The notes beneath the pieces are model-generated. The model was not told the DNA's origin. It made no database searches and saw only the letters and a program-made list of their open reading frames with translations. Of a DNA stretch of 64,000 bases, positions 1 to 64,000 are shown piece after piece. A program made the position numbers and the translations under genes. The DNA comes from Candidatus Rokuibacteriota bacterium (GTDB taxonomy: Bacteria; Methylomirabilota; Methylomirabilia; Rokubacteriales; CSP1-6), in assembly GCA_030647435.1 (NCBI GenBank), contig JAUSJX010000135.1, positions 1 through 64,000 on the forward strand. Reading direction: 5' to 3'. Position 1 is the first letter of the stretch. The number at the start of each line of letters is the position of its first letter.

Positions 1-1283
1 CCGCCCCCGCGCCCGCCGCCCGGGGCGCCGCGCCCGCCACCGCCCGGTCGCCCGCCGCGCGCGGCCATGCGCGCGCGCTTCTCGTCGGCATACTTCCGGC
101 GCTCTTCGCTCGTCGGCTTGATCTCGGGCAGGAACCAATCATCCTCGGCCCATTCGACGGGAATCTTCTCGCCGATGAACTTCTCGATGGGCTCGATCTG
201 GAGCGCGCCCGTCTCGTCCGCCAGGCTGATGGACTTGCCGGTGGCCCCGGCGCGCGCGGTGCGGCCGATACGGTGCACGTAGTCCTCGGGGTCCTGGGGC
301 ATGTCCCAGTTGACGACGTGGGTCACTCCTTCGATGTGGAGCCCCCGCGAGGCGACGTCCGTCGCGACCAGAATGGGCAACTCGCCGTTCTTGAAGTCGT
401 TCAGGATCTTCAGCCGCTTCTTCTGCTCCACGTCGCCGGTGAGGGCCTTGGCCTGCCAGCCGTTGCGCCCCAGGCGGTCCTCGAGGCGGCGCGCTTCTTC
501 GCGCGTGTTGGAGAACATCAGAATGCGGCTGCCGCCTTCCCGCTTGAGGAGACCCAGCAGCAGGCTGAACTTCTCCTCGCGCCCCGCGTGATAGAGCACC
601 TGGACGACGTTCTCGGCGGTCTTCTGCAGCGGCGTGACGGAGATCTGGGTGGGGTTGTTCATGAACTCCCAGGTCAGCTCCAGCACGCGGAAGGAGAGCG
701 TCGCCGAGAAGAGGAAGGACTGCCGCTTCTCGGGCTTGGGCAGCTTGCGCAGGATGAAGCGCAGGTCGGCGATGAAGCCCATGTCGAACATGCGGTCGGC
801 CTCGTCGATGACGAGGATCTCGACGCGCTGGGGCGACCAGATGTGCTGCTTGAGATAATCGATGAGGCGGCCGGGCGTGCCCACCAGGATGTCGCAGGCC
901 TCGCTGAGATCCTCGCGCTGCTTATTGTAGTCGATGCCGCCGTACACGGCGCGGATCTTGAGCCCCGTGTGGGCGCCCAGGAGCCGGGCGTCCGCCTCGA
1001 TCTGCACCACCAGCTCGCGCGTCGGCGCGATGATCAGCACGCGCGGCGCCGTCGGCCCGCTCTTGGCCGGCGCCGGATGGCGCAGGCAGCGGGTGAAGGC
1101 GGCGATCAGGAAGACCGCCGTCTTGCCGGTGCCCGTCTGGGACTGGCCCGCCACGTCCTTGCCTTTGAGCGCGAGCGGGAGCGTGCTTTCCTGGATGGGC
1201 GTCGCCGCGACGAAGCCGGCGTCGCGGATGCCGCGCATCACCGGCTCGGGCAGCTCGAGGGAGTTGAAGTCCATTGGGCTCAT
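1..1283 (-). CDS. DEAD-box RNA helicase, RhlB-like (C-terminus off the window)
   Basis: ATP-dependent RNA helicase. The protein starts MSPMDFNSL at 1283 and runs off the left edge. Reading inward it shows the Q-motif region (TPIQ), Walker A (SQTGTGKT), PTREL, TPGRL, the DEAD box in VIDEADRMFD, SAT, and the C-terminal helicase motifs ATDVASRGL and HRIGRTARAG. The stretch after motif VI (GKSISLADE, then IEKFIGEKIPVE) resembles E. coli RhlB more than RhlE. The visible tail after about residue 405 is a Gly/Arg-rich RGG-like stretch, an expected RNA-binding extension. It follows tatC by 16 bp on the same strand. The helicase call is firm; the RhlB subfamily is inferred. Confidence 0.9.
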   Translation of the reverse strand, partial: MSPMDFNSLELPEPVMRGIRDAGFVAATPIQESTLPLALKGKDVAGQSQTGTGKTAVFLIAAFTRCLRHPAPAKSGPTAPRVLIIAPTRELVVQIEADARLLGAHTGLKIRAVYGGIDYNKQREDLSEACDILVGTPGRLIDYLKQHIWSPQRVEILVIDEADRMFDMGFIADLRFILRKLPKPEKRQSFLFSATLSFRVLELTWEFMNNPTQISVTPLQKTAENVVQVLYHAGREEKFSLLLGLLKREGGSRILMFSNTREEARRLEDRLGRNGWQAKALTGDVEQKKRLKILNDFKNGELPILVATDVASRGLHIEGVTHVVNWDMPQDPEDYVHRIGRTARAGATGKSISLADETGALQIEPIEKFIGEKIPVEWAEDDWFLPEIKPTSEERRKYADEKRARMAARGGRPGGGGRGAPGGGRGG

Positions 1284-1299
1284 GGCGTGGCCTGGGGGC

Positions 1300-2100
1300 T
1301 CATGGCGCCGCGATCGTCTCGGCGGGCGGCGCCGGCGTCTTGCGCTTCCTGACGGCCAGGCGCGCGCAGATGATGCCGACCTCGTACAGGACGCACAGGG
1401 GGCCCGCCATCAGGGACTGGTTGATAATGTCCGGTGTCGGCGTCAGGATCGCCGCGATGACGAAATTGATCAGGACGGCGTACTTGCGGTTCTTCGAGAG
1501 GAACTGCGGCGTCACCACCCCGATCAGGGCCAGGACGGTGATCACCACCGGCAGCTCGAACACGATGCCGAAGGCCAGGGCGAATTTGATCACGAAATCG
1601 GTGTACGAGGACACCGTGATCATCGGCTTCCACCCCTTCTCCTGACCGAACGTCACCAGGAAGGTCGAGGCGAAGGGGATGACCACGAACATGGCGAAGG
1701 CGCCCCCGACCAGGAAGAGCAGCGAGCCCACGATGATGAACGGCGCCGCGTATTTCTTCTCGTGCGCGTGGAGCCCGGGAGACACGAACTTCCAGACCTG
1801 GTAGAGAAGGGCGGGCATGGAGATGAAGATGGCCAGCACCATGGCGACCTTCATCCAGGTCCAGAAGGCCTCGGTGGGGGTGGTGAAGACCAGCTCGACC
1901 TTCAGCCCGACCAGCGGCCGGGAGATGAAGCGCATGGCGGGGTCGGTGACGAAGAACGCGATCACGAGCCCGATGCCGGCGGCGCCCAGCGCCCACATAA
2001 TGCGGATCCGGAGCTCGCCCAGGTGCTGCATGAACGACATCTTGCCGAGCGCGCGCTCCTGCTCGGGCTCGGACTCGGGCGCCGTCTGCTCGTCCGCCAT
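1300..2100 (-). CDS. tatC: Sec-independent protein translocase TatC
   Basis: Integral inner-membrane receptor of the twin-arginine pathway. The 266-aa product has the family landmarks: HLGELRIRI before the first membrane segment, then VWKFVSPGLHAHEKK, which holds the conserved F-x-x-P-G-L-x-x-x-E signal-peptide binding region, and about six hydrophobic segments. The ATG at 2100 is preferred over two upstream GTGs because it overlaps the thiD stop as TGATG, a typical coupled junction. No tatA or tatB is in the window. A TAT-dependent substrate, the molybdopterin oxidoreductase at 32778, is present. Confidence 0.95.
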   Translation of the reverse strand: MADEQTAPESEPEQERALGKMSFMQHLGELRIRIMWALGAAGIGLVIAFFVTDPAMRFISRPLVGLKVELVFTTPTEAFWTWMKVAMVLAIFISMPALLYQVWKFVSPGLHAHEKKYAAPFIIVGSLLFLVGGAFAMFVVIPFASTFLVTFGQEKGWKPMITVSSYTDFVIKFALAFGIVFELPVVITVLALIGVVTPQFLSKNRKYAVLINFVIAAILTPTPDIINQSLMAGPLCVLYEVGIICARLAVRKRKTPAPPAETIAAP

Positions 2101-2888
2101 CACCACTCCGTGAGGAAGTGCCGGAGCGCGCCCACGCCGCGGCCGAGGGCGAAACCCTCGCGGATGGCGCGCGTCACGTAAGCCTTGGCGTCGCGCACGG
2201 CCTCGCCGAGCGGCCGCCCCTGAGCCAGGCCCGCCACGATGGCGGCCGAGAAGGTGCAGCCGGTGCCGTGCGTGTTGTCGGACTCGATGCGCGGGGCCTG
2301 GAAGGCCGTGAAGTCTCGGCCGTTGTAGAGGAGGTCCACCGCGTCGCCCTTGAGGTGGCCGCCCTTGACCAGCACGTGGCGCGGCCCCAGCTTGTGGATG
2401 CGGCGCGCGGCCTCCTCCATGTCGGCCCGGCTCGACACCGGCATGCCGGCCAGCGCTTCAGCCTCGGGCAGGTTGGGCGTCACCACGAGGGCCAGGGGCA
2501 GGAGGCTCATCGTCACAGCGCGGACGGCCGCGGGCTCGAGCAGCACGTCGCCGGACTTGGCGGTCATGACCGGGTCGACCACGAGCCGCTCCACCGGATG
2601 CGCGCGCAACCCGGCCGCCACCGCTAGGACGATGGCGGCGGTGCCGAGCATGCCGCACTTGGCGGCGTCGGCGCCGAAATCGTCCAGGACGGTTGCGAGC
2701 TGGTGGGCGACGAGCGAAGGCGGCAGATACTCGACGGCCTGGACCCCCAGGGAATTCTGCGCCGTCACCGCGGTGATGACGGACATGCCGAAGACCCGGT
2801 AGGCCGAGAAGGTCTTGAGATCCGCCTGGATGCCCGCGCCGCCGCCGGAATCCGAGCCGGCGATGCTCAGGGCTTTGGGGATGGACAT
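2100..2888 (-). CDS. thiD: Hydroxymethylpyrimidine/phosphomethylpyrimidine kinase
   Basis: Ribokinase-family enzyme of thiamin biosynthesis that phosphorylates HMP and then HMP-P. The 262-aa length is normal. Visible motifs are [18 protein letters not shown] at the N-terminus, TAVTAQNS, the DPVM segment ([11 protein letters not shown]), and the C-terminal anion-hole motif [14 protein letters not shown] containing the catalytic aspartate-type GTGC loop. Its 5' end overlaps the rsmI 3' end by 22 bp and its stop overlaps tatC, so rsmI-thiD-tatC-helicase is probably one transcript. No TPP riboswitch was recognised upstream. Confidence 0.95.
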
Positions 2889-3568
2889 GGGCTCTTAGTA
2901 TACGGGATGACGAGCGTGAATTCTCCCCTGACCGTGCCTGCGGCGAAGCGCTCCCGAAGCGCCTCCGGCGTGCCGCGGACGATCTCCTCGAACTGCTTGG
3001 TCAGCTCGCGGGCCACGACGATCTCGACCTGGCCGAACACCTGGCCTATCGCCTCGAGCGCGGCGAGGATGCGGTGAGGCGACTCGTAGCAGACCAGCGT
3101 CATCTCGAGCTCGCGGAGCGCCTCGAGCCTGTGGACCCGCTTGCCCGGCTTGACGGGCAGGAAGCCGTCGAACACGAAGCTGTCGGCGGGGATACCGGCG
3201 GCCGACAGCGCCGCCACCACGGCCGAGGGGCCGGGCACGGGCACCACGGGGATTCCGGCTTCTCTCGCCTCTCGGACGAGCAGAAAGCCCGGATCCGAGA
3301 TGCCGGGAGTGCCCGCGTCGGTGACGAGCGCCACCGACTTGCCCTCGCTGAGCGTCTTGAGTATGGCCGGGCCCTTGGCGAGCTTGTTGTGCTCGAAGTA
3401 GCTCGTGACGGGCACGTGGATGCCGAAGTGGGTCAGCAGCGTCCGCGTGCGGCGCGTGTCCTCGCAGGCGACGAGGCCGACCTCCTTCAGGACGCGCAGG
3501 GCCCGGAGCGTGATGTCCTCGAGGTTGCCGATGGGCGTGGCGACCACGTAGAGCGTGCCGGGGGTCAT
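2867..3568 (-). CDS. rsmI: 16S rRNA (cytidine-1402-2'-O)-methyltransferase RsmI
   Basis: SAM-dependent methyltransferase of the tetrapyrrole-methylase fold that modifies C1402 of 16S rRNA. It starts [20 protein letters not shown] and carries [21 protein letters not shown], the VPGPSA loop, the family FDGFLP and the terminal GEFTLVI. At 233 aa it is shorter than the E. coli protein (286 aa): it ends right after the GEFTLVI strand and lacks the extra C-terminal helical domain. The last 12 residues are read through the start of thiD. First gene of the minus-strand operon, divergent from the acetyltransferase-like gene at 3627. Confidence 0.95.
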
Positions 3569-3626
3569 GACGTGGGCTCGAGAGGCGGCGCTGGACGACG
3601 GGCTCTCATTCGAGGATCATTCTGAC

Positions 3627-4415
3627 ATGGAATTCACGGTTCGCACCCTCAGCGAGGAGCCGGAGCTCAGGGAGCGCTTCCCCGAGTTTCACCGCCAGGC
3701 CTGGCCGCGCTTCGTCCGCGAGGGCAACGGCGCGGGCCCCCTGTGGCCCCGGATCTTCACCGACTTCGCCGACTTCCAGTTCGGGCTGTGGGATGAGGCC
3801 GGCGCGCTCGTGGCAATTGGGAACTCCATCCCCTTGATCTGCGACGGCTCGATGGCTGACCTCCCGCCGGACATCCCGGAGATCCTGGAGCGGGGCGTGG
3901 CGGTGAAGCGGGACGGCCGCCGGCCGACGGCGCTCTCGGCATTGGCCGCCATCGTGGATCCCGCGCACCGGAGCCGTGGGGTGAGCCGGCCGGTGATCGA
4001 GGCCATGGGCGAGATCGCCCGGCGTCACGGCTTGAAGACCCTCGTGGCGCCGGTGCGCCCGTCGCTCAAGCAGCTCTACCCGCTCACGCCCATGGAGCGC
4101 TACGTCACCTGGACGCGCGCCGACGGCGGGTTCTTCGATCCGTGGCTCCGCGTGCACCAGCGAATGGGCGCCGAGATCATGCGGGTCGCCCCGAAGGCGA
4201 TGGTGGTGACCGACACCGTTGCTCGATGGGAAGAGTGGACGGGACTGCGCTTCCCGGAGAGCGGGACGTACGTCGTCGCGGGCGCGTTCCAACCGGTGAA
4301 GATCGACGTCAGGCGCGATATCGGGCGCTACGAGGAAGCCAACGTGTGGATGCGGCATCCAATCGCCCCTCACCCCTCCCTCTCCCCAGCGGGGAGAGGG
4401 AAGTTGGAACCATAG
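3627..4415 (+). CDS. GNAT-like N-acetyltransferase domain protein
   Basis: 262-aa protein of unknown substrate. The middle contains a GNAT motif-A-like stretch (AAIVDPAHRSRGVSRP, around residues 110-125), in which R-x-x-G-V would bind the CoA pyrophosphate, followed by a helix and LVAPVRPS. The ATG at 3627 is chosen over an upstream in-frame GTG that lies inside rsmI. The last 16 or so codons (Pro/Ser/Gly/Arg-rich) are not native-looking: they read into the GC-rich interspersed repeat beginning at 4366, which supplies the stop. The original 3' end was therefore probably replaced by repeat insertion. Confidence 0.6.
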   Translation: MEFTVRTLSEEPELRERFPEFHRQAWPRFVREGNGAGPLWPRIFTDFADFQFGLWDEAGALVAIGNSIPLICDGSMADLPPDIPEILERGVAVKRDGRRPTALSALAAIVDPAHRSRGVSRPVIEAMGEIARRHGLKTLVAPVRPSLKQLYPLTPMERYVTWTRADGGFFDPWLRVHQRMGAEIMRVAPKAMVVTDTVARWEEWTGLRFPESGTYVVAGAFQPVKIDVRRDIGRYEEANVWMRHPIAPHPSLSPAGRGKLEP

Positions 4416-4518
4416 GGGAGAGGGGAAGCTAATCGATACCCTCGCCCCCGAGAGGGGGAGAGGGCCGCAGTTCGAGCTGAGACGCCTTCGGCGAGGCGAG
4501 GGCTGAGAGGGTGAGGGG
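4366..4518. repeat. GC-rich interspersed palindromic repeat, copy A
   Basis: 153-bp element bounded by perfect 10-bp inverted ends (CCCCTCACCC and GGGTGAGGGG) and filled with internal hairpins of the CCCTCTCCCC/GGGGAGAGGG type. Its right third (4456-4518) is nearly identical to 54281-54343 and contains a small CGCC-TTC-GGCG hairpin. It lies between the convergent 3' ends of the 3627 gene and clpX and provides the last codons of the former. It may also act as a terminator. Similar pieces lie at 37954-37993 and 54113-54347. Confidence 0.75.
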
Positions 4519-4523
4519 AGGCG

Positions 4524-5774
<1,251 letters not shown>

Positions 5775-5786
5775 GCCCCGAGCCGC

Positions 5787-6434
5787 CTATCTCCCCGCCA
5801 TCGCCGGCGCGCCGGCTACCGGCCTCGGGGTCGGCTTGGAGGAGATGACCTCGTCCACGATCTTGTAGTCCTTGGCCTGCTCCGCGGTCATGAAGAAGTC
5901 GCGGTCGGTGTCCCGCTGGATCTTCTCCATGGTCTGGCCCGTATGGTGGAGCAGGATGCCGTTCAGCTCCTCCCGCATCCGGAGGATCTCCCTGGCCTGG
6001 ATGTCGATATCCGTCGCCTGCCCCTGGACCCCCCCGAGCGGCTGGTGGATCATGATCCGCGCGTGCGGCAGGGCGAAGCGCTTGTTCTTGGCGCCGGCCG
6101 CCAGCAGGAGCGCCCCCATCGAGGCCGCCTGGCCCATGCAGATCGTGCTGACGTCGGGCTTGATGTACTGCATGGTGTCGTAGATCGCCATGCCCGCCGT
6201 CACCGAGCCGCCCGGCGAATTGATGTACAGCGCGATGTCCTTGTCCGGGTCCTCGGCCTCGAGGAAGAGCATCTGCGCGATCACGAGGTTCGCGATCTCG
6301 TCCTCGATATAGGTCGGCAGGAAGATGATCCGCTCCTTGAGGAGACGCGAGAAGATGTCGAACGCCCGCTCGCCGCGGGGCGTCTGCTCCACCACCATTG
6401 GAACCAACGCCATGGGACGCCTCTTGGTTGCCAT
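5787..6434 (-). CDS. clpP: ATP-dependent Clp protease proteolytic subunit ClpP
   Basis: Tetradecameric cytosolic serine peptidase. The catalytic triad is complete: S105 in [11 protein letters not shown]130 in MIHQPLGG and D179 in TDRDFFM. The spacing equals that of mature E. coli ClpP (97/122/171). Also present is the YINSPGGSV strand with the oxyanion glycines. The 215-aa length is normal. Met8 ([11 protein letters not shown]) could be the true start or a processing site. It lies between tig and clpX on the same strand. Confidence 0.98.
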
Positions 6435-6448
6435 GCGCTCAGTGTACC

Positions 6449-7717
6449 CTAGGCCGCCACGGTTGACTTCGAGATGAGAAACTCCAGCGTCCGGGTCTCG
6501 CGGAGCGAGTGCCGCAGCCCGTCCAGGTCGCCGCTATCCTGCATCATCCGCCTCACGGCCGGGACAGGCCGGTTGTTGGCGACCGCGATCTTCTCCACCT
6601 CGGCGTCGACGTCGGCGTCCGTCGGGATGAGCCCCTCCTTCTCGGCGATGGCCTCGAGCACGAGCGACCGGCGCACGGCCTTCTCGGCCCCCGGCTTGAG
6701 CTCTTCCAGCAGCTTGCCGTAGTCCCAGGGCAGCTTGTCGGGGTCCATGCCCTGGCGCCTGACACGCTCGCGCGTGTGCTCGATCAGGTGGCCCACCTGG
6801 CGCAGCACCAGCGCCTCAGGCACCTCGACCGGGTGCCCCGCCAGCACGGCCTCGGTGACGGCGTCCTCGAGCGCCTGCCGGTTCTCCGCGTCCCGCCGCG
6901 CCTCAAGACCCTTCCGGACCCCCTCCTTGAGGGCGTCCAGCGTGTCGAACTGCCCCACGGTCTTGGCCAGCCCGTCGTCGAGAGCGGGGAGCACTTTCTC
7001 CTTGACCTCGGTGACCTTGACCTTTGCCTCGCCCGCCTTGCCGCGAAGCGCCTCGGTCCGGTGGTTGTCGGAGAAGCGGACGCGCGCGGTGCGCTCGCCT
7101 CCCGCTACGAGCCCGATCACAGCCTCCTCCACCTCGGGCATGACCGCGCCCGAGCCGATGAGAAACCCGTAGCCCGTCTCCGTCCGCGCGTCCATGCCCT
7201 CGGGCGTCAGCGTGTAATCCATGATCACGTGGTCGTGGAGATCGGCCGGGCGCTCCACGGCGCGGAACTCGGCGTGCTGCTCCCGCAGGTGCTCGAGCGC
7301 CTCGTCCACTTCGCGCTCCTCGAAGGGCTTGGGCGCATGCTTGACGGTCAACCCCGCGTACTGGCCGAGTGCGATGGCGGGCTTGATCTCCACCATCGCC
7401 TCGAACTTGAGCGGCGCGCCCTCCTCGAGCGTCACTTCCTTGAGGTCGGGCTCTTCCACGGGGCGGAGCTTGGTCTCCTGGAGCGCCTGGCGATAGACGT
7501 CGGGGATCAGGTTGCGGGCGACCTCCTTGCGGACGTCATCGGCGAAGTGCAGCTTGATCATGCCCGCCGGCACCTTGCCCTTGCGGAAGCCGGGAAGCTT
7601 CGCCTCCTTCTGGACGCGCTTGAAGGCCTTCTCCCACGCGTCCTGGACGACCTCCGGACCTTCTTCCACCTGCAGGCGGCGCTTGCACGCGCCGATCTCT
7701 TCGACGGCGACTTTCAT
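6449..7717 (-). CDS. tig: Trigger factor (ribosome-associated chaperone/PPIase)
   Basis: Nascent-chain chaperone. The 422-aa product starts [18 protein letters not shown] and carries the ribosome-binding signature [12 protein letters not shown] (residues about 41-52), a central FKBP-like domain ([14 protein letters not shown] through [16 protein letters not shown]), and a long helical C-terminal chaperone domain. First protein gene of tig-clpP-clpX, starting 22 bp after tRNA-Leu on the same strand, so it may be cotranscribed with the tRNA. Confidence 0.96.
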
Positions 7718-7739
7718 TCAGGCTCCTGATGAGAAAGGC

Positions 7740-7825
7740 TGGTGCGAGAGGGGGGAGTCGAACCCCCACGGGTATGACCCTCTGGATCCTAAGTCCAGCG
7801 CGTCTGCCAGTTCCGCCACTCTCGC
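7740..7825 (-). tRNA. tRNA-Leu (anticodon UAG)
   Basis: 86-nt tRNA read on the minus strand. The acceptor stem GCGAGAG pairs with CTCTCGC, followed by discriminator A and an encoded CCA. The anticodon arm CTGGA-CTTAGGA-TCCAG gives anticodon TAG (reads CUA). The long variable arm expected of a class II tRNA is present, with a T-arm of GGGGGTTCGACTCCCCC type. It lies just upstream of tig in the same orientation. Confidence 0.95.
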
Positions 7826-7836
7826 GGTGTAGGGTG

Positions 7837-7866
7837 AGGATACCACAAGGGCCAAGGGGGATCGAA
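7837..7866 (-). promoter_or_regulatory. Candidate sigma70 promoter of tRNA-Leu/tig
   Basis: On the minus strand TTCGAT (7866-7861) is followed after 18 bp by TATCCT (7842-7837). Initiation would fall a few bases before the tRNA 5' end at 7825, as expected for a tRNA promoter. The match is moderate and based on sequence alone. Confidence 0.4.
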
Positions 7867-7921
7867 CCGCCTTTTCCCCTGTCAGAACGGGGGGTTGTCA
7901 GTCGGCCCACAAGCCGGCGGC

Positions 7922-9694
7922 CTAGTGAGAGGCCCGACTGGCCAGTGCTGACTTGGGAACGGGCGTCCAGGCGATCAAGGCGTCGAGCCAGCCGAGATCG
8001 CGCGCGCCGAAGGGCGGCGCGTAGAGATCACGCTGCAGGAGCCATCGCTGGACATAAAGCGCTCCGACCAGGAACTTGCGAAAATCCTGGGCGCCGTCGC
8101 GGAGTGTCTGGCCCTCACCCAGGAGCAGGCTCGCGGCCAGCAGGTGGTAGAGGAGGTCAGCCGCGGGCTTGGCCTCGAGCTCCAACTCCTCGCGGGAGAG
8201 CGCCGCCCAGCCGTCGATGCGCCGCTTGAGCGCCTCGACCGCCTGGACTACCACGTCCACCCAGGGCTTGGCCGCCGGCTCCGTCACGTGCTGGAGCCGC
8301 GAGCCGATATACGCGAAGAGGGCCTCGTGGCACTGCTCGCGCATGATGGCGCGCTGGACGTCGAGCGCCACCACTGGGGTCGCGCCCTCCCAGATGGCGC
8401 CCAGGTAGCTGTCGCGCACGAGCCGCGCGTTGACCCACTCTTCTATATAACCGTTGCCGCCGCGCACGTTCATGGCCTCGCTCGCCACGGCCCGCGCCCG
8501 CGCCGTGATCCAGCACTTGGCGATCGGCGTCCAGATACGGAAGAGCTTGCGGTCCTCGACCGAGCCGCCGTCCCAGCGGTCGAACACCGCCGCGGCGTTG
8601 AAGACGACCGAGGCCGCGGCCTCGACGTCGAGCAGCATCTCCATCAGGTTGGCGCGGAGCAGAGGCAGCGCGATGAGCGGCCCGCCGAAGGCCGCGCGGC
8701 CGCTGGCGTGGACGACGGACTCGAGGAGCGCCCGCCTCATGATCCCCGCGGCGCGCATCGCGTTGGAGAGCCGGGAGAGGTTGACCATCTCCATCATCTG
8801 CTTGAAGCCGCGGCCGACATCGCCCACCACGTACGCCACCGCGCCCTGGTACGTCACCTCGCCCGAGGCCATCGAGCGGGAGCCGAACTTGTCCTTGAGC
8901 CGGTTGATGACCCAGCCGTTCTTGGTGCCGTCCGGCAGGTACTTGGGAACGAGGAACATGCCGAGCCCCCGCGTGCCTTTGGGCGCGCCCTCGGGCCGGG
9001 CCAGCGTCAGCGCGACATCCGCGTTGGCATTGGAGCAGAACCACTTGTCGCCCCAGAGCCTCCAGGTCCCGTCGGCGCCTTTGCGCGCGAGCGTGGTCGC
9101 GGCGCCGACGTCGGAACCGCCCGTCTTCTCGGTCATCCACTGCGTCCCCTGCAGGAGCTGAGGAAAGTCGGTCGTGGTCAGGCGCGGGATCCAGGCCGCC
9201 TTGAGCTCGTCGCTCGCGTAGTGCTTCAGCATCCGCGCGGTCGAGTCCGTCATGTTGACAGGGCAGAGCAGGCCGAACTCGGACTGGGCGAAGAGGTAGG
9301 AGAGCGCGTACTTGACCGTTTGCGGCACGCGACCGGGCCAGCCGAGCACGCCGTCCCGGTGCGAGAGCGCCGCGAGGCCGAAGCGCTCAAAGGCGATGGT
9401 CTCCATGCGGCGGTAGGACGGGTGAAAGACGACCTCGTCCACGCGCCGGCCGGCCTGGTCGAAGGCGCGGAGGACCGGCGGGTTCTTGTCCGCCTGGGCT
9501 GCTAAGTCATCGAGCTCTCCGCCGGCGACCTCGCCCATCTCGACGAGGTGCGGCCGGGCGCGCTCGAAGGTCGCGGCGCCCATTACCGATTCGCAGAGGA
9601 ACTGGAGGTTCCGGTCCTCCAGGAAAAAATTCATCCCCCGGGTCGTCGGCATCCCGTCTTGCGCCGGCTGCGCGCCCTTGCTCGTGAGGCTCAT
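7922..9694 (-). CDS. Acyl-CoA dehydrogenase, AidB-like
   Basis: FAD-dependent acyl-CoA dehydrogenase family member of 590 aa. The central part has the FAD/substrate motifs QWMTEKTGGSDVG and LWGDKWFCSNANAD, followed by the VPKYLPDG and KFGSRSMASGEV segments. The C-terminal half carries RGGNGYIEEWVNARLVRD and IWEGATPVVALDVQRA. An N-terminal extension and an extra C-terminal helical region of about 150 residues match the long AidB/isovaleryl-CoA-dehydrogenase-like subgroup rather than 380-aa mitochondrial-type enzymes. The physiological acyl-CoA, or an AidB-like DNA-protective role, cannot be told. It stands alone with its own promoter candidate. Confidence 0.88.
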   Translation of the reverse strand: MSLTSKGAQPAQDGMPTTRGMNFFLEDRNLQFLCESVMGAATFERARPHLVEMGEVAGGELDDLAAQADKNPPVLRAFDQAGRRVDEVVFHPSYRRMETIAFERFGLAALSHRDGVLGWPGRVPQTVKYALSYLFAQSEFGLLCPVNMTDSTARMLKHYASDELKAAWIPRLTTTDFPQLLQGTQWMTEKTGGSDVGAATTLARKGADGTWRLWGDKWFCSNANADVALTLARPEGAPKGTRGLGMFLVPKYLPDGTKNGWVINRLKDKFGSRSMASGEVTYQGAVAYVVGDVGRGFKQMMEMVNLSRLSNAMRAAGIMRRALLESVVHASGRAAFGGPLIALPLLRANLMEMLLDVEAAASVVFNAAAVFDRWDGGSVEDRKLFRIWTPIAKCWITARARAVASEAMNVRGGNGYIEEWVNARLVRDSYLGAIWEGATPVVALDVQRAIMREQCHEALFAYIGSRLQHVTEPAAKPWVDVVVQAVEALKRRIDGWAALSREELELEAKPAADLLYHLLAASLLLGEGQTLRDGAQDFRKFLVGALYVQRWLLQRDLYAPPFGARDLGWLDALIAWTPVPKSALASRASH

Positions 9695-9718
9695 CGCGGC
9701 TCTCCCCTCATGACCCCG

Positions 9719-9747
9719 CTTATCTCAACTCGGAGCGGCGCTGTCAA
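9719..9747 (-). promoter_or_regulatory. Candidate sigma70 promoter of the acyl-CoA dehydrogenase
   Basis: Minus strand: TTGACA (9747-9742), 17-bp spacer, GATAAG (9724-9719). Initiation near 9711 would give a leader of about 17 nt before the ATG at 9694. The -35 box is perfect and the -10 box matches 4 of 6. Confidence 0.45.
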
Positions 9748-9886
9748 CTCGGCCGACGGCCGCGCCTGCGGGCGGCGAATACCCGGCAGCACTATGTTAC
9801 CCTTTCCGCGACATTCGAGAGAGGCGGCGCATCCTGGCGAGAGACGTGGCGCATCCTGGGCGAAGAGATCGTGTGAGGAGAACGAC

Positions 9887-10411
9887 ATGACCGACGAGGA
9901 AGCGCGGATCCGGAGCTATCTGGAGGCGCAGGGCGCGAAGCTCTCGCCGGCCGCCATCATCGAGAAAATCCGCGCGGCGACGGCAGACCTCCGGACGGCG
10001 GCGGAGGCCATTCCGGCCGCCCGCTTCACCGAGCGCCCGGCCGCCGACGAGTGGAGCGCGAACGAGGTGATGGCGCACGTCGTCGCCGCGGGCGCCTACT
10101 TCGGTGCCGGCATCACGAGCGCCCTCGACCAGGCGCCGCCGCCGAGGCGAATGAAAGACCAGGGCGTCGCCGGCACGCCCACCCGCGCGGCGGCCGAGTG
10201 GTCGGCCCTCCTAACGCGAGATCGCGAGGCCTTGTTCGAGCGCGTGCTGCGCGCCGATCCCCTCGCCAGCCTCGAGCGCCCCATCGAGCACGGGATGTTC
10301 GGCCCGCTCAACTGGCGCGAGACCCTGCTCTTCATGCGCCTCCACGACCTGGACCACGCCGGCCAGCTTCAGAAGATCGCCGCCGCAATGACGGCGTCCC
10401 GCAGCGCCTGA
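9887..10411 (+). CDS. DinB-family (YfiT-like) putative metalloprotein
   Basis: 174-aa four-helix-bundle protein. Family features are the first helix region, DEWSANEVMAHV with the first metal-ligand histidine, and the terminal LHDLDHAGQLQKI with the HxxxH pair. DinB/YfiT proteins are often thiol-transferase-like enzymes or stress proteins; the substrate here is unknown. The ATG at 9887 is preceded by GAGGAG and chosen over an upstream frame extension that overlaps other signals. Its TGA overlaps the next gene's ATG (TGATG), so the two are translationally coupled. Confidence 0.8.
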   Translation: MTDEEARIRSYLEAQGAKLSPAAIIEKIRAATADLRTAAEAIPAARFTERPAADEWSANEVMAHVVAAGAYFGAGITSALDQAPPPRRMKDQGVAGTPTRAAAEWSALLTRDREALFERVLRADPLASLERPIEHGMFGPLNWRETLLFMRLHDLDHAGQLQKIAAAMTASRSA

Positions 10412-11442
10412 TGCGCGTTTCCATCTCGCTCAAGCTCGCCAACGACGATTGGCAGGCGGCGAGCGCCTATGTGGTGGAGGCGGAGCGCCTCGGCGTCGAC
10501 TGCCTGTGGTCGGCCGAGGCGTGGGGACACGACGCGGCGACCCCGCTCGCCTTCATGGCGGCGCGCACCTCTCGCATCCGCCTCGGCACGGGGATCATGC
10601 AGGCGGGCACGCGCACACCCGCGCTCATCGCGATGACGGCCATGAGCCTGGCCGCAATGTCGGGCGGACGCTTCATGCTCGGGCTCGGCGTGAGCGGGCC
10701 GCAGGTCATCGAAGGGTGGCACGGAATCCGCTTCGAGCGGCCCGTAGCGCGTATGCGCGAGACGGTCGAGATCGTGCGGCGCGCAGCGCGAGGCGAGCGC
10801 CTCGCCTACAAGGGCAAGATCTACGAGCTGCCGCTGCCCGGAGGCGAGGGCAAGGCGCTCAGGTCGGCGGCACGGCCCCAGCCGGACATCCCCATCTACC
10901 TCGCCACGCTGTCACCGAGGAGCCTCGAGATGACGGGAGAGATCGCCGACGGCTGGCTCGGCACCTCCTTCATGCCCGAGCACGCGCGCGTGTTCTTCGA
11001 CCACCTGGAGGCGGGCGCCGTCCGCGCGGGCCGCTCGCTCGTCCAGCTCGACCTCCAGGCGGGCGGCGTGGTCGCCTTCTCCGATGACGTCGAGCGGTTG
11101 ATCCCGCCGCGCAAGCCCGGCCTCGCCTTCACGCTCGGGGCCATGGGCTCGCGCCAGCACAACTTCTACAACGACGCGTTCAAGCGGGCGGGTTACGAGG
11201 ACGTCGCGGTCGAGGTCCAGCGCCTCTGGCTGGACGACCGCAGGGAAGAGGCCGCCGCGCGGGTGCCCGACGAGCTCGTGCTCAAGACCAACCTCCTCGG
11301 CACGGAGGCGATGGTGCGCAAGCGCCTCGAGGCGTATCGCCAGGCCGGGATCACCACGCTGCGCGTCGAGCCCGCGGGTGATTCGCTCGACGCACGGCTC
11401 GCCACGCTCGGGCGCCTGCTCGAGCTTGTCCGGGCCCTCTAA
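10411..11442 (+). CDS. LLM-class flavin-dependent oxidoreductase (F420- or FMN-type)
   Basis: 343-aa luciferase-like monooxygenase with a TIM-barrel core. It starts MRVSISLKLANDDW and shows LGVDCLWSAEAWGHDA, the RIRLGTGIM strand, GRFMLGLGVSGPQV and, near the C-terminus, AGITTLRVEP. Conservation is closest to F420-dependent methylenetetrahydromethanopterin-reductase-like members, but cofactor and substrate are not decidable from sequence alone. It is coupled to the DinB-like gene upstream, suggesting a shared thiol- or cofactor-linked detoxification role (inference). Confidence 0.85.
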   Translation: MRVSISLKLANDDWQAASAYVVEAERLGVDCLWSAEAWGHDAATPLAFMAARTSRIRLGTGIMQAGTRTPALIAMTAMSLAAMSGGRFMLGLGVSGPQVIEGWHGIRFERPVARMRETVEIVRRAARGERLAYKGKIYELPLPGGEGKALRSAARPQPDIPIYLATLSPRSLEMTGEIADGWLGTSFMPEHARVFFDHLEAGAVRAGRSLVQLDLQAGGVVAFSDDVERLIPPRKPGLAFTLGAMGSRQHNFYNDAFKRAGYEDVAVEVQRLWLDDRREEAAARVPDELVLKTNLLGTEAMVRKRLEAYRQAGITTLRVEPAGDSLDARLATLGRLLELVRAL

Positions 11443-11654
11443 GGCCGGAATTCCGATATCACGGGTGAACGCAGCGAGGTCGCATGGCTCAGCTGCAGCG
11501 AAAAGACGCGGCCACTGAGGCTCCGGGCTGGTTCGGAGGGTTCCACCCGATGGGTGACTACCAGGGACTCGCTCGCCTCAATACGGACCTGGTCGAGCAT
11601 CACCTCGGAACAACTTCTCGTCGGCCCGCCGAATTTGAGTACACTACTCTCGTG

Positions 11655-12284
11655 ATGTCCATGGCGACGTTGCGCCCCGGAGACCGAGCGCCGGAGTTCA
11701 CTCTGCCGGCCATCAACCAGGCGGGCGACGTTTCCCTCGCCGACTATCGCGGCAGCAGCGCCGTGCTTCTCGGCCTCTTCCGCGGCCTCCACTGCCCATT
11801 CTGCCGCCGCCAGATCTTCCAGTTCTCCGGCATCCACGACACGCTCGCCGGCATGGGCATCGCCACGGTGGCGGTATTGAACACCCAGCGCGGGCGGGCG
11901 GGACTCTACTTCCGCTACCATCCCACACGCGTGGTGCTGCTCGCCGATCCCGACGCGCGCACGCACCAGTCGTTCGGCGTGCCCACGGTCAAGCCCGACG
12001 ATTCGTTTGCCGCGGTGCGCATCAACCCGACGGGGGAGCTGCCGAGCCCGCTGCATCCGATGGAGGCGAACGTCGCCTTGAACGCGAAAGACGGCTTCGT
12101 CATGACGAAGGTCGACGAAGACATTTTCGCTACGCACGGAACGCAGTTGGGCGGCCACTTCCTGATCGATCGCGACGGGATCGTGCGATGGACGCACATC
12201 GAAGCCCAGCAGGGAGTGCATGAGCTGGCGAAGTTTCCGAGCCCCACGGAGATCGTCGCGGCTGCCCGCGGCGTGGGGGGCTGA
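11655..12284 (+). CDS. Peroxiredoxin-like (AhpC/TSA redoxin) protein, CxxC type
   Basis: 209-aa thioredoxin-fold protein. LRPGDRAPEFTLP is the N-terminal redoxin signature, and the active site is in FRGLHCPFCRRQ, a C-P-F-C pair rather than the PxxxTxxC of typical peroxiredoxins. The C-terminal part includes GGHFLIDRDGIVRW, a standard strand pair. The start at 11655 (MSMATLRPGD) is chosen because the redoxin domain begins immediately after it; an in-frame ORF continues upstream without homology. It directly precedes the cyclase/ATPase regulator, and a paralogue follows that regulator. Confidence 0.82.
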   Translation: MSMATLRPGDRAPEFTLPAINQAGDVSLADYRGSSAVLLGLFRGLHCPFCRRQIFQFSGIHDTLAGMGIATVAVLNTQRGRAGLYFRYHPTRVVLLADPDARTHQSFGVPTVKPDDSFAAVRINPTGELPSPLHPMEANVALNAKDGFVMTKVDEDIFATHGTQLGGHFLIDRDGIVRWTHIEAQQGVHELAKFPSPTEIVAAARGVGG

Positions 12285-12307
12285 CTGAACGGGAGTACGA
12301 TGACGCC

Positions 12308-15300
12308 GTGACATGCTCACAGTGCCGGCACGACAATCGCGCCGCCGCCAAGTTCTGCGAGAACTGCGGCGCCGCCCTGCCCCGTGCGTGCGCGGGGTGC
12401 GGCACTCCGTTGCGCGCCGCCGCGAAATTCTGCGACGAGTGCGGCAAGCCCGTCACCACCGCTCCACCCGCGGCCTCCGCGGCTGCGCCGCTCCACGCGG
12501 CGCAGGCGCCGACCGGCTACACCCCCAAGCATCTCGCCGACCGCATCCTCACCTCGCGCAGCGCGCTGGAGGGCGAGCGCAAGCAGGTCACCGTCGTCTT
12601 TGTCGACTGCGTCGGCTTCACGGCGCTGTCCTCCAGGCTGGACCCGGAAGACCTGCACGGGATCATGGACGGTTGCTTCCAGCACCTGCTCGACGCCGTG
12701 CACCGCTATGAAGGCACCGTGAATCAGTTCACGGGCGATGGGATCATGGCGCTCTTCGGCGCGCCCATCGCGCACGAAGATCACGCGGCGCGCGCGGTGG
12801 CGGCGGCGTTGGCCATGCAGCAGGCGGTGCGGCAGTACGCGGAAGCGCTGCTCAGCCAGCGCGGCATCGAGTTCGCGGTGCGCATCGGCATCAACACTGG
12901 GCTTGTGGTCGTCGGCAAGATCGGCGACGACCTGCGCATGGACTACACAGCGCAGGGCGAGACGGTGAACTTGGCGGCGCGCCTGCAGCAGGCGGCGCCG
13001 CCGGGTGGCGTGCGCCTCAGCGAGGCCACGATGCGGCTCGTCGCCGGCTACTTCCTCATCGAGCCCGCGGGCGAGGTCGAGATGAAGGGGCTGCCGGCGC
13101 CCGTGCAGACCTTCACCGTCACCGGCCAGCGGAGCGGGCGCGCGCGCTTCGACCTGGCGCTGGAGCGGGGGTTGACGGCCCTCGTCGGGCGGCAGCGCGA
13201 GCTGGCCTTTCTCCGCGATGCGTTCGACAAGGCGCGGCGTGGGCGCGGCAACGTCGTGTCGGTCGTTGGCGCGGCGGGCATGGGCAAATCGCGCCTGGCC
13301 TACGAGCTGAAGCGCGGGCTCGACGAAGACGCGATCACATTCCTGTCGGCCCGCTGTCACCCGCACCGTGAGGCGCTACCGTTCAACCTCATCGCGCAGC
13401 TGCTACAGATGAATTTTCGGCTAGAGGAGGGCGAGGCCGAGAAGTCGCAGGTGCATAAAGTCGAGACGGGCGTGCGACGCCTGGACGCGAGCCTCGAGTG
13501 GACCATCCCCTACCTCAAGCACGTGCTGGCGCTGCCGGCCGTCGAGCTGGACATAGACGGCCTCGACGACGCCCAGCGCAAGCGTCGGCTCGTAGAGGCG
13601 GTGCGCGCGCTGACGCTGCGCGGGGCGCAACACCGCCCGCTCTTCCTGCTCATGGAAGACCTGCAATGGATCGACAGCAGCTCGCGCGACTACCTCGACT
13701 CCGTCGTGGACAGTCTCGCCGCGCACTCGATCCTCCTCGTGTGCACCTACCGTGAGGGCTACGCGTCCGGGTGGGAGAACCGTTCCTTCCACCAGCGGCT
13801 GGTGCTCGAGCCGTTCTCCGAGGAGGACACAGCCGAGATGGTGACGGCGCTCTTCGACCGCGCGGAGGTCGCGCCGGCGGCGCGACAGCTCATCGTGAAG
13901 CGCGCGGAGGGCAATCCACTTTTCATCGAGGAGCTGACGGGCTACCTCAGGGACCGCGGCCTGCTCACCGGCGGAGACGCGGCCGCCCTCGCCGAGGCCG
14001 AAGTGCCGTCGACTATCCTGGATCTCCTCACCGCGCGCATCGACCGGCTGCCCGATTCGGCCAAGCGCGTGCTGCAGGTGGCGGCCGTGCTCGGCCGCGA
14101 GTTTCCCTTGCCGCTGTTGGAGGCCATCGCGCCGCCCGGCCTCGACCTGTTCGCTGAGCTGGCGGTGCTGGTACGCGCCGAGCTGCTGGGCGAAACCGCG
14201 CTCTTCCCCGAGCAGCGGTACCGTTTCATGCACCTGCTCGTCCAGCAGGTGGCCTACCAGAGTCTGCTGGTGAAGTCGCGCGCGGAGCTGCATGCGCGGG
14301 CGGGCCAAGCCCTGGAAGAGCTCTACGTCGAGCGGCCGGAGGACGTTCTACAAGAATTGGCGCGGCACTACGCGAGGAGTGCCGACCGGGCGAAGGCGTT
14401 GCACTACCTCGTGCTTGCCGGCGACCGCGCCCGTAGCCTCTTCGCCTACGACGACGCCATCGCGTACTACCGGCAGGCGCTGGACGGCGCTGACGACGGC
14501 CATCGCGCGGTCGTTCTAGAAAAGCTCGGTGACGCCGCGCATGCGCACGGCAGTCTCGGCGATGCGCTTCGCGACCTCGCGGAGGCGCTCGGCCTCGTCG
14601 AGCGCGCGGGCGACCGCATTCGGGCGGCCGAGCTGCACCGCAAGCTGGGCGTGGCCACCTGGGACGCCGGCGAACGGGAGCGCGCGCTCGACCACCTCCA
14701 GCGCGGGCTCGCCGCGCTCGGCGGCGACGCCGACAACGCGGCGGCGGCGCGCCTCTACCAAGAGCTGGGGCGCATCCACTTCCGACTCGGCGACCACGAT
14801 CGGGCGATGGAGTGGGCGCGACGTGCGCTGACGCTCGGCAACGCGCTGGGCGCACCGGACGTCGTCTCCCATGCGTGCAACACGCTCGGCGTGGCCATGG
14901 CCCGCGCGGGCGACATCGAGCGGGCGGCAGAGTACGTCCAGCAGAGCCTCGACACGGCGTTGGCCCACCAGCTTGGCGCCGTCGCGTGTCGTGCGTACAG
15001 CAACCTGGCCGTGATGTACGCAGCGTTCGATCACGTGCGCTCCAGCGAGTACTGCCGCGAGGGGCTGGCGCTGGCGCAGAAGATCGGCGATCAGCTCCAG
15101 CAGGCATGGCTCTTCTGCACACTCGCGGGCGGGCACTGCATGCTCGCGGGCGACTACGAGGAAGGCGTCAAGGCGGCAAAGGCGGCGGTCGAGGTGGACC
15201 GTCGTCTCGGGCAGCGCGGTCACCTACCGGTGCCGCTCATCATCCTGGCGCAGATTCATCAGTGCCGCGGCGAGCACGAGGAGAGCGCGCGGTATTATCG

Positions 15301-15493
15301 GGAAGCGCTCGACGTGGCGAGCGCGGTGGGAGAGCCGCAGCTGCTCTTCCCCTGTTACGATGGGCTGGCCACGCTGGCGATCGAGGCGGGCGACGAGGCA
15401 GAGGCGGAGCGGTGGCTGACCAAGAGTCGCGACGTGCAAGAGGCGACGGGATGGACCAGCGACACCTTCCTGGTCCTGCCGTTCCTCTGCTAA
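12308..15493 (+). CDS. Zinc-ribbon / class III adenylate-guanylate cyclase / AAA ATPase / TPR regulator
   Basis: 1061-aa multidomain signalling protein. The N-terminus has two zinc ribbons (C3/C6/C17/C20 and C28/C31/C42/C45). Residues about 90-270 form a class III cyclase domain with both metal aspartates (D100 in VVFVDCVGF, D144 in QFTGDGIMALFG) and the catalytic N/R of ETVNLAARLQ, so it looks active. From about 295 a LuxR/MalT-like AAA ATPase begins (LVGRQRELAFL, Walker A GAAGMGKS, LLMEDLQWID as Walker B). From about 690 to the end lie TPR-type repeats. The start is GTG at 12308 with GGGAG upstream. Between two redoxin genes on the same strand. Fits the soil-bacterial cyclase-ATPase-TPR family; its effector is unknown. 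Confidence 0.9.
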   Translation: MTCSQCRHDNRAAAKFCENCGAALPRACAGCGTPLRAAAKFCDECGKPVTTAPPAASAAAPLHAAQAPTGYTPKHLADRILTSRSALEGERKQVTVVFVDCVGFTALSSRLDPEDLHGIMDGCFQHLLDAVHRYEGTVNQFTGDGIMALFGAPIAHEDHAARAVAAALAMQQAVRQYAEALLSQRGIEFAVRIGINTGLVVVGKIGDDLRMDYTAQGETVNLAARLQQAAPPGGVRLSEATMRLVAGYFLIEPAGEVEMKGLPAPVQTFTVTGQRSGRARFDLALERGLTALVGRQRELAFLRDAFDKARRGRGNVVSVVGAAGMGKSRLAYELKRGLDEDAITFLSARCHPHREALPFNLIAQLLQMNFRLEEGEAEKSQVHKVETGVRRLDASLEWTIPYLKHVLALPAVELDIDGLDDAQRKRRLVEAVRALTLRGAQHRPLFLLMEDLQWIDSSSRDYLDSVVDSLAAHSILLVCTYREGYASGWENRSFHQRLVLEPFSEEDTAEMVTALFDRAEVAPAARQLIVKRAEGNPLFIEELTGYLRDRGLLTGGDAAALAEAEVPSTILDLLTARIDRLPDSAKRVLQVAAVLGREFPLPLLEAIAPPGLDLFAELAVLVRAELLGETALFPEQRYRFMHLLVQQVAYQSLLVKSRAELHARAGQALEELYVERPEDVLQELARHYARSADRAKALHYLVLAGDRARSLFAYDDAIAYYRQALDGADDGHRAVVLEKLGDAAHAHGSLGDALRDLAEALGLVERAGDRIRAAELHRKLGVATWDAGERERALDHLQRGLAALGGDADNAAAARLYQELGRIHFRLGDHDRAMEWARRALTLGNALGAPDVVSHACNTLGVAMARAGDIERAAEYVQQSLDTALAHQLGAVACRAYSNLAVMYAAFDHVRSSEYCREGLALAQKIGDQLQQAWLFCTLAGGHCMLAGDYEEGVKAAKAAVEVDRRLGQRGHLPVPLIILAQIHQCRGEHEESARYYREALDVASAVGEPQLLFPCYDGLATLAIEAGDEAEAERWLTKSRDVQEATGWTSDTFLVLPFLC

Positions 15494-15504
15494 AGGAGCA
15501 GGAC

Positions 15505-16122
15505 ATGGCAGGCGTGGAGATCGGACAGCGCGCGCCGTCGTTTCGCCTGGCGTCGGGACAGGGCGAGGAGATCGGGCCCGAGGACTACCGGGGCAAACGC
15601 AACCTCATCGTCTGGTTCACCAAAGGCATGGCGTGTCCCTTCTGCCGCACGCACATGTCCCAACTCGCGCGCGGCTACCCGAAGATCAAGGCGCTCGGCG
15701 CCGAGATCTTGCAGGTGACGCCGACGAAGCCGGAGCGCGCGCGCTTCTATGCGCGGAACTTCTCCATCCCATTCCCGTATCTCTGCGATCCGGATTACCG
15801 CGTCCACCACGCGTGGGGCGTGGATGTCCGCCCACATTCGCTCGCCTGGTACGCGAAGGCGATCTACGGAGCGTCGAAGATCCCGAAGCCGCCGCCGGCC
15901 GAGATCGGTGACCCCAGGACAAACCTCGGTGAGATGCCCACCTTGCTTCACGATAGCGACATGGGGTTCTTCCTCCTCGATCGCGACGCGGTCGTGCGCT
16001 ACAAGCTCTCCGGCGCCTACTTCGGCGAGCAGGGCGTGCGCCAGATACCGAGCACGGAGGAGATCCTGCGCGAGTTGGAGCGCTGCGCGAACCCGTCAAC
16101 GGACCCCAAGCGCTCGACGTGA
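15505..16122 (+). CDS. Peroxiredoxin-like (AhpC/TSA redoxin) protein, second copy
   Basis: 205-aa redoxin. It starts MAGVEIGQRAPSFRLASG, with AAGGAG 7 bp upstream, 11 bp after the cyclase/TPR stop. The active site is FTKGMACPFCRTHMSQL, again a C-P-F-C pair. The later LCDPDYRVHHAWGVD and GFFLLDRDAVVRYK strands are normal for the fold. An insertion around residues 112-140 (YAKAIYGASKIPKPPPAE) is absent from the upstream paralogue. The tight spacing suggests cotranscription with the regulator. Role inferred as thiol peroxidase or redox sensor. Confidence 0.85.
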   Translation: MAGVEIGQRAPSFRLASGQGEEIGPEDYRGKRNLIVWFTKGMACPFCRTHMSQLARGYPKIKALGAEILQVTPTKPERARFYARNFSIPFPYLCDPDYRVHHAWGVDVRPHSLAWYAKAIYGASKIPKPPPAEIGDPRTNLGEMPTLLHDSDMGFFLLDRDAVVRYKLSGAYFGEQGVRQIPSTEEILRELERCANPSTDPKRST

Positions 16123-16211
16123 AGACCGGCGTCCTGGGACTCCCCGCGACATGGCTTGAGGCCAGGACGCAAGGATAAGCAGCCCGGTCATCAGGCTGTG
16201 ACTAGGCAGGT

Positions 16212-16229
16212 CCGAGGGAGGACCCTCGG
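16212..16229 (+). terminator. Possible hairpin terminator after the redoxin operon
   Basis: Perfect 7-bp stem CCGAGGG/CCCTCGG with an AGGA loop, 90 bp after the redoxin stop. There is no T-tract, so this is a weak call; a factor-dependent or structural role is equally possible. Confidence 0.25.
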
Positions 16230-16245
16230 GCGAGGCGGGCCATGA

Positions 16246-16323
16246 CTGACGCAGGACCCCGCACATTTTGCGGCGATGGTAGAGCTCGTAGAACCGCCCG
16301 CTGAGGAAGGGGGCGACGCGTGA
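16246..16323 (+). pseudogene. C-terminal remnant of an unidentified gene preceding hsdR
   Basis: Short open frame ending ...AHFAAMVELVEPPAEEG..., whose TGA overlaps the GTG of the hsdR remnant as GTGA. That overlap is the kind of junction seen inside operons, so this is probably the tail of the gene that once preceded hsdR. Upstream the frame is closed at 16243. Too short to identify. Confidence 0.3.
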
Positions 16324-16481
16324 CCGAGCGCGGCGTCACCGAATCCGTCGTCGAACAGGCCACCCTCGCCTGGCTCGAAAGCCTCGGCTGGCGGGTCACG
16401 CACGGCCTCGAGATCGCGCCCGGCGAGGCCGGAGCCGAACGAGCGGACTACACGCAGGTGGTCCTGAATGATCTCGGCTAA
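16320..16481 (+). pseudogene. hsdR N-terminal remnant (type I restriction enzyme R subunit)
   Basis: 53 codons from GTG to TAA. The translated segments TESVVEQATLAWLESLGWRV, THGLEIAPGEAGAERADY and QVVL match the conserved extreme N-terminus of HsdR (E-S-V-V-E-x-A-x-L-x-W-L-E-x-L-G-Y, then I-A-P-G-E-x-x-x-E-R-x-D-Y-x-x-V-V-L). HsdR is normally around 1000 aa, and the rest is missing. The stop overlaps the convergent stop of the molybdenum hydroxylase gene, so the deletion joined hsdR to its 3' end. No hsdM or hsdS is nearby. Confidence 0.75.
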
Positions 16482-18808
16482 GGGCCGCCGCGCTTCGCGG
16501 CCTGGATGGCCGCCCAGACGCGCTCGCTGGACGCGGGCATGTCGAGCTCCCGGACGCCGAGCGGCGCCAGCGCGTCCATGACCGCGTTGATGACGACGGG
16601 CAGGGCGCCGACGGTGCCGGCCTCTCCCGCGCCCTTGGCCCCAAGCGGGTTCAGCTTGGTCGGCACCGGGCTGCTCTCGATGTGCACGTCGCAGAAGTCG
16701 TCGGCGCGCGGCATCGCGTACTCCATGAAGGACGCGGTCAGGAGCTGGCCCGACTCCGGCTCGTACACGACCTGCTCCATCAGCGCCTGCCCGACACCTT
16801 GCGCGACCCCACCGTGGATCTGGCCCTTGAGCGTGAGCGGGTTGATCACGGTGCCCACGTCGTCCACGATCGCGTAGCTGGCGAGCGTGACGGCCCCCGT
16901 GTCCGGATCCACCTCCACCTCGCAGACGTGGCAGCCGTTGGGCCACGTGTCCGTCTTGGGCGCGAAGGTGCCCGTCTCGTAAAGCCCTGGCTCGAGGCCG
17001 GGCGGCAGCTGGGCGGGCACGAAGGCCGCCCGCGCGACTTCCTTGATTGCCACGGCCCGGTCCGTGCCCACCACGTTGAACGTGCCATCGGCGAAGGCGA
17101 TGTCACCCTCGGCCGCTTCCAGCAGGCGCGCGGCGATCTTCTTTCCCTTGGCGATGATCTTATCGGCGGCCGTCCAGAGCGCGGTGCCGCCGATGACCGT
17201 CGAGCGCGAGCCCATGGTGCCCATGCCGAAGGCGACCCCGTCCGTGTCTCCGTCGATGTAGCGGACCTCGGCGGGGTCGAGGCCCAGCCGCTCGTGGAGA
17301 ATCTGCTTGAACGTCGTCTCGTGCCCCTGCCCCTGGTTCTTGGTGCCCATGAAGACGGTCGCGCTCCCGCTCGGGGCGAACCTGATCTCGGCGAATTCGG
17401 GCGCGGGCCCCGCCGCCCGCTCGATGGCGTTGACCACGGCCAGACCGCGCAGCGCGCCGCGCCGGCGGGACGCGTCGCGCCGGGCGGGAAAGCCCCCGAC
17501 GTCGGCGAGCACGAGCGCCCTCTCCATGCTCTTCGCGAACTCGCCGCAGTCGTACGTCGTGCCGAGCGCCGTCTTGTACGGCATCGCCGAGGCGGGAATG
17601 AGGTTCTTCCGCCTGAGCTCCAGCCGATCCATGCCGAGCTCGCGCGCCGCGTCGTCGATCAGGCGCTCGATCACGTACGTCGCCTCGGGCCGGCCGGCCC
17701 CGCGGTACGGCGCCGTCGAGCTGGTGTTGGTCAGCACGGACAGAACCTGCACGTGGGCGGCAGGGAAGGCGTAGACGCCGACCACCGTGACCACGTTGCC
17801 GAAGGTCGCGAGCAGGTTGCGGTCGGAGGAAATGTAGGCGCCCACGTTGGCGAGCGTCCGGACGCGGATGGCGAGAAAGCGCCCGTCGGCGTCCAGGGCC
17901 AGCTCGGCCTCGCTGACGTTGTCCCGCGCGTGCTCGTCCGCCGGGATCGCCTCGCGGCGCTCGCACTGCCACTTGACGGGCCGGCCGAGCTTGCGCGCCG
18001 CCCACAGCACGAGCTTGTGCTCGGGGTACTGCCAGCCCTTGGTGCCAAAGGCGCCGCCGACGTCGCCCACGATGACGCGGATCTGGTGCTCGGGCACCTG
18101 GAAGATGTTGCTCGCGAGCGCGTTCCTGACGCGGTGCGGGTACTGGACGTCGGCGTGGAGCGTGTAGCGGTCCTCTCCAGGATCGTAGGCGCCAAGCGCG
18201 CCGCGGGGCTCCATGTACTGCGCGTGCACGCGCGTGATCACGTAGCGGCGCCGGACGACGTGGGCCGCGCGCGCGAAGGCGGCCTCGGTCGCCGCCTTGT
18301 CGCCGACCTCGAAGACGTTCGAGATGTTGTCGGCGCACTCGTCCCACACCGGGGCGCCGCCGACGGCCTCCGCGGTCGACGTCACCGACGGCAGCGGCTC
18401 GTACTCGACACGAACCAGCTCCACCGCGTCCTCGGCCTCGGCCAGCGTCCCAGCGACCACGAGCGCGATGGGGTCACCCACGTAGCGGACGCGGTCCTGC
18501 GTCAGCCCCCGGTGCGGTGGCGCCCACATCGGCGAGCCGTCCGGGCGCTTCCGCTTCAGCGTCATCTTCATCGTGCCGAGGCCGTCCCGCGCCAGGTCGG
18601 CCCCGGTGAAGACCGCGAGCACGCCGGGGGCGGCCGCGGCCGCGGTCGTGTCGATCGAGACAATCCGCGCGTGGGCATGGAGCGACCGCACGACGACTAC
18701 GTAAACCTGGCCGGGAAGGTTGACGTCGTTGTGGAATCTGCCCTCGCCCCGCACGAGGCGGGGGTCCTCGAACCGCTTGACCGACTGCCCGATGCCGTAC
18801 TGCCCCAT
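16478..18808 (-). CDS. Xanthine dehydrogenase/CO-dehydrogenase family molybdopterin-binding large subunit
   Basis: 776-aa molybdenum hydroxylase large subunit. The N-terminus (GIGQSVKRFEDPRLVRGEGRF) is the typical aldehyde-oxidase a/b-hammerhead start. It then has DVGGAFGTKG, the APYRGAGRPEATYVIERLID loop, KNQGQGHETTF, GTMGSRSTV and the C-terminal GAKGAGEAGT containing the catalytic glutamate. The active-site loop is PYRGAGRP, not the AYxCSFR of form I CO dehydrogenase, so this is a form II or other hydroxylase of unknown substrate. No medium (FAD) or small (2Fe-2S) subunit gene adjoins it. Confidence 0.88.
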   Translation of the reverse strand: MGQYGIGQSVKRFEDPRLVRGEGRFHNDVNLPGQVYVVVVRSLHAHARIVSIDTTAAAAAPGVLAVFTGADLARDGLGTMKMTLKRKRPDGSPMWAPPHRGLTQDRVRYVGDPIALVVAGTLAEAEDAVELVRVEYEPLPSVTSTAEAVGGAPVWDECADNISNVFEVGDKAATEAAFARAAHVVRRRYVITRVHAQYMEPRGALGAYDPGEDRYTLHADVQYPHRVRNALASNIFQVPEHQIRVIVGDVGGAFGTKGWQYPEHKLVLWAARKLGRPVKWQCERREAIPADEHARDNVSEAELALDADGRFLAIRVRTLANVGAYISSDRNLLATFGNVVTVVGVYAFPAAHVQVLSVLTNTSSTAPYRGAGRPEATYVIERLIDDAARELGMDRLELRRKNLIPASAMPYKTALGTTYDCGEFAKSMERALVLADVGGFPARRDASRRRGALRGLAVVNAIERAAGPAPEFAEIRFAPSGSATVFMGTKNQGQGHETTFKQILHERLGLDPAEVRYIDGDTDGVAFGMGTMGSRSTVIGGTALWTAADKIIAKGKKIAARLLEAAEGDIAFADGTFNVVGTDRAVAIKEVARAAFVPAQLPPGLEPGLYETGTFAPKTDTWPNGCHVCEVEVDPDTGAVTLASYAIVDDVGTVINPLTLKGQIHGGVAQGVGQALMEQVVYEPESGQLLTASFMEYAMPRADDFCDVHIESSPVPTKLNPLGAKGAGEAGTVGALPVVINAVMDALAPLGVRELDMPASSERVWAAIQAAKRGGP

Positions 18809-18940
18809 CCGTGCTCCTCCTCATCGAGGTTCGACGCGTGGTCGAGGTCCGGCGCGGGCGGATTCTAGCATCCTTGTAACTTGACTGCGCGGCCCGCCGT
18901 CGCTATCGTAGCCGCACCAACCTCAGGGGAGGATAAGGCC

Positions 18941-19843
18941 ATGGCTGTCTCTCAGCTCGCGTACCTCGGCATCGGCGTCAGCGACATGAACGCCTGGAAA
19001 ACCTTCGCCACGGACATCCTCGGCATGCAGATCATCGAGCGCGCCGACGACGGCACCGTGTACCTGCGGATGGACGAGAACCACCACCGGATCGCGCTCC
19101 ACCCGAGCGGCGAGGACGACGTCCTCTATATCGGGCTGCAGGCGGCGACCACCGCGTCATTCGAGGAAGCCAAGGCCGCCCTGCGCGCCGCCGGAGTATC
19201 GGTCACGCAGGGCACGCCGGCCGAGATCGCCCACCGCCGGGTCCTCGACTTCGTGAAGTTCGAGACCGGCGACCTGCCCTTCGAGCTTTCCATCGGCCCC
19301 AATACCCGCTGGGACCCGCCCTTCCAGCCGGCGCGCCCCATGTCAGGCTTTAAGACAGGCTCGCTCGGCTTCGGCCACGTCGTCCTGCGCTCCACGGATC
19401 GGGACGAAAGCGCGGGGCTCCTCACGAAGGCGCTCGGCTTCCGGGTCTCCGACTACATCAACACCATGGTCTTCCTGCACTGCAACCCGCGGCACCACTC
19501 GATCGCCTTCCAGCCCAGCATCCCGGACCTGCCCCGGAGCCGCGACAAGAAGTTGTGGCACTTCATGCTCGAGACCAACACGCTGGACGATGTCGGCACT
19601 GCGCTCGACCTGGCGACCCGGGCGGGCGTCCCCGTGGTGTCTTCGCTCGGCCGCCACTCGAACGACCAGATGGTGTCCTTCTACATGTCGACGCCGTCGG
19701 GCTTCGAGGTCGAGTACGGCTGGGGCGGACGGCTGGTGGACGACGCGGTCTGGCAGGTCCAGCGGCACGACCGCGGAACCATCTGGGGCCACAAGGTCCA
19801 GCTCGAGCCGGCGCAGGCCACGCCGACCCCTGCCGCCCGCTAG
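18941..19843 (+). CDS. Two-domain extradiol ring-cleavage dioxygenase (BphC/VOC type)
   Basis: 300-aa vicinal-oxygen-chelate enzyme that probably opens catechol-type rings next to one hydroxyl. The N-terminal non-catalytic domain starts VSQLAYLGIGVSDMNAW; the C-terminal domain carries the Fe(II) triad: His in LGFGHVVLRS, His in KLWHFMLETN and Glu in GFEVEYGWGG. The ATG at 18941 follows AGGGGAGGA and is preferred over an upstream in-frame start. Divergent from the molybdenum hydroxylase at 18808, which would suit a shared aromatic-degradation role (inference). The exact substrate is unknown. Confidence 0.88.
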   Translation: MAVSQLAYLGIGVSDMNAWKTFATDILGMQIIERADDGTVYLRMDENHHRIALHPSGEDDVLYIGLQAATTASFEEAKAALRAAGVSVTQGTPAEIAHRRVLDFVKFETGDLPFELSIGPNTRWDPPFQPARPMSGFKTGSLGFGHVVLRSTDRDESAGLLTKALGFRVSDYINTMVFLHCNPRHHSIAFQPSIPDLPRSRDKKLWHFMLETNTLDDVGTALDLATRAGVPVVSSLGRHSNDQMVSFYMSTPSGFEVEYGWGGRLVDDAVWQVQRHDRGTIWGHKVQLEPAQATPTPAAR

Positions 19844-19865
19844 GCCGCGCGGCTCAGGCACGCGG

Positions 19866-19967
19866 ATCGGGGTCAGGTCTTGCAATCATACATTTCTGAT
19901 CAGAGCCAACCGGGACAAACGACCATCTGTCGAGCCCGAATGTTGGATTGCAAGACCTGACCCCGAT
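19866..19967. repeat. Palindromic element with perfect 22-bp terminal inverted repeats
   Basis: The left arm (19866-19887, containing GGGGTCAGGTCTTGCAATC) and right arm (19946-19967, containing GATTGCAAGACCTGACCCC) are exact reverse complements, enclosing 58 bp without a gene. It sits between the convergent ends of the dioxygenase (19843) and the ThDP subunit (19974). A shorter relative with the same arms lies at 58708-58761 and half-copies lie at 50465 and 51688. I recall arms of this type flanking REP-associated tyrosine transposase genes in related metagenomes; no transposase is inside. Confidence 0.85.
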
Positions 19968-19973
19968 TTGAGG

Positions 19974-20573
19974 CTAGGCGCGCGCGTGAGGCTTCAGGAG
20001 CTTCGCGCGCAGGTCGCTGACCTGCTGCGGAAAGGGCACGCCGCCGCTCGCGGTCATCGGCGTCTGCTCGGACAGGCCGGTGTGGAGCTCCACGAAAACC
20101 GGCCCCTCGGCTTTCAGCAGCTCGGGAAGCCGGCGCTTGAAATCCTCGATATCGTGGATGGCGCACGCCATCCTGTAGCCCGCGCCCTTGGCCATCGCGA
20201 CAAAGTCCACCGTGAGACCCCCAGGGATCCCCTGAGCGCCCGAGGTGTGGTAGACGCCGTTCTTGAACAGGAAGTGCACGAGGTTCCGCGGGGCGGCGCC
20301 CGCCACCGTGGCGAGCGAGCCCAGCTGCATGAGCAGCGAGCCGTCGCCGTCCAGCACCAGGACGCGGCGGTCGGGCTGCGCGAGGGCAAGCCCCAGGCCG
20401 AGCGACGACGCGCCGCCCATGAAGCCGACGCAGGTAACGGAGAGATCGTCGGGGGCGATGGTCCGCCAGGCCGGCGACGTGGTCATGGTCGGCACGCAGA
20501 TCGCGCTTCCCCGCTGGGCATTGATGAGCTGCAGGATCTCCTCGGGTTTCATCGGCTTGACGTCGGGGGCCAT
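19974..20573 (-). CDS. ThDP-dependent decarboxylase, PP-domain (beta) subunit, sulfopyruvate/phosphonopyruvate decarboxylase-like
   Basis: 199-aa protein containing a thiamin-diphosphate pyrophosphate-binding domain. The GDGSLLMQLGSLATVAGA stretch starts the GDG...N motif, completed by LFKNGVYHTSGAQ. It lacks the PYR domain, which the gene immediately upstream (20576-21136) supplies, as in ComD/ComE-type split sulfopyruvate decarboxylases and relatives of phosphonopyruvate decarboxylase. The start is ATG at 20573, two bases after the partner's stop. It ends next to the palindromic element. The substrate is probably a 2-oxo acid; which one is unknown. Confidence 0.8.
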   Translation of the reverse strand: MAPDVKPMKPEEILQLINAQRGSAICVPTMTTSPAWRTIAPDDLSVTCVGFMGGASSLGLGLALAQPDRRVLVLDGDGSLLMQLGSLATVAGAAPRNLVHFLFKNGVYHTSGAQGIPGGLTVDFVAMAKGAGYRMACAIHDIEDFKRRLPELLKAEGPVFVELHTGLSEQTPMTASGGVPFPQQVSDLRAKLLKPHARA

Positions 20574-20575
20574 GG

Positions 20576-21136
20576 CTAGATGGTCTCCAAACCGACCAGC
20601 ACCGCGGCCGGGCCTTTGCGCGCGCGGCTCAGGCGGTAGTACTCGGGGATCAGGTGGACGTCGTCGGGCCCCTCGAGCCGCGCGTGCGGCACGCCGAAGG
20701 TGTCGAGCAGCGGCTCGCAGTAGCGGACCATGGAATGCCGCGACTCGCGCGGCTCCTTGTCCTTCTCGCGGCTCAAGAGGCCGATCATGTAGAAGAGCGG
20801 GATCTGGCCGTCCATGGCCACGCCGCGCAGCGTGTTGACCGAGGCGTAGAGCCCCGCGTGCTGGATCATCAGCACGCACGGCTCGCCGCCGATGTGGAGG
20901 CCGGCCGCGATGGTCGTGGCCTCGTCCTCCGTCGCGCAGGTCAGGACCCGGATCTGCTCTTCCTTGTCGAGGGCGGCCAGCACGGACTTCTGGTGCGTGT
21001 CCGGCACGCTCAGGATCCAGCCGAGGTGGCTGTGCTTCGGCGGCTCGGCGACTTCCGCCGCCAGCGCGGCGCGCGCCTCGCGAAAGGTGTCTTTCAACGT
21101 GTCGATGATCAGTGACGCTGGAATGGATTCGGGCAT
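20576..21136 (-). CDS. ThDP-dependent decarboxylase, PYR-domain (alpha) subunit
   Basis: 186-aa PYR-type domain. The cofactor-activating glutamate lies in CATEDEATTIAAGLHIGG, and the following VLMIQHAGLYASVNTLRG resembles the QNSGLGNAVNPL strand of phosphonopyruvate and sulfopyruvate decarboxylases. The start at 21136 (MPESIPASL) has GGGGAGG upstream and is preferred over an earlier in-frame start that would overlap the promoter region. Functions only together with the downstream PP-domain subunit (inference from the split architecture). Confidence 0.78.
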   Translation of the reverse strand: MPESIPASLIIDTLKDTFREARAALAAEVAEPPKHSHLGWILSVPDTHQKSVLAALDKEEQIRVLTCATEDEATTIAAGLHIGGEPCVLMIQHAGLYASVNTLRGVAMDGQIPLFYMIGLLSREKDKEPRESRHSMVRYCEPLLDTFGVPHARLEGPDDVHLIPEYYRLSRARKGPAAVLVGLETI

Positions 21137-21298
21137 CGCGCCTCCCCGGGGCATTTGGTCCGCATATACTAGCACCGTCAACGCGCTGCTTCGGTCCATA
21201 TCGGAAATCCCGGTTCACGTAGTCATTTCAGACTAGAATCGCCCTCACGGCTCCTCACGCAACGCCGGCCCCGAACTCGGAATTGGAGGTTTCAAACC

Positions 21299-22879
21299 AT
21301 GACACTCCGCACACTCGCCCTCTGTCTGTCCCTGATGATGGTTGTCGGCGTCGCGGGTACCGCGGCGCAAGAAAAGGTCGGCAAGGTCAGTTTCCCGACG
21401 TCATGCAACGCCGAGGTCCAGGCGGAGTTCGACCGCGCCATCGCCGCGCTGCATTCCTTCTACCACCCGGCGTCGCTCAACGCGCTCGCCAGCGTGCTCC
21501 AGAAGGACCCCGGCTGCGCGATGGCCCACTGGGGGATCGCGATGAACGCGCTCGGCAACCCTTTCGGGTGGCCGCCGTCAGCCAAGGGGCTCGCCGACGG
21601 CTGGGCCGCCGTCGAGAAGGCGAAGGCCGCGGGCGCCAAGACCCAGCGCGAGCGCGACTACATCGGCGCACTCGAGGTCTTCTACAAGGACGCGGCGACG
21701 GTTGATCACCGGGCGCGGGCCCTCGCCTACCTCCAGGCGATGGAGCGACTGTCCCAGCGCTATCCCGACGATCGCGAAGCGGCGATCTTCTACGCCCTCG
21801 CCCTGAACGCGACGGCGCTCCCGACCGACAAGACCTACGCGAATCAGCTGAAGGCCGCCTCCATTCTCGAGAAGGTGTTCGCCGAGCAGCCCCAGCACCC
21901 GGGCGTGGCGCACTACCTGATCCACAGCTACGACTACCCGCTGATCGCCGAAAGAGGGCTCAGTGCCGCCCGCCGTTACACCGGCATCGCGCCGGCGGCG
22001 CCGCATGCGCTCCACATGCCCTCTCACATCTTCACGCGGCGGGGCTACTGGCCGGACTCCATCGAGTCGAACCGCGCCTCGGCGGCCGCCGCCCAGGATC
22101 ACTTCAACCAGCTGCACGCCATGGACTACCTGACGTACGCGTATCTGCAGATGGCGCAGGATCAAGCGGCGAAGCGCGTGCTCGACGACATGAACGCGAT
22201 CCAGAAAATAAACCTCGAGCACTTCGTGACCGGCTTCGCCCTGGCGACCATTCCGTCCCGCTATGTGCTCGAGCGCGGCCGCTGGTCGGAGGCCGCGTCG
22301 CTCACGCTCTTCGGGAAGGAGTTCCCGTGGGGACGCTTCCCGCAGTCGGAAGCGCAGCTGGTGTTCGCGCGAGGCCTCGGCGCCGCGCGCAGCGGCAACG
22401 CGGCGGCGGCGCGACAGGATCTCGACCGCCTCCAGGTGCTGCGGGACGCCCTCGTTGCGGCGAAGAACGGCTACTGGGCGGAGCAGGTCGACATCCAGCA
22501 CCGCGTGGTGGCCGCGTGGATCGCACGGGCCGAGGGAAAGAAGGACGATGCGCTCGTGCTCCTGCGCTCGGCTGCCGACCGCGAGGACGCGACCGAGAAG
22601 CACCCGGTCACGCCCGGACCGCTCGTACCCGCGCGCGAGCTCCTGGGCGAGATGCTGCTCGAGTCGAACGAGCCGGCTCAGGCGCTGAAGGAGTTCGAGG
22701 CCTCGATGCGGGTAGAGCCGAACCGCTTCAAGGGGCTCTTCGGCGCGGCTCGCGCGGCCGAGCTGGCAGGCGACCGGACCAAGGCCAGGACGTACTATTC
22801 CCAGATCGTGACACTCGGCGAGAAGGCCGACAGCGAGCGGCCCGAGATCCGGCAGGCGAAGACGTTCCTCGGCAAGTGA
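21299..22879 (+). CDS. Secreted TPR-repeat protein
   Basis: 526-aa protein. A Sec signal peptide (MTLRTLALCLSLMMVVGVAGTAAQ) has cleavage predicted after TAA. The mature part is a helical solenoid of TPR-like repeats, with visible helix pairs such as ASLNALASVLQKDPGCAMAH, AAIFYALALNATALP and FKGLFGAARAAELAGDR. A conserved block HPGVAHYLIHSYDYP and ALHMPSHIFTRRGYW contains many histidines. No enzymatic motif was recognised. Divergent from the ThDP genes with GGAGG before the ATG. A periplasmic scaffold or binding protein is plausible; the function is unknown. Confidence 0.75.
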   Translation: MTLRTLALCLSLMMVVGVAGTAAQEKVGKVSFPTSCNAEVQAEFDRAIAALHSFYHPASLNALASVLQKDPGCAMAHWGIAMNALGNPFGWPPSAKGLADGWAAVEKAKAAGAKTQRERDYIGALEVFYKDAATVDHRARALAYLQAMERLSQRYPDDREAAIFYALALNATALPTDKTYANQLKAASILEKVFAEQPQHPGVAHYLIHSYDYPLIAERGLSAARRYTGIAPAAPHALHMPSHIFTRRGYWPDSIESNRASAAAAQDHFNQLHAMDYLTYAYLQMAQDQAAKRVLDDMNAIQKINLEHFVTGFALATIPSRYVLERGRWSEAASLTLFGKEFPWGRFPQSEAQLVFARGLGAARSGNAAAARQDLDRLQVLRDALVAAKNGYWAEQVDIQHRVVAAWIARAEGKKDDALVLLRSAADREDATEKHPVTPGPLVPARELLGEMLLESNEPAQALKEFEASMRVEPNRFKGLFGAARAAELAGDRTKARTYYSQIVTLGEKADSERPEIRQAKTFLGK

Positions 22880-23061
22880 CCGTTCGGTCGCTGTGACAAG
22901 GGCCGCTGTGGGCCCGCGGTGTCCAAGAACGGGGTCTATGTCAGCTATGCACTCGCAGGCGCTCTGGCACGATCGGCGCCATGGTGGATTGCTTGATCCG
23001 GGTCGTGGGAGAGATCCCGGCTGAGAGGCCTGATGGCCGGGCTGGGCCCCAGATTGTACCG

Positions 23062-23217
23062 ATGACGAGACTCGCCCTTATCCTGGGCGCGCTGTCGGCG
23101 TTCGGGTCGCTGTCCATCGACATGTACCTGCCGAGCTTCCAGGCGATCTCGCGCGATCTCGCGGCGAGCGAAGCGCAGGTGCAGCTCACCCTCGCCGTGC
23201 ATCGCCTGGCGGCTTGA
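23062..23217 (+). pseudogene. Bcr/CflA-type MFS drug transporter, N-terminal stub
   Basis: 52-codon frame translating LALILGALSAFGSLSIDMYL then PSFQAISRDLAASEAQVQLT. This matches the start of Bcr/CflA efflux proteins (G-A-L-S-A-F-G-P-L-S-I-D-M-Y-L-P) through the end of TM1 and the start of TM2. The remaining 350 or so residues are absent: after LAVHRLAA the frame stops and the lipoprotein gene follows. Non-functional remnant. Adjacent upstream sequence 22880-23061 holds no recognisable gene. Confidence 0.65.
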
Positions 23218-23258
23218 CGCCCGGCCCACGCTCGTCTACCGTCGGCGTAGGAGGATCC

Positions 23259-23648
23259 ATGCGCACTCTCGCCATCGCGCTCATCGCCGCCGCCACGCTT
23301 GCGAGCTGCAACACCGTCTCCGGTATGAAGGAGGACAGCCGCCAGACTGCCGACTACACGTACGAGAAGAAGGAAGAGTACCAGCGCGCCCTCGTCACGC
23401 AGAAGCGGGAGCTCGACGTCAAGATCGACGAGCTCAAGGCCAAGGCCGGGCGGGCGAGCGATGCCGTCAAGGCCGAGTTCGCGCGCGACATGGAAGTGCT
23501 CGACCGGCAGAAGGCCGTCCTCGCCCAGAAGACCGAGGCCGTCAAGGCCTCCTCGGCCTCGGCGTGGAACGACGTCAAGGCCGGCGCGAACTCGGCCATG
23601 GACTCCGTCAAGCAGACCTACGAGAAGGCCAGGGCCCGCTTCCAGTAG
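23259..23648 (+). CDS. Small coiled-coil lipoprotein
   Basis: 129-aa protein. The signal peptide MRTLAIALIAAATLASC ends in a lipobox (LASC), so Cys17 would be lipidated. The rest is highly charged and helical with heptad-like spacing (KIDELKAKAGRASDAVKAE), and A/K-rich repeats toward the end. This resembles Lpp/YgdI-type or LEA-like envelope proteins, but no specific family is recognised. The ATG at 23259 follows GGAGGATCC. It lies between the MFS stub and the convergent MaoC gene. Confidence 0.7.
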   Translation: MRTLAIALIAAATLASCNTVSGMKEDSRQTADYTYEKKEEYQRALVTQKRELDVKIDELKAKAGRASDAVKAEFARDMEVLDRQKAVLAQKTEAVKASSASAWNDVKAGANSAMDSVKQTYEKARARFQ

Positions 23649-23654
23649 CCGCCC

Positions 23655-24113
23655 TCAGGTGTACTGGATGCCGAGCACCTCGGCGACCAGCGCCGGCCGC
23701 TCCTGCCCCTCGACCTCCATCACCATCTCGGAGGTGATGCGGACGCCGTTGCCCTCGACGTCTTCCACGTTCTTGATGGTCTGCTTGAGCCGGACCCGCG
23801 AGCCGGCGGGCACGGTGTTGGTGAAGCGGATCTTGTTGGATCCGTAGTTGAGGCCACGGCTCCGCTTCTCCACCTTCAGGAGCTGCGGGACCAGCCGAGG
23901 CAGGAGCGACAGGGTCAGGTAGCCGTGGGCGATCGTCTTGCCGCCGGGCATCTCCTTCTTCGCGCGCTCGACATCCACGTGGATCCACTGGTGGTCGCCC
24001 GTCGCCTCCGCGAACTTGTCGATCATGGGCTGGTCCACGACGATCCACTCGGACGGGCCGAGCGTTTTGCCGATGTGCTGTTTCAGGTCCTTCGGGGTCT
24101 CGACAACGAGCAT
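23655..24113 (-). CDS. MaoC-family (R)-specific enoyl-CoA hydratase-like protein
   Basis: 152-aa hot-dog-fold hydratase. The hydratase-2 motif is present as [18 protein letters not shown], with catalytic D40 and H45, followed by [15 protein letters not shown], the usual GxxIAHG strand. The start is ATG at 24113 with GAGGAG 6 bp upstream; a longer in-frame extension crosses ispG and is rejected. Single-domain enzymes of this kind hydrate trans-2-enoyl-CoA in fatty-acid or PHA metabolism. Divergent from ispG. Confidence 0.88.
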
Positions 24114-24215
24114 GGCGTTCTCCTCGATCGGGGTTTGGGTTCTCCGGAGCCCGATTATCCACGATCCCGGGGCGCTCTGGAAGCCCTCGATCCCCATGAT
24201 ATAGTGGGCGCTGAT

Positions 24216-25424
<1,209 letters not shown>

Positions 25425-26355
25425 CAGCACAGCGCTCGCGCCGTCTTTTCGCGAGGCGATAAGGCTGGCCCGCTCCGGCCTTCCCGTCCAGATCGCGGCG
25501 GAGCGGACCTACCAGCGGCGCCCCACCCGCGCGCAGATCGATCGCGCCTTCGCCGCGGGCGCCACGATCTACATGCCGCAGGCCCACCAGGTGCTGCCGC
25601 GCGTGGCGCGTCTCATGGCGGCGCTCCGCGCGACGCTCTTCGGCCCCGGCCGGGAGGAAACCTCCTTTCTCTTCATCGTTAACGGAAAAGGCCGCCAGGG
25701 CATGGGGCTCCACCACGACGGCGAAGTGGACAGCGTGTGGGTGCAGCTCGAAGGGCGGCGCACCGTGACGACGGGACCGCAGGTGCCGCGCGGCACGCGC
25801 GCGGACCTCGACGAGAGGATCATCGGCCGCGGCTGGACCACTCGCCACCTCGAGGCCGGCTCGCTCTTCTACATGCCGCCGCGGACGCCACACCGCGTCC
25901 TCTGCCACGGCCGCTCGCTCGCGCTGTCGCTCACCTGGAAGACGCGCAAGAAGCCGCTCAAAGGCGCCCCCGCTGCGGCAGCGATCACGACATGGGACGT
26001 GGCGGCCGGGCAGGCCGAGCCCATCCCGCGGTTGAGCCGCGATCGCGTCTGGACACAGGTGCCCGTCTTCGCGGGTCCGGTTGATCGGAAGCGCGGCGAC
26101 TTCCCGCTCTGGCTCCCCGGCGGGGTCGTCACGCTTCCCGCCCGAGCCCACGCCCTCGCGAGCCGACTCTCGACCATGCCGTCGCTCCGGCGCGAGGATC
26201 TCGGCCGGGGCGCGCAGGCGCTCCTCGACGCGGGCATCCTCGGCCCGCGCGACCTGCCGCTGCGCGTCGTCCCAAAGAACCCGCGAGCGCTCGACGGCTG
26301 GCGCTTCGCTTGACATCCGCGCGCTCCCGGCCGTAACGTCCTCAACCGCTCCACG

Positions 26356-27563
26356 ATGAGCCCTTCACCGCGCGCTCTCGACGGCATCCTCGTGCTGGAC
26401 GTCGGCAGCTTCCTCGCCGGCCCGTCCGCCGCCACTGTCATGTCCGACTTCGGCGCCGAGGTGATCAAGGTCGAAACGCCCGACGGGGGCGACCCGAACC
26501 GGCGGCTCGGCGAGCTGCCGGGGCTGCCCGTGAGCGAGCACAACTACTCCTGGCTGCTCGACTCGCGCAACAAGAAGAGCCTCGCCGTGGACCTAAGCAA
26601 GCCCGAGGGGCGGGAGGCCTTCCTCAAACTGGCGGCACGCGCCGACGTCCTCGTCACCAACTTCCCTCCGGCCGTCCTCGCGCGACTCCGCCTCACCTAT
26701 GAAGAGCTCAAACCCCTCAACCCAAGGCTCGTCTACGCGCTGGTCACGGGCTACGGGGAAGTCGGCGAAGAGGCCGACAAGCCCGGCTTCGACATCAACG
26801 CCTGGTGGGCGCGCTCCGGGCTGATGGACCTCGTGCACGCCCCGGACGGGCCGCCGGCCCACTCGATGCCGGGCATGGGCGACCACCCGACGGGCATGGT
26901 GCTTTTCGGCGCCGTCATGCTGGCGCTCTACCAGCGCGAGAAGACCGGCCGCGGCGCCAAGGTCTCGACGTCTCTCATGGCGAGCGGCGCCTGGGCCAAC
27001 TCGACGCTCATCCAGGCCTCGCTCTGCGACGCCACGTTCCCGGAGCGGATGCCGCGCGAGCGGTGCCGGAACCCGATCATCAACTTCTACCGCTGCAAGG
27101 ACGACCGCTGGTTCATGCTGACAGTGCTGCGTGCCGAAAAAGGATGGGAGCCCTTCACCCGCGCCATCGAGAGGCCTCTACTCGCCTCCGACCCGCGCTT
27201 CGCCACCTTCGAGTCACGCCAGGCCAATGCCGCGGAGCTCGTCGCCATCCTCGACGGCGTCTTCGCCTCGCGGGACTGGGCCGGGTGGCGCGAGCGCCTC
27301 AAGTCCTACGGCGTCACCTTCGGGCCCATCGCGCGCATCGAGGACATCAAGGACGACCAGCAGATGACCGCGGCCCAGGTGATCGTCCCCATGGCCGAGG
27401 GCCCCTTCCGCACGGTCAGCAACCCGGTCTTCGTGGCGGGCCAGCCAAAAGTCCCGGCAGGCCGCGCGCCCGAGCTGGGCGAGCATACGGACGAGATCCT
27501 CCGTGGCCTTGGCTACGACGCCGCCGGCATCACCCTACTGCGGCGGCTCCGCGTGATCGCGCC

Positions 27564-27567
<4 letters not shown>
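26356..27567 (+). CDS. CaiB/BaiF-type (family III) CoA transferase
   Basis: 403-aa family III CoA transferase moving CoA between carboxylic acids. Landmarks are LDGILVLDVGSFLAGP, GAEVIKVETPDGGD, NKKSLAVDL, and the catalytic aspartate in KPGFDINAWWARSG. Also present are GDHPTGMVLFGAVMLAL and the C-terminal GEHTDEILRGLGY. The TGA overlaps the TTG of the sodium/solute symporter (TTGA), indicating cotranscription. A route for uptake and activation of an organic acid is plausible. The specific acid is unknown. Confidence 0.92.
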
Positions 27568-29356
<1,789 letters not shown>

Positions 29357-29360
<4 letters not shown>

Positions 29361-29397
29361 CATCCGTTCGATAGTTCCATACACTTCAAAATATGAA
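29357..29397 (+). promoter_or_regulatory. ars operon promoter and overlapping operator-like palindrome
   Basis: TTGACA (29357-29362), 17-bp spacer, TACACT (29380-29385): a strong sigma70-type promoter whose start point would fall about 29392, directly at the arsR ATG (29393). The mRNA may be leaderless. TTCA-N5-TGAA (29385-29397) lies over the -10/start region and is a plausible ArsR operator. The -35 box shares bases with the symporter stop. Confidence 0.65.
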
Positions 29398-29701
29398 AAC
29401 GATAGCCCGCCTCCCGCTGGCCCGGTTGGACGCGGACGAAAGCCACGTCGAGGCGTTCAAGGCCCTCGGCCACCTGACCCGTCTCCAAGTATTCTTCTTC
29501 CTGGTCCGTGCCGGGAAGGAAGTCTCGGTCGGCGAGATCCAGGCGGCGGTCGAGATCCCGGGGCCGACCCTGTCGCATCACCTGGACCTGCTCCGGCGGG
29601 CCGGGCTCGTCGAGAGCAGGAAGGAAGAGCGGTACATCTACTATTCCGTGCAGCGGGAGACGGCCACGACGCTGGCGCGCCTGCTGACCGCCTGCTGTTA
29701 A
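29393..29701 (+). CDS. arsR: ArsR/SmtB-family arsenic-responsive repressor
   Basis: 102-aa winged-helix repressor. FKALGHLTRLQVFFFL is the alpha1 signature of the family, PTLSHHLDLLRRAGLVESR is the HTH recognition helix, and KEERYIYYSVQRE is the wing. The C-terminus ends LLTACC, a vicinal cysteine pair suited to As(III) binding in place of the classical ELCVCDL site. It heads arsR-arsM-acr3-arsC and ends 11 bp before arsM. Autoregulation is likely from the palindrome over its own start. Confidence 0.9.
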   Translation: MKTIARLPLARLDADESHVEAFKALGHLTRLQVFFFLVRAGKEVSVGEIQAAVEIPGPTLSHHLDLLRRAGLVESRKEERYIYYSVQRETATTLARLLTACC

Positions 29702-29712
29702 AGGAGAACGCC

Positions 29713-30534
29713 ATGGCAGACCAGGACATCAAGCAGATCGTGAAGGACAAGTACGGCAAGGCGGCGCTCAGGGTCACGACGGGCGGCAGCTCCTGCTGCG
29801 GATCCGCGTCCTCGCGCGGCGAGTGCGATCCGATCACGTCCAACCTCTACTCCGCGACGGAGACGGAAGGGTTGCCCGCCGAGGCTGCGGCCGCCTCGCT
29901 CGGCTGCGGCAATCCCACGGCGCTGGCCGAGCTCAAGCCCGGCGAGAGCGTCCTCGACCTGGGCTCCGGCGGCGGCATCGACGTGCTCCTCTCCGCCAGA
30001 CGAGTCGGGCCGACGGGCAAGGCCTACGGCCTCGACATGACGGACGAGATGCTGGCCCTGGCGCGCGAGAACCAGCGCAAATCAGGAGCCCAGAACGTGG
30101 AGTTCCTCAAGGGCGAGATCGAGCAGATACCGCTCCCGGACAACACGGTGGACGTCATCATCTCCAATTGCGTGATCAACCTCTCGGCCGACAAGGACCG
30201 CGTTCTGGCGGAGGCCTTCCGCGTGCTCAAGCCGGGCGGGCGCTTCGCGGTCTCCGACGTCGTGGTGCGGGGCGAGATACCCGCCGCCATCCGGCGCAGC
30301 GTCGAGCTCTGGATCGGCTGCGTCGCCGGCGCGCTCGAGGAGCAGGAGTACCGCGACAAGCTCGGCAAGGCGGGCTTCGAGGGCATCGACGTCGAGCCGA
30401 CGCGCGTCTACCGGGTGGAGGACGCGCGCGACTTCCTGGCCGGATCGGGGATCGACCCCGACACCATCGCGCCGCAGGTGGACGGCAAGTTCATGAGCGC
30501 CTTCATCCGCGCCCGGAAGCCCGCGGCCCGGTAA
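29713..30534 (+). CDS. arsM: Arsenite S-adenosylmethionine methyltransferase
   Basis: 273-aa SAM methyltransferase that methylates As(III), producing methylarsenicals. SAM motif [28 protein letters not shown]; and the ArsM-conserved cysteines C65 (SLGCGNP), C153 (SNCVINLS) and C203 (IGCVAGAL), plus the vicinal C28-C29 pair near the N-terminus. AAGGAG precedes the ATG, 11 bp after arsR. The cysteine positions match the relay and arsenic-binding cysteines of characterised ArsM enzymes. Confidence 0.95.
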
Positions 30535-30556
30535 GTCCCACCGGCAGACCAGGCGC

Positions 30557-31600
30557 TTGAGCGTCTTCGAACGCTATCTGTCCGTCTGGGTCGCGCTCTG
30601 CATCGTCGTAGGCACCGCGATCGGCCGGCTCAGCCCCGCCCTGGTGGGAGGGCTGAGCCGGCTCGAGGTCAGCCACGTCAACCTCCCGATCGCGGTGCTG
30701 ATCTGGCTGATGATTTACCCGATGATGCTCCGCATCGACTTCGCCGCGCTCCGCGGCGTCGGGCGCCAGCCGCGGGGCATCTTCGTGGTTCTCTTCGTCA
30801 ACTGGCTGGTCAAGCCCTTCAGCAGGGCCTTCTTGGGCTGGCTCTTCTTCAAGCATCTCTTCGCCGGGATGATCGGGCCGGCGCTCGGGGACCAGTACCT
30901 GGCCGGCACCATCATCCTGGCCGCGGCCCCCTGCACCGCCATGGTCTTCGTCTGGAGCTACCTGACCGACGGCGACCCGGCGTACACGTTGGTCCAGGTG
31001 GCGCTCAACGATCTCATCATGCTCGTGGCCTTTGCCCCGATCGTCATCTTCCTGCTCGGCGTGTCGAGCATCACCGTGCCGTATGACGTCTTGCTGTACT
31101 CGGTCCTGCTCTACATCGCGATCCCGCTGGCGGCGGGTGCGGGCTCGCGGGCCGTGCTCGTCCGGACGCGGGGGCTCCCGTGGTTCGAGCAGGTCTTCCT
31201 GGCGCGGCTCAAGCCGGTGTCGGTGATGGCGCTCCTCGCCACCCTCGTCCTGATCTTCGCCTTCCAGGGCGACGTGATCCTCGGCAACCTCTTGCATATC
31301 GTGCTGATCGCAATCCCGCTCCTGATCCAGGTCTATTTCAACTCCAGCCTGGCCTATGGTCTGGCCCGCTGGCTCAAGGTCCCGTACGCGGTGGCCGCCC
31401 CGGGCGCGCTGATCGGCGCGAGCAACTTCTTCGAGCTGGCGGTGGCGACGGCGATCTCGCTGTTCGGCCTGACGTCCGGCGCTACGCTGGCGACCGTCGT
31501 GGGCGTGCTCGTCGAGGTGCCCGTCATGCTGTCGGTCTGCGCCTTCTGCAACCGGACGCGCGGCTGGTTCCCCGCGCCCTCGCCCACCCCGGCAGAGTGA
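30557..31600 (+). CDS. acr3: Arsenite efflux permease, ACR3 family
   Basis: 347-aa inner-membrane As(III) exporter of the BART superfamily with about 10 TM segments. Family features are FERYLSVWVALCIVVGTAIG at the N-terminus, the LIWLMIYPMM segment, and AAPCTAMVFVWSYL, whose cysteine is the conserved functional Cys of TM4. GASNFFELAVATAISLFG is the TM9 signature. The start is TTG at 30557, a rare start shared with other genes here; no ATG lies in frame upstream. Part of arsR-arsM-acr3-arsC. Confidence 0.94.
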   Translation: MSVFERYLSVWVALCIVVGTAIGRLSPALVGGLSRLEVSHVNLPIAVLIWLMIYPMMLRIDFAALRGVGRQPRGIFVVLFVNWLVKPFSRAFLGWLFFKHLFAGMIGPALGDQYLAGTIILAAAPCTAMVFVWSYLTDGDPAYTLVQVALNDLIMLVAFAPIVIFLLGVSSITVPYDVLLYSVLLYIAIPLAAGAGSRAVLVRTRGLPWFEQVFLARLKPVSVMALLATLVLIFAFQGDVILGNLLHIVLIAIPLLIQVYFNSSLAYGLARWLKVPYAVAAPGALIGASNFFELAVATAISLFGLTSGATLATVVGVLVEVPVMLSVCAFCNRTRGWFPAPSPTPAE

Positions 31601-31607
31601 GCGGCGC

Positions 31608-32030
31608 ATGACGAAGCGGCGCGTTCTCTTCCTCTGCACGCACAACTCGGCGCGGAGCCAGATGGCCGAGGGCTTCCTGCGGGCGCTCGGCGGGGACCGG
31701 TTCGAGGCGGCCAGCGCCGGCACCGAAGCGCCGCGAGTCCACCCGCTCGCGATCCAGGTTATGCGTGAAGTGGGGATCGACCTCGCCGGGCACAGCTCGA
31801 AAACGTTCGACCAGTTTCTCGCCCAACCCTGGGACTGCGTGATCACCGTGTGCGACAACGCGAACGAGCGGTGCCCGATCTTCCCGGCGCGCACGACACG
31901 CCTCCACTGGAGCTTCGAGGATCCCTCGGCGGCCGCCGGCTCCGAGGAGGAGAAACTCAAAACTTTCTGCCGTATCAGGGACGAGATCTCGCAGAAGATC
32001 AGCAGCTGGATCTCTCTGCCGGAGGCCTGA
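31608..32030 (+). CDS. arsC: Arsenate reductase, low-molecular-weight phosphatase (thioredoxin-linked) type
   Basis: 140-aa enzyme reducing As(V) to As(III). The P-loop is CTHNSARS (C10, CX5R), and the redox relay cysteines C82 and C89 lie in TVCDNANERCP, as in the pI258-type enzymes. HWSFEDPSAA is the conserved WxxxDP loop. Supplies As(III) to Acr3 and ArsM. Last gene of the ars operon, 7 bp after acr3. Confidence 0.95.
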   Translation: MTKRRVLFLCTHNSARSQMAEGFLRALGGDRFEAASAGTEAPRVHPLAIQVMREVGIDLAGHSSKTFDQFLAQPWDCVITVCDNANERCPIFPARTTRLHWSFEDPSAAAGSEEEKLKTFCRIRDEISQKISSWISLPEA

Positions 32031-32191
32031 GACCCCCCGCAACATCCGTGCACGCTCCTTCCGGGTCCTGCACCGCACTGCGGCATAGAGGCCCCGCTGG
32101 GGCGGCGCCGCCGCCACGACTCCCGGCCCTCCTTAGTGCGTTCGAACGCGGGCCGTAGTCCATCCGCCCCAGTTTTTGACCCGGGTTCCTG

Positions 32192-32207
32192 TGGCACCAC
32201 CCGTGCA
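32192..32207 (+). promoter_or_regulatory. Candidate sigma54 (-24/-12) promoter of the oxidoreductase operon
   Basis: TGGCACCACCCGTGCA matches TGGCACG-N4-TTGCA at 10 of 12 fixed positions, with the essential GG and GC separated by the required 10 bases. Initiation near 32218 gives a leader of about 38 nt containing GAGGAGGA before the ATG at 32257. No enhancer-binding protein or rpoN is in the window. Confidence 0.45.
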
Positions 32208-32256
32208 GGCTTCCGTAGGACCCCGAGGAACCATTGAGGGCCGAGGAGGAGCACAG

Positions 32257-32730
32257 ATGATGCTATTCCATACAACCTCCAGCGGAGGAGGGCGGCCGGG
32301 ACGGGACGGGACGGCCAGGATTGGAACGATCACAGCTTTCCTCGTTGCCCTCGCGGTCGTGGTGGCGGCGTGCTCGGGACCTGCCGGCCCTCAAGCCGGC
32401 CCGCCGCGCGCGGACGCGATCGACCTGGCCGCCGTCCATAACCCCGACTCGCCGCAGTTCCGCGGCACGTGTCTGGGCTGCCACGCCGACCTCATGACGC
32501 GGGCCACGCTCAAGCCCGCTGTCAAGAACGCGCATGCGGCCATGGTCCCGTTCATGCCCGACTACGACGCCAAGGCCGGGGTGACCAACGACAACTGCCG
32601 CACCTGCCACGCGCGCGTGGACGTGGTCCAGCACTCCGGCATGCAGATCCGGAAGAACACCGATCCCAGCTCCTGCGCCGCCTGCCATGGCAAGAACGGC
32701 ATGGCAAACAGAAAGTTCTACGCGGAATGA
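32257..32730 (+). CDS. Triheme c-type cytochrome lipoprotein
   Basis: 157-aa exported electron carrier. N-terminal hydrophobic segment TAFLVALAVVVAAC with lipobox VAAC, so it is probably anchored on the periplasmic face. Three haem-binding motifs follow: CLGCH, CRTCH and CAACH. Methionine and histidine residues between them could be distal ligands. The ATG at 32257 (MM pair) has GAGGAGGA upstream. First gene of the molybdopterin oxidoreductase operon, so it is the likely redox partner of the catalytic subunit (inference from context). Confidence 0.85.
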   Translation: MMLFHTTSSGGGRPGRDGTARIGTITAFLVALAVVVAACSGPAGPQAGPPRADAIDLAAVHNPDSPQFRGTCLGCHADLMTRATLKPAVKNAHAAMVPFMPDYDAKAGVTNDNCRTCHARVDVVQHSGMQIRKNTDPSSCAACHGKNGMANRKFYAE

Positions 32731-32777
32731 TTCCCGATCGGCTTGGAACGGTCGACTCGGATAGGAGGGCGACGAGT

Positions 32778-35690
32778 ATGGCTCAGCACGCAGAAGCAGG
32801 GACGACGACCCTGCTGGACGGTCAGGTGGATCGGCGGCGCTTCCTCCAGATGGCCGCGGCCCTGGGCGCCGCCGCCGGGGCGGGCGATATGTTATTTCTG
32901 GCGCGCCCGGCGCAGGCGCTGTCCACGGGCCAGATTCCGCCCGATGCCACCGAGCTCGATGCGGGCGTGCAAGTCCTCATGAGCGTCTGCCAGAACTGTC
33001 ACGGCCGCTGCGGGATGATGGCGCGCTTGAAGGACGGGGTCGTCCTCAAGATCGACGGCAACCCGTATCACCCGAACAACCTGGGGCCCGGCGAGCGCCC
33101 CACGTACGCGACGCCGGTGGAGCAGGCCAAGCGCAAGCCCGGGCGACTCTGCGCGAAGGGGCAGGCCGGCATGCAGGTGCTCTACGATCCGTACCGGATC
33201 AAGCAGCCGCTCAAGCGCGCCGGCGCGCGCGGCTCCGGAGAATGGAAGGCCATCAGCTGGGACCAGGCCTTCGAGGAGATCGCCGCCAGGCTCAAGCCGC
33301 TGCGCGATCTCACCACGCTCATCGATCCGGCGGCGCCCGAGCTCGGGCCCATCGCCAACCAGGTGCTGTACTCGCCCGGCCGCACCGTCGAGGGCGGCTT
33401 CACCGACCGGATCTGGGGCAGTGGCTTCGGGACGGTCAACCGGCGCGAGGACCACACCAGCATCTGCGAGACATCTCACCACGTCGCCAACGAGCTGATG
33501 ACCTGGGACACAAAGGCGAACCGGGGACGGAAGAACCACTTCAAGCCCGACATCCTCGAGGCCAAGTACATCATGCTGTTCGGCTCGAGCTTCCTCGAGG
33601 CGAATTTCCCGCTGGTCGCGCTCGGCGAGAAGCTGATGGACTTTCGCGCCAAGGGCGGCAAGTACGTCGTGGTGGACCCCCGCTTCTCGAACACGGCGGC
33701 GCTGGCCGATCGGTGGGTACCCGTCAAGCCCGGCGGGGACGCGGCGCTGGCGCTCGGGATGGCGCGCTGGATGGTGGAGAACGGCAAGTACGACGCCAAG
33801 TACCTGGCCAATGCCAACCAGGCGGCGGCCAAGGCGGCGGGGGAGCCCACCTGGGCCGACGCCACGCGCCTCGTGGTGGTGGACCCGGCTCACCCCGAGG
33901 CCCGGCGCTATCTTCGCGCCGACGCCATCGGCGGCGGCAAGGACAACTACGTGGCGTGGATGGGCGGCGGCGCCAAGGAGATCGGCGCGCCGGCTCTCGT
34001 CGGCGAGCTCGAGCCCGGCGAGGTCACCGTGGCCGGGCGGCGGTGCAAAACGGCCTTCCACCTCATGAAGGAGCGCCTGCTCTCGAAGTCCCTGGCCGAG
34101 TACGCCGAGGACGGCGGCGTGAGCGTGGCGATCATCACCACGCTCGCCGCCGAGTTCGCGGCGGCGGGCAAGCAGGCCGTCACCAACGCCTACCGGGGCC
34201 TCGTCCAGCACACGAACGGCGTGTACAACCAGCTCTCCGTCAACCTGCTCAACACCCTCGTGGGCAACTACGACTGGCGCGGCGGCAATGCCGGCGGTGG
34301 CGGCGGATGGTCGGAGGGCTCGGGCGTGACGCCGCTGGGGACCGTGCCGGGCGGCGTCTCGCCCAAGGGCCTCAAGCTCAACCGGACGGTCAAACATTAC
34401 GAGAAGGACGCGCCCAGCCTCTTCAAGCGCGACGGCGGCTATCCGGCCAAGCGGCCGTGGTTCCCGTACGCGACCCACGGCAACTACCAGGAGGTCATCC
34501 CGAGCGCGGCTGAAGGCTACCCGTATCCCCTCAAGGCTCTGTTCACGTACTGGAATGCGTGGCCCTACAGCACGCCGGCCTTGCGAACGGTCTTCGAGGA
34601 CTACGTCAAGGACGAGACCAAGCTGCCGTTGTTCGTGGCCATCAGCCTCAACATGGGCGAGGTCGCGGCGTTCGCCGACTACATCCTGCCGGACACGACG
34701 TATCTCGAGAAGTGGGCCTTCCCCGGGATGACGCCGACCATCCTCACGCGAGCGACGTCGTTCCAGCAGCCCGTCGCAGGCAAGCTCGACGGCAAGGACA
34801 TCGGCACGGTGCCCTTCAATCCCGATGCGCCCAACGTCTACACGCCCGTGCTCCCGAATACCAAGACCGTGGGCGACATCCACATCGGCCTGGCCAAGGC
34901 GCTGGGCCTCCCAGGAGTCGGCGACAAGGCGTTCGAAGACGGCAGCCCCATCAACACCTCCTGGGACTTCTACAAGAAGGGGCTTCAGAACCTCGCCAAG
35001 AACTCGGGCAAGCTTCTTGCCGAGATCGTGGCCAAGGGCGGCGTGTTCGAGGACTCGGGCGGCGAGTACGACGGCAAGTATCTCAAGTACAAGTACGCCA
35101 ACGAGATCCATCTCTACATCGAGCAGCTCGCGACGACCAAGGACTCCATGACCGGCCAGTACTTCGACGGCCTCCCGCACTACGAGCCGCCCAAGTTCGC
35201 CGACGACACGCCCATCGCCGGCATCGACGGCGCCGACTACCCGTTCCACCTCATCACCTACAAGTTCGCCTGGCAGGCGCAGGCGCGGACGGCGACCATC
35301 CCGTGGCTCACGCTTATCCAGCCGGAGAACTACGTCGAGATCAACGCCTCCGACGGGCGGCGACTCGGGATCGGCGACGGCGATGCCGTGCGGCTCAGCT
35401 CGCGCACGAGCCCGGAGGGCGTCGTGGGCAAGGCCAAGCTCACCGAGGGGCTCCGGCCCGGCGTGATCGCCGTGTCGCATCACTTCGGCCACTGGCAGCT
35501 GGCGTCCAGACCGTACGTCGTGGACGGCGTGCGGCAGTCGGCCGACCCGAGCCGGGGCACGGGGCTGACCGTGAACCCGATCATGCGGCTCGACCAGTTC
35601 AAGGGGCGGATCCTCAACACGTCCATCCAGGACAAAGTCGGCGGCAGCGTGTCCTTCTCTGACAGCCGCGTCCGGCTCGTGAAAGCGTAG
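32778..35690 (+). CDS. TAT-exported molybdopterin oxidoreductase, catalytic subunit (CISM; TtrA/ArrA/SrdA-like)
   Basis: 970-aa DMSO-reductase-superfamily protein. Twin-arginine signal RRRFLQM at residues 19-25. [4Fe-4S] ligands C71-x2-C74-x3-C78 (CQNCHGRCG) and C125 (GRLCAKG); the 46-residue gap to the fourth cysteine resembles tetrathionate/selenate-reductase-like members more than ArrA with its shorter gap. C230 in DHTSICETSHH is the likely Mo ligand. Molybdopterin-binding segments include ILPDTTYLEKW and HHFGHWQL. Periplasmic. It lies between ars genes upstream and arsN1 downstream, so arsenate reduction or arsenite oxidation is a candidate. The substrate is not proven. Confidence 0.9.
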   Translation: MAQHAEAGTTTLLDGQVDRRRFLQMAAALGAAAGAGDMLFLARPAQALSTGQIPPDATELDAGVQVLMSVCQNCHGRCGMMARLKDGVVLKIDGNPYHPNNLGPGERPTYATPVEQAKRKPGRLCAKGQAGMQVLYDPYRIKQPLKRAGARGSGEWKAISWDQAFEEIAARLKPLRDLTTLIDPAAPELGPIANQVLYSPGRTVEGGFTDRIWGSGFGTVNRREDHTSICETSHHVANELMTWDTKANRGRKNHFKPDILEAKYIMLFGSSFLEANFPLVALGEKLMDFRAKGGKYVVVDPRFSNTAALADRWVPVKPGGDAALALGMARWMVENGKYDAKYLANANQAAAKAAGEPTWADATRLVVVDPAHPEARRYLRADAIGGGKDNYVAWMGGGAKEIGAPALVGELEPGEVTVAGRRCKTAFHLMKERLLSKSLAEYAEDGGVSVAIITTLAAEFAAAGKQAVTNAYRGLVQHTNGVYNQLSVNLLNTLVGNYDWRGGNAGGGGGWSEGSGVTPLGTVPGGVSPKGLKLNRTVKHYEKDAPSLFKRDGGYPAKRPWFPYATHGNYQEVIPSAAEGYPYPLKALFTYWNAWPYSTPALRTVFEDYVKDETKLPLFVAISLNMGEVAAFADYILPDTTYLEKWAFPGMTPTILTRATSFQQPVAGKLDGKDIGTVPFNPDAPNVYTPVLPNTKTVGDIHIGLAKALGLPGVGDKAFEDGSPINTSWDFYKKGLQNLAKNSGKLLAEIVAKGGVFEDSGGEYDGKYLKYKYANEIHLYIEQLATTKDSMTGQYFDGLPHYEPPKFADDTPIAGIDGADYPFHLITYKFAWQAQARTATIPWLTLIQPENYVEINASDGRRLGIGDGDAVRLSSRTSPEGVVGKAKLTEGLRPGVIAVSHHFGHWQLASRPYVVDGVRQSADPSRGTGLTVNPIMRLDQFKGRILNTSIQDKVGGSVSFSDSRVRLVKA

Positions 35691-35707
35691 AGGGGAGGCG
35701 AGAGGCC

Positions 35708-36286
35708 ATGGCACAGCGCGGATGGGTGATCGACCTGGGACGCTGCATCGGCTGCCACAGCTGCACGGTCGCGTGCAAGTCGGAGCAGAACACGGCCCCG
35801 AGCAACTCCCCGCTTCTTTTCCAGAACGGCAATCCCCAGCGTCCGCTCAACGTGAGCTACCGCTGGGTCATCGTGAATGAGGGCGGCACGTATCCGAACG
35901 TCTGGCGCACCTTCGTCACCTCGGCGTGCAATCACTGCCAGATGCCCGCGTGCATGAACGCCTGCCCGGTCGGCGCCATTTCCAAGCGCGCCTCCGATGG
36001 GATCGTGCTCATCGACCAGGAGGCATGCATCGGCTGCAAGTACTGCGTGTGGGCCTGCCCGTATGGCGCGCCCCAGTGGAATGAGGCCACGCGGAAGGTG
36101 GAGAAGTGCACGATGTGCGTCCACCGGACCGATAAGGGCCTCGAGCCGGCCTGCGCCACGACGTGCATCGGCAAGGCGCTCACCTATGTCCCCGACTTCG
36201 ACGCGGCGCGCTCCGGCGAGAACGCGCCAGACGGCTTTGCCGCGCCGGGGATGACCCGGCCGTCGGCGAGGTTCGTGAAGCGATGA
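35708..36286 (+). CDS. Four-cluster ferredoxin-type subunit of the molybdopterin oxidoreductase
   Basis: 192-aa DmsB/TtrB/ArrB-like electron-transfer subunit. Four cysteine groups are visible: CIGCHSCTVAC, CNHCQMPACMNAC, CIGCKYCVWAC and CTMC with CATTC, consistent with four [4Fe-4S] clusters. There is no signal peptide, so it is probably carried across the membrane with the TAT-signalled catalytic subunit. It passes electrons between catalytic subunit and haem protein or quinol. Its TGA overlaps the TorD-like ATG. Confidence 0.92.
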   Translation: MAQRGWVIDLGRCIGCHSCTVACKSEQNTAPSNSPLLFQNGNPQRPLNVSYRWVIVNEGGTYPNVWRTFVTSACNHCQMPACMNACPVGAISKRASDGIVLIDQEACIGCKYCVWACPYGAPQWNEATRKVEKCTMCVHRTDKGLEPACATTCIGKALTYVPDFDAARSGENAPDGFAAPGMTRPSARFVKR

Positions 36287-36948
36287 TCATGGAGGCGGCC
36301 TGCGCTGTCGCTCGAGGGCAGTTCTACGGATACCTGGCCGGCGCCTTCCTGCGGCCGCCGACCGCCCAGTCCGTCTCGCCGATCCTCGACGACGTCGTCC
36401 TGCGGCAGTTGGCCGAGCAGTTCGGCGCCGCCGTCGTCGGCGAGCTCGAGCAGTTCCGCTCGCGCTTTGACGGGAGCTGGGACACCCTGGACCAGGAGTA
36501 CCAGAGCCTCTTCACGGTTCCGCTGGGACGCTACGTCACTCCCTACGAGGCCGTGTACCGCGACGAGCGTGTCGTCGACGGTGAGGTCGTTCGTGGACTG
36601 CTCATGGGCCCCTCGACGCTCGCCGTCAAGGCGATCTACCGGGAGGCGGGCGTCGAGGTGGCGGGCGATGTCCGCGAGCTGCCGGACCACATCGGCCTCG
36701 AGCTGGGCTGCATGCAGGTTCTCTGTGACGCCGAGGCGCGTGCGCGGGAGGAGGGCGACGGCGACGCCGTCGCGCGAGCGCAAGCGCTCCAGCGGCGCCT
36801 GCTTCAAGAACATATCCGGCAATGGGCGCCGCGCCTGTGCGAGAGAATCCGGGCCAACGCGCCCGGACCCTTCTACCGGGGCATCGTCGCGCTCACCGAG
36901 GCCTTCCTCGACCAGGAGGCCGGGGCACAGGACGCTTCATGCGAGTGA
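36283..36948 (+). CDS. TorD/DmsD-family molybdoenzyme maturation chaperone
   Basis: 221-aa cytoplasmic chaperone, all helical. Conserved TorD features are LDQEYQSLFTVPLGRYVTPY around residues 69-88, the PDHIGLELGCMQVLC segment, and RRLLQEHIRQWAPRL. It binds the TAT signal of the catalytic subunit and aids cofactor insertion before export. Start/stop overlap (ATGA) with the FeS subunit, and a 10-bp overlap with the next membrane gene, place it firmly in the operon. Confidence 0.9.
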   Translation: MIMEAACAVARGQFYGYLAGAFLRPPTAQSVSPILDDVVLRQLAEQFGAAVVGELEQFRSRFDGSWDTLDQEYQSLFTVPLGRYVTPYEAVYRDERVVDGEVVRGLLMGPSTLAVKAIYREAGVEVAGDVRELPDHIGLELGCMQVLCDAEARAREEGDGDAVARAQALQRRLLQEHIRQWAPRLCERIRANAPGPFYRGIVALTEAFLDQEAGAQDASCE

Positions 36949-37382
36949 GGGCCCTCCTGTTCCCCGATCCGCCCAGGCGGATCCCGCGTCACCGCGCGCT
37001 CGGCCTCACCTTGCGCACCGCTCACCTCATGACCTTCGGGGCGCTCCTCGGCGGCCATTTCTTCGACGTGGATCCCGCCCGCCTGATGCCGTTTCTCGTT
37101 GCCACGATCGCCAGCGGCGGGGCCCTGCTGGCGCTGGAGCTGGCATCGACCTGCGCCTGGCTGTTCATGGGCAAAGGCCTGGTGGTCCTGGCCAAGCTCC
37201 TCATCCTGCTGACGGTCCCGTTCTTCTGGGAGCATCGCGTCTTTCTGCTCCTCCTGACGGTGGCGGTGGCGTCGGTGGGCTCCCACATGCCGTCGCGGTT
37301 CCGCCACCGTTGTTTTCTTCCGGCGCTTCAGCAGTCCCGTCCTCCATCTCCGGAGCTGTCATCGGAGCGCTCTACCAGCTGA
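36939..37382 (+). CDS. Small four-TM membrane protein of the oxidoreductase operon
   Basis: 147-aa polytopic protein of unrecognised family. The hydrophobic stretches are LRTAHLMTFGALLGGHFF, LMPFLVATIASGGALLALEL, MGKGLVVLAKLLILLTVPFF and VFLLLLTVAVASVGS, then SHMPSRFRHRCF. Histidines sit near the ends of the helices. The start at 36939 overlaps the torD stop by 10 bp. The operon has no NrfD/DmsC-type anchor, so this could be the membrane partner or a quinol/haem-interacting subunit. That role is inference only. Confidence 0.6.
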   Translation: MRVRALLFPDPPRRIPRHRALGLTLRTAHLMTFGALLGGHFFDVDPARLMPFLVATIASGGALLALELASTCAWLFMGKGLVVLAKLLILLTVPFFWEHRVFLLLLTVAVASVGSHMPSRFRHRCFLPALQQSRPPSPELSSERSTS

Positions 37383-37430
37383 CGCGAAGACGGAAGAGCG
37401 ACCCAAGCCTGCCCCTGTTACTCTACTCAC

Positions 37431-37946
37431 ATGGCAGGCGGATCCATTGAGAGCGGACGGGGCATCACCATGCGGCGGGCGACGCCGGCCGACGCGGGCG
37501 CCATCGCGCGGATCTACAACCAGGGCATCGAGGACCGCATCGCCACCTTCGAGACACGGCCGCGGATGGCCGAGGACGTCGCCGGCTGGTTCGACGGCAT
37601 GCATCCGATCGTCGTGGCCGAGCAGAGCGGGCAGGTCGTCGGCTTCGCCTCGACGTCCTCCTACCGGCCGCGCGAGTGCTACGCGAAGATTGCCGAGTTC
37701 TCCGTGTACGTCGCGCGCGACTACCGGCGTCGCGGCGTAGGACGCCGCGCGCTCGAGGCGCTCATCGAGGAATCAGCCAAGGCCGGGCTGCACAAGCTCG
37801 TTTCACGCATCTTCCCGGAGAACCTCGCGAGCCGGGCCGCGTGCCGCGCGGTGGGATTCCGCGAGGTCGGTACGTACAAAGCGCACGGCCAGCTCGAAGG
37901 CGTCTGGAAGGACTGCGTCGTCGTCGAGCGCCTGGTGGGCCGCTAG
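37431..37946 (+). CDS. arsN1: ArsN1-type GNAT acetyltransferase (arsinothricin/phosphinothricin resistance)
   Basis: 171-aa GNAT enzyme that would acetylate the amino group of arsinothricin or phosphinothricin. The sequence MRRATPADAGAIARIYNQGI, then RIATFETRPRM, ASTSSYRPRECYAKIAEFSV and RRRGVGRRALEALI (acetyl-CoA pyrophosphate loop), matches the ArsN1/PAT family closely. ENLASRAACRAVGF is the usual motif B. Translation could start at 37431 or at the ATG at 37470, where conservation begins. Context with ars genes supports ArsN1 over a generic PAT. Confidence 0.85.
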   Translation: MAGGSIESGRGITMRRATPADAGAIARIYNQGIEDRIATFETRPRMAEDVAGWFDGMHPIVVAEQSGQVVGFASTSSYRPRECYAKIAEFSVYVARDYRRRGVGRRALEALIEESAKAGLHKLVSRIFPENLASRAACRAVGFREVGTYKAHGQLEGVWKDCVVVERLVGR

Positions 37947-37953
37947 GCGACCG

Positions 37954-37993
37954 CCCCCCTCACCCTGCCCTCTCCCCCTCCGGGGGCGAGGGG
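37954..37993. repeat. GC-rich interspersed palindromic repeat, short copy
   Basis: Single hairpin-rich piece of the same family as 4366-4518 and 54113-54347: CCCCCTCACCCTGCCCTCTC followed by a CCCCCTCCGGGGGCGAGGGG hairpin. It starts 7 bp after the arsN1 stop and may double as a terminator. Confidence 0.6.
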
Positions 37994-38005
37994 ATCATCA
38001 CACCG

Positions 38006-38146
38006 TTAGGCGAAGTTGTTCCAGACGACCATGCCCGTGCCGGACCTCCACGCGATGGCGGGCATGTAGGCCAGCACCTCGGCCGGGCCCGTCGTGAAGG
38101 CCAGCGCGAGGATCCACGAGAGCAGCTCGGCCGTCTCGTCCATCAT
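38006..38146 (-). CDS. Possible 46-aa hydrophobic small protein
   Basis: Short frame MMDETAELLSWILALAFTTG, then PAEVLAYMPAIAWRSGTGMV and VWNNFA. It starts at ATG 38146 and is preceded by AAGGGGGG at good Shine-Dalgarno spacing. A hydrophobic helix and tryptophans are visible. It lies between the arsN1 3' repeat and the patatin gene, in otherwise empty sequence. No family recognised; it could be a chance frame. Confidence 0.35.
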   Translation of the reverse strand: MMDETAELLSWILALAFTTGPAEVLAYMPAIAWRSGTGMVVWNNFA

Positions 38147-38187
38147 CTACCCCCCCTTACATGGCTCTGCCATACCTCGATTCCGCG

Positions 38188-39666
38188 TCAGCGCGCCGCT
38201 GATGACGCGCAGACCTCAGCGCGAAGCGCGGGGTCGATCGTGACGGGGCTGGGAGTCCAGGCGGGGTCGATCGTGCGCATCGCCGCGTGGAAATCCTTCG
38301 ATCTCATGAGCAGAGAGCGCGCGACGACGCGGAGCAGCCCGACCGTCTTCTCGGGCAGGGCGAACGACGTGGGCAGGTTGTCGAGGCAGCCGCGGAGCGT
38401 GTCGTCGTCCACCGCGTCGAACGAGAGCTCCACCGCGAAGAAGTCCACTACGCGCCGCTGGTCCGTGCCGGTGGCCCCACACGCATCCTTGATCCGGGCC
38501 GCGCAGGCGTTCGCCGACTTGATGTCCGCGTCCTGCTGGGTGAAGAAGTCGCGGACCATCTGGACGGTATCGAAGGAGTAGTTGTCCATCGGCCCGGAAG
38601 CCACGAACCCCAGCACGCTGAAGACACCAGGCGCCCGCCGCCGCTGATCCCAGTCGTGGCTCGGCTTGGTCTTGGCGTTCGCGGTGATCACCACGACGCG
38701 CCGGACGCGGCCCTGGTTGATCCTGGAGAGCACGCTCCATGGGCTGGCGTGGCTGGTGAGAGCCATGTAGGGGCCTCGGAGCCCTATGTTGTCGGCGAGC
38801 CCGCCGTCGAGCAGGTGGATGTAGGGGCGCCCGGGTTCGAACACCTGATAGGAGAGGGCTTCCCGCGCGGGCACGTAGCGCTGCATGGGGTTGCCTGGTC
38901 GCGCCGCGTCCGTGAGCCACTCCGGCGGTTTATAGCCGCAGTCTTTCGCCGCGAAATTCTTGAGCGTGAGAGGACTGAGCAGACCCGGGAAGGCGGAGGA
39001 AGCGGCGACGCCATTCGCCACTTTGAGAGGTCCGAGGTCCGAGCACAGCAGATCGAACTGGTCCTGCGTGAACTCGAAGCGGTGACCCAAGGTCATGTCC
39101 GTGGCATTGAGAATGATGAAAGGCTTCCGCGGGGGGTTGAGCAGATCCGCGAATTTCCCGCCCTTGAAGATCACCTCGTCGTAGAGCTCGGCGGCCATAT
39201 CGATGCGGTCGAAGGTCGGAGACGCCAGGCGAACCCAGTTGACCGGCGACAGGGCGCGGAGGAGGAGGTCGCCCTCGATGTCGCGGTGCAGGAAGGCGCC
39301 CGGAAATTCCTTGAAGAACTCCGTGCGGAACAAGCCGTAGTAGGCGGCAGTGAAGCTGCCGCCCGACACGGACGAGATCACGTCGACGTCCTCGAGGAGA
39401 GCGCGCTCCCCGTTCGGCCCCCGATACTTTGTATCGTTCAGCCCCTCCATGACGCCAAACGAGAACGCCGCCGCGCGGGTGCCTCCGCCGGAGAAGGCCA
39501 GGATCACGAACAGATCGTCGGCGTTGCCCTCGGAGGGCAGATTGCGGTATCGGTACCCGCTGGTGCCGTCGAACGCGTCGAGCCTGGTGTTGATCGGCTG
39601 GCCGGCGCAGGCGGCGAGGAGCGCGGCCACCGCGAGGAGCAGGAGCGATCGGACGGGCACGCGCAC
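38188..39666 (-). CDS. Patatin-like phospholipase, exported lipoprotein
   Basis: 492-aa patatin-fold acyl hydrolase. The signal sequence VPVRSLLLLAVAALLAAC ends in a lipobox (LAAC). The oxyanion loop is FSGGGTRAAAFSFG, the nucleophile serine lies in ISSVSGGSFTA (near-GxSxG, with S-V-S-G-G) and the partner aspartate in LLDGGLADNIG. The GTG at 39666, right after the preceding small gene's stop, with AAGAAGG upstream, is chosen over a longer frame through that gene. Envelope phospholipase or lipase; lipid substrate unknown. Confidence 0.88.
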   Translation of the reverse strand: MRVPVRSLLLLAVAALLAACAGQPINTRLDAFDGTSGYRYRNLPSEGNADDLFVILAFSGGGTRAAAFSFGVMEGLNDTKYRGPNGERALLEDVDVISSVSGGSFTAAYYGLFRTEFFKEFPGAFLHRDIEGDLLLRALSPVNWVRLASPTFDRIDMAAELYDEVIFKGGKFADLLNPPRKPFIILNATDMTLGHRFEFTQDQFDLLCSDLGPLKVANGVAASSAFPGLLSPLTLKNFAAKDCGYKPPEWLTDAARPGNPMQRYVPAREALSYQVFEPGRPYIHLLDGGLADNIGLRGPYMALTSHASPWSVLSRINQGRVRRVVVITANAKTKPSHDWDQRRRAPGVFSVLGFVASGPMDNYSFDTVQMVRDFFTQQDADIKSANACAARIKDACGATGTDQRRVVDFFAVELSFDAVDDDTLRGCLDNLPTSFALPEKTVGLLRVVARSLLMRSKDFHAAMRTIDPAWTPSPVTIDPALRAEVCASSAAR

Positions 39667-39667
39667 G

Positions 39668-39901
39668 TCAGACCTTCTTCGTGAAGACGATGTGCAGGGG
39701 CTGACCGGGCGTGGTGCCGCGGACATCGATCCCCTGGCTGTCGGGAGCGAAGTCTTTTGGGCCGCCGAGGGTAAAGGTGTGGAAGCCCTCGTCCACCGGG
39801 AGAATCCAGTACCCGCCGGAGTCCTTCAGGTTGTCGCCCTGGCTGACGCCTCCCATGAAAACCTCGCGACGCTCAGGAAACTCGACGATCACGTGTTCCA
39901 A
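39668..39901 (-). CDS. 77-aa conserved-looking small protein preceding the patatin
   Basis: MEHVIVEFPERREVFMGGVS, then DGFHTFTLGGPKDFAP-like central segment (EGFHTFTLGGPKDFAP), ending LHIVFTKKV: beta-rich, with no signal peptide. It resembles short PEGA-like carrier domains (vow-shaped strands describing decoration of a surface), but no family is certain. First gene after its own promoter and only 1 bp before the patatin start, so the two are coupled. Confidence 0.6.
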   Translation of the reverse strand: MEHVIVEFPERREVFMGGVSQGDNLKDSGGYWILPVDEGFHTFTLGGPKDFAPDSQGIDVRGTTPGQPLHIVFTKKV

Positions 39902-39945
39902 AATGTCCTCCTGCGCGCTCGGGCGAGCGTCCCGACCCGGCGAGC

Positions 39946-39974
39946 ACTATAGTTTAGGGGGTTTTGCTGCACAA
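39946..39974 (-). promoter_or_regulatory. Sigma70-type promoter of the small protein/patatin pair
   Basis: Minus strand TTGTGC (39974-39969), 17-bp spacer, TATAGT (39951-39946). Initiation near 39938 gives a leader of about 37 nt before the ATG at 39901. Good matches at both boxes. Confidence 0.6.
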
Positions 39975-39987
39975 GCGCGCCTGGTCT

Positions 39988-40710
39988 TCAGCGGGCGCGG
40001 CCGACGTTGACGTACGCGACAAGCGCGCCGTCGTGGGACAGGGCCGGCTGGCGGCTGCTGATCCCATTGCCGTTCGTGAGATCAACCGGGGGCCGGCCGG
40101 CGGTCTGGATGAAGACGTCGGTCCACTGCCGGAACGACGTGCTCTGCTCGTCGATGAAGACGCGCACGCTGCCGTACTCCCGCTCGTCACCCTCCGCGTA
40201 GGCGAGCATCAGCCGGTCCCGGCTGCTCTGGGGGTCGTGGCGCACGGCGCGCCGACGGCCCGAGCTGCGCTCGAAGATCTCGATACGGGGCCGGCCGTCG
40301 CCGACGGCCAGTACGGCAAGGTCGTCCGGCCGCTCGCGCGCGACACCGACGAGCCTCGTGACGCCCAGCAGCCGCGCCAGCTCGGTCACGGTGCCGCCGG
40401 TGATCTCGATGCGGACCAGGACGTCATCGCGTAGCGCGAGGAGCGCCTTGCCGTCTGGTAGGAACACGGGCGAGTTGTAACCGCCTTCCGCCGTGAGCCT
40501 CGTCCTCGCGCCGGCCGCGGCAGGGACCAGCCAGATCTCACCCGCCACCGGCTCGCCGGAGCCTGAACGAAGCTGGCTCGGCGACTGCGACATGCCGAAG
40601 AAGCCGGCGAGAGTCTGCCAGACCGACTCCTGCGCTGAGACCGATCCGACGCAGAGCACGCCGGCGGCGACGGCGAGAGCCAGGAGCCGCGACCTCAGCG
40701 TCGCACTCAT
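39988..40710 (-). CDS. Secreted propeller-like (TolB/WD40-like) protein
   Basis: 240-aa exported protein. Signal peptide MSATLRSRLLALAVAAGVLC through VSAQ. The mature part has repeated TolB-like blade motifs, for example YNSPVFLPDGKALLAL and SRQPALSHDGALVAYVN, separated by strands (LRDDVLVRIEITGG). Too short for a complete propeller, so it may oligomerise or be a partial blade set. The start overlaps the stop of the membrane gene upstream (ATGA). Last gene of the CHAT operon. Confidence 0.65.
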   Translation of the reverse strand: MSATLRSRLLALAVAAGVLCVGSVSAQESVWQTLAGFFGMSQSPSQLRSGSGEPVAGEIWLVPAAAGARTRLTAEGGYNSPVFLPDGKALLALRDDVLVRIEITGGTVTELARLLGVTRLVGVARERPDDLAVLAVGDGRPRIEIFERSSGRRRAVRHDPQSSRDRLMLAYAEGDEREYGSVRVFIDEQSTSFRQWTDVFIQTAGRPPVDLTNGNGISSRQPALSHDGALVAYVNVGRAR

Positions 40711-41582
40711 CGAGCTCTGACTCCGCCGTAGAGCGTCCGCAGCACTGGATCGTACGCGACCATCTCCATGAACTTGAACTCGCCCTTCGGCACAGTGACG
40801 AGGCGCCGTCCGCCCTTCGGATCGAGGGCAAGGTATGTGACGCCGTCCTTGCCCTCCCAGACCAGCCATGCCTGCCGCCCAGTCTCGACTGGGGTGCCGA
40901 TCACGATGCGCGGCATGGCCCGGCGCGTGCTCAGATAGCCGTAGTTCACGGGCAGAAGAAGCAGCTCGATGCCGAGCAGGACAACGAGCAGCACGCCGAG
41001 CACGCGGTCAAACGGGCGCGCCGTCTCCCATGCCCCGAGCGCCAGCACGCACACCGCGGTGACCCCGACGCCCACCAGGAGGACAACGAAGAACAGGTTC
41101 ATCAGCGTGTCATCGCCCGCGAGCAAAATCGCGCGGAACCACGTCGGCTGTCTCGGCAGGTCCGTCGCGAGCAAAAGATCGTTGAATGCCAGGCACTGTC
41201 GCATGACGATCTGGATCAGAAGGACGGCGAAGACGATGCCGGCGATGAGCGGCCGCGCCGGCACCGACCACCAGCGGGCAGCGGCCCCGCGCACAGCGGG
41301 CACGGCGCGTACGACGACCCATCCGAGCGCGGCGATCGGCAGCCCGAGCAGCACCCCGAGCGGGATCGCCGTCATGACCTGCAGCAGGAACTTCGTGCCC
41401 TCGAACAGGTAGCGCTCGTCGAGAACCGCGAGGTCCGTACCCACACCGAGCGCCGTGAGCTGGAAGCGCAGCGCGACGTAGCCAATCCCGTAGAGCACGA
41501 AAGTCCAGATGCCGGTCAGGACGCTCCATTTGGTGACGGCCGAACCGAACGCCTCCGCGAGCAACCCGGGCAGAGACGGCAT
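40707..41582 (-). CDS. Polytopic membrane protein of the CHAT operon
   Basis: 291-aa protein with about five hydrophobic segments (VLTGIWTFVLYGIGYVALRF, LLQVMTAIPLGVLLGLPIAA, PLIAGIVFAVLLIQIVM, NLFFVVLLVGVGVTAVCVLA, VLGVLLVVLLGIELLLLPV), then a soluble C-terminal region of about 70 residues with beta strands. No family recognised. It starts 4 bp after the CHAT stop and is coupled to the propeller-like gene. Possibly the membrane platform of this envelope cluster (inference). Confidence 0.65.
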   Translation of the reverse strand: MPSLPGLLAEAFGSAVTKWSVLTGIWTFVLYGIGYVALRFQLTALGVGTDLAVLDERYLFEGTKFLLQVMTAIPLGVLLGLPIAALGWVVVRAVPAVRGAAARWWSVPARPLIAGIVFAVLLIQIVMRQCLAFNDLLLATDLPRQPTWFRAILLAGDDTLMNLFFVVLLVGVGVTAVCVLALGAWETARPFDRVLGVLLVVLLGIELLLLPVNYGYLSTRRAMPRIVIGTPVETGRQAWLVWEGKDGVTYLALDPKGGRRLVTVPKGEFKFMEMVAYDPVLRTLYGGVRAR

Positions 41583-41586
41583 CGCC

Positions 41587-44160
41587 TCAGCGTCCCACGA
41601 GGAAGAACGCGCCCCAGTAGTGGGGGTGCGTGTACTCGGGCTTGGCCAGCAGCACGGCGCTGGCGCGGCGCGCGGCCTCGGGAAGCGCGGCCTGGGCGGC
41701 CTCACGGTAAAACGTCTCCATCCACAGCGCCGTCGAGGCCGAGTCCACCTTCCACTGTGTCAGGAGCAGGGACCCAGCCCCCGCATAGATGAGCGCGCGC
41801 TGCATGCCGATGACTTCCCCGGCGTGGGTCGCCTCGGCGCGGCCGGTTTCGCACGCGCTCAGCGTGACGAGTCGCGCCTGGCCGAGCGGCAGCCCGTACA
41901 TCTCGGCTGCACTGAGGCGCCCATCGGCGCCCGAGGACCGCCTGAGCTCGATATACGAGAGCAAGGGCTCCGGCCCGTCGAAGACGCCGTGAGCGGCCAG
42001 GTGCAATACCCCATGGCTCGCCACGCGGCGCGTGACTTCCTCCTCCGTGGCAGCCTCATCGAGCAGCAACGTCACCCGCCCCGCCGGGTACAGACGCGAG
42101 ATCGCCTTGACCTCGTCCACTCCCGCGGGGAGCCGCGGTCCCGCCACGGCGAGCATCGAGCTCCCGGCAAGCCCGCCGCCAGGCTTGAGCCTGCTGAGCA
42201 CGGTGGCGCTCGGCGCGTACGAGATCCGGACCTTCTCGCCGAGGAACCGGCCGTCCGAAGGATCCTGAAAGACCTGGAACGGCACGTAGTGCAGATCCTC
42301 ATGCGGGACGACCACGAGCGTTCCGCTCTTGACCCACTGAAGCATCGGCTCGACGAGGAACAGGAACATCTCGCGCGCCGTCCGCGTGTCGAATGGCGTC
42401 CGCGGATTGACCAGGCTCTTCCTCAGCGCATCGACCTTGGCGCCGAGCTCGGCTCGGGGCAGGAAGACGTTGCGCACGTGGACGCCGCCGCTCCCGATGT
42501 GCCAGACGATGACACCGGTGTCGAGGACGAGGTATTCGAGCACGTCATAACGGCCGGCCGTAGCGCCCTGGAGAACCTCCCCCAGCGGAACCGGCTCCGA
42601 GAAGGCCGGCTCGAGCAGACCCGGCGCAAGCCGCTGCATCTCCTGGGCGGCGCTCGCGCGCTCGCGCTCCAGCCGCTCGAGGTCCTGTTCGGCCGCGCCC
42701 ACGCCGGCCGCGTCATAGTCGGGGCGCGTTCGCAGGTCGAACAGCTCTTTCTGCAGCCGCCCGATCTTCGCACGCAGCTCCTGGTGGCGAGCCAGCAGCG
42801 CGCGCTGGCGCTGGTCGGTCGCCCCGCTCCGCGTCGCCAGCAAGTCGGAAAGCACGCGCGAACGGGACGCCTCCATAAGCCGGAATGCCTCCGCCTGCTT
42901 GCCGCGCTGGAGGAGATGGAGGATCGGCGGATAGTAGAAGTCTATCTTGTCCTCGAGGAAGACGCCCCGCGCCTCGCTGTCACTCGCCCGCTGCCGATCA
43001 CCCTCGAGCAACGCCACAGCGCGCAGGTAGGAGGCGAGGGCGGCATCCCCGTCGCCGCGCATGTCGGCCTCGATCCCCCGGACGTACGCGCCCCGCGCGT
43101 CGGTGCCCCCTGGAAGGCCGCCCATCGCCGCGATTGCCTCGACCAACTCGCGCGGCACGCCGCCACCGCTCGTCACATACCGTTCCGACACCAATGCGTC
43201 GCCGGGTTTGGCGGGATGGAACTGCCCGACGACGGACGCGTGCATCCGCTTGCGGTTCGCGATCAACTGGCGGCGCGTCTCGATGTTACGGATGAACTGG
43301 TCGATTTGGCGGATGAGGCCCGACCACCCGAGGGTCGTCCCGATCGATCGCGCGGCCTCATAGTCGGCGCGCGCCCGCTTCGCATCCTCGTCGCACTCCA
43401 CGAATGTCAGCTTGAAGTCGCAGCGGGCGGCGAGCTTCCCGAAAATGTCGGCGCGGTCGAGCAGCACGTAGAATCGCGCGCGGTCGTCGCTGAGCTTGGC
43501 GTAAATGGCCAGCGCCCGGTTGATGCCGTCGGCGCCGGCGACGACATCGCCCTGCTCCACATCGAGCTGGGACTTCAGCTCGATGCCGCGAGCAAGGGTG
43601 CGACGATCGGGCAGGGCGGCGGCCACACGGATCGCCTCGTCCGCCGCGCTTGCCGCCGACCGGTAGTCGTGCAGCGCGCCCGCGCCGAGCTGCGTGCGTA
43701 CCTGACCGATGAGCGCCTCGGCGAGCGGCTGGACAGCCCGCTCGGCCCGCGCCAGGCGCTCGCCTTCGCGGTACCGGCGGCTCGCCTCGCTGAGCAGGTT
43801 CTGGACCCAGCGCTGGTCTTCGGCGGACATCTGCACACCCAGGCGAAGCTGGCTCAGCATGCGCACGACGTCACCGGACTTGACCAGACACGTGGCGGCA
43901 CCGGCGCGGTCACCGACCGTCATCAACGCCGGACACGCCTGGTCGAGCTCGGACAGGGCCTGCTGCAGGTCGCCGGCGCGAGACCGCAGCTCAAGGGTGC
44001 GCGCGAAGTGGTCGCGGGACGCTTCGACCCGCGCCAGCGCCCGCTGCATCAGCTCGGGCGCGCTGCCCTGCGCCCACACCGGGACAGGCGCGATCGCGAC
44101 GAGTAGACAGACACAGGAGACAAGCAGAAAACACGAACGCCGACCGGGCAACTGTTCCAT
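41587..44160 (-). CDS. Secreted TPR/coiled-coil CHAT-domain protein (caspase-like peptidase fold)
   Basis: 857-aa protein with a Sec signal peptide (SCFLLVSCVCLLVAIAPVPV, cleavage after WAQ). The N-terminal half is a helical TPR-like solenoid; a coiled coil follows around the LRAKIGRLQKELFDL segment. The C-terminal CHAT domain has the catalytic histidine in VLHLAAHGVFDGP and cysteine in LVTLSACETGRA, with PHEDLHYVPFQVF and the terminal HPHYWGAFFLVG. Both catalytic residues are present, so protease activity is plausible. GGGAGG precedes the ATG at 44160; a longer frame upstream is rejected. Most CHAT proteins are cytosolic, so export is unusual. Confidence 0.88.
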   Translation of the reverse strand: MEQLPGRRSCFLLVSCVCLLVAIAPVPVWAQGSAPELMQRALARVEASRDHFARTLELRSRAGDLQQALSELDQACPALMTVGDRAGAATCLVKSGDVVRMLSQLRLGVQMSAEDQRWVQNLLSEASRRYREGERLARAERAVQPLAEALIGQVRTQLGAGALHDYRSAASAADEAIRVAAALPDRRTLARGIELKSQLDVEQGDVVAGADGINRALAIYAKLSDDRARFYVLLDRADIFGKLAARCDFKLTFVECDEDAKRARADYEAARSIGTTLGWSGLIRQIDQFIRNIETRRQLIANRKRMHASVVGQFHPAKPGDALVSERYVTSGGGVPRELVEAIAAMGGLPGGTDARGAYVRGIEADMRGDGDAALASYLRAVALLEGDRQRASDSEARGVFLEDKIDFYYPPILHLLQRGKQAEAFRLMEASRSRVLSDLLATRSGATDQRQRALLARHQELRAKIGRLQKELFDLRTRPDYDAAGVGAAEQDLERLERERASAAQEMQRLAPGLLEPAFSEPVPLGEVLQGATAGRYDVLEYLVLDTGVIVWHIGSGGVHVRNVFLPRAELGAKVDALRKSLVNPRTPFDTRTAREMFLFLVEPMLQWVKSGTLVVVPHEDLHYVPFQVFQDPSDGRFLGEKVRISYAPSATVLSRLKPGGGLAGSSMLAVAGPRLPAGVDEVKAISRLYPAGRVTLLLDEAATEEEVTRRVASHGVLHLAAHGVFDGPEPLLSYIELRRSSGADGRLSAAEMYGLPLGQARLVTLSACETGRAEATHAGEVIGMQRALIYAGAGSLLLTQWKVDSASTALWMETFYREAAQAALPEAARRASAVLLAKPEYTHPHYWGAFFLVGR

Positions 44161-44284
44161 GGCGCGACCTCCCACCAAGCTCGATGCCTCCGGGACGTGC
44201 GGCTCACCGGGAGAATACAGCATCGGTACGACGCCCGGCCGGATTCTTGCCCTTATTGATGGCGCGAGCGATGAAGAACGCGCG

Positions 44285-45727
44285 TTACAGGACGACGCCC
44301 GACACACCTTCGTGGAGCGCCGGCTTGAGAGGGCCGAACTGGCCCTCGGTTGGCTCCGCTCAGCAGAACCACGCTTCGGTCAGCCTGGGCGGCCGCCGTC
44401 TGTCCGGCGCGAGCGCCGGCTCGGGCTCGAGCGGCAGGCCCGCCGTCGAATGGGCGAGAGCTTTCAGCCGGTAGAACGTGGCGGCCGCATCCTCGGTGGC
44501 CGCGGCCTCGACGAGGCGGCTGGCCTCCCGCTGAAGCAGGTCCATGCGCGGGTCGGGATGCGTCCAGCGATGGATGAAGGCGGCCTGGTCGAGCGGACCC
44601 AGGTACGGCGTGATCGCCTCGCGCGTCAGCAGGGCCGAGCCGGGCGGGACCAAAAGCCGCAGCGCGAACTGGACGGGGTCGACGTGGTCGATCAGCCCTT
44701 CCCGCTCGACGAACTCGAACATGTCCAGATAATCCTCGAGCGTCGTCCACGGCGTGAAGGCGACCCACGTGGGCCGGAAGGCGATGCCCGCCTCCCGGAC
44801 TATCCGAAGCGCGTGCGGCACGTCGGCGCGCGCGTGGCCCTTCTCAAGGTTGCCGAGAACTACATCGCTCAGCGACTCGACGGCCGAGATCATGAAGGCG
44901 CAGCCGAGCGCTCGCAGCTCGGGAAACAGTTCCTCTCGTTCAATGATGTGCTCGACCTTCGCGGTGAAGTCGAAGCTCAGCGACGGGAACTCGGCGTGCA
45001 TCGCACGAACCACCGCGAGCGAATGGCCCGGACCGTTCAGAAAATCCGGGTCGCCGAAGGTGATGTGGGTCGCGCCTTCCCCCACCAGCTGACGGATGTC
45101 AGCGAGGACGATCTCCTGCGGCACCACGAAGAAGCGGCCGCCGTACACGGGCGGGATCGGGCAGTGCAGGCACAGGTGCAGGCACCCGCGGCTTGCCTCC
45201 ACGTAGCCCACAAGATCCTTGCGGCCGTCCCTGTCCAGATGCGCGTACTTCTTGAGGCGCGGCAGCGCCCCCCGGCTCGGCACGGGGAAAGGCAGACGAT
45301 CGAGCACAGGCTTGGCGGCGTGGCCCCGCAGGTGGACTCCCTCGACCACGCCCGGACGCCCGGCCGCAAGCGCCTCCACGAGCGCCACCAGCGCCGACTC
45401 GAACTCGCCGCCGATCACCGAGTCGCCGCAGTGCGCGAGCAGGTACTCCGCGTTCAGCGACGCGTAGAGCCCGTAAAAACAGATGTGACAGCCCGGGTTG
45501 ATCCGCCGGATCATCGTAGCCACGCGGACACCCAGTCGGAGCGCCGTGTGCATGGGGACGGAGATCGCGACCAGTCCGGCGCGCGCCGCCTTGTCGGCGT
45601 CGAACTCCTCGACGGAGATGTCGAGCGCATCGGCGACGAAACCGGCGCGCTCGAGGAAAGCCAGCGGCGAGGCGACCGCCAGCGGCTGGTGGCCCAGCTC
45701 ATAGCAGGAGACGAGCAGGATTCGCAT
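44285..45727 (-). CDS. CUAEP-tail radical SAM selenoprotein (in-frame TGA read as Sec)
   Basis: 480-aa radical SAM enzyme if the TGA at 44362-44360 is selenocysteine, as argued here; 455 aa if it is a stop. Residues 1-120 form a B12-binding-like Rossmann domain (MRILLVSCYELGH), and 175-430 the radical SAM barrel with cluster motif C182-x3-C186-x2-C189 (ASRGCLHLCLHCP). The tail reads LTEAWFC-U-AEPTEGQFGPL, then 16 more codons to TAA at 44287-44285. I recall a named radical SAM family with CUAEP or CCAEP tails. A SECIS-like hairpin lies at 44329-44347. It starts 4 bp after the methyltransferase stop. Substrate unknown. Confidence 0.82.
44329..44347 (-). promoter_or_regulatory. Bacterial SECIS-type hairpin after the in-frame TGA
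   Basis: In the mRNA, GAGGGCC (44347-44341), loop AGUUC (44340-44336), GGCCCUC (44335-44329): a perfect 7-bp stem. The loop begins 19 nt after UGA, within the 16-37 nt window reported for bacterial SECIS elements, and a G occupies the second loop position as the consensus requires. The hairpin lies inside the extended coding sequence. Confidence 0.75.
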
Positions 45728-45731
45728 CAGC

Positions 45732-46505
45732 TCAGCCCTGACGCGCCGTGGCCACGATGAAGAGGCGGCGGAACGGCAAGAGCGTGCGGCCATCGGCGCG
45801 GCGCGGATAGGCGCGGGCGACCAGCTCGGCGTATGCGGACTCGAAGCCGCTCCGGTGCGGCTCGTCGAGCGCGTCGAGCAGCGGCTTGAGCCACGTGCCC
45901 TTGGTCCACTCCTTGACCGGGTGCTCGCCTTCGAGCACCTGGAGATACTCGGTCTCCCAGATGTCGAGGGCCGCGGCGCGCGGTGAAAGCACGCCGTAAT
46001 AGAAGGCCGGCTCAGCGACCGGTATCGGGCTGAGCAGCGGCTCGAGCTTCGCCTTCCACGGCCCGCTCCGCGCGGCTTCGACCATCGCGGTGTGAGACGG
46101 CGCGGAGAAATTGCGGGGCATCTGCACCGCGAGGACACCGCAGGGCGCCAGCGCGGACAGCAGCGCGGGGAAGAGCCGCTCGTGGTCGCCGAGCCAGTGC
46201 AAGGCCGCGTTGCAATAGATGACGTCGGCCGGCCGCTCCGGCCGCCACGTCGCGAGATCAGCCCGCTGCCACGTGATCTCCGGGGCCGCCGCGGCCGCCT
46301 TCGCGAGCATCTCCTGCGATGCGTCCACGCCGGTGACGCGCGCGTTCGGCCACCGCGCCTTGAGGAGGCGCGTCACGTTGCCCGCGCCGGCGCCCAGGTC
46401 ACAGACCTCGCCCGGGTCGGCGGCGTCGATCCGGTTCAACAGGTCGACCGCCGGCCGCAAACGCTGGTCGGCGAACTTCAGGTACTGCGCTGGGTCCCAG
46501 GCCAC
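45732..46505 (-). CDS. tam: Trans-aconitate 2-methyltransferase-like SAM methyltransferase
   Basis: 257-aa class I methyltransferase. It is collinear with E. coli Tam: MAWDPAQYLKFADQRLRPAV, SAM motif VCDLGAGAGNVTRLL, VTGVDASQEMLAKA, ADVIYCNAALHWLGDH, GVLAVQMPRNF and the terminal LPFRRLFIVATAR. It could detoxify trans-aconitate, but the coupled radical SAM gene may mean another substrate. Located 4 bp upstream of the radical SAM start. Confidence 0.85.
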   Translation of the reverse strand: MAWDPAQYLKFADQRLRPAVDLLNRIDAADPGEVCDLGAGAGNVTRLLKARWPNARVTGVDASQEMLAKAAAAAPEITWQRADLATWRPERPADVIYCNAALHWLGDHERLFPALLSALAPCGVLAVQMPRNFSAPSHTAMVEAARSGPWKAKLEPLLSPIPVAEPAFYYGVLSPRAAALDIWETEYLQVLEGEHPVKEWTKGTWLKPLLDALDEPHRSGFESAYAELVARAYPRRADGRTLLPFRRLFIVATARQG

Positions 46506-46544
46506 GATGACAGCATACCGCGGCTCGCCGGGAGAGAGGCAACC

Positions 46545-48467
46545 TCAGCGGCCGAAGAGCTTGCGCACGAGCTCCGGCCCGTTCTCCCACATCACGAGGC
46601 CGACGCCCATGAGACTCTCGCCGGCGATCCAGCCGGACGCCACGGGGAACGTGAGCTCCTCCGACCACTTCGGATGCTTCTTCTGGACCCACCAGCCGAG
46701 CACGCCGCCGATGAAGAAGAGCAGCCCGTAGTGCCAGTGGAAGGTCCACGCCAGGCCCACGCCGGCCGGCGACGGGATGAGGTGCCGGCGCGTTGGGAAG
46801 ATCCTCGGAAGCAGCGTGAGCACGATGCCCACGAGCCCGCCGATGACGATGCTCCAGATCTTGACGGGCCCGAGGGCGCCTAGACCCTCTGAGAGCGCGA
46901 CGGCGACGGCGCGCCAGGTCTGCGCCGCGGGCGCGGGGAACTGGTCGGTGCCGAGCGCGCTGGCGTCGGGCACGAGCAGCCTGAAGCACAGCACGCTGAC
47001 GAGCGTCCCGACGAAGATGCCGGCGAACTGGGCGATGAACTGCTTCCGCGGGTGCGCGCCGAGGAGATAGCCGCTCTTGAGGTCGGTGAGCAGGTCGGCG
47101 CTGCTGCCCGCCGCGGCGGCGGTGATGTTGGCGCTCATGAGGTTGATGTTCATGTGGCCCGGGCTGAGCGCGCCGAACGTGAGCTGGGTGATCTTGCCCA
47201 TCGCGCCCACGGGCGTGGTGTCGGTCTCGCCGGTGACGCGGCACGCGACGAGCGCAAGCGCGAATGACAGCGCGACGGCGACCGCCGTCTGCCAGTACGG
47301 CATGCCGAAGGTCCGGTGGCCGAGCCACGCCAGGCCGAGGAACCCGATGACCTGGCCGGTGATGAACCACGAGGCGGGCGTCTCGATCGCGCCGACGGGA
47401 TCGTTTGCGGCTCCGCGGCCGCCGCCGAACATCGCCCGGAGATCGGTGAAGGCGCGGAGCGCGGTCCGCCACTGCAGTCCGAACGAGAGCAGGCTCGACG
47501 TGACCATGCAGGCGACGCCGCCCCAGAGCGTCCACTGCACGATCGTCGCGTAGCCCGAGCCCTCGATGATGCCGCGGTGCTGGAGGACGGGCGCGAAGAT
47601 CATCCACGCCGTGACGCTGCCGAGAAACATGCTCCAGCACACGTGGAGCCCCGTGATGGCGCCGGCGGCGATGAACATGGGCTCCCAGGAGAACATCACC
47701 GTGCGTCCCATCCATGCGGGGCCGAACACGCGCTGGTTCAGCGCGGCCACCCACGTGCCGATCATGAACGGGGCGAGCTGCGCGCTCACGACCACCAGGC
47801 CCTCGGTCCAGAACTTGCTGACGACCGCCAACAGGCCGGCCCATCCGAGCGCGCGGGCCGACCGCATCCCCGATTCCCCGACGGAGTGGAGCGCGCGCAG
47901 CGTCTCGGCCGCGGCGATGCCGCTCGGGAAGCGCAGCTGCTCGACGTTGATCATCTGCCGCTTCATGGGGATCGCCATGGTGACGCCGAGCACCGACAGG
48001 CAGAACACCCACGCGAGCATGGTGGGCAAGGACATGGTGCTGTTGTTGATGAGCATGTAGGCCGCGAAGGCGGAGATCAGCGTGCCGCCGGTGGAGTATC
48101 CCGCGGAGCTGGCCGTGGACTGCATGCAGTTGTTCTCGAGGATGGTCATGGGCTCGCGCACGATCCCGACCCGGTGCAGCGTGGTCCAGATCGCGTACGA
48201 GAGGATGCACGCGGTGATCGCCACGCCGAAGCCCCAGCCCGCCTTGAGCCCGATATAGAGGTTGGTGAGCGAGAGCGCGCCGCCGAGCACCGAGCCCATG
48301 AGCACCGCGCGCCAGGTCAGCTGGAGCATGCTGTCCCCGCGCCCGCGGTAGACCTGCTCGTACCACTGGCGTTCGATCTCTTCGGGGGTGCCCCTGAAGC
48401 CCTCGACGGGCAGCGCCGTCGGGGAGGCGGGAACGTTCGTCGGGCTGGCGCTCTCCGGTTGAGCCAT
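46545..48467 (-). CDS. OPT-family oligopeptide/metal-chelate transporter
   Basis: 640-aa membrane protein with about 14-16 hydrophobic segments. OPT features: LTWRAVLMGSVLGGALSLTN, LYIGLKAGWGFGVAITACIL, NNCMQSTASSAGYSTGG, the AEQLRFPSG-like VEQLRFPSGIAAAETLRAL, DLLTDLKSGYLLGAHPRKQF, and PVASGWIAGESLMGV near the end. Bacterial OPT members carry peptides or metal-siderophore complexes; the substrate is unknown. Transcribed alone on the minus strand. Confidence 0.9.
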   Translation of the reverse strand: MAQPESASPTNVPASPTALPVEGFRGTPEEIERQWYEQVYRGRGDSMLQLTWRAVLMGSVLGGALSLTNLYIGLKAGWGFGVAITACILSYAIWTTLHRVGIVREPMTILENNCMQSTASSAGYSTGGTLISAFAAYMLINNSTMSLPTMLAWVFCLSVLGVTMAIPMKRQMINVEQLRFPSGIAAAETLRALHSVGESGMRSARALGWAGLLAVVSKFWTEGLVVVSAQLAPFMIGTWVAALNQRVFGPAWMGRTVMFSWEPMFIAAGAITGLHVCWSMFLGSVTAWMIFAPVLQHRGIIEGSGYATIVQWTLWGGVACMVTSSLLSFGLQWRTALRAFTDLRAMFGGGRGAANDPVGAIETPASWFITGQVIGFLGLAWLGHRTFGMPYWQTAVAVALSFALALVACRVTGETDTTPVGAMGKITQLTFGALSPGHMNINLMSANITAAAAGSSADLLTDLKSGYLLGAHPRKQFIAQFAGIFVGTLVSVLCFRLLVPDASALGTDQFPAPAAQTWRAVAVALSEGLGALGPVKIWSIVIGGLVGIVLTLLPRIFPTRRHLIPSPAGVGLAWTFHWHYGLLFFIGGVLGWWVQKKHPKWSEELTFPVASGWIAGESLMGVGLVMWENGPELVRKLFGR

Positions 48468-48546
48468 CGGGCTTCGGACCGCTCAGACTATACGCATATT
48501 TCTGTCGAGCGTGCTTCAGCCGGATTTCGCGAGGCGAGCCCGGCTC

Positions 48547-49071
48547 CTAGCCCCGCGACGGCCGGAATCCGACCGGGCGATTTTCGCCGGGCTCCGCGCT
48601 CATGAGCTCGCGGATCGCGTCAAAGACCACCCTGAACTGACTGTCGTACTTCTTCTCCAGCTCCTCGAGCTTGCGGGCGAGCTCCGCGTGCGATGAGAGG
48701 ATCTGGCGCAGCTTCACGAAGGTCCGCATGATCTCGACGTTGACAAGCACCGCCCGGCGGCTCTTGAGTACGCCGGACAGCATAGCGACCCCCTGCTCGC
48801 TGAAGGCGAACGGAAAGTAACGCCGGCCGCCCCGTCCCCTGTTTGAGGTCGCAAATTGCGACCTCAAAGACTCGGCCTCGTCGAGAGTCAGCTGAAACAT
48901 GAAATCAGCAGGAAAACGTTCGATATTGCGCTGTACTTGCTCGTTGAGCCGTTTGGTCGAGACCCCGTACAGGACAGCGAGATCCCGGTCGAGCATCACC
49001 TTATGGCCCCGCACAAAGAGGATACGACGCGCGATCCTAGAGTCGGGGGCCATGGCAAACGGCTTCTCCAT
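48547..49071 (-). CDS. ORF6N-domain protein (phage-type KilA-N/ORF6N family)
   Basis: 174-aa protein. N-terminal ORF6N domain: ILFVRGHKVMLDRDLAVLYG, VSTKRLNEQVQRNIERFPAD, FMFQLTLDEAESLRSQFATS, then YFPFAFSEQGVAMLSGVLKS. The C-terminal third is helical (ELARKLEELEKKYD). Such genes are widespread in phages and mobile DNA and are thought to bind DNA. Its coding sequence contains a perfect 27-bp palindrome (48842-48868) encoding LRSQFATSN, related palindromes of which fill the adjacent noncoding DNA. Probably acquired horizontally. Confidence 0.85.
   Translation of the reverse strand: MEKPFAMAPDSRIARRILFVRGHKVMLDRDLAVLYGVSTKRLNEQVQRNIERFPADFMFQLTLDEAESLRSQFATSNRGRGGRRYFPFAFSEQGVAMLSGVLKSRRAVLVNVEIMRTFVKLRQILSSHAELARKLEELEKKYDSQFRVVFDAIRELMSAEPGENRPVGFRPSRG
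48842..48868. repeat. Palindrome P1 inside the ORF6N coding sequence
   Basis: Perfect inverted repeat: 13-bp arms (TTTGAGGTCGCAA and its complement) around a single central A. It lies in frame in the ORF6N gene and encodes part of the conserved LRSQFATSN peptide. P2-P6 outside the gene share its core. Confidence 0.9.
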
Positions 49072-49396
49072 GGCACGCTTATGACAATGCTCATGCAGAG
49101 TGTCAATCTGTGGCCGCCGAGATACAGTTGAGAGGGAGGAACCTTAGGGTGCCCTCATCTTGAGATCGCAAATTGCGACCTCAAGTTTGGTGGGGAATGT
49201 GCCGGCCGGGCGGCGCGGCAGGCACGCCCCCAATGATGCTTCACAACGGCAGTGCATGCCAACTTGAGGTGCCAAATTGGTACCTCAAACTTGAGGTTGC
49301 AAATTGCAACCTCAAAGATCCTCGGCCGCCCCCCCCTGTTTGAGATCGCAAATTGCGATCTCAAACGGCGTGGGGAATGTGCCGGGCGGGCGAGCG
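49072..49396. repeat. Noncoding palindrome cluster P2-P5
   Basis: No gene is seen in this 325-bp gap. It holds P2 (49159-49185, 13-bp arms with one mismatch), P3 (49264-49288, 12-bp arms with one mismatch), P4 (49291-49315, perfect 12-bp arms) and P5 (49338-49366, perfect 14-bp arms). All have the form TTGAG-N-N-GC-AAATT-GC-N-N-CTCAA, with arm changes that stay complementary. P5 and its flank resemble the ORF6N gene beyond the palindrome itself (shared TCAAACAGGGG and GGCGGCCG pieces), so the cluster contains decayed ORF6N-derived segments. Confidence 0.8.
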
Positions 49397-50434
49397 CTAC
49401 TCTGGCCGCCTCGGGCGCACGCGCCACTCGAAGCAGGGATCGCCCTGGTCGAGCCGGCGGCGCGCGTCGAGGACGAGCCGCCGGTTGTGCACGGACAGCG
49501 CCCCCTGCCAGAGCGCGTTCCAGGAATTGAAGACCGCCGGCGGCGGCGAGACGACGCCCTGCATGAGCCGCCAGGTGTGCTGGCGCACCACGACCTCGTC
49601 CGCCTCGCGCGCCCACTCGATCCGGTCATCCTGCGCCAGGCCCATGCGGACAAGGTACTCGGCGAAGTCCTCCGGCCGGCGGCCGTCGATGCCGAGGAGC
49701 CCCGCCGTCTCGGCGTAGTACTGCATCCCGATGAGACGGCCCGTCACGCCTCCCAGCCGCGTCGCCTCCGCATCGCCGAAGGTCTCGGCGAGCACGGGCA
49801 AAATGGTCCGCACGTAGTCCATGGCGTAATTGCGGACGATCTTCCGCAGGCGCTCCTGCGGCCAATCCGCACCCTCGACGCGTGGAGCTCGGGCCGGATC
49901 GAAGTCGGGCCCGTCCTCGTCAGGGGCGAAGCGTAGCCGCTCCTCGGGATCCAAGTCGCGGTCGTATTCCAGGTAGTAGCCCTCGAGACCCGGCTGGCCG
50001 TCGGTGGTCTGCTTGGTGCAGACGAAGCCGAGCCGCGGGTTGCCCAAGGACACGCCGTTGTGCGCGTGCCAGCCGCGAAGCATCGCGCGCGATACCTCGC
50101 TCGGCACGCCGCAGATGGCCGCGCCGTCGTAGATCCAGCGCGGCGGCGCGTAGCGCACCCAGGCCTTCCGGTCGGACTCGTACATATACTCGACGCGCAC
50201 GCCGCCCAGGTGATTCGACAGGTAGTGGTACTGGGCACAGGCCACGGCATGCGGCAGCGCCGAGAGGCCGAGCTTGGCGAGCCCGGGCAGAAACTTCTCG
50301 AAGTGCTGGCGCCGAAAGGTGCGGAAGACGAGCTCGGCCGCGTCGGCCCCGCTCCGCCGGCTCACCGTGGTCAGGATGAGCCCGGTGAGATAGCTGTGAT
50401 ACAGAACCTCCACAGCCCGATAACCCTCGATCAC
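49397..50434 (-). CDS. Hypothetical protein, 345 aa
   Basis: Soluble-looking protein without signal peptide or clear hydrophobic segments, and without a family I recognise. The N-terminus MIEGYRAVEVLYHSYLTGLI is helical; the centre has VEYMYESDRKAWVRYAPPRW followed by GVSLGNPRLGFVCTKQ and LEGYYLEYDRDLDPEERL. This resembles the general shape of haem-oxygenase-like or amino-thiazoline-carboxylate-hydrolase-like helical proteins, but the similarity is not enough to call. Complete start and stop, and codon use like its neighbours, indicate a real gene. Flanked on both sides by the palindromic repeats. Confidence 0.7.
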   Translation of the reverse strand: MIEGYRAVEVLYHSYLTGLILTTVSRRSGADAAELVFRTFRRQHFEKFLPGLAKLGLSALPHAVACAQYHYLSNHLGGVRVEYMYESDRKAWVRYAPPRWIYDGAAICGVPSEVSRAMLRGWHAHNGVSLGNPRLGFVCTKQTTDGQPGLEGYYLEYDRDLDPEERLRFAPDEDGPDFDPARAPRVEGADWPQERLRKIVRNYAMDYVRTILPVLAETFGDAEATRLGGVTGRLIGMQYYAETAGLLGIDGRRPEDFAEYLVRMGLAQDDRIEWAREADEVVVRQHTWRLMQGVVSPPPAVFNSWNALWQGALSVHNRRLVLDARRRLDQGDPCFEWRVRPRRPE

Positions 50435-50464
50435 CGGCAGAGGATAACAAACCGCGGCATGCTG

Positions 50465-50485
50465 GATTTCAAGACCTGACCCCGA
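50465..50485. repeat. Solo right arm of the GGGGTCAGGTCTT element
   Basis: GATTTCAAGACCTGACCCC with flanking GA matches the right arm of the element at 19866-19967 with one substitution. There is no partner arm nearby, so it is a decayed half-copy. Confidence 0.6.
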
Positions 50486-50496
50486 GTGCAGTCGCG

Positions 50497-50523
50497 TTTG
50501 AGGTTGCGAATTGCAACCTCAAA
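50497..50523. repeat. Palindrome P6
   Basis: TTTGAGGTTGC-GAATT-GCAACCTCAAA, 13-bp arms with one mismatch, of the same family as P1-P5. It is followed by sequence (50524-50760) sharing ACATGTGCC, CCGGCCGGGCG and GGCAGGCACGCC pieces with the flanks of P2 and P5. No gene is seen from 50435 to 50759. Confidence 0.8.
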
Positions 50524-50536
50524 GAACGCGGGACAT

Positions 50537-50664
50537 GTGCCTGCCGGCCGGGCGTTACTCCGGCGGCTATCCGGGGCGATGGCGCGGGGACCGCATCCCC
50601 GCCTTGTGGCGCTGGCCGCACCGCCGCAGCTTCACCCGTCGCGGCAGGGCGCCGCGGCAGGCAC
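50537..50664. repeat. Inverted-repeat unit in the palindrome zone
   Basis: GTGCCTGCCG (50537-50546) and CGGCAGGCAC (50655-50664) are exact 10-bp inverted repeats around about 108 bp of noncoding DNA next to P6. Similar arms occur in compressed form near 49199-49225, suggesting a repeated mobile unit that includes the palindrome. Confidence 0.5.
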
Positions 50665-50759
50665 GCCTCTATGATGCCATTGTGGCTTGGCCGTAGCTAC
50701 GGGCGACCGGACAGCATGACCCATTCGGTCGCCCGAGGGACGTAGCGGCAGTGAGATGA

Positions 50760-51047
50760 TCCACGGCAAGTGAAGCCAGGTCGGGGACGAGCTTGCAGCA
50801 GCGGCTGTTCAAGACCGGCCGTCGCCTGATCCGGCATGCCCGGTACTTCATCCTCCAGCTGGCCGAACGCCCCTTGACGCAACGCCTCTTAGGGCAGATC
50901 CTTTGGCGTATCGAGCGACTCGCGGGGGGCTCGGTGGACGCCGTCACCGGGGCGGAGATCGGTCCATATCAAGAATCCCTGTTCACATTTCTTTACACGG
51001 GCTACATACCGCCTACACACGGACACTGCAAGCTCAGGAATCACTAG
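50760..51047 (+). pseudogene. IS1380-type transposase, C-terminal remnant
   Basis: The translated segment TSLQQRLFKTGRRLIRHARY, then FILQLAERPLTQRLLGQIL and IERLA, matches the C-terminus of IS1380-family transposases (S-L-Q-Q-R-L-x-K-T-G-G-R-L-I-K-H-A-R-Y). Homology ends near 50940 and the frame stops at 51047. The catalytic DDE part and the terminal repeats are missing; upstream the frame is closed at 50757. Inactive. Confidence 0.65.
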
Positions 51048-51130
51048 ACACGGACGCCGTGCGAGCTCTTCCGAGGCAGAGCGCGACGTCCGGCCATACC
51101 TTGACGCAGCGGACAGGGAGGAACAGGGCG

Positions 51131-51571
51131 ATGAAGAAGGTCATCAGTCTCGCGGTCGTTGGGGCTCTTTCCCTCGCGCTCATCAACCCGGCCTTCGCCG
51201 CCTCCGGACATCGTGGCGGTTATCGCGGGGGTCAGAGCCACGGCTGGCATGGCGGCGGTGGGCATGTCGGTCGGTGGCTCCCCGGCGCGCTGCTCGGTGG
51301 GCTCATTGTCGGCTCCGTGATTGCCGCCACCACCCCCAGGGTTTACTACCGCTATCCTGAGCCGGTCTACGTGACCCCGCCTCCCGCGGTTTATCCTCAG
51401 CCGCAGGTGTATGTCGCTCCCGTGCCGCGGGAAAGCTGCTATCCGTCTGGGTGCTATCGGCTGTACGGCGATGGCGTGACCGTCGCCTACCAGTGGGTGT
51501 GGGTGCCCTATCCCGTCGCGCCGGCGCCTCCCGCCCCCCCGGCACCACCCCTGGCTCCGCCCCAGCACTGA
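51131..51571 (+). CDS. Secreted Gly/His-rich and Pro-rich small protein
   Basis: 146-aa exported protein. Signal peptide MKKVISLAVVGALSLALINP through AFA. The mature part starts with a Gly/His stretch (GHRGGYRGGQSHGWHGGGGH), then one hydrophobic glycine-zipper-like helix (GALLGGLIVGSVIAA), Tyr/Pro-rich segments, two cysteines in CYPSGC, and a terminal PAPPAPPAPP run. GGGAGGAA precedes the ATG. Similar YXXP-rich envelope proteins are common in soil bacteria; the function is unknown. Confidence 0.75.
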   Translation: MKKVISLAVVGALSLALINPAFAASGHRGGYRGGQSHGWHGGGGHVGRWLPGALLGGLIVGSVIAATTPRVYYRYPEPVYVTPPPAVYPQPQVYVAPVPRESCYPSGCYRLYGDGVTVAYQWVWVPYPVAPAPPAPPAPPLAPPQH

Positions 51572-51687
51572 CCGCAGGCGGGGCGCCTACCTTGAGACGC
51601 CCGGAAGGTCCTCTGGGCCGAATGAGCCGCTGGCCGATTCGATGAGCTAGAGCGATGCGACGGCATTCTGTCTTGCTGGTCGCAGAG

Positions 51688-51700
51688 TCGGGGTCAGGTT
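51688..51700. repeat. Fragment of the GGGGTCAGGTCTT arm
   Basis: TCGGGGTCAGGTT matches the outer end of the left arm of the 19866-19967 element. It lies 50 bp before the second molybdenum hydroxylase gene, in otherwise empty sequence (51572-51749). Confidence 0.4.
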
Positions 51701-51749
51701 GAGATGGCCCCGCTGGCGGGAGTTGGCGGGGACGTATACACTCCTCTTC

Positions 51750-54089
51750 GTGACTTCGGCCCAGGACCTGATCGGCGCGTCTCCCAAGCGCAAGGAAGAC
51801 CGGCGGCTCATCACGGGCGCCGGCCGCTACGTGGACGACCTCTCCCGCCCCGGCCTGCTCCACATGGCCGTGGTGAGGAGCCGCCATGCCCACGCCCGCA
51901 TCATTAAGATAGACGTGGCGGCCGCCAAGGCCCTGCCGGGCGTGACGGCGGCGTGGACGGCGAGCGATCTGCCCGAGATCAAGCGCTCCATGCCCGCGGC
52001 CTATGGCGGCCAGTACAAGGGCCGCTCCTTCGCCGTGCCCGTCCTCGCGCACGAGCGCGTCCGTTACGTGGGCGAGGCCGTGGCCGTCGTCCTTGCCGAG
52101 AGCGCCTATGCGGCGGCCGACGGGGCGCAGGCCGTCGAGATCGAGTACGAGCCGCTGCCCGTCGCCGCGGATACCGAAAAAGCCGTGACAGCGAAGCCCC
52201 CGATCCACGACTGGCCCGACAACACCACGCTGCCCGTCGGCGCCCACTACGGCGACGTGGACAAGGCCTGGATGCAGTGCGACGTCGTGGTCAGCGAGAA
52301 GATCCGGCACCCGCGCATGGCCGGCGGCTTCATCGAGACGCGCGGGGCGCTCGCCTACCGCGATGCGGACACGGGCACGCTCACCGTCTGGTCCTCCACG
52401 CAAAACCCGTATTCACTCCGCGACTCGCTGGCCGCCGTCCTCGAGCTGCCCGCCGAGCAGATCCGCGTGATGGTGCCCGACGTCGGCGGCGGCTTCGGCC
52501 CCAAGGGCTCGATCTATCCCGAGGAGATGCTGGTCGCGGCCGCGGCGCTCAAGACCGGCTGGCCGGTCAAGTGGATCTCGGGGCGCGGCGAGGACCTCGT
52601 CACCAGCGGCCACGACCGCGACCAGGTCCACGAGGCGAAGATCGGCTTCAAGCGCGACGGCACCATCGTGGCGATAGATGATTCGTTCCTGGCCGACGTC
52701 GGCGCCTACCCCATCGAGGGCGAGGGGCTCACGCTCAACACGGTCAACCACTTCTGCGCGCCCTACCGCGTGGCGCACTTCCGCAGCCAGGGCAAGAGTG
52801 TGGTCACCAACAAGACGCTCAACGGCGCCTATCGCGGCGCGGGCCGGCCCGAGGCCAACTTCGTCATGGAGCGCCTGATGGACATCGGCGCCCGCCGCCT
52901 CGGCATCGACCCGGTCGAACTGCGCCACCACAACCTCGTGCGCCCCGACGAGATGCCCTACAAGCCCGGCCTCATCTACAAGGACGGCACGCCGATCGCG
53001 TACGACCCGGCGGACTTCCCCGGCTCGTTCGACCGCGCGCTGGCGATCCTGGGCTACGACGGGTGGCGCAGGCGCCAGCAGGAGAACCGGAACGGCACGC
53101 GCCGCCTCGGCATCGGCGTCTCCTGCTACGCGCAAGGCTCCGGGCTCGGGCCCTATGAAGGCGCGACGGTGCGCGTGGACCCGAGCGGCAAGGTCTACGT
53201 CTACATCGGCGTGACGGCGCAGGGGCAAGGGCACGCGACAACGCTGGCGCAAATCGCCGCCGCCGAGCTGGGCGCCAACTTCGAGGACGTGCACGTCATG
53301 GCGGGCGACACGAGCCAGTTCCCCTTCGGCATGGGCACGGGCGGCAGCCGCGTCATGGCCAATTCCGGCCCGGCCGTCGCCCAGACCGCGCGCGAGGTGA
53401 AGCAGAAGGCCCAGCAGGTCGCCGCGGAGCTGCTTGAGGCCGCACCCGAGGACATCCGCATCGAGCGCGGCGAGGCCTTCGTCATCGGCTCGCCAAACAG
53501 GAGCGTGACCCTCGCGCGACTCGCGCTGGCTGCCGTCAAGTCCAAGGCGCTGAAGCCCACGCCTCAAACTCCAATGGCCGGGCCCGGCCTCAACGCCTGC
53601 ACCTACTTCTATCCCGCCACGGTGACGTGGGCTTTCGGCACCCAGGCCGCGGTCGTGGACGTGGACGTCGAGTCTTGCCGCGTGCGCCTGCTGGCCTACG
53701 CGGTGGTCCACGACCCGGGGCGCGCGATCAATCCGGCCATCGTCGAGAGCCAGCTCCAGGGCGGCGCCGTCCAGGGCATCGCCGCCGGCCTCATGGAAGA
53801 GCTGGTCTACGACGAAGCCGGCCAACTGCTGACGGGCTCATTCATGGACTACTGCATCCCCAAGTCCGACGACGTGCCCGACATCCCCGTCGCGCTGACC
53901 GAGCATCGCTCGATCATCAACCCGCTCGGCGTCAAAGGCGTGGGGGAGAGCGGCGCCATCCCAGGCGCGGCGGCCATCGTCAACGCCGTGGAAGACGCGC
54001 TTGGCGAGTTCGGCGTGGTGCTCCGCGAGGCGCCCGCCACGCCCGCGCGCATCTGGCAGGCCCTCCAAGAGGCGCGCAGGCATGGCTAG
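51750..54089 (+). CDS. Xanthine dehydrogenase family molybdopterin-binding large subunit, second copy
   Basis: 779-aa molybdenum hydroxylase large subunit. It starts GTG at 51750 (TSAQDLIGASPKRKEDRRLI), then RYVGEAVAVVLAESAYAAAD, VPDVGGGFGPKG, LNGAYRGAGRPEANFVMERL, VTAQGQGHATTLAQI, GMGTGGSRVMANSG and the catalytic GVKGVGESGAIPG. Like the 16478-18808 gene it has AYRGAGRP in place of the form I CO-dehydrogenase loop and no adjoining FAD or 2Fe-2S subunit genes. About as diverged from the first copy as separate family members are, so not a recent duplicate. Substrate unknown. Confidence 0.86.
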   Translation: MTSAQDLIGASPKRKEDRRLITGAGRYVDDLSRPGLLHMAVVRSRHAHARIIKIDVAAAKALPGVTAAWTASDLPEIKRSMPAAYGGQYKGRSFAVPVLAHERVRYVGEAVAVVLAESAYAAADGAQAVEIEYEPLPVAADTEKAVTAKPPIHDWPDNTTLPVGAHYGDVDKAWMQCDVVVSEKIRHPRMAGGFIETRGALAYRDADTGTLTVWSSTQNPYSLRDSLAAVLELPAEQIRVMVPDVGGGFGPKGSIYPEEMLVAAAALKTGWPVKWISGRGEDLVTSGHDRDQVHEAKIGFKRDGTIVAIDDSFLADVGAYPIEGEGLTLNTVNHFCAPYRVAHFRSQGKSVVTNKTLNGAYRGAGRPEANFVMERLMDIGARRLGIDPVELRHHNLVRPDEMPYKPGLIYKDGTPIAYDPADFPGSFDRALAILGYDGWRRRQQENRNGTRRLGIGVSCYAQGSGLGPYEGATVRVDPSGKVYVYIGVTAQGQGHATTLAQIAAAELGANFEDVHVMAGDTSQFPFGMGTGGSRVMANSGPAVAQTAREVKQKAQQVAAELLEAAPEDIRIERGEAFVIGSPNRSVTLARLALAAVKSKALKPTPQTPMAGPGLNACTYFYPATVTWAFGTQAAVVDVDVESCRVRLLAYAVVHDPGRAINPAIVESQLQGGAVQGIAAGLMEELVYDEAGQLLTGSFMDYCIPKSDDVPDIPVALTEHRSIINPLGVKGVGESGAIPGAAAIVNAVEDALGEFGVVLREAPATPARIWQALQEARRHG

Positions 54090-54112
54090 TACGGGTTGCG
54101 CCCTATGACCCT

Positions 54113-54347
54113 CCACCCTCACCCCAACCCTCTCCCTCAAAAGGGAGAGAGGGTCGTTTGCTCTTCCCTCGCCCCCGGAAGGAGAGGGGGTCGTTTGCTC
54201 TTCCCTCGCCCTCGGAGGGAGAGAGGGTCGTTTGCTCTTCCCTCGCCCCTGGAGGGGGAGAGGGCAGGGTGAGGGGGACGGGGAGAGGGCCGCAGTTCGA
54301 GCTGAGCGGCTCGGCCGCGAGGCGAGGGCTGAGTGGATGAGGGGGGC
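54113..54347. repeat. GC-rich interspersed palindromic repeat, copy B with 37-bp tandem units
   Basis: Starts CCACCCTCACCCCAACCCTC and ends GATGAGGGGGG. Three tandem 37-bp units begin at 54151, 54188 and 54225 (each GGGTCGTTTGCTCTTCCCTC...). The right module 54281-54343 is nearly identical to 4456-4518 of copy A, but its small hairpin is GCGGC-TCG-GCCGC instead of CGCC-TTC-GGCG. It fills the gap between the molybdenum hydroxylase stop and the phosphomutase start, whose GGGGGG ribosome site it overlaps. Confidence 0.8.
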
Positions 54348-54992
54348 ATGAAGGACAAGAAGCCCGCGCCACCGACCGTGGTCCTCCTTGTCCGCCACGG
54401 CCTCACGCCGACGACGGGCGTGAAGCTGCCCGGCCGCGCGCGCGGCCTGCACCTCTGCGACGAGGGCCGCCGCCAGGCCGAAGCCGCCGCCGCACGCATC
54501 GCCAAGATCGCCAAGGTCGTCGCCGTCTACTCGTCACCACTCGAGCGCGCGCGCGAGACGGCCGCCATCATCGCGAAAGCGCGCAACATGGCCGTGCGGA
54601 TCGAGCGCGGCCTCCTGGAGCTGGACATCGGCAAGTGGACGGGCATGGCGCTGAAGGACGCGGGAAGCAAACCCGAGTGGAAGGCCGTCCAGCACCACCC
54701 GAGCGGCTTCCGCTTCGAGGGCGGCGAATCGTTTACCGAGATGCAGGCGCGCATCACGGGCGCCATCGCGCGCATCGTGGCCCGTCACCCGGGCCGGATC
54801 GTCATCGCCGTCTCCCACGCCGACCCCATCAAGGCCGTCGTGGCGCATGCCCTCGGCACCCCGCTCGACCTCTTCCAGCGCATCATGATCGGCACGGCCT
54901 CCATCACGGCCATCGCCTATCGGTCTTCAGGCGCCGCCGCCCTGACCGTCAACTCCATGGACGGCGACCTCTCCGCCCTCGGCATCAAATGA
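54348..54992 (+). CDS. Histidine phosphatase family protein (MSMEG_4193-type putative phosphomutase)
   Basis: 214-aa phosphoglycerate-mutase-like enzyme. The phosphohistidine site is LLVRHGLTPT; SSPLERARETAAII and the second histidine in VIAVSHADPIKAVV complete the fold. With the next two genes it forms the phosphomutase-DUF3090-SCO1664 trio known mainly from Actinobacteria. The ATG at 54348 follows GGGGGG supplied by the repeat. The stop overlaps the DUF3090 start. Substrate unknown. Confidence 0.85.
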   Translation: MKDKKPAPPTVVLLVRHGLTPTTGVKLPGRARGLHLCDEGRRQAEAAAARIAKIAKVVAVYSSPLERARETAAIIAKARNMAVRIERGLLELDIGKWTGMALKDAGSKPEWKAVQHHPSGFRFEGGESFTEMQARITGAIARIVARHPGRIVIAVSHADPIKAVVAHALGTPLDLFQRIMIGTASITAIAYRSSGAAALTVNSMDGDLSALGIK

Positions 54993-55504
54993 GCGAATCC
55001 TTCGATTTCGAACAGCCCAACTTCTTCACCGCCGGCGCCGTCGGCAAGCCGGGTGAGCGCGTCTTCTTTCTCCAGGCGCAGGAGACGGGCCGGCTCATCA
55101 CGCTCAAGTGCGAGAAGGAGCAGGTGCGCGCCCTCGCCGAATACATGACCGGCCTCATCACCAAGCTGGGCGCGCCCAAGGGCAAGGTGCCCGCCGAGAT
55201 GGACCTGCTCCCCTTCGCCGAGCCCGCGTGGATCGTGGCCACGCTTGGAGTCGGCTACGACGAGGAGCACGAGCGCATCATCGTGCACGCCCACGAGCTG
55301 TTCGAAGAGGAAGAGGAAGGCCAGCGCGCGGGCGAAGAGCCCGCCACCGCGAGCGTGCGCATCACGCGCGAGCAGGCGCAGGCCTTCGTCGAGCGCGCGA
55401 AGGAGCTGATGAAGGGCGGGCGGCCGCCCTGCCCCGTCTGCAGCGGGCCCATGGACCCCGCCGGCCACGTCTGCCCGCGCAGCAACGGCCATGTTGTCCA
55501 CTGA
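54989..55504 (+). CDS. DUF3090 family protein
   Basis: 171-aa protein. MSESFDFEQPNFFTAGAVGK, GERVFFLQAQETGRLITLKC and LGVGYDEEHERIIVHAHEL are the typical DUF3090 blocks. The C-terminus has a zinc-knuckle-like CPVCSGPMDPAGHVC. Acidic linker EEEEEGQ between. Its ATG overlaps the phosphomutase stop (ATGA) and its 3' end overlaps the SCO1664-type gene by 14 bp. The function of the family is unknown; a zinc-binding partner of the neighbouring kinase-like protein is plausible. Confidence 0.88.
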   Translation: MSESFDFEQPNFFTAGAVGKPGERVFFLQAQETGRLITLKCEKEQVRALAEYMTGLITKLGAPKGKVPAEMDLLPFAEPAWIVATLGVGYDEEHERIIVHAHELFEEEEEGQRAGEEPATASVRITREQAQAFVERAKELMKGGRPPCPVCSGPMDPAGHVCPRSNGHVVH

Positions 55505-56192
55505 CGCGCTCGATCTGCTGACCCGCGGCGAGGTCACAGTCAAGGGACGCATGCCCTGGGCCAGCAACGTGACGCTCCTCGCCGAGGTGACGCTGGGCCC
55601 CACCTGCGCGCGCGCCATCTACAAGCCCGATCGCGGCGAGCGCCCGCTCTGGGATTTCCCGCCCGGCCTCTACAAGCGCGAGCTGGCGGCCTATCTCTTC
55701 TCCGAAGCCCTCGGCTGGGGCCTGGTCCCGCCCACCATCGTGCGCGAGGGCCCGCACGGCGAGGGATCCTTCCAGCTCTTCATCGAGGCCGAGTTCGAGC
55801 AGCACTGGTTCACCCTGCGCGAAGACCCGCGCCACCGCGAGCGCCTCCAGAAGATCTGCGTCTACGACTTCGTCGCCAACAACGCCGACCGGAAGAGCGG
55901 CCACTGCCTCCTCGGCCCCGACAACCTGATCTACGCCATCGACAACGGCCTGACCTTCCACACCGAGATGAAGCTCCGCACCGTCATCTGGGACTACGCC
56001 GGCGAGCCGATTCCGAAGGACATGCTGGACGACCTGAAACGCTTCGTGAAAGACGGCCTGCCCGAGCCGCTAGCCGATCTCCTCGACGCCCATGAGCAGC
56101 AGGCGCTCCTGGTCCGCGCCCAGGCGCTTGCCGATTACGCCCGCTTCCCGGAGGACAAGAGCGGCCACCGCTTCCCCTGGCCGCTTGTGTGA
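55491..56192 (+). CDS. SCO1664 family protein (PI3K/PI4K-like fold)
   Basis: 233-aa protein of the SCO1664 family. LTRGEVTVKGRMPWASNVTL, AIYKPDRGERPLWDFPPGLY, KRELAAYLFSEALGWGLVPP, then VYDFVANNADRKSGHCL and YAIDNGLTFHTE. The last two resemble the catalytic and DFG-like loops of PI3K/HipA-type kinases (D-x-x-x-x-N-x-D and the Mg-binding D-N-G). Third gene of the trio with a 14-bp overlap. Likely a small-molecule or protein kinase (inference). A broken piece of a related gene lies at 56913-56978. Confidence 0.85.
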   Translation: MLSTDALDLLTRGEVTVKGRMPWASNVTLLAEVTLGPTCARAIYKPDRGERPLWDFPPGLYKRELAAYLFSEALGWGLVPPTIVREGPHGEGSFQLFIEAEFEQHWFTLREDPRHRERLQKICVYDFVANNADRKSGHCLLGPDNLIYAIDNGLTFHTEMKLRTVIWDYAGEPIPKDMLDDLKRFVKDGLPEPLADLLDAHEQQALLVRAQALADYARFPEDKSGHRFPWPLV

Positions 56193-56270
56193 TGTGAGCC
56201 GACCCGGTCCATCCATTCAACTGGTCCGCTCACCTTAGATCAGGGCCGGTCCAAGTCTGCGGCTGATCGC

Positions 56271-56804
56271 TCATCCGGCCAAGCTCCGGGAGAGGGTGCG
56301 AGGGGCGGCTGTGTCGTCGGCCGAGGTGACGAGGCAGAAGAGCGTCTTCGGCTCGCCCCACGTCACGCGGGTGAGCCAGCCCGGTGACACCAAGACCTTC
56401 TTACCCGCCCACCACTTCTCGGTGTCGACCACCAGGTAGCGAATGGCCCACGCCTTGTCGTCCACGAGGACATCCTTGACGTGACCGATCTCTCCGTCTT
56501 CCGCCTGCATGGCGCAGCCCATGACCGCGGTCGCGGGTTGGAGGTGCGCGTCTCCGGTGTTCACCATTGAGCTGACATTGACCTGCTTTTTGCTCAATGC
56601 GACGCGCAGGGTGCTCGAGTCCGCGCTCCGGACGGAGGCCGGGGGCACGAATACCCGACCACTCGGAAGCCAGGTGCCGGCTTCGACCACCAGGTAGCGC
56701 ACGGCCCAGCTCCGGTCGTCGAAATAGAGATCACTCATGCTTCCGAGGCTGCCGTCCATCGCCGTGATGGTGACGTGTTGCAAGTCGCTGACGCTGCGCA
56801 GCAT
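56271..56804 (-). CDS. PRC-barrel domain protein with two repeats
   Basis: 177-aa protein with two PRC-barrel units. The first: MLRSVSDLQHVTITAMDGSL, GSMSDLYFDDRSWAVRYLVV. The second: CAMQAEDGEIGHVKDVLVDD, KAWAIRYLVVDTEKWW. PRC-barrels occur in RNA-processing and photosynthetic reaction-centre H subunits; stand-alone double copies in soil bacteria are of unknown role. Convergent with the SCO1664-type gene. Confidence 0.82.
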   Translation of the reverse strand: MLRSVSDLQHVTITAMDGSLGSMSDLYFDDRSWAVRYLVVEAGTWLPSGRVFVPPASVRSADSSTLRVALSKKQVNVSSMVNTGDAHLQPATAVMGCAMQAEDGEIGHVKDVLVDDKAWAIRYLVVDTEKWWAGKKVLVSPGWLTRVTWGEPKTLFCLVTSADDTAAPRTLSRSLAG

Positions 56805-56888
56805 GGCAAGCCCTCCTTCGCAGAGCCCGAGCAGTGCTGACAGTGACGGCGCCCTGCCGTCTGAGCCTAGCCACCGTGGACCGGATGG

Positions 56889-56912
56889 CCTATTGGACCT
56901 TGGTCCAATAGG
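56889..56912. promoter_or_regulatory. Perfect 24-bp palindrome, possible operator
   Basis: CCTATTGGACC-TT-GGTCCAATAGG: 11-bp perfect arms around TT. It lies upstream of the solute-binding protein gene and directly abuts the SCO1664-like fragment. It could be an operator or a small transcriptional hairpin. There is no T-tract after it. Confidence 0.5.
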
Positions 56913-56978
56913 CGGCTGGAGGATCTCAAGCGCTTCGAGAAGGACGGGCTGCCCGACCCGTTAGTTGAGCGCCTTGAC
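56913..56978 (+). pseudogene. SCO1664-family fragment
   Basis: 22 codons reading RLEDLKRFEKDGLPDPLVER, nearly the same as LDDLKRFVKDGLPEPLADLL in the intact gene at 55491. Upstream and downstream sequence does not continue the homology. A truncated duplicate or relic of a diverged copy. Confidence 0.7.
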
Positions 56979-57087
56979 AGGGCGCCTCACGCGCCGTTAA
57001 CGTCGAGGCCCCCAGGGGACCGTCTCTCTTCTGCGACGATTCGTTACGGGCCGGTGGACGAGGCATCTCGTCCGGAGGGTGAACCAC

Positions 57088-58701
57088 ATGATCCATGCCC
57101 TGTGGCTTCTGATCGTACTAGCCCTCTCCTCGACACTTCTGGCGGGCGGGATGCCGCCCGGTTCCGCCGGGGCGCAGGAACGGCCCCGCTACGGTGGAGA
57201 GCTGATCTTCCCGGTTCCCTCGGAGCCGCCCTCTTATGACGGGCACCGCGAGGGCACCTTCGGCACCGTCCACCCCCTCGCGCCCGCCTACAACACCCTC
57301 CTGCGCATCGATCCCACCGACCGAACCGGCACGCGACCGGTGCCCGACCTGGCCGAGTCCTGGACGATTTCGCCGGACGCCATGACGTACACCTTCAAGC
57401 TGCGCCAGGGCGTCCGGTTCCACGACGGCAGCCCCATGACGTCGCGCGACGTCAAGGCGAGCTATGACAAGATCATTTCTCCGCCGGCCGGCGTGATCTC
57501 CTTTCGCAAGGGGGCCTACCAGGCTGTCGAGGCGGTCGAGGCCCCCGACCCGTACACCGTGCGGTTCCGGCTCAAGTGGCCCGAGGCCTCGTTCCTGGTC
57601 AAGCTGGCCTCTCCCTTCAACTGGATCTACAAGGCGGACCTCCTGGCCAAGGACATGCGGTGGTACGAGACGAACGTGATGGGAACCGGCCCGTTCAAGT
57701 TCGTCGAGCACGTGAAGGGCTCGCACTTCGTGGGGCGGAAGAACCCCGACTACTGGGACAAGGGCAAGCCCTACCTGGACGGGTACCGGGCCATCTTCAT
57801 CTCCGCGTCGTCGGCCCAGGTGGCGGCTATCCGCGGGGAGCGCGCCCACATCCAGTTCCGCGGCTTCACCCCGTCGGAGCGCGACAGCCTCGTCCAGGCG
57901 CTTGGCTCGAAGATCACGGTCCAGGAAAGCCCCTGGGACTGCCTCTCGCTCGTGGCGATGAATCACGAGCGGAAGCCCTTCGACGACAAGCGCGTCCGTC
58001 GGGCGCTGACCCTGGCCCTGGACCGATACGAGGCCTCGAAGAACCTCTCCAAAATCGCCGTCGTCCGGGACGTGGCGGGCATCCAGGTCCCCGGGACCCC
58101 CTGGGCGACACCGCCCCAGGAGCTGGAGAAGCTGGCCGGCTACGGGCGCGACATCGTGAAGGCGCGGGCGGAGGCGCGCCGCCTTCTCCGGGAGGCCGGA
58201 GTGCCCGACGGCTTTGCCTTCACCTTCAAGAACCGGGGCATCCCGATGCCGTACGAGACGGTGGGCATCTGGCTGATCGACCAGTGGCGCCAGATCGGGC
58301 TCAACGTCAAGCTGGAGACCGTGGAGGCCTCGGCCATGATCTCCGTCTCCAGGCGCGGCGACTTCGACGTGTCCTCGGACGCTCAGTGCAACTTCGTCGT
58401 CGAGCCCGACATCGACGTGCAGAAGTTCCAGTCCGTCGGCGTCTCCGACAACAACTACAGCCGCTACAAGGACGCCGTCCTTGACGAGCTGTTCTTGAAG
58501 CAGGCGCGCGCCGTGGACCCTGAGGAGCGCAAGAAGTTTCTCCGCGCGTTCGAGAAGCGCCTGCTGGACGAAGAGGCGCACTACATCTATACGCTCCAAT
58601 GGCACCGGATCGTCCCGCACAGCGCCAAGGTGCGCGGATGGACCATCTCCCCGTCACACTTCTTGAACCAGCAGCTCGACACCGTGTGGCTGGCCGAGTA
58701 G
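57088..58701 (+). CDS. ABC transporter substrate-binding protein, family 5 (peptide/nickel type)
   Basis: 537-aa exported binding protein. Signal peptide MIHALWLLIVLALSSTLLAG through GAQ. Family 5 features: RPRYGGELIFPVPSEPPSYD, the PDLAESWTISPDAMTYTFKL block, LRQGVRFHDGSPMTSRDVKA, TGPFKFVEHVKG and GYRAIFI. ATG 57088 is preferred to GTG 57079 because GGAGGG lies at the right distance. No permease or ATPase gene is adjacent, so it is orphan here. Ligand could be peptide, nickel chelate or opine-like; unknown. Confidence 0.86.
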   Translation: MIHALWLLIVLALSSTLLAGGMPPGSAGAQERPRYGGELIFPVPSEPPSYDGHREGTFGTVHPLAPAYNTLLRIDPTDRTGTRPVPDLAESWTISPDAMTYTFKLRQGVRFHDGSPMTSRDVKASYDKIISPPAGVISFRKGAYQAVEAVEAPDPYTVRFRLKWPEASFLVKLASPFNWIYKADLLAKDMRWYETNVMGTGPFKFVEHVKGSHFVGRKNPDYWDKGKPYLDGYRAIFISASSAQVAAIRGERAHIQFRGFTPSERDSLVQALGSKITVQESPWDCLSLVAMNHERKPFDDKRVRRALTLALDRYEASKNLSKIAVVRDVAGIQVPGTPWATPPQELEKLAGYGRDIVKARAEARRLLREAGVPDGFAFTFKNRGIPMPYETVGIWLIDQWRQIGLNVKLETVEASAMISVSRRGDFDVSSDAQCNFVVEPDIDVQKFQSVGVSDNNYSRYKDAVLDELFLKQARAVDPEERKKFLRAFEKRLLDEEAHYIYTLQWHRIVPHSAKVRGWTISPSHFLNQQLDTVWLAE

Positions 58702-58707
58702 CCGTAG

Positions 58708-58761
58708 GCGGGGTCAGGTCTTGCAATCCAACAAATGTGTGATTGCAAGACCTGACCCCGC
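58708..58761. repeat. Palindromic element with perfect 21-bp inverted repeats
   Basis: Left arm 58708-58728 (GCGGGGTCAGGTCTTGCAAT plus C), right arm 58741-58761, exact reverse complements around 12 nt (CAACAAATGTGT). Same arms as 19866-19967 but with a short loop, so it can form one long hairpin. It lies between the convergent ends of the solute-binding protein (58701) and the SDR (58772), where it could act as a bidirectional terminator. Confidence 0.88.
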
Positions 58762-58771
58762 TCTCCGCCCG

Positions 58772-59524
58772 CTACTGCGCGGTCCAGCCCCCGTCTATCA
58801 CCAGCTCGCTGCCGGTCACGAACGAGGACTCGTCCGAGGCGAGATACAGGACGCCGTAGGCGACCTCGTCGGGCTGCCCGTACCGGCCGAGCGGGATGCG
58901 CGACACCATGCGCTCGTACACGGCGGGGTCCGCCCGGCGCCGCTCGGTCATCGGCGTGACGATGGGGCCGGGGTGCACCGAGTTGGCCCGGATGCGCTCG
59001 CGCGCGTACTGGAGCGCCGTCAGCTTCGTCAAGAGCCGCACGGCCCCCTTGGACGCCTGGTACTGGGGGCTGCTCTCGTCCATCCCGACCAGACCCAGCT
59101 GGGACGAGATGTTGATGATGGAGCCGCCGCCGGTCCGGCGCATCGCCGGGATCGCGGCCTTGGTGCCGAGGAACACGCCCTTGGCGTTGATGTCCATCAC
59201 GCGGTCCCACTCCTCGGCCGTCGTGTCTTCGAGCCGGCCTGCGCCGCCGACACCCGCGTTGTTCACCAGGACGTCGAGCCGTCCGAAGCGGCTGACAGCG
59301 GTGGCCACGGCGCGCTGCCAGTCGGCCTCGCTGGTGACGTCGAGCGGGACGAAGACGGCCTCGCCGCCTTTAGCCCTGATCTCGGCCTCGACCTGCCGGC
59401 CCTCGGCCTCGAGCACGTCACCGATGACCACCCGGGCACCTTCCTGAACGAACAGCCGCGCCTCGACGGCTCCCATGCCGCGCGCGCCGCCGCTGATCAG
59501 TGCCGCCTTTCCAGCGAGTCTCAT
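58772..59524 (-). CDS. Short-chain dehydrogenase/reductase (SDR)
   Basis: 250-aa classical SDR, NAD(P)-dependent. The cofactor loop is LISGGARGMGAVEARL (SGGxxGMG), NNAG is in LVNNAGVGGAG, the catalytic Ser is in INISSQLGLVG, and Y-x-x-x-K is in PQYQASKGAVRLL. Ends ELVIDGGWTAQ, as in 3-oxoacyl/20-beta-type SDRs. The ATG at 59524 follows GGAGG within CCTGACGGAGGTGGCC, 8 bp or so upstream. Substrate unknown. Confidence 0.92.
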   Translation of the reverse strand: MRLAGKAALISGGARGMGAVEARLFVQEGARVVIGDVLEAEGRQVEAEIRAKGGEAVFVPLDVTSEADWQRAVATAVSRFGRLDVLVNNAGVGGAGRLEDTTAEEWDRVMDINAKGVFLGTKAAIPAMRRTGGGSIINISSQLGLVGMDESSPQYQASKGAVRLLTKLTALQYARERIRANSVHPGPIVTPMTERRRADPAVYERMVSRIPLGRYGQPDEVAYGVLYLASDESSFVTGSELVIDGGWTAQ

Positions 59525-59535
59525 GGCCACCTCCG

Positions 59536-60795
59536 TCAGGCGAGCGCCTGCTCGAGCACACCGCCTTCGACGGCCCCCATGTCGACTCCGAGCACCCGCG
59601 CCACCGTCGGGGCCACATCGCGGCTCTTGATCTGCGCGATCTCGCGTCCCCGCGCGATCTCGGCGCCCGAGGCCAAGAAGAACGCGGCGTTGTCGGCATA
59701 GGTTGGGCGCTGGCCATGGGTGCCCAGGTACTTCGGCGCACCGTGCTCGTCGTCGCCCTCGGCAGCGTCGCCGAAAGAATAGCCGGGCGCAGCCTCGAAC
59801 ATCACGTCGGCGACCTGCGGGTGATCCGCGGGCGCCGGCAGACCGAGGGCCGGGTAGTCGCCGGCTGACCACATCCCGCTGACGCCCTCCATCTTTTCGA
59901 TCTCTCGCGCGAGCTTCTCCAGCGCGCGCTCGTCGGCGTCGAGGCGGTAGAGCGCGCCGGCGCCGTGGTTCATGACGAAGCGCGCCTCGCGGAGGGCGCC
60001 GAGGCGACGCAGCCGGACGTTCGGGCGGATCTCCCGCGTGGAGGGCAGGAAGCCGTGGTCCGAGACCACAAACACGCTTGTCTGATCCACGACAGCAGTG
60101 GGCAGCGAATCCAGGAACCGGCCGATGAGACCATCGACATACTCGATGGCCCAATAGGCCTCCGGCGAGCGCGGCCCGTAGAGGTGCTGGAAGCTATCAA
60201 CGCAGAGGAAGTGGACGAGGAGCAGGTTGGGCTCGTGCCGCCGCGCCACGTGTGCCGCGACGCTGCCGACCATCTCGTCCTTGTAAAAGCGCTTGGGGAG
60301 CTGGGCCCACTCGCCCTGCCGGTGCAGCGGGTAGCCGAGCGCGCGCAGCTCTTCCCAGACGCCACGCGCGGTCTGTGTCTCGAACACGTGCTGGTCCTTG
60401 AAGAACGGCAGATTGAAGTCGAGCGTCGTCGCGTTGCGGGTGGCGGGCCAGTCGATCGCCGCTGTCCGGAGGCCCGCCGCATGCGCGCGGTCGTAGACGG
60501 TCTGCGCGCGCAGGAGGGCGGGCGCGTCGTAGATAGGATCGCCGGTCAGGTCCTCCGGCGCCAGCGTCTTGCGGTTCAGGATGTGGTTGGCGACGACACC
60601 ATGCGCGCGCGGGCTGACACCCGTCACCAGGCTCGCGTGGGTCGGCCACGTGGTGCTCGGGAACACGGTCTCCATGCCGGCAGCCAGCGCACCGCGCTCC
60701 GCGAGCTGGCGGAGCACAGGCGCCCGCACCGCGGGGTCCCGCCAGTAGAAGGCGGCGAAGCCATCAATGCTGATGATGATGACGCGCGGCTTCAT
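59536..60795 (-). CDS. Alkaline-phosphatase-superfamily phosphodiesterase/pyrophosphatase-type hydrolase
   Basis: 419-aa enzyme resembling nucleotide pyrophosphatase/phosphodiesterases. PRVIIISIDGFAAFYW provides the first metal Asp, FPSTTWPTHASLVTGVSPRA the catalytic Thr, VHFLCVDSFQHLYGP the second metal site, and VFVVSDHGFLPSTREI plus TLGTHGQRP-like GTHGQRPTYA the remaining metal ligands. The start at 60795 (MKPRVIIIS) is chosen; an upstream in-frame start lacks homology. There is no signal peptide, so it is probably cytosolic. Substrate unknown. Confidence 0.88.
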   Translation of the reverse strand: MKPRVIIISIDGFAAFYWRDPAVRAPVLRQLAERGALAAGMETVFPSTTWPTHASLVTGVSPRAHGVVANHILNRKTLAPEDLTGDPIYDAPALLRAQTVYDRAHAAGLRTAAIDWPATRNATTLDFNLPFFKDQHVFETQTARGVWEELRALGYPLHRQGEWAQLPKRFYKDEMVGSVAAHVARRHEPNLLLVHFLCVDSFQHLYGPRSPEAYWAIEYVDGLIGRFLDSLPTAVVDQTSVFVVSDHGFLPSTREIRPNVRLRRLGALREARFVMNHGAGALYRLDADERALEKLAREIEKMEGVSGMWSAGDYPALGLPAPADHPQVADVMFEAAPGYSFGDAAEGDDEHGAPKYLGTHGQRPTYADNAAFFLASGAEIARGREIAQIKSRDVAPTVARVLGVDMGAVEGGVLEQALA

Positions 60796-60868
60796 GGGGG
60801 GAGAGCATAGCGCGTTGGCGATTGGCCCGTGTGGTAGGATCGCGGCCACTGACGCTCAGGAGGATTCC

Positions 60869-62542
60869 ATGGCCTACGACCTGCTGATCAAGAACGGCTT
60901 GCTGGTGGACGGCACGGGGGCGCCGGCGCGCCGGGCCGATGTGGCCATTGTGGGCGGCACGATCGCCGAGATCGGCCACGTGACGGGCGGCGCGACGAAG
61001 GTGATCGATGCCGCCGACCTCGTGGTCGCGCCGGGCTTCATCGACCCGCACACCCATTATGATGCCCAGATCTGCTGGGACGGCGCGGTGACCCCGTCGT
61101 CGTGGCACGGCGTCACGAGCGTCATCATGGGCAACTGCGGCGTGGGCATCGCGCCGTGCAGGCCCACGGCGCGCGAGGTCGCCATGCGCGACCTGGTCAA
61201 CGTCGAGGCGATTCCGTTCGACGTCCTCAACATGGGCATCACCTGGGACTGGGAGACCTTCCCGGAATTCCTCGAGGCCGCGGCGCGGCGGAGGCCGTCG
61301 CTCAACTTGGGCTTCCTGGCGCCCCTGACCCCGTTCCGCCACTGGGTGATGGGCGAGGCGTCGATAGAGCGAGCCGCGACGCCCGACGAGACCGTGCAGA
61401 TCAAGGCGCTGCTCGGCGAGGCGATCGATGCCGGCGCGTTCGGCTTCTCGACGACGATCCTCAACCAGCACCTGGGCTTCCAGGGCCGCCCGCTCGCGTG
61501 CCGCAACGCCAGCCGCGACGAGCTCACGGCGTACGCCAACGCGCTCAAGGAGCGCGGCAAGGGCGCCATCGAGATCGCCCTGACCCGCAAGATCGCGGTG
61601 ATGGACGACGAGGAGTACGACCTGCTCGACCTCCTCCTGCGCGAGAGCGGCCAGCACGTGACGTTCCTGGCGCTCTTCGACCGCGACGACATCCCGGAGG
61701 CGGTGCGCGACACGCTGCGCAAGGCGGCGCCGCTCATCGCCCGCGGTGCGCGGCCGCAGACCTCGCCGCTGCCGCTGACGCGCGACATCAACATGCGCAG
61801 CCCGTTCTCGTTCGCGGCGTTCCCCTCCTGGAACCGGGTGTTCGTCGACAAGTCGAAGGCGGCCCAGGCCGCCGTCTACGCCGACCCCGCCTTCCGCAAC
61901 CAGTTCCGCGAGGAGCTGAAGCAACCGATGGCCTTCGGCAACTGGGCGCGCATCAACGTGCACGAGGTCAAGTCGCCCGCGCTGAAAGCGCTCGAGGGCC
62001 GCGCGATCGCGGACATCGCCCGCGAGCAGGGCAAGGACGGCGTCGATGCCTTCCTGGACCTGACCCTCCAGGACGACCTCGAGATTGAGTTCACCATGGC
62101 CTCGTTCAACACGCGGGTCGACCGCATGACGGAGATCCTGAATGACAAGAGCGTGCTGGTGGCGCTGGGCGACGGCGGGGCGCATGTCGACATGCTGTGC
62201 GACGCGGGCTACCCGACGTATCTCCTCGGCACCTGGGTGCGCGAGCGCCAGGCGTTAACGCTGGAGGAAGGGGTGCGGCGGCTCACTTCGGATCCGGCCG
62301 AGGTCTTCGGCATCCGGGACCGCGGCCGGCTCGCCCCCGGGCTCGCCGCCGACGTCGCCATCTTCGGCGCGGCCCGCGTGGGCTCGACCAACCGCGGCGA
62401 GCGGCGCTTCGACCTGCCCGGCGGAGCCAAGCGCATGGTCATGCCGTCGCGCGGCGTCGAGTACACCGTGGTCAACGGCGCGGTGACCTGGGCGGACCGC
62501 AAGCTCACCGGCGCGGCCGCGGGCCAGGTGCTGCGCTCCTGA
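60869..62542 (+). CDS. N-acyl-D-amino-acid deacylase / D-aminoacylase-type amidohydrolase
   Basis: 557-aa amidohydrolase-fold enzyme. MAYDLLIKNGLLVDGTGAPA, then VVAPGFIDPHTHYDAQICWD with metal His-x-His, GVTSVIMGNCGVGIAPCRPT, and the C-terminal VALGDGGAHVDMLCDAGYPT and LTSDPAEVFGIRDRGRLAPG. These features match the D-aminoacylase/dihydroorotase-like subgroup that deacylates N-acyl-D-amino acids. AGGAGG is 7 bp upstream of the ATG at 60869. Divergent from the phosphodiesterase-type gene. Confidence 0.88.
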   Translation: MAYDLLIKNGLLVDGTGAPARRADVAIVGGTIAEIGHVTGGATKVIDAADLVVAPGFIDPHTHYDAQICWDGAVTPSSWHGVTSVIMGNCGVGIAPCRPTAREVAMRDLVNVEAIPFDVLNMGITWDWETFPEFLEAAARRRPSLNLGFLAPLTPFRHWVMGEASIERAATPDETVQIKALLGEAIDAGAFGFSTTILNQHLGFQGRPLACRNASRDELTAYANALKERGKGAIEIALTRKIAVMDDEEYDLLDLLLRESGQHVTFLALFDRDDIPEAVRDTLRKAAPLIARGARPQTSPLPLTRDINMRSPFSFAAFPSWNRVFVDKSKAAQAAVYADPAFRNQFREELKQPMAFGNWARINVHEVKSPALKALEGRAIADIAREQGKDGVDAFLDLTLQDDLEIEFTMASFNTRVDRMTEILNDKSVLVALGDGGAHVDMLCDAGYPTYLLGTWVRERQALTLEEGVRRLTSDPAEVFGIRDRGRLAPGLAADVAIFGAARVGSTNRGERRFDLPGGAKRMVMPSRGVEYTVVNGAVTWADRKLTGAAAGQVLRS

Positions 62543-62759
62543 GCCGTGGGATTCCTAGCTTGGCCTGCGCGAGTTGGGACTGATCGCGGCCATCGCGCTC
62601 CTGAACGGTTGCCCGGCGTTCGGAAAACGAATGCAATCGCTCGGGCACTGCACGCAGCTCCGGACATGCTGATCGATCAACCGGTGGACTTCTCGAATTG
62701 GACAGCCAGCTCGCGCGCCAGGCGCGCGGACGCCCTGGACCCTCACAGAGACTGAGCCA
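62543..62759. other. Intergenic region, nothing recognised
   Basis: 217 bp between the amidohydrolase and the PIN-like gene. Lower GC than the flanks, with no repeat arms or RNA signature seen. No -35/-10 pair strong enough to call. Confidence 0.4.
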
Positions 62760-63905
62760 ATGTTCTCACGCCTCTACTTCGAAACCAGTGAGCTTGTCGC
62801 GACGGGCTGGCCGCGTCTTTCCGCTGATCTGGAGAACGTTCTTGGGATTATGGCCTCCCTCAAGATCCCCGTATTCTTTCCGGCCGGCGTCGAGATCGAG
62901 CTCGAAGAGCGATGGCGGCGTGGATTGGCAGAGAGGCTAAGCGATGTGAGGTCTAAAGCCCGGGCTGCTGAGGCGCACTTTGGTGGTGTCCAAGAGATAC
63001 GCATATCAGTCGACGAGCCGGATCCTGCCAAGGCCCTCGCGAACTATCGGGGGAAGGTGGGCGCGCTGAAGCAAAAGTACGGGCTGGCAACCGTTCCGCT
63101 TACAAGCCGCCCGGTGGCTGAAATCTTCAAGATGGCAGTAGACAGACACCCACCGTTCAAGGAGGGCAAGGAGGATGTCGGCTTTCGTGATGCCGCGATC
63201 TTTCTGTCTGTAGTGGATGATCTGGTGGCCGCGAGGGGCGAGACCGGTGCCCTCGTCGCGCGTGATAACGCCTTCCACGATCCGAAGATCATCGAGTTTG
63301 CCACTCGCGCCGGGGTGGAGCTTCAGGTTTTTCACTCTGTGGGGGCCATGTTTGATTCACTCCTCACCGAAGCGGCAGCATACGGAAGGGAGCAGTGGAA
63401 CAAGTCGGCTGCTCAGGCTCAGCGTAACCTAGAGTCGCGGTTACCCGAGATCGCCAGGTTCATCAGCGAAGTGCTGGACATTCCAGAGTGGAGCTTGGTG
63501 CCCGGCTCAAGAGTTGTCACCGTTTCGCGAATTGAGGCGCTCAAAATCCTAGATGTGAGAGTTCCAATTCCCCTCGAAGTGAAGGGGCTCGAACGTATCA
63601 GATTGTCGTTCGATGTCCAGGTGAAGTTCCACGCGAAGATCGAGAGGATGGAGATGCCGCAGGCACGCCACCTAAAGGTCGGTCCCGAGATGAGCCCGGA
63701 GAAGATGCTGTCGATCTCGGAAGTGCTCGCGGCGCTCCCGCAAAGATCGCTCGCGCAACCCATTTTCGACATTCAAGCCGACGAGATCGAAGTGGACCGA
63801 CTCGTGCGTGTCGAGGCGAATTCAGACCCCGCCTTCGAGGCGTTCAAATTCGAGTCGGCTTCGCTCGTAACAGAGGGCCTCGGCGGAATGGCCGCAGGGC
63901 TCTGA
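62760..63905 (+). CDS. PIN-like domain protein (DUF4935-like)
   Basis: 381-aa protein. LYFETSELVATGWPRL at the N-terminus, VEIELEERWRRGLAERL, GFRDAAIFLSVVDDLVAARG and LVARDNAFHDPKIIEFA are spaced like the acidic metal-site segments of PIN-like nucleases (E/D near the start, D in GF-x-D, D in x-x-D-N-x-F). The C-terminal half (from about residue 220) is beta-rich with unknown function. Codon use is visibly less GC-extreme than the neighbours, as in transferred accessory genes. Possible RNase in an abortive-infection or stress role; unproven. Confidence 0.65.
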   Translation: MFSRLYFETSELVATGWPRLSADLENVLGIMASLKIPVFFPAGVEIELEERWRRGLAERLSDVRSKARAAEAHFGGVQEIRISVDEPDPAKALANYRGKVGALKQKYGLATVPLTSRPVAEIFKMAVDRHPPFKEGKEDVGFRDAAIFLSVVDDLVAARGETGALVARDNAFHDPKIIEFATRAGVELQVFHSVGAMFDSLLTEAAAYGREQWNKSAAQAQRNLESRLPEIARFISEVLDIPEWSLVPGSRVVTVSRIEALKILDVRVPIPLEVKGLERIRLSFDVQVKFHAKIERMEMPQARHLKVGPEMSPEKMLSISEVLAALPQRSLAQPIFDIQADEIEVDRLVRVEANSDPAFEAFKFESASLVTEGLGGMAAGL

Positions 63906-64000
63906 CGCGTCACCTTCCAGCACCCCCAGAGAGATACCCTAGCAGCCTAGCAAATGATCGCCCGCCGCAGCAGAGTCAGAATGGGAATGAGTGAGTTCAA

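Follow-up and report, generated by a model that had tools for sequence, protein, structure and literature searches.

A relative of the protein examined here is the radical SAM enzyme ArsL, which makes AST-OH from As(III) in Escherichia coli (PMC8552651); PMC12159101, citing Yao et al. 2024, reports that ArsL transfers a 3-amino-3-carboxypropyl (ACP) group to arsenic. A second group, the CUAEP/CCAEP-tail radical SAM (seleno)proteins, is defined by the NCBIfam equivalog model NF040546 (curated cut-off 500 bits) and is known by sequence and by a name taken from its C-terminal tail. A literature search on the family name returned no paper naming NF040546, although a mention in Haft and Gwadz 2023 or Haft and Tolstoy 2025 is possible. 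In a 64,000-nucleotide contig segment of a Candidatus Rokuibacteriota bacterium (the window), we analysed a gene at 44285–45727 whose 480-aa product matched positions 1–467 of the 468-position NF040546 profile with 687.7 bits. The next best NCBIfam model was ArsL (NF040542, 330.8 bits, cut-off 450), and all remaining models scored at most about 48 bits. By sequence, the protein is thus a member of this already catalogued family, which is the radical SAM family with CUAEP or CCAEP tails that the initial annotation had named.

The features of the locus are compiled below. The extension past the UGA at 44362–44360 was checked letter by letter and reads AEPTEGQFGPLKPALHEGVSGVVL; with the UGA read as selenocysteine (Sec), the protein would end in PRLTEAWF-C-U-A-E-P-T-E-G-Q-F-G-P-L-KPALHEGVSGVVL-stop, in agreement with the open frame first proposed for this position. 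Pfam places a B12-binding-like domain and a radical SAM domain (PF04055) on the protein. Directly 3' of the gene lies a large gene for a CHAT-domain protein (41587–44307, minus strand), which was not seen next to family members at other loci.

Features of the predicted selenoprotein gene and its neighbours in the window
Feature	Position	Strand	Basis or remark
Predicted CUAEP-tail radical SAM selenoprotein gene	44285..45727	-	480 aa, Sec at 456; TGA read as U
Start codon ATG	45727-45725	-	letters checked directly
CX3CX2C (C182, C186, C189), predicted radical SAM [4Fe-4S] cluster ligands	45161..45184	-	conserved throughout 116 family members and in three ArsL; PF04055
C455-U456 dyad	44360..44365	-	without exception in 116 CUAEP/CCAEP sequences; falls on the CC of three ArsL in the alignment
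UGC, C455	44365-44363	-	letters checked directly
In-frame UGA, predicted U456 (Sec)	44360..44362	-	in the alignment, 55 homologues have Cys here and 60 others UGA
Predicted SECIS hairpin, 7-bp stem GAGGGCC/GGCCCUC, AGUUC loop	44329..44347	-	covariation in 30 Sec homologues; Sec/Cys contrast
Terminal stop TAA	44287-44285	-	letters checked directly
Tam-like (trans-aconitate methyltransferase-like) class I SAM methyltransferase	45732..46505	-	NF002463, 287.9 bits, just below cut-off 297
ArsN1 family A arsinothricin-resistance N-acetyltransferase (ArsN1a)	37431..37946	+	NF040503, 219.3 bits, cut-off 170; 6.3 kb from gene, link putative

Almost every homologue carries a C-[CU]-A-E-P tail, and an alignment to the CCAEP homologues found the C-[CU] pair strictly conserved (116 sequences). 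Among 106 family genes, 54 encode CCAEP and 52 CUAEP, a ratio that is no census because one scan pattern favours CC; the first residue of the pair is always Cys. CUAEP/CCAEP enzymes occur in more than 10 phyla among the sequences gathered in this analysis. In the CCAEP proteins of Thermogemmatispora (L090, L091, L092, L101, L103), the C-terminus is prolonged by an additional Cys-rich stretch that contains more CC pairs, as in SSDCCGVGH. In a Thermomicrobium roseum plasmid record (L032:9369–9371), the annotated CUAEP coding sequence stops exactly at the Sec UGA, by which the conserved tail is lost; the record illustrates the annotation hazard of calling a stop at a Sec codon.

Bacterial SECIS elements were recognized as hairpins 16–37 nt after the UGA with a G among the first two loop positions. 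The window hairpin, with arms at 44347–44341 (GAGGGCC) and 44335–44329 (GGCCCUC) and the loop AGUUC at 44340–44336, has its loop start 19 nt after the UGA and a G at loop position 2, so that its place, loop distance and G are all as initially described. Taken singly, it does not exceed what chance would give: when the window gene is recoded synonymously, 5.5% of the versions have an equally long stem and 30% an equally stable fold, because the encoded TEGQFGPL favours such a stem. This much would suit a UGA that is a genuine stop followed by an untranslated extension. As significance was weak for the single gene, it was replaced by covariation across the family. In 30 distinct Sec homologues with a 5-nt loop, 94.3% of cells were paired and the stem contained 28 two-sided changes, as compared to 7.0 ± 2.0 in shuffles and 1–6 in slid registers. 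A stem of at least 6 bp was present in 49 of 52 Sec genes but in only 5 of 54 Cys genes. Across the family, the predicted hairpin is therefore far beyond chance, and the covariance check suggested at the outset gave a strong signal. The extension is also conserved at the protein level, with a pN/pS among eight close relatives of 0.29 overall and 0.37 beyond the hairpin.

The machinery for Sec, another check proposed early on, is encoded elsewhere in the genome with all of SelA, SelB, SelD and tRNA-Sec. The genes selA (584 bits), selB (381 bits) and the tRNA-Sec (71 bits, anticodon tca) form a single cluster on contig 56, and selD (343 bits; contig 98:94090–95046, L027) has its own in-frame TGA, which makes it apparently a selenoprotein gene itself. 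SelB scored above cut-off in 20 of 23 CUAEP genomes versus 7 of 27 CCAEP genomes, many of them incomplete (Fisher p = 1.7e-5). In 60 relatives, every NF040546 match above cut-off contained exactly one in-frame TGA, and at least 11 Cys/Sec interchanges were counted on a tree built without the tail and rooted with ArsL from Pseudomonas, Alicyclobacillus and Priestia plasmids. A second CUAEP gene of the same genome (contig 120:6613–8013, minus strand, L025) is 74% identical to the window copy and has the UGA and the same kind of hairpin; on the tree it lies outside the genus clade of the window copy. It is flanked downstream by NifU/NfuA-like and ATP-grasp genes and upstream by SufS-like, IscU-like, cysteine-synthase-like and rhodanese-like genes. 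Decoding of the UGA as Trp, or plain readthrough, was rejected, since homologues have Cys at this site and none has Trp. Hairpin covariation, the Sec/Cys contrast in stems and the codon constraint together leave little room for a plain stop, and with 55 homologues having Cys there and the Sec machinery in the genome this alternative appears extremely improbable. The window gene almost certainly encodes a selenoprotein, as judged from these sequence comparisons, and the original proposal of a Sec-containing radical SAM protein with a bacterial-type SECIS element is supported by covariation, Sec/Cys contrast and machinery alike. Of the two outcomes named in advance as refuting it, homologues lacking the tail and a genome lacking the machinery, neither was observed.

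The CUAEP/CCAEP family is, from its sequence relationships, sister to ArsL. ArsL scores 336 bits on NF040546, and identity between CUAEP and ArsL proteins is only about 34–39%. In three ArsL sequences, the Cys-Cys of the C-terminal RCCLKC falls on the C-[CU] pair; RCCLKC was sought in the window protein and not found, CUAEP standing in its place with the dyad alone aligned. Fifty-nine positions, the tail dyad included, are common to the three ArsL sequences and 95% or more of the CUAEP/CCAEP family. Among them are the barrel residues E10, H184, D228, D253, P319, W327 and H390, which occur in no more than one of six further radical SAM proteins that the genome encodes. The third tail Cys of ArsL is Pro in CUAEP proteins and no further non-cluster Cys is invariant, so that acceptor binding must differ between the two. 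The AlphaFold2 model (mean pLDDT 93, pTM 0.91) is unsure in the last 18 residues and has AprD4 (PDB 6fd2) as nearest solved fold, with a TM-score of 0.65–0.69; a PDB search turned up no highly identical ArsL relative. Of 119 aligned sequences, 117 lack the cobalamin motif DxHxxG, even though the fold is matched by PF02310.

Clustering of the open reading frames around 121 loci by all-against-all BLAST identified an ATP-grasp protein as the commonest neighbour (68 of 121 loci, two ArsL plasmids among them; almost always within 4 kb). It carries ATP-grasp_4 and LAL_C2 domains, has distant similarity to dapdiamide and anticapsin ligases, and adjoins the CUAEP/CCAEP gene in Nitrospirota, Nitrospinota, Acidobacteriota, Ignavibacteriota, Chloroflexota, Myxococcota and the relatives of the window organism. 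At loci with enough flank, adjacency was observed for 22 of 44 Sec and 24 of 33 Cys genes. Within the 60 relatives, 40 of 41 genomes having the radical SAM gene also encode the ATP-grasp, as opposed to 3 of 18 without it (one genome with an N-terminal fragment alone was omitted, and kinship inflates the p-value). The two ArsL plasmids encode a related ATP-grasp, and the one from the Alicyclobacillus plasmid, used as query, had exactly two matches in this genome, both of them CUAEP-type ATP-grasps. In the genus of the window organism, the ATP-grasp has moved away from the gene; the copies of this genome are on contig 86 and on contig 120, there by the second CUAEP gene. Being unlinked to the window copy, the partner was invisible to the initial annotation. 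A functional link between the CUAEP/CCAEP enzyme and the ATP-grasp is likely. A NifU/NfuA-like protein is encoded near the CUAEP/CCAEP gene at 31 loci. At all five loci L186–L190, where the ATP-grasp is unlinked from CUAEP, a gene for a luciferase-like oxidoreductase (F420/flavin type, by eye) lies divergently upstream.

The initial annotation had instead regarded pairing with the Tam-like methyltransferase as characteristic of the system. Its stop codon is 4 nt from the radical SAM start, so the two genes are probably co-transcribed. As a functional partner of the family it was rejected, since it adjoins the gene at only 2 of 118 family loci, the window and a congener (L152); it is a local companion outside the general system. 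We also searched all loci for the genes known from ArsL plasmids (ArsC, ArsB, ArsR, ArsM, ArsN, ArsQ and aquaporin), and an arsenic operon around the gene was dismissed because matches were scattered. In L152, an ArsC-like protein and an aquaporin are encoded some 2 kb past the gene, and five Ktedonobacteria-type loci have an ArsB-like permease 3–4 kb upstream; arsenic genes near CUAEP genes are rare and might be at about chance level. ArsN1a, with two copies above cut-off in this genome, was discarded as a co-occurring marker because most relatives have it regardless of CUAEP. With ArsN1a common in either case and most loci free of arsenic genes, we did not count the neighbourhood as evidence for arsenic.

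The best explanation we can offer, by analogy with ArsL and at a probability of about 0.5, is ArsL-like ACP chemistry on an acceptor held by Cys-Sec, followed by ligation by the ATP-grasp. The enzyme would transfer the ACP group of SAM to a soft atom, and the C-terminal Cys-Sec pair would hold or reduce the acceptor, which might be trivalent arsenic, another metalloid or a chalcogen. The unusual amino acid so formed would be joined to another one by the ATP-grasp, acting as an L-amino-acid ligase. The selenium of the tail can be exchanged, as Cys takes its position in lineages mostly lacking Sec machinery. For the ACP step in the CUAEP enzyme taken by itself, the odds appear roughly even, whereas arsenic as the acceptor is rather doubtful. 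That some lineages have the gene almost universally is easier to reconcile with a core function than with an antibiotic and counts against the ArsL-like reading, as do the low identity to ArsL, the Pro in place of its third tail Cys and the rarity of arsenic genes nearby.

Placed at the C-terminus after a Pro-rich linker, a vicinal thiol-selenol pair has a layout typical of redox functions. The tail could be a redox arm comparable to the Cys-Sec terminus of thioredoxin reductase, serving to reduce the enzyme itself, its product or a substrate such as an oxidised metalloid, while ordinary 5'-deoxyadenosyl chemistry acts on an unrelated small molecule before ATP-grasp ligation. Such a role would agree with AprD4, a canonical 5'-deoxyadenosyl enzyme, as nearest solved fold and with the missing conserved third metalloid ligand. 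We regard it as possible but less likely: the dyad lines up with the ArsL tail, As(III) being the substrate of ArsL, and the barrel residues that ArsL and CUAEP have in common separate these two from the genome's other radical SAM proteins. Closer still to ArsL, the enzyme could itself make hydroxyarsinothricin, with the Tam-like methyltransferase replacing ArsM and the nearby ArsN1a conferring self-resistance. The kinship to ArsL, the methyltransferase 4 nt upstream, ArsN1a within the window and the ArsC-like protein and aquaporin in L152 are in line with this. It is nevertheless improbable, as the methyltransferase is near the trans-aconitate methyltransferase model rather than ArsM and lacks conservation, ArsN1a is common in relatives irrespective of CUAEP, and most loci have no arsenic operon around the gene.

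While the family was already known by sequence and named from its tail, the functional hypothesis is new. Kinship to ArsL, alignment of the dyad and the strong ATP-grasp partnership point to a two-enzyme pathway that could be rebuilt in E. coli. Tentatively, the CUAEP/CCAEP enzyme and the ATP-grasp may constitute a widespread two-step pathway, in which ACP is placed onto a metalloid or chalcogen held by Cys-Sec or Cys-Cys and the resulting amino acid is ligated into a peptide, giving an undescribed class of natural product or cofactor, with Sec serving a radical enzyme as the handle for its substrate. If ArsL-like ACP transfer to such an acceptor were true, it would enlarge the small set of enzymes known for making ACP radicals and would be an example of radical chemistry in which selenium handles a soft element.

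As compared to known systems, the window protein matches NF040546 over its full length, tail included and well above cut-off, with no differences in the protein itself; particular to this genome are its two copies and the separation of the window copy from its ATP-grasp. ArsL shares the domain plan with CUAEP, likewise without a cobalamin motif and with an aligned C-terminal dyad, and some ArsL clusters also include an ATP-grasp, but the C-terminus of CUAEP is longer, its second dyad residue is Sec or Cys, AEP replaces LKC, and the arsenic operon is not around it. AprD4, a radical SAM diol dehydratase, is cobalamin-free as well; it is only 19% identical to the window protein, acts on another substrate class and has no C-U tail. 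The ATP-grasp partner has the ATP-grasp_4 and LAL_C2 domains in common with the L-amino acid ligases BacD and DdaF and is weakly similar to their models, with all scores far under the cut-offs.
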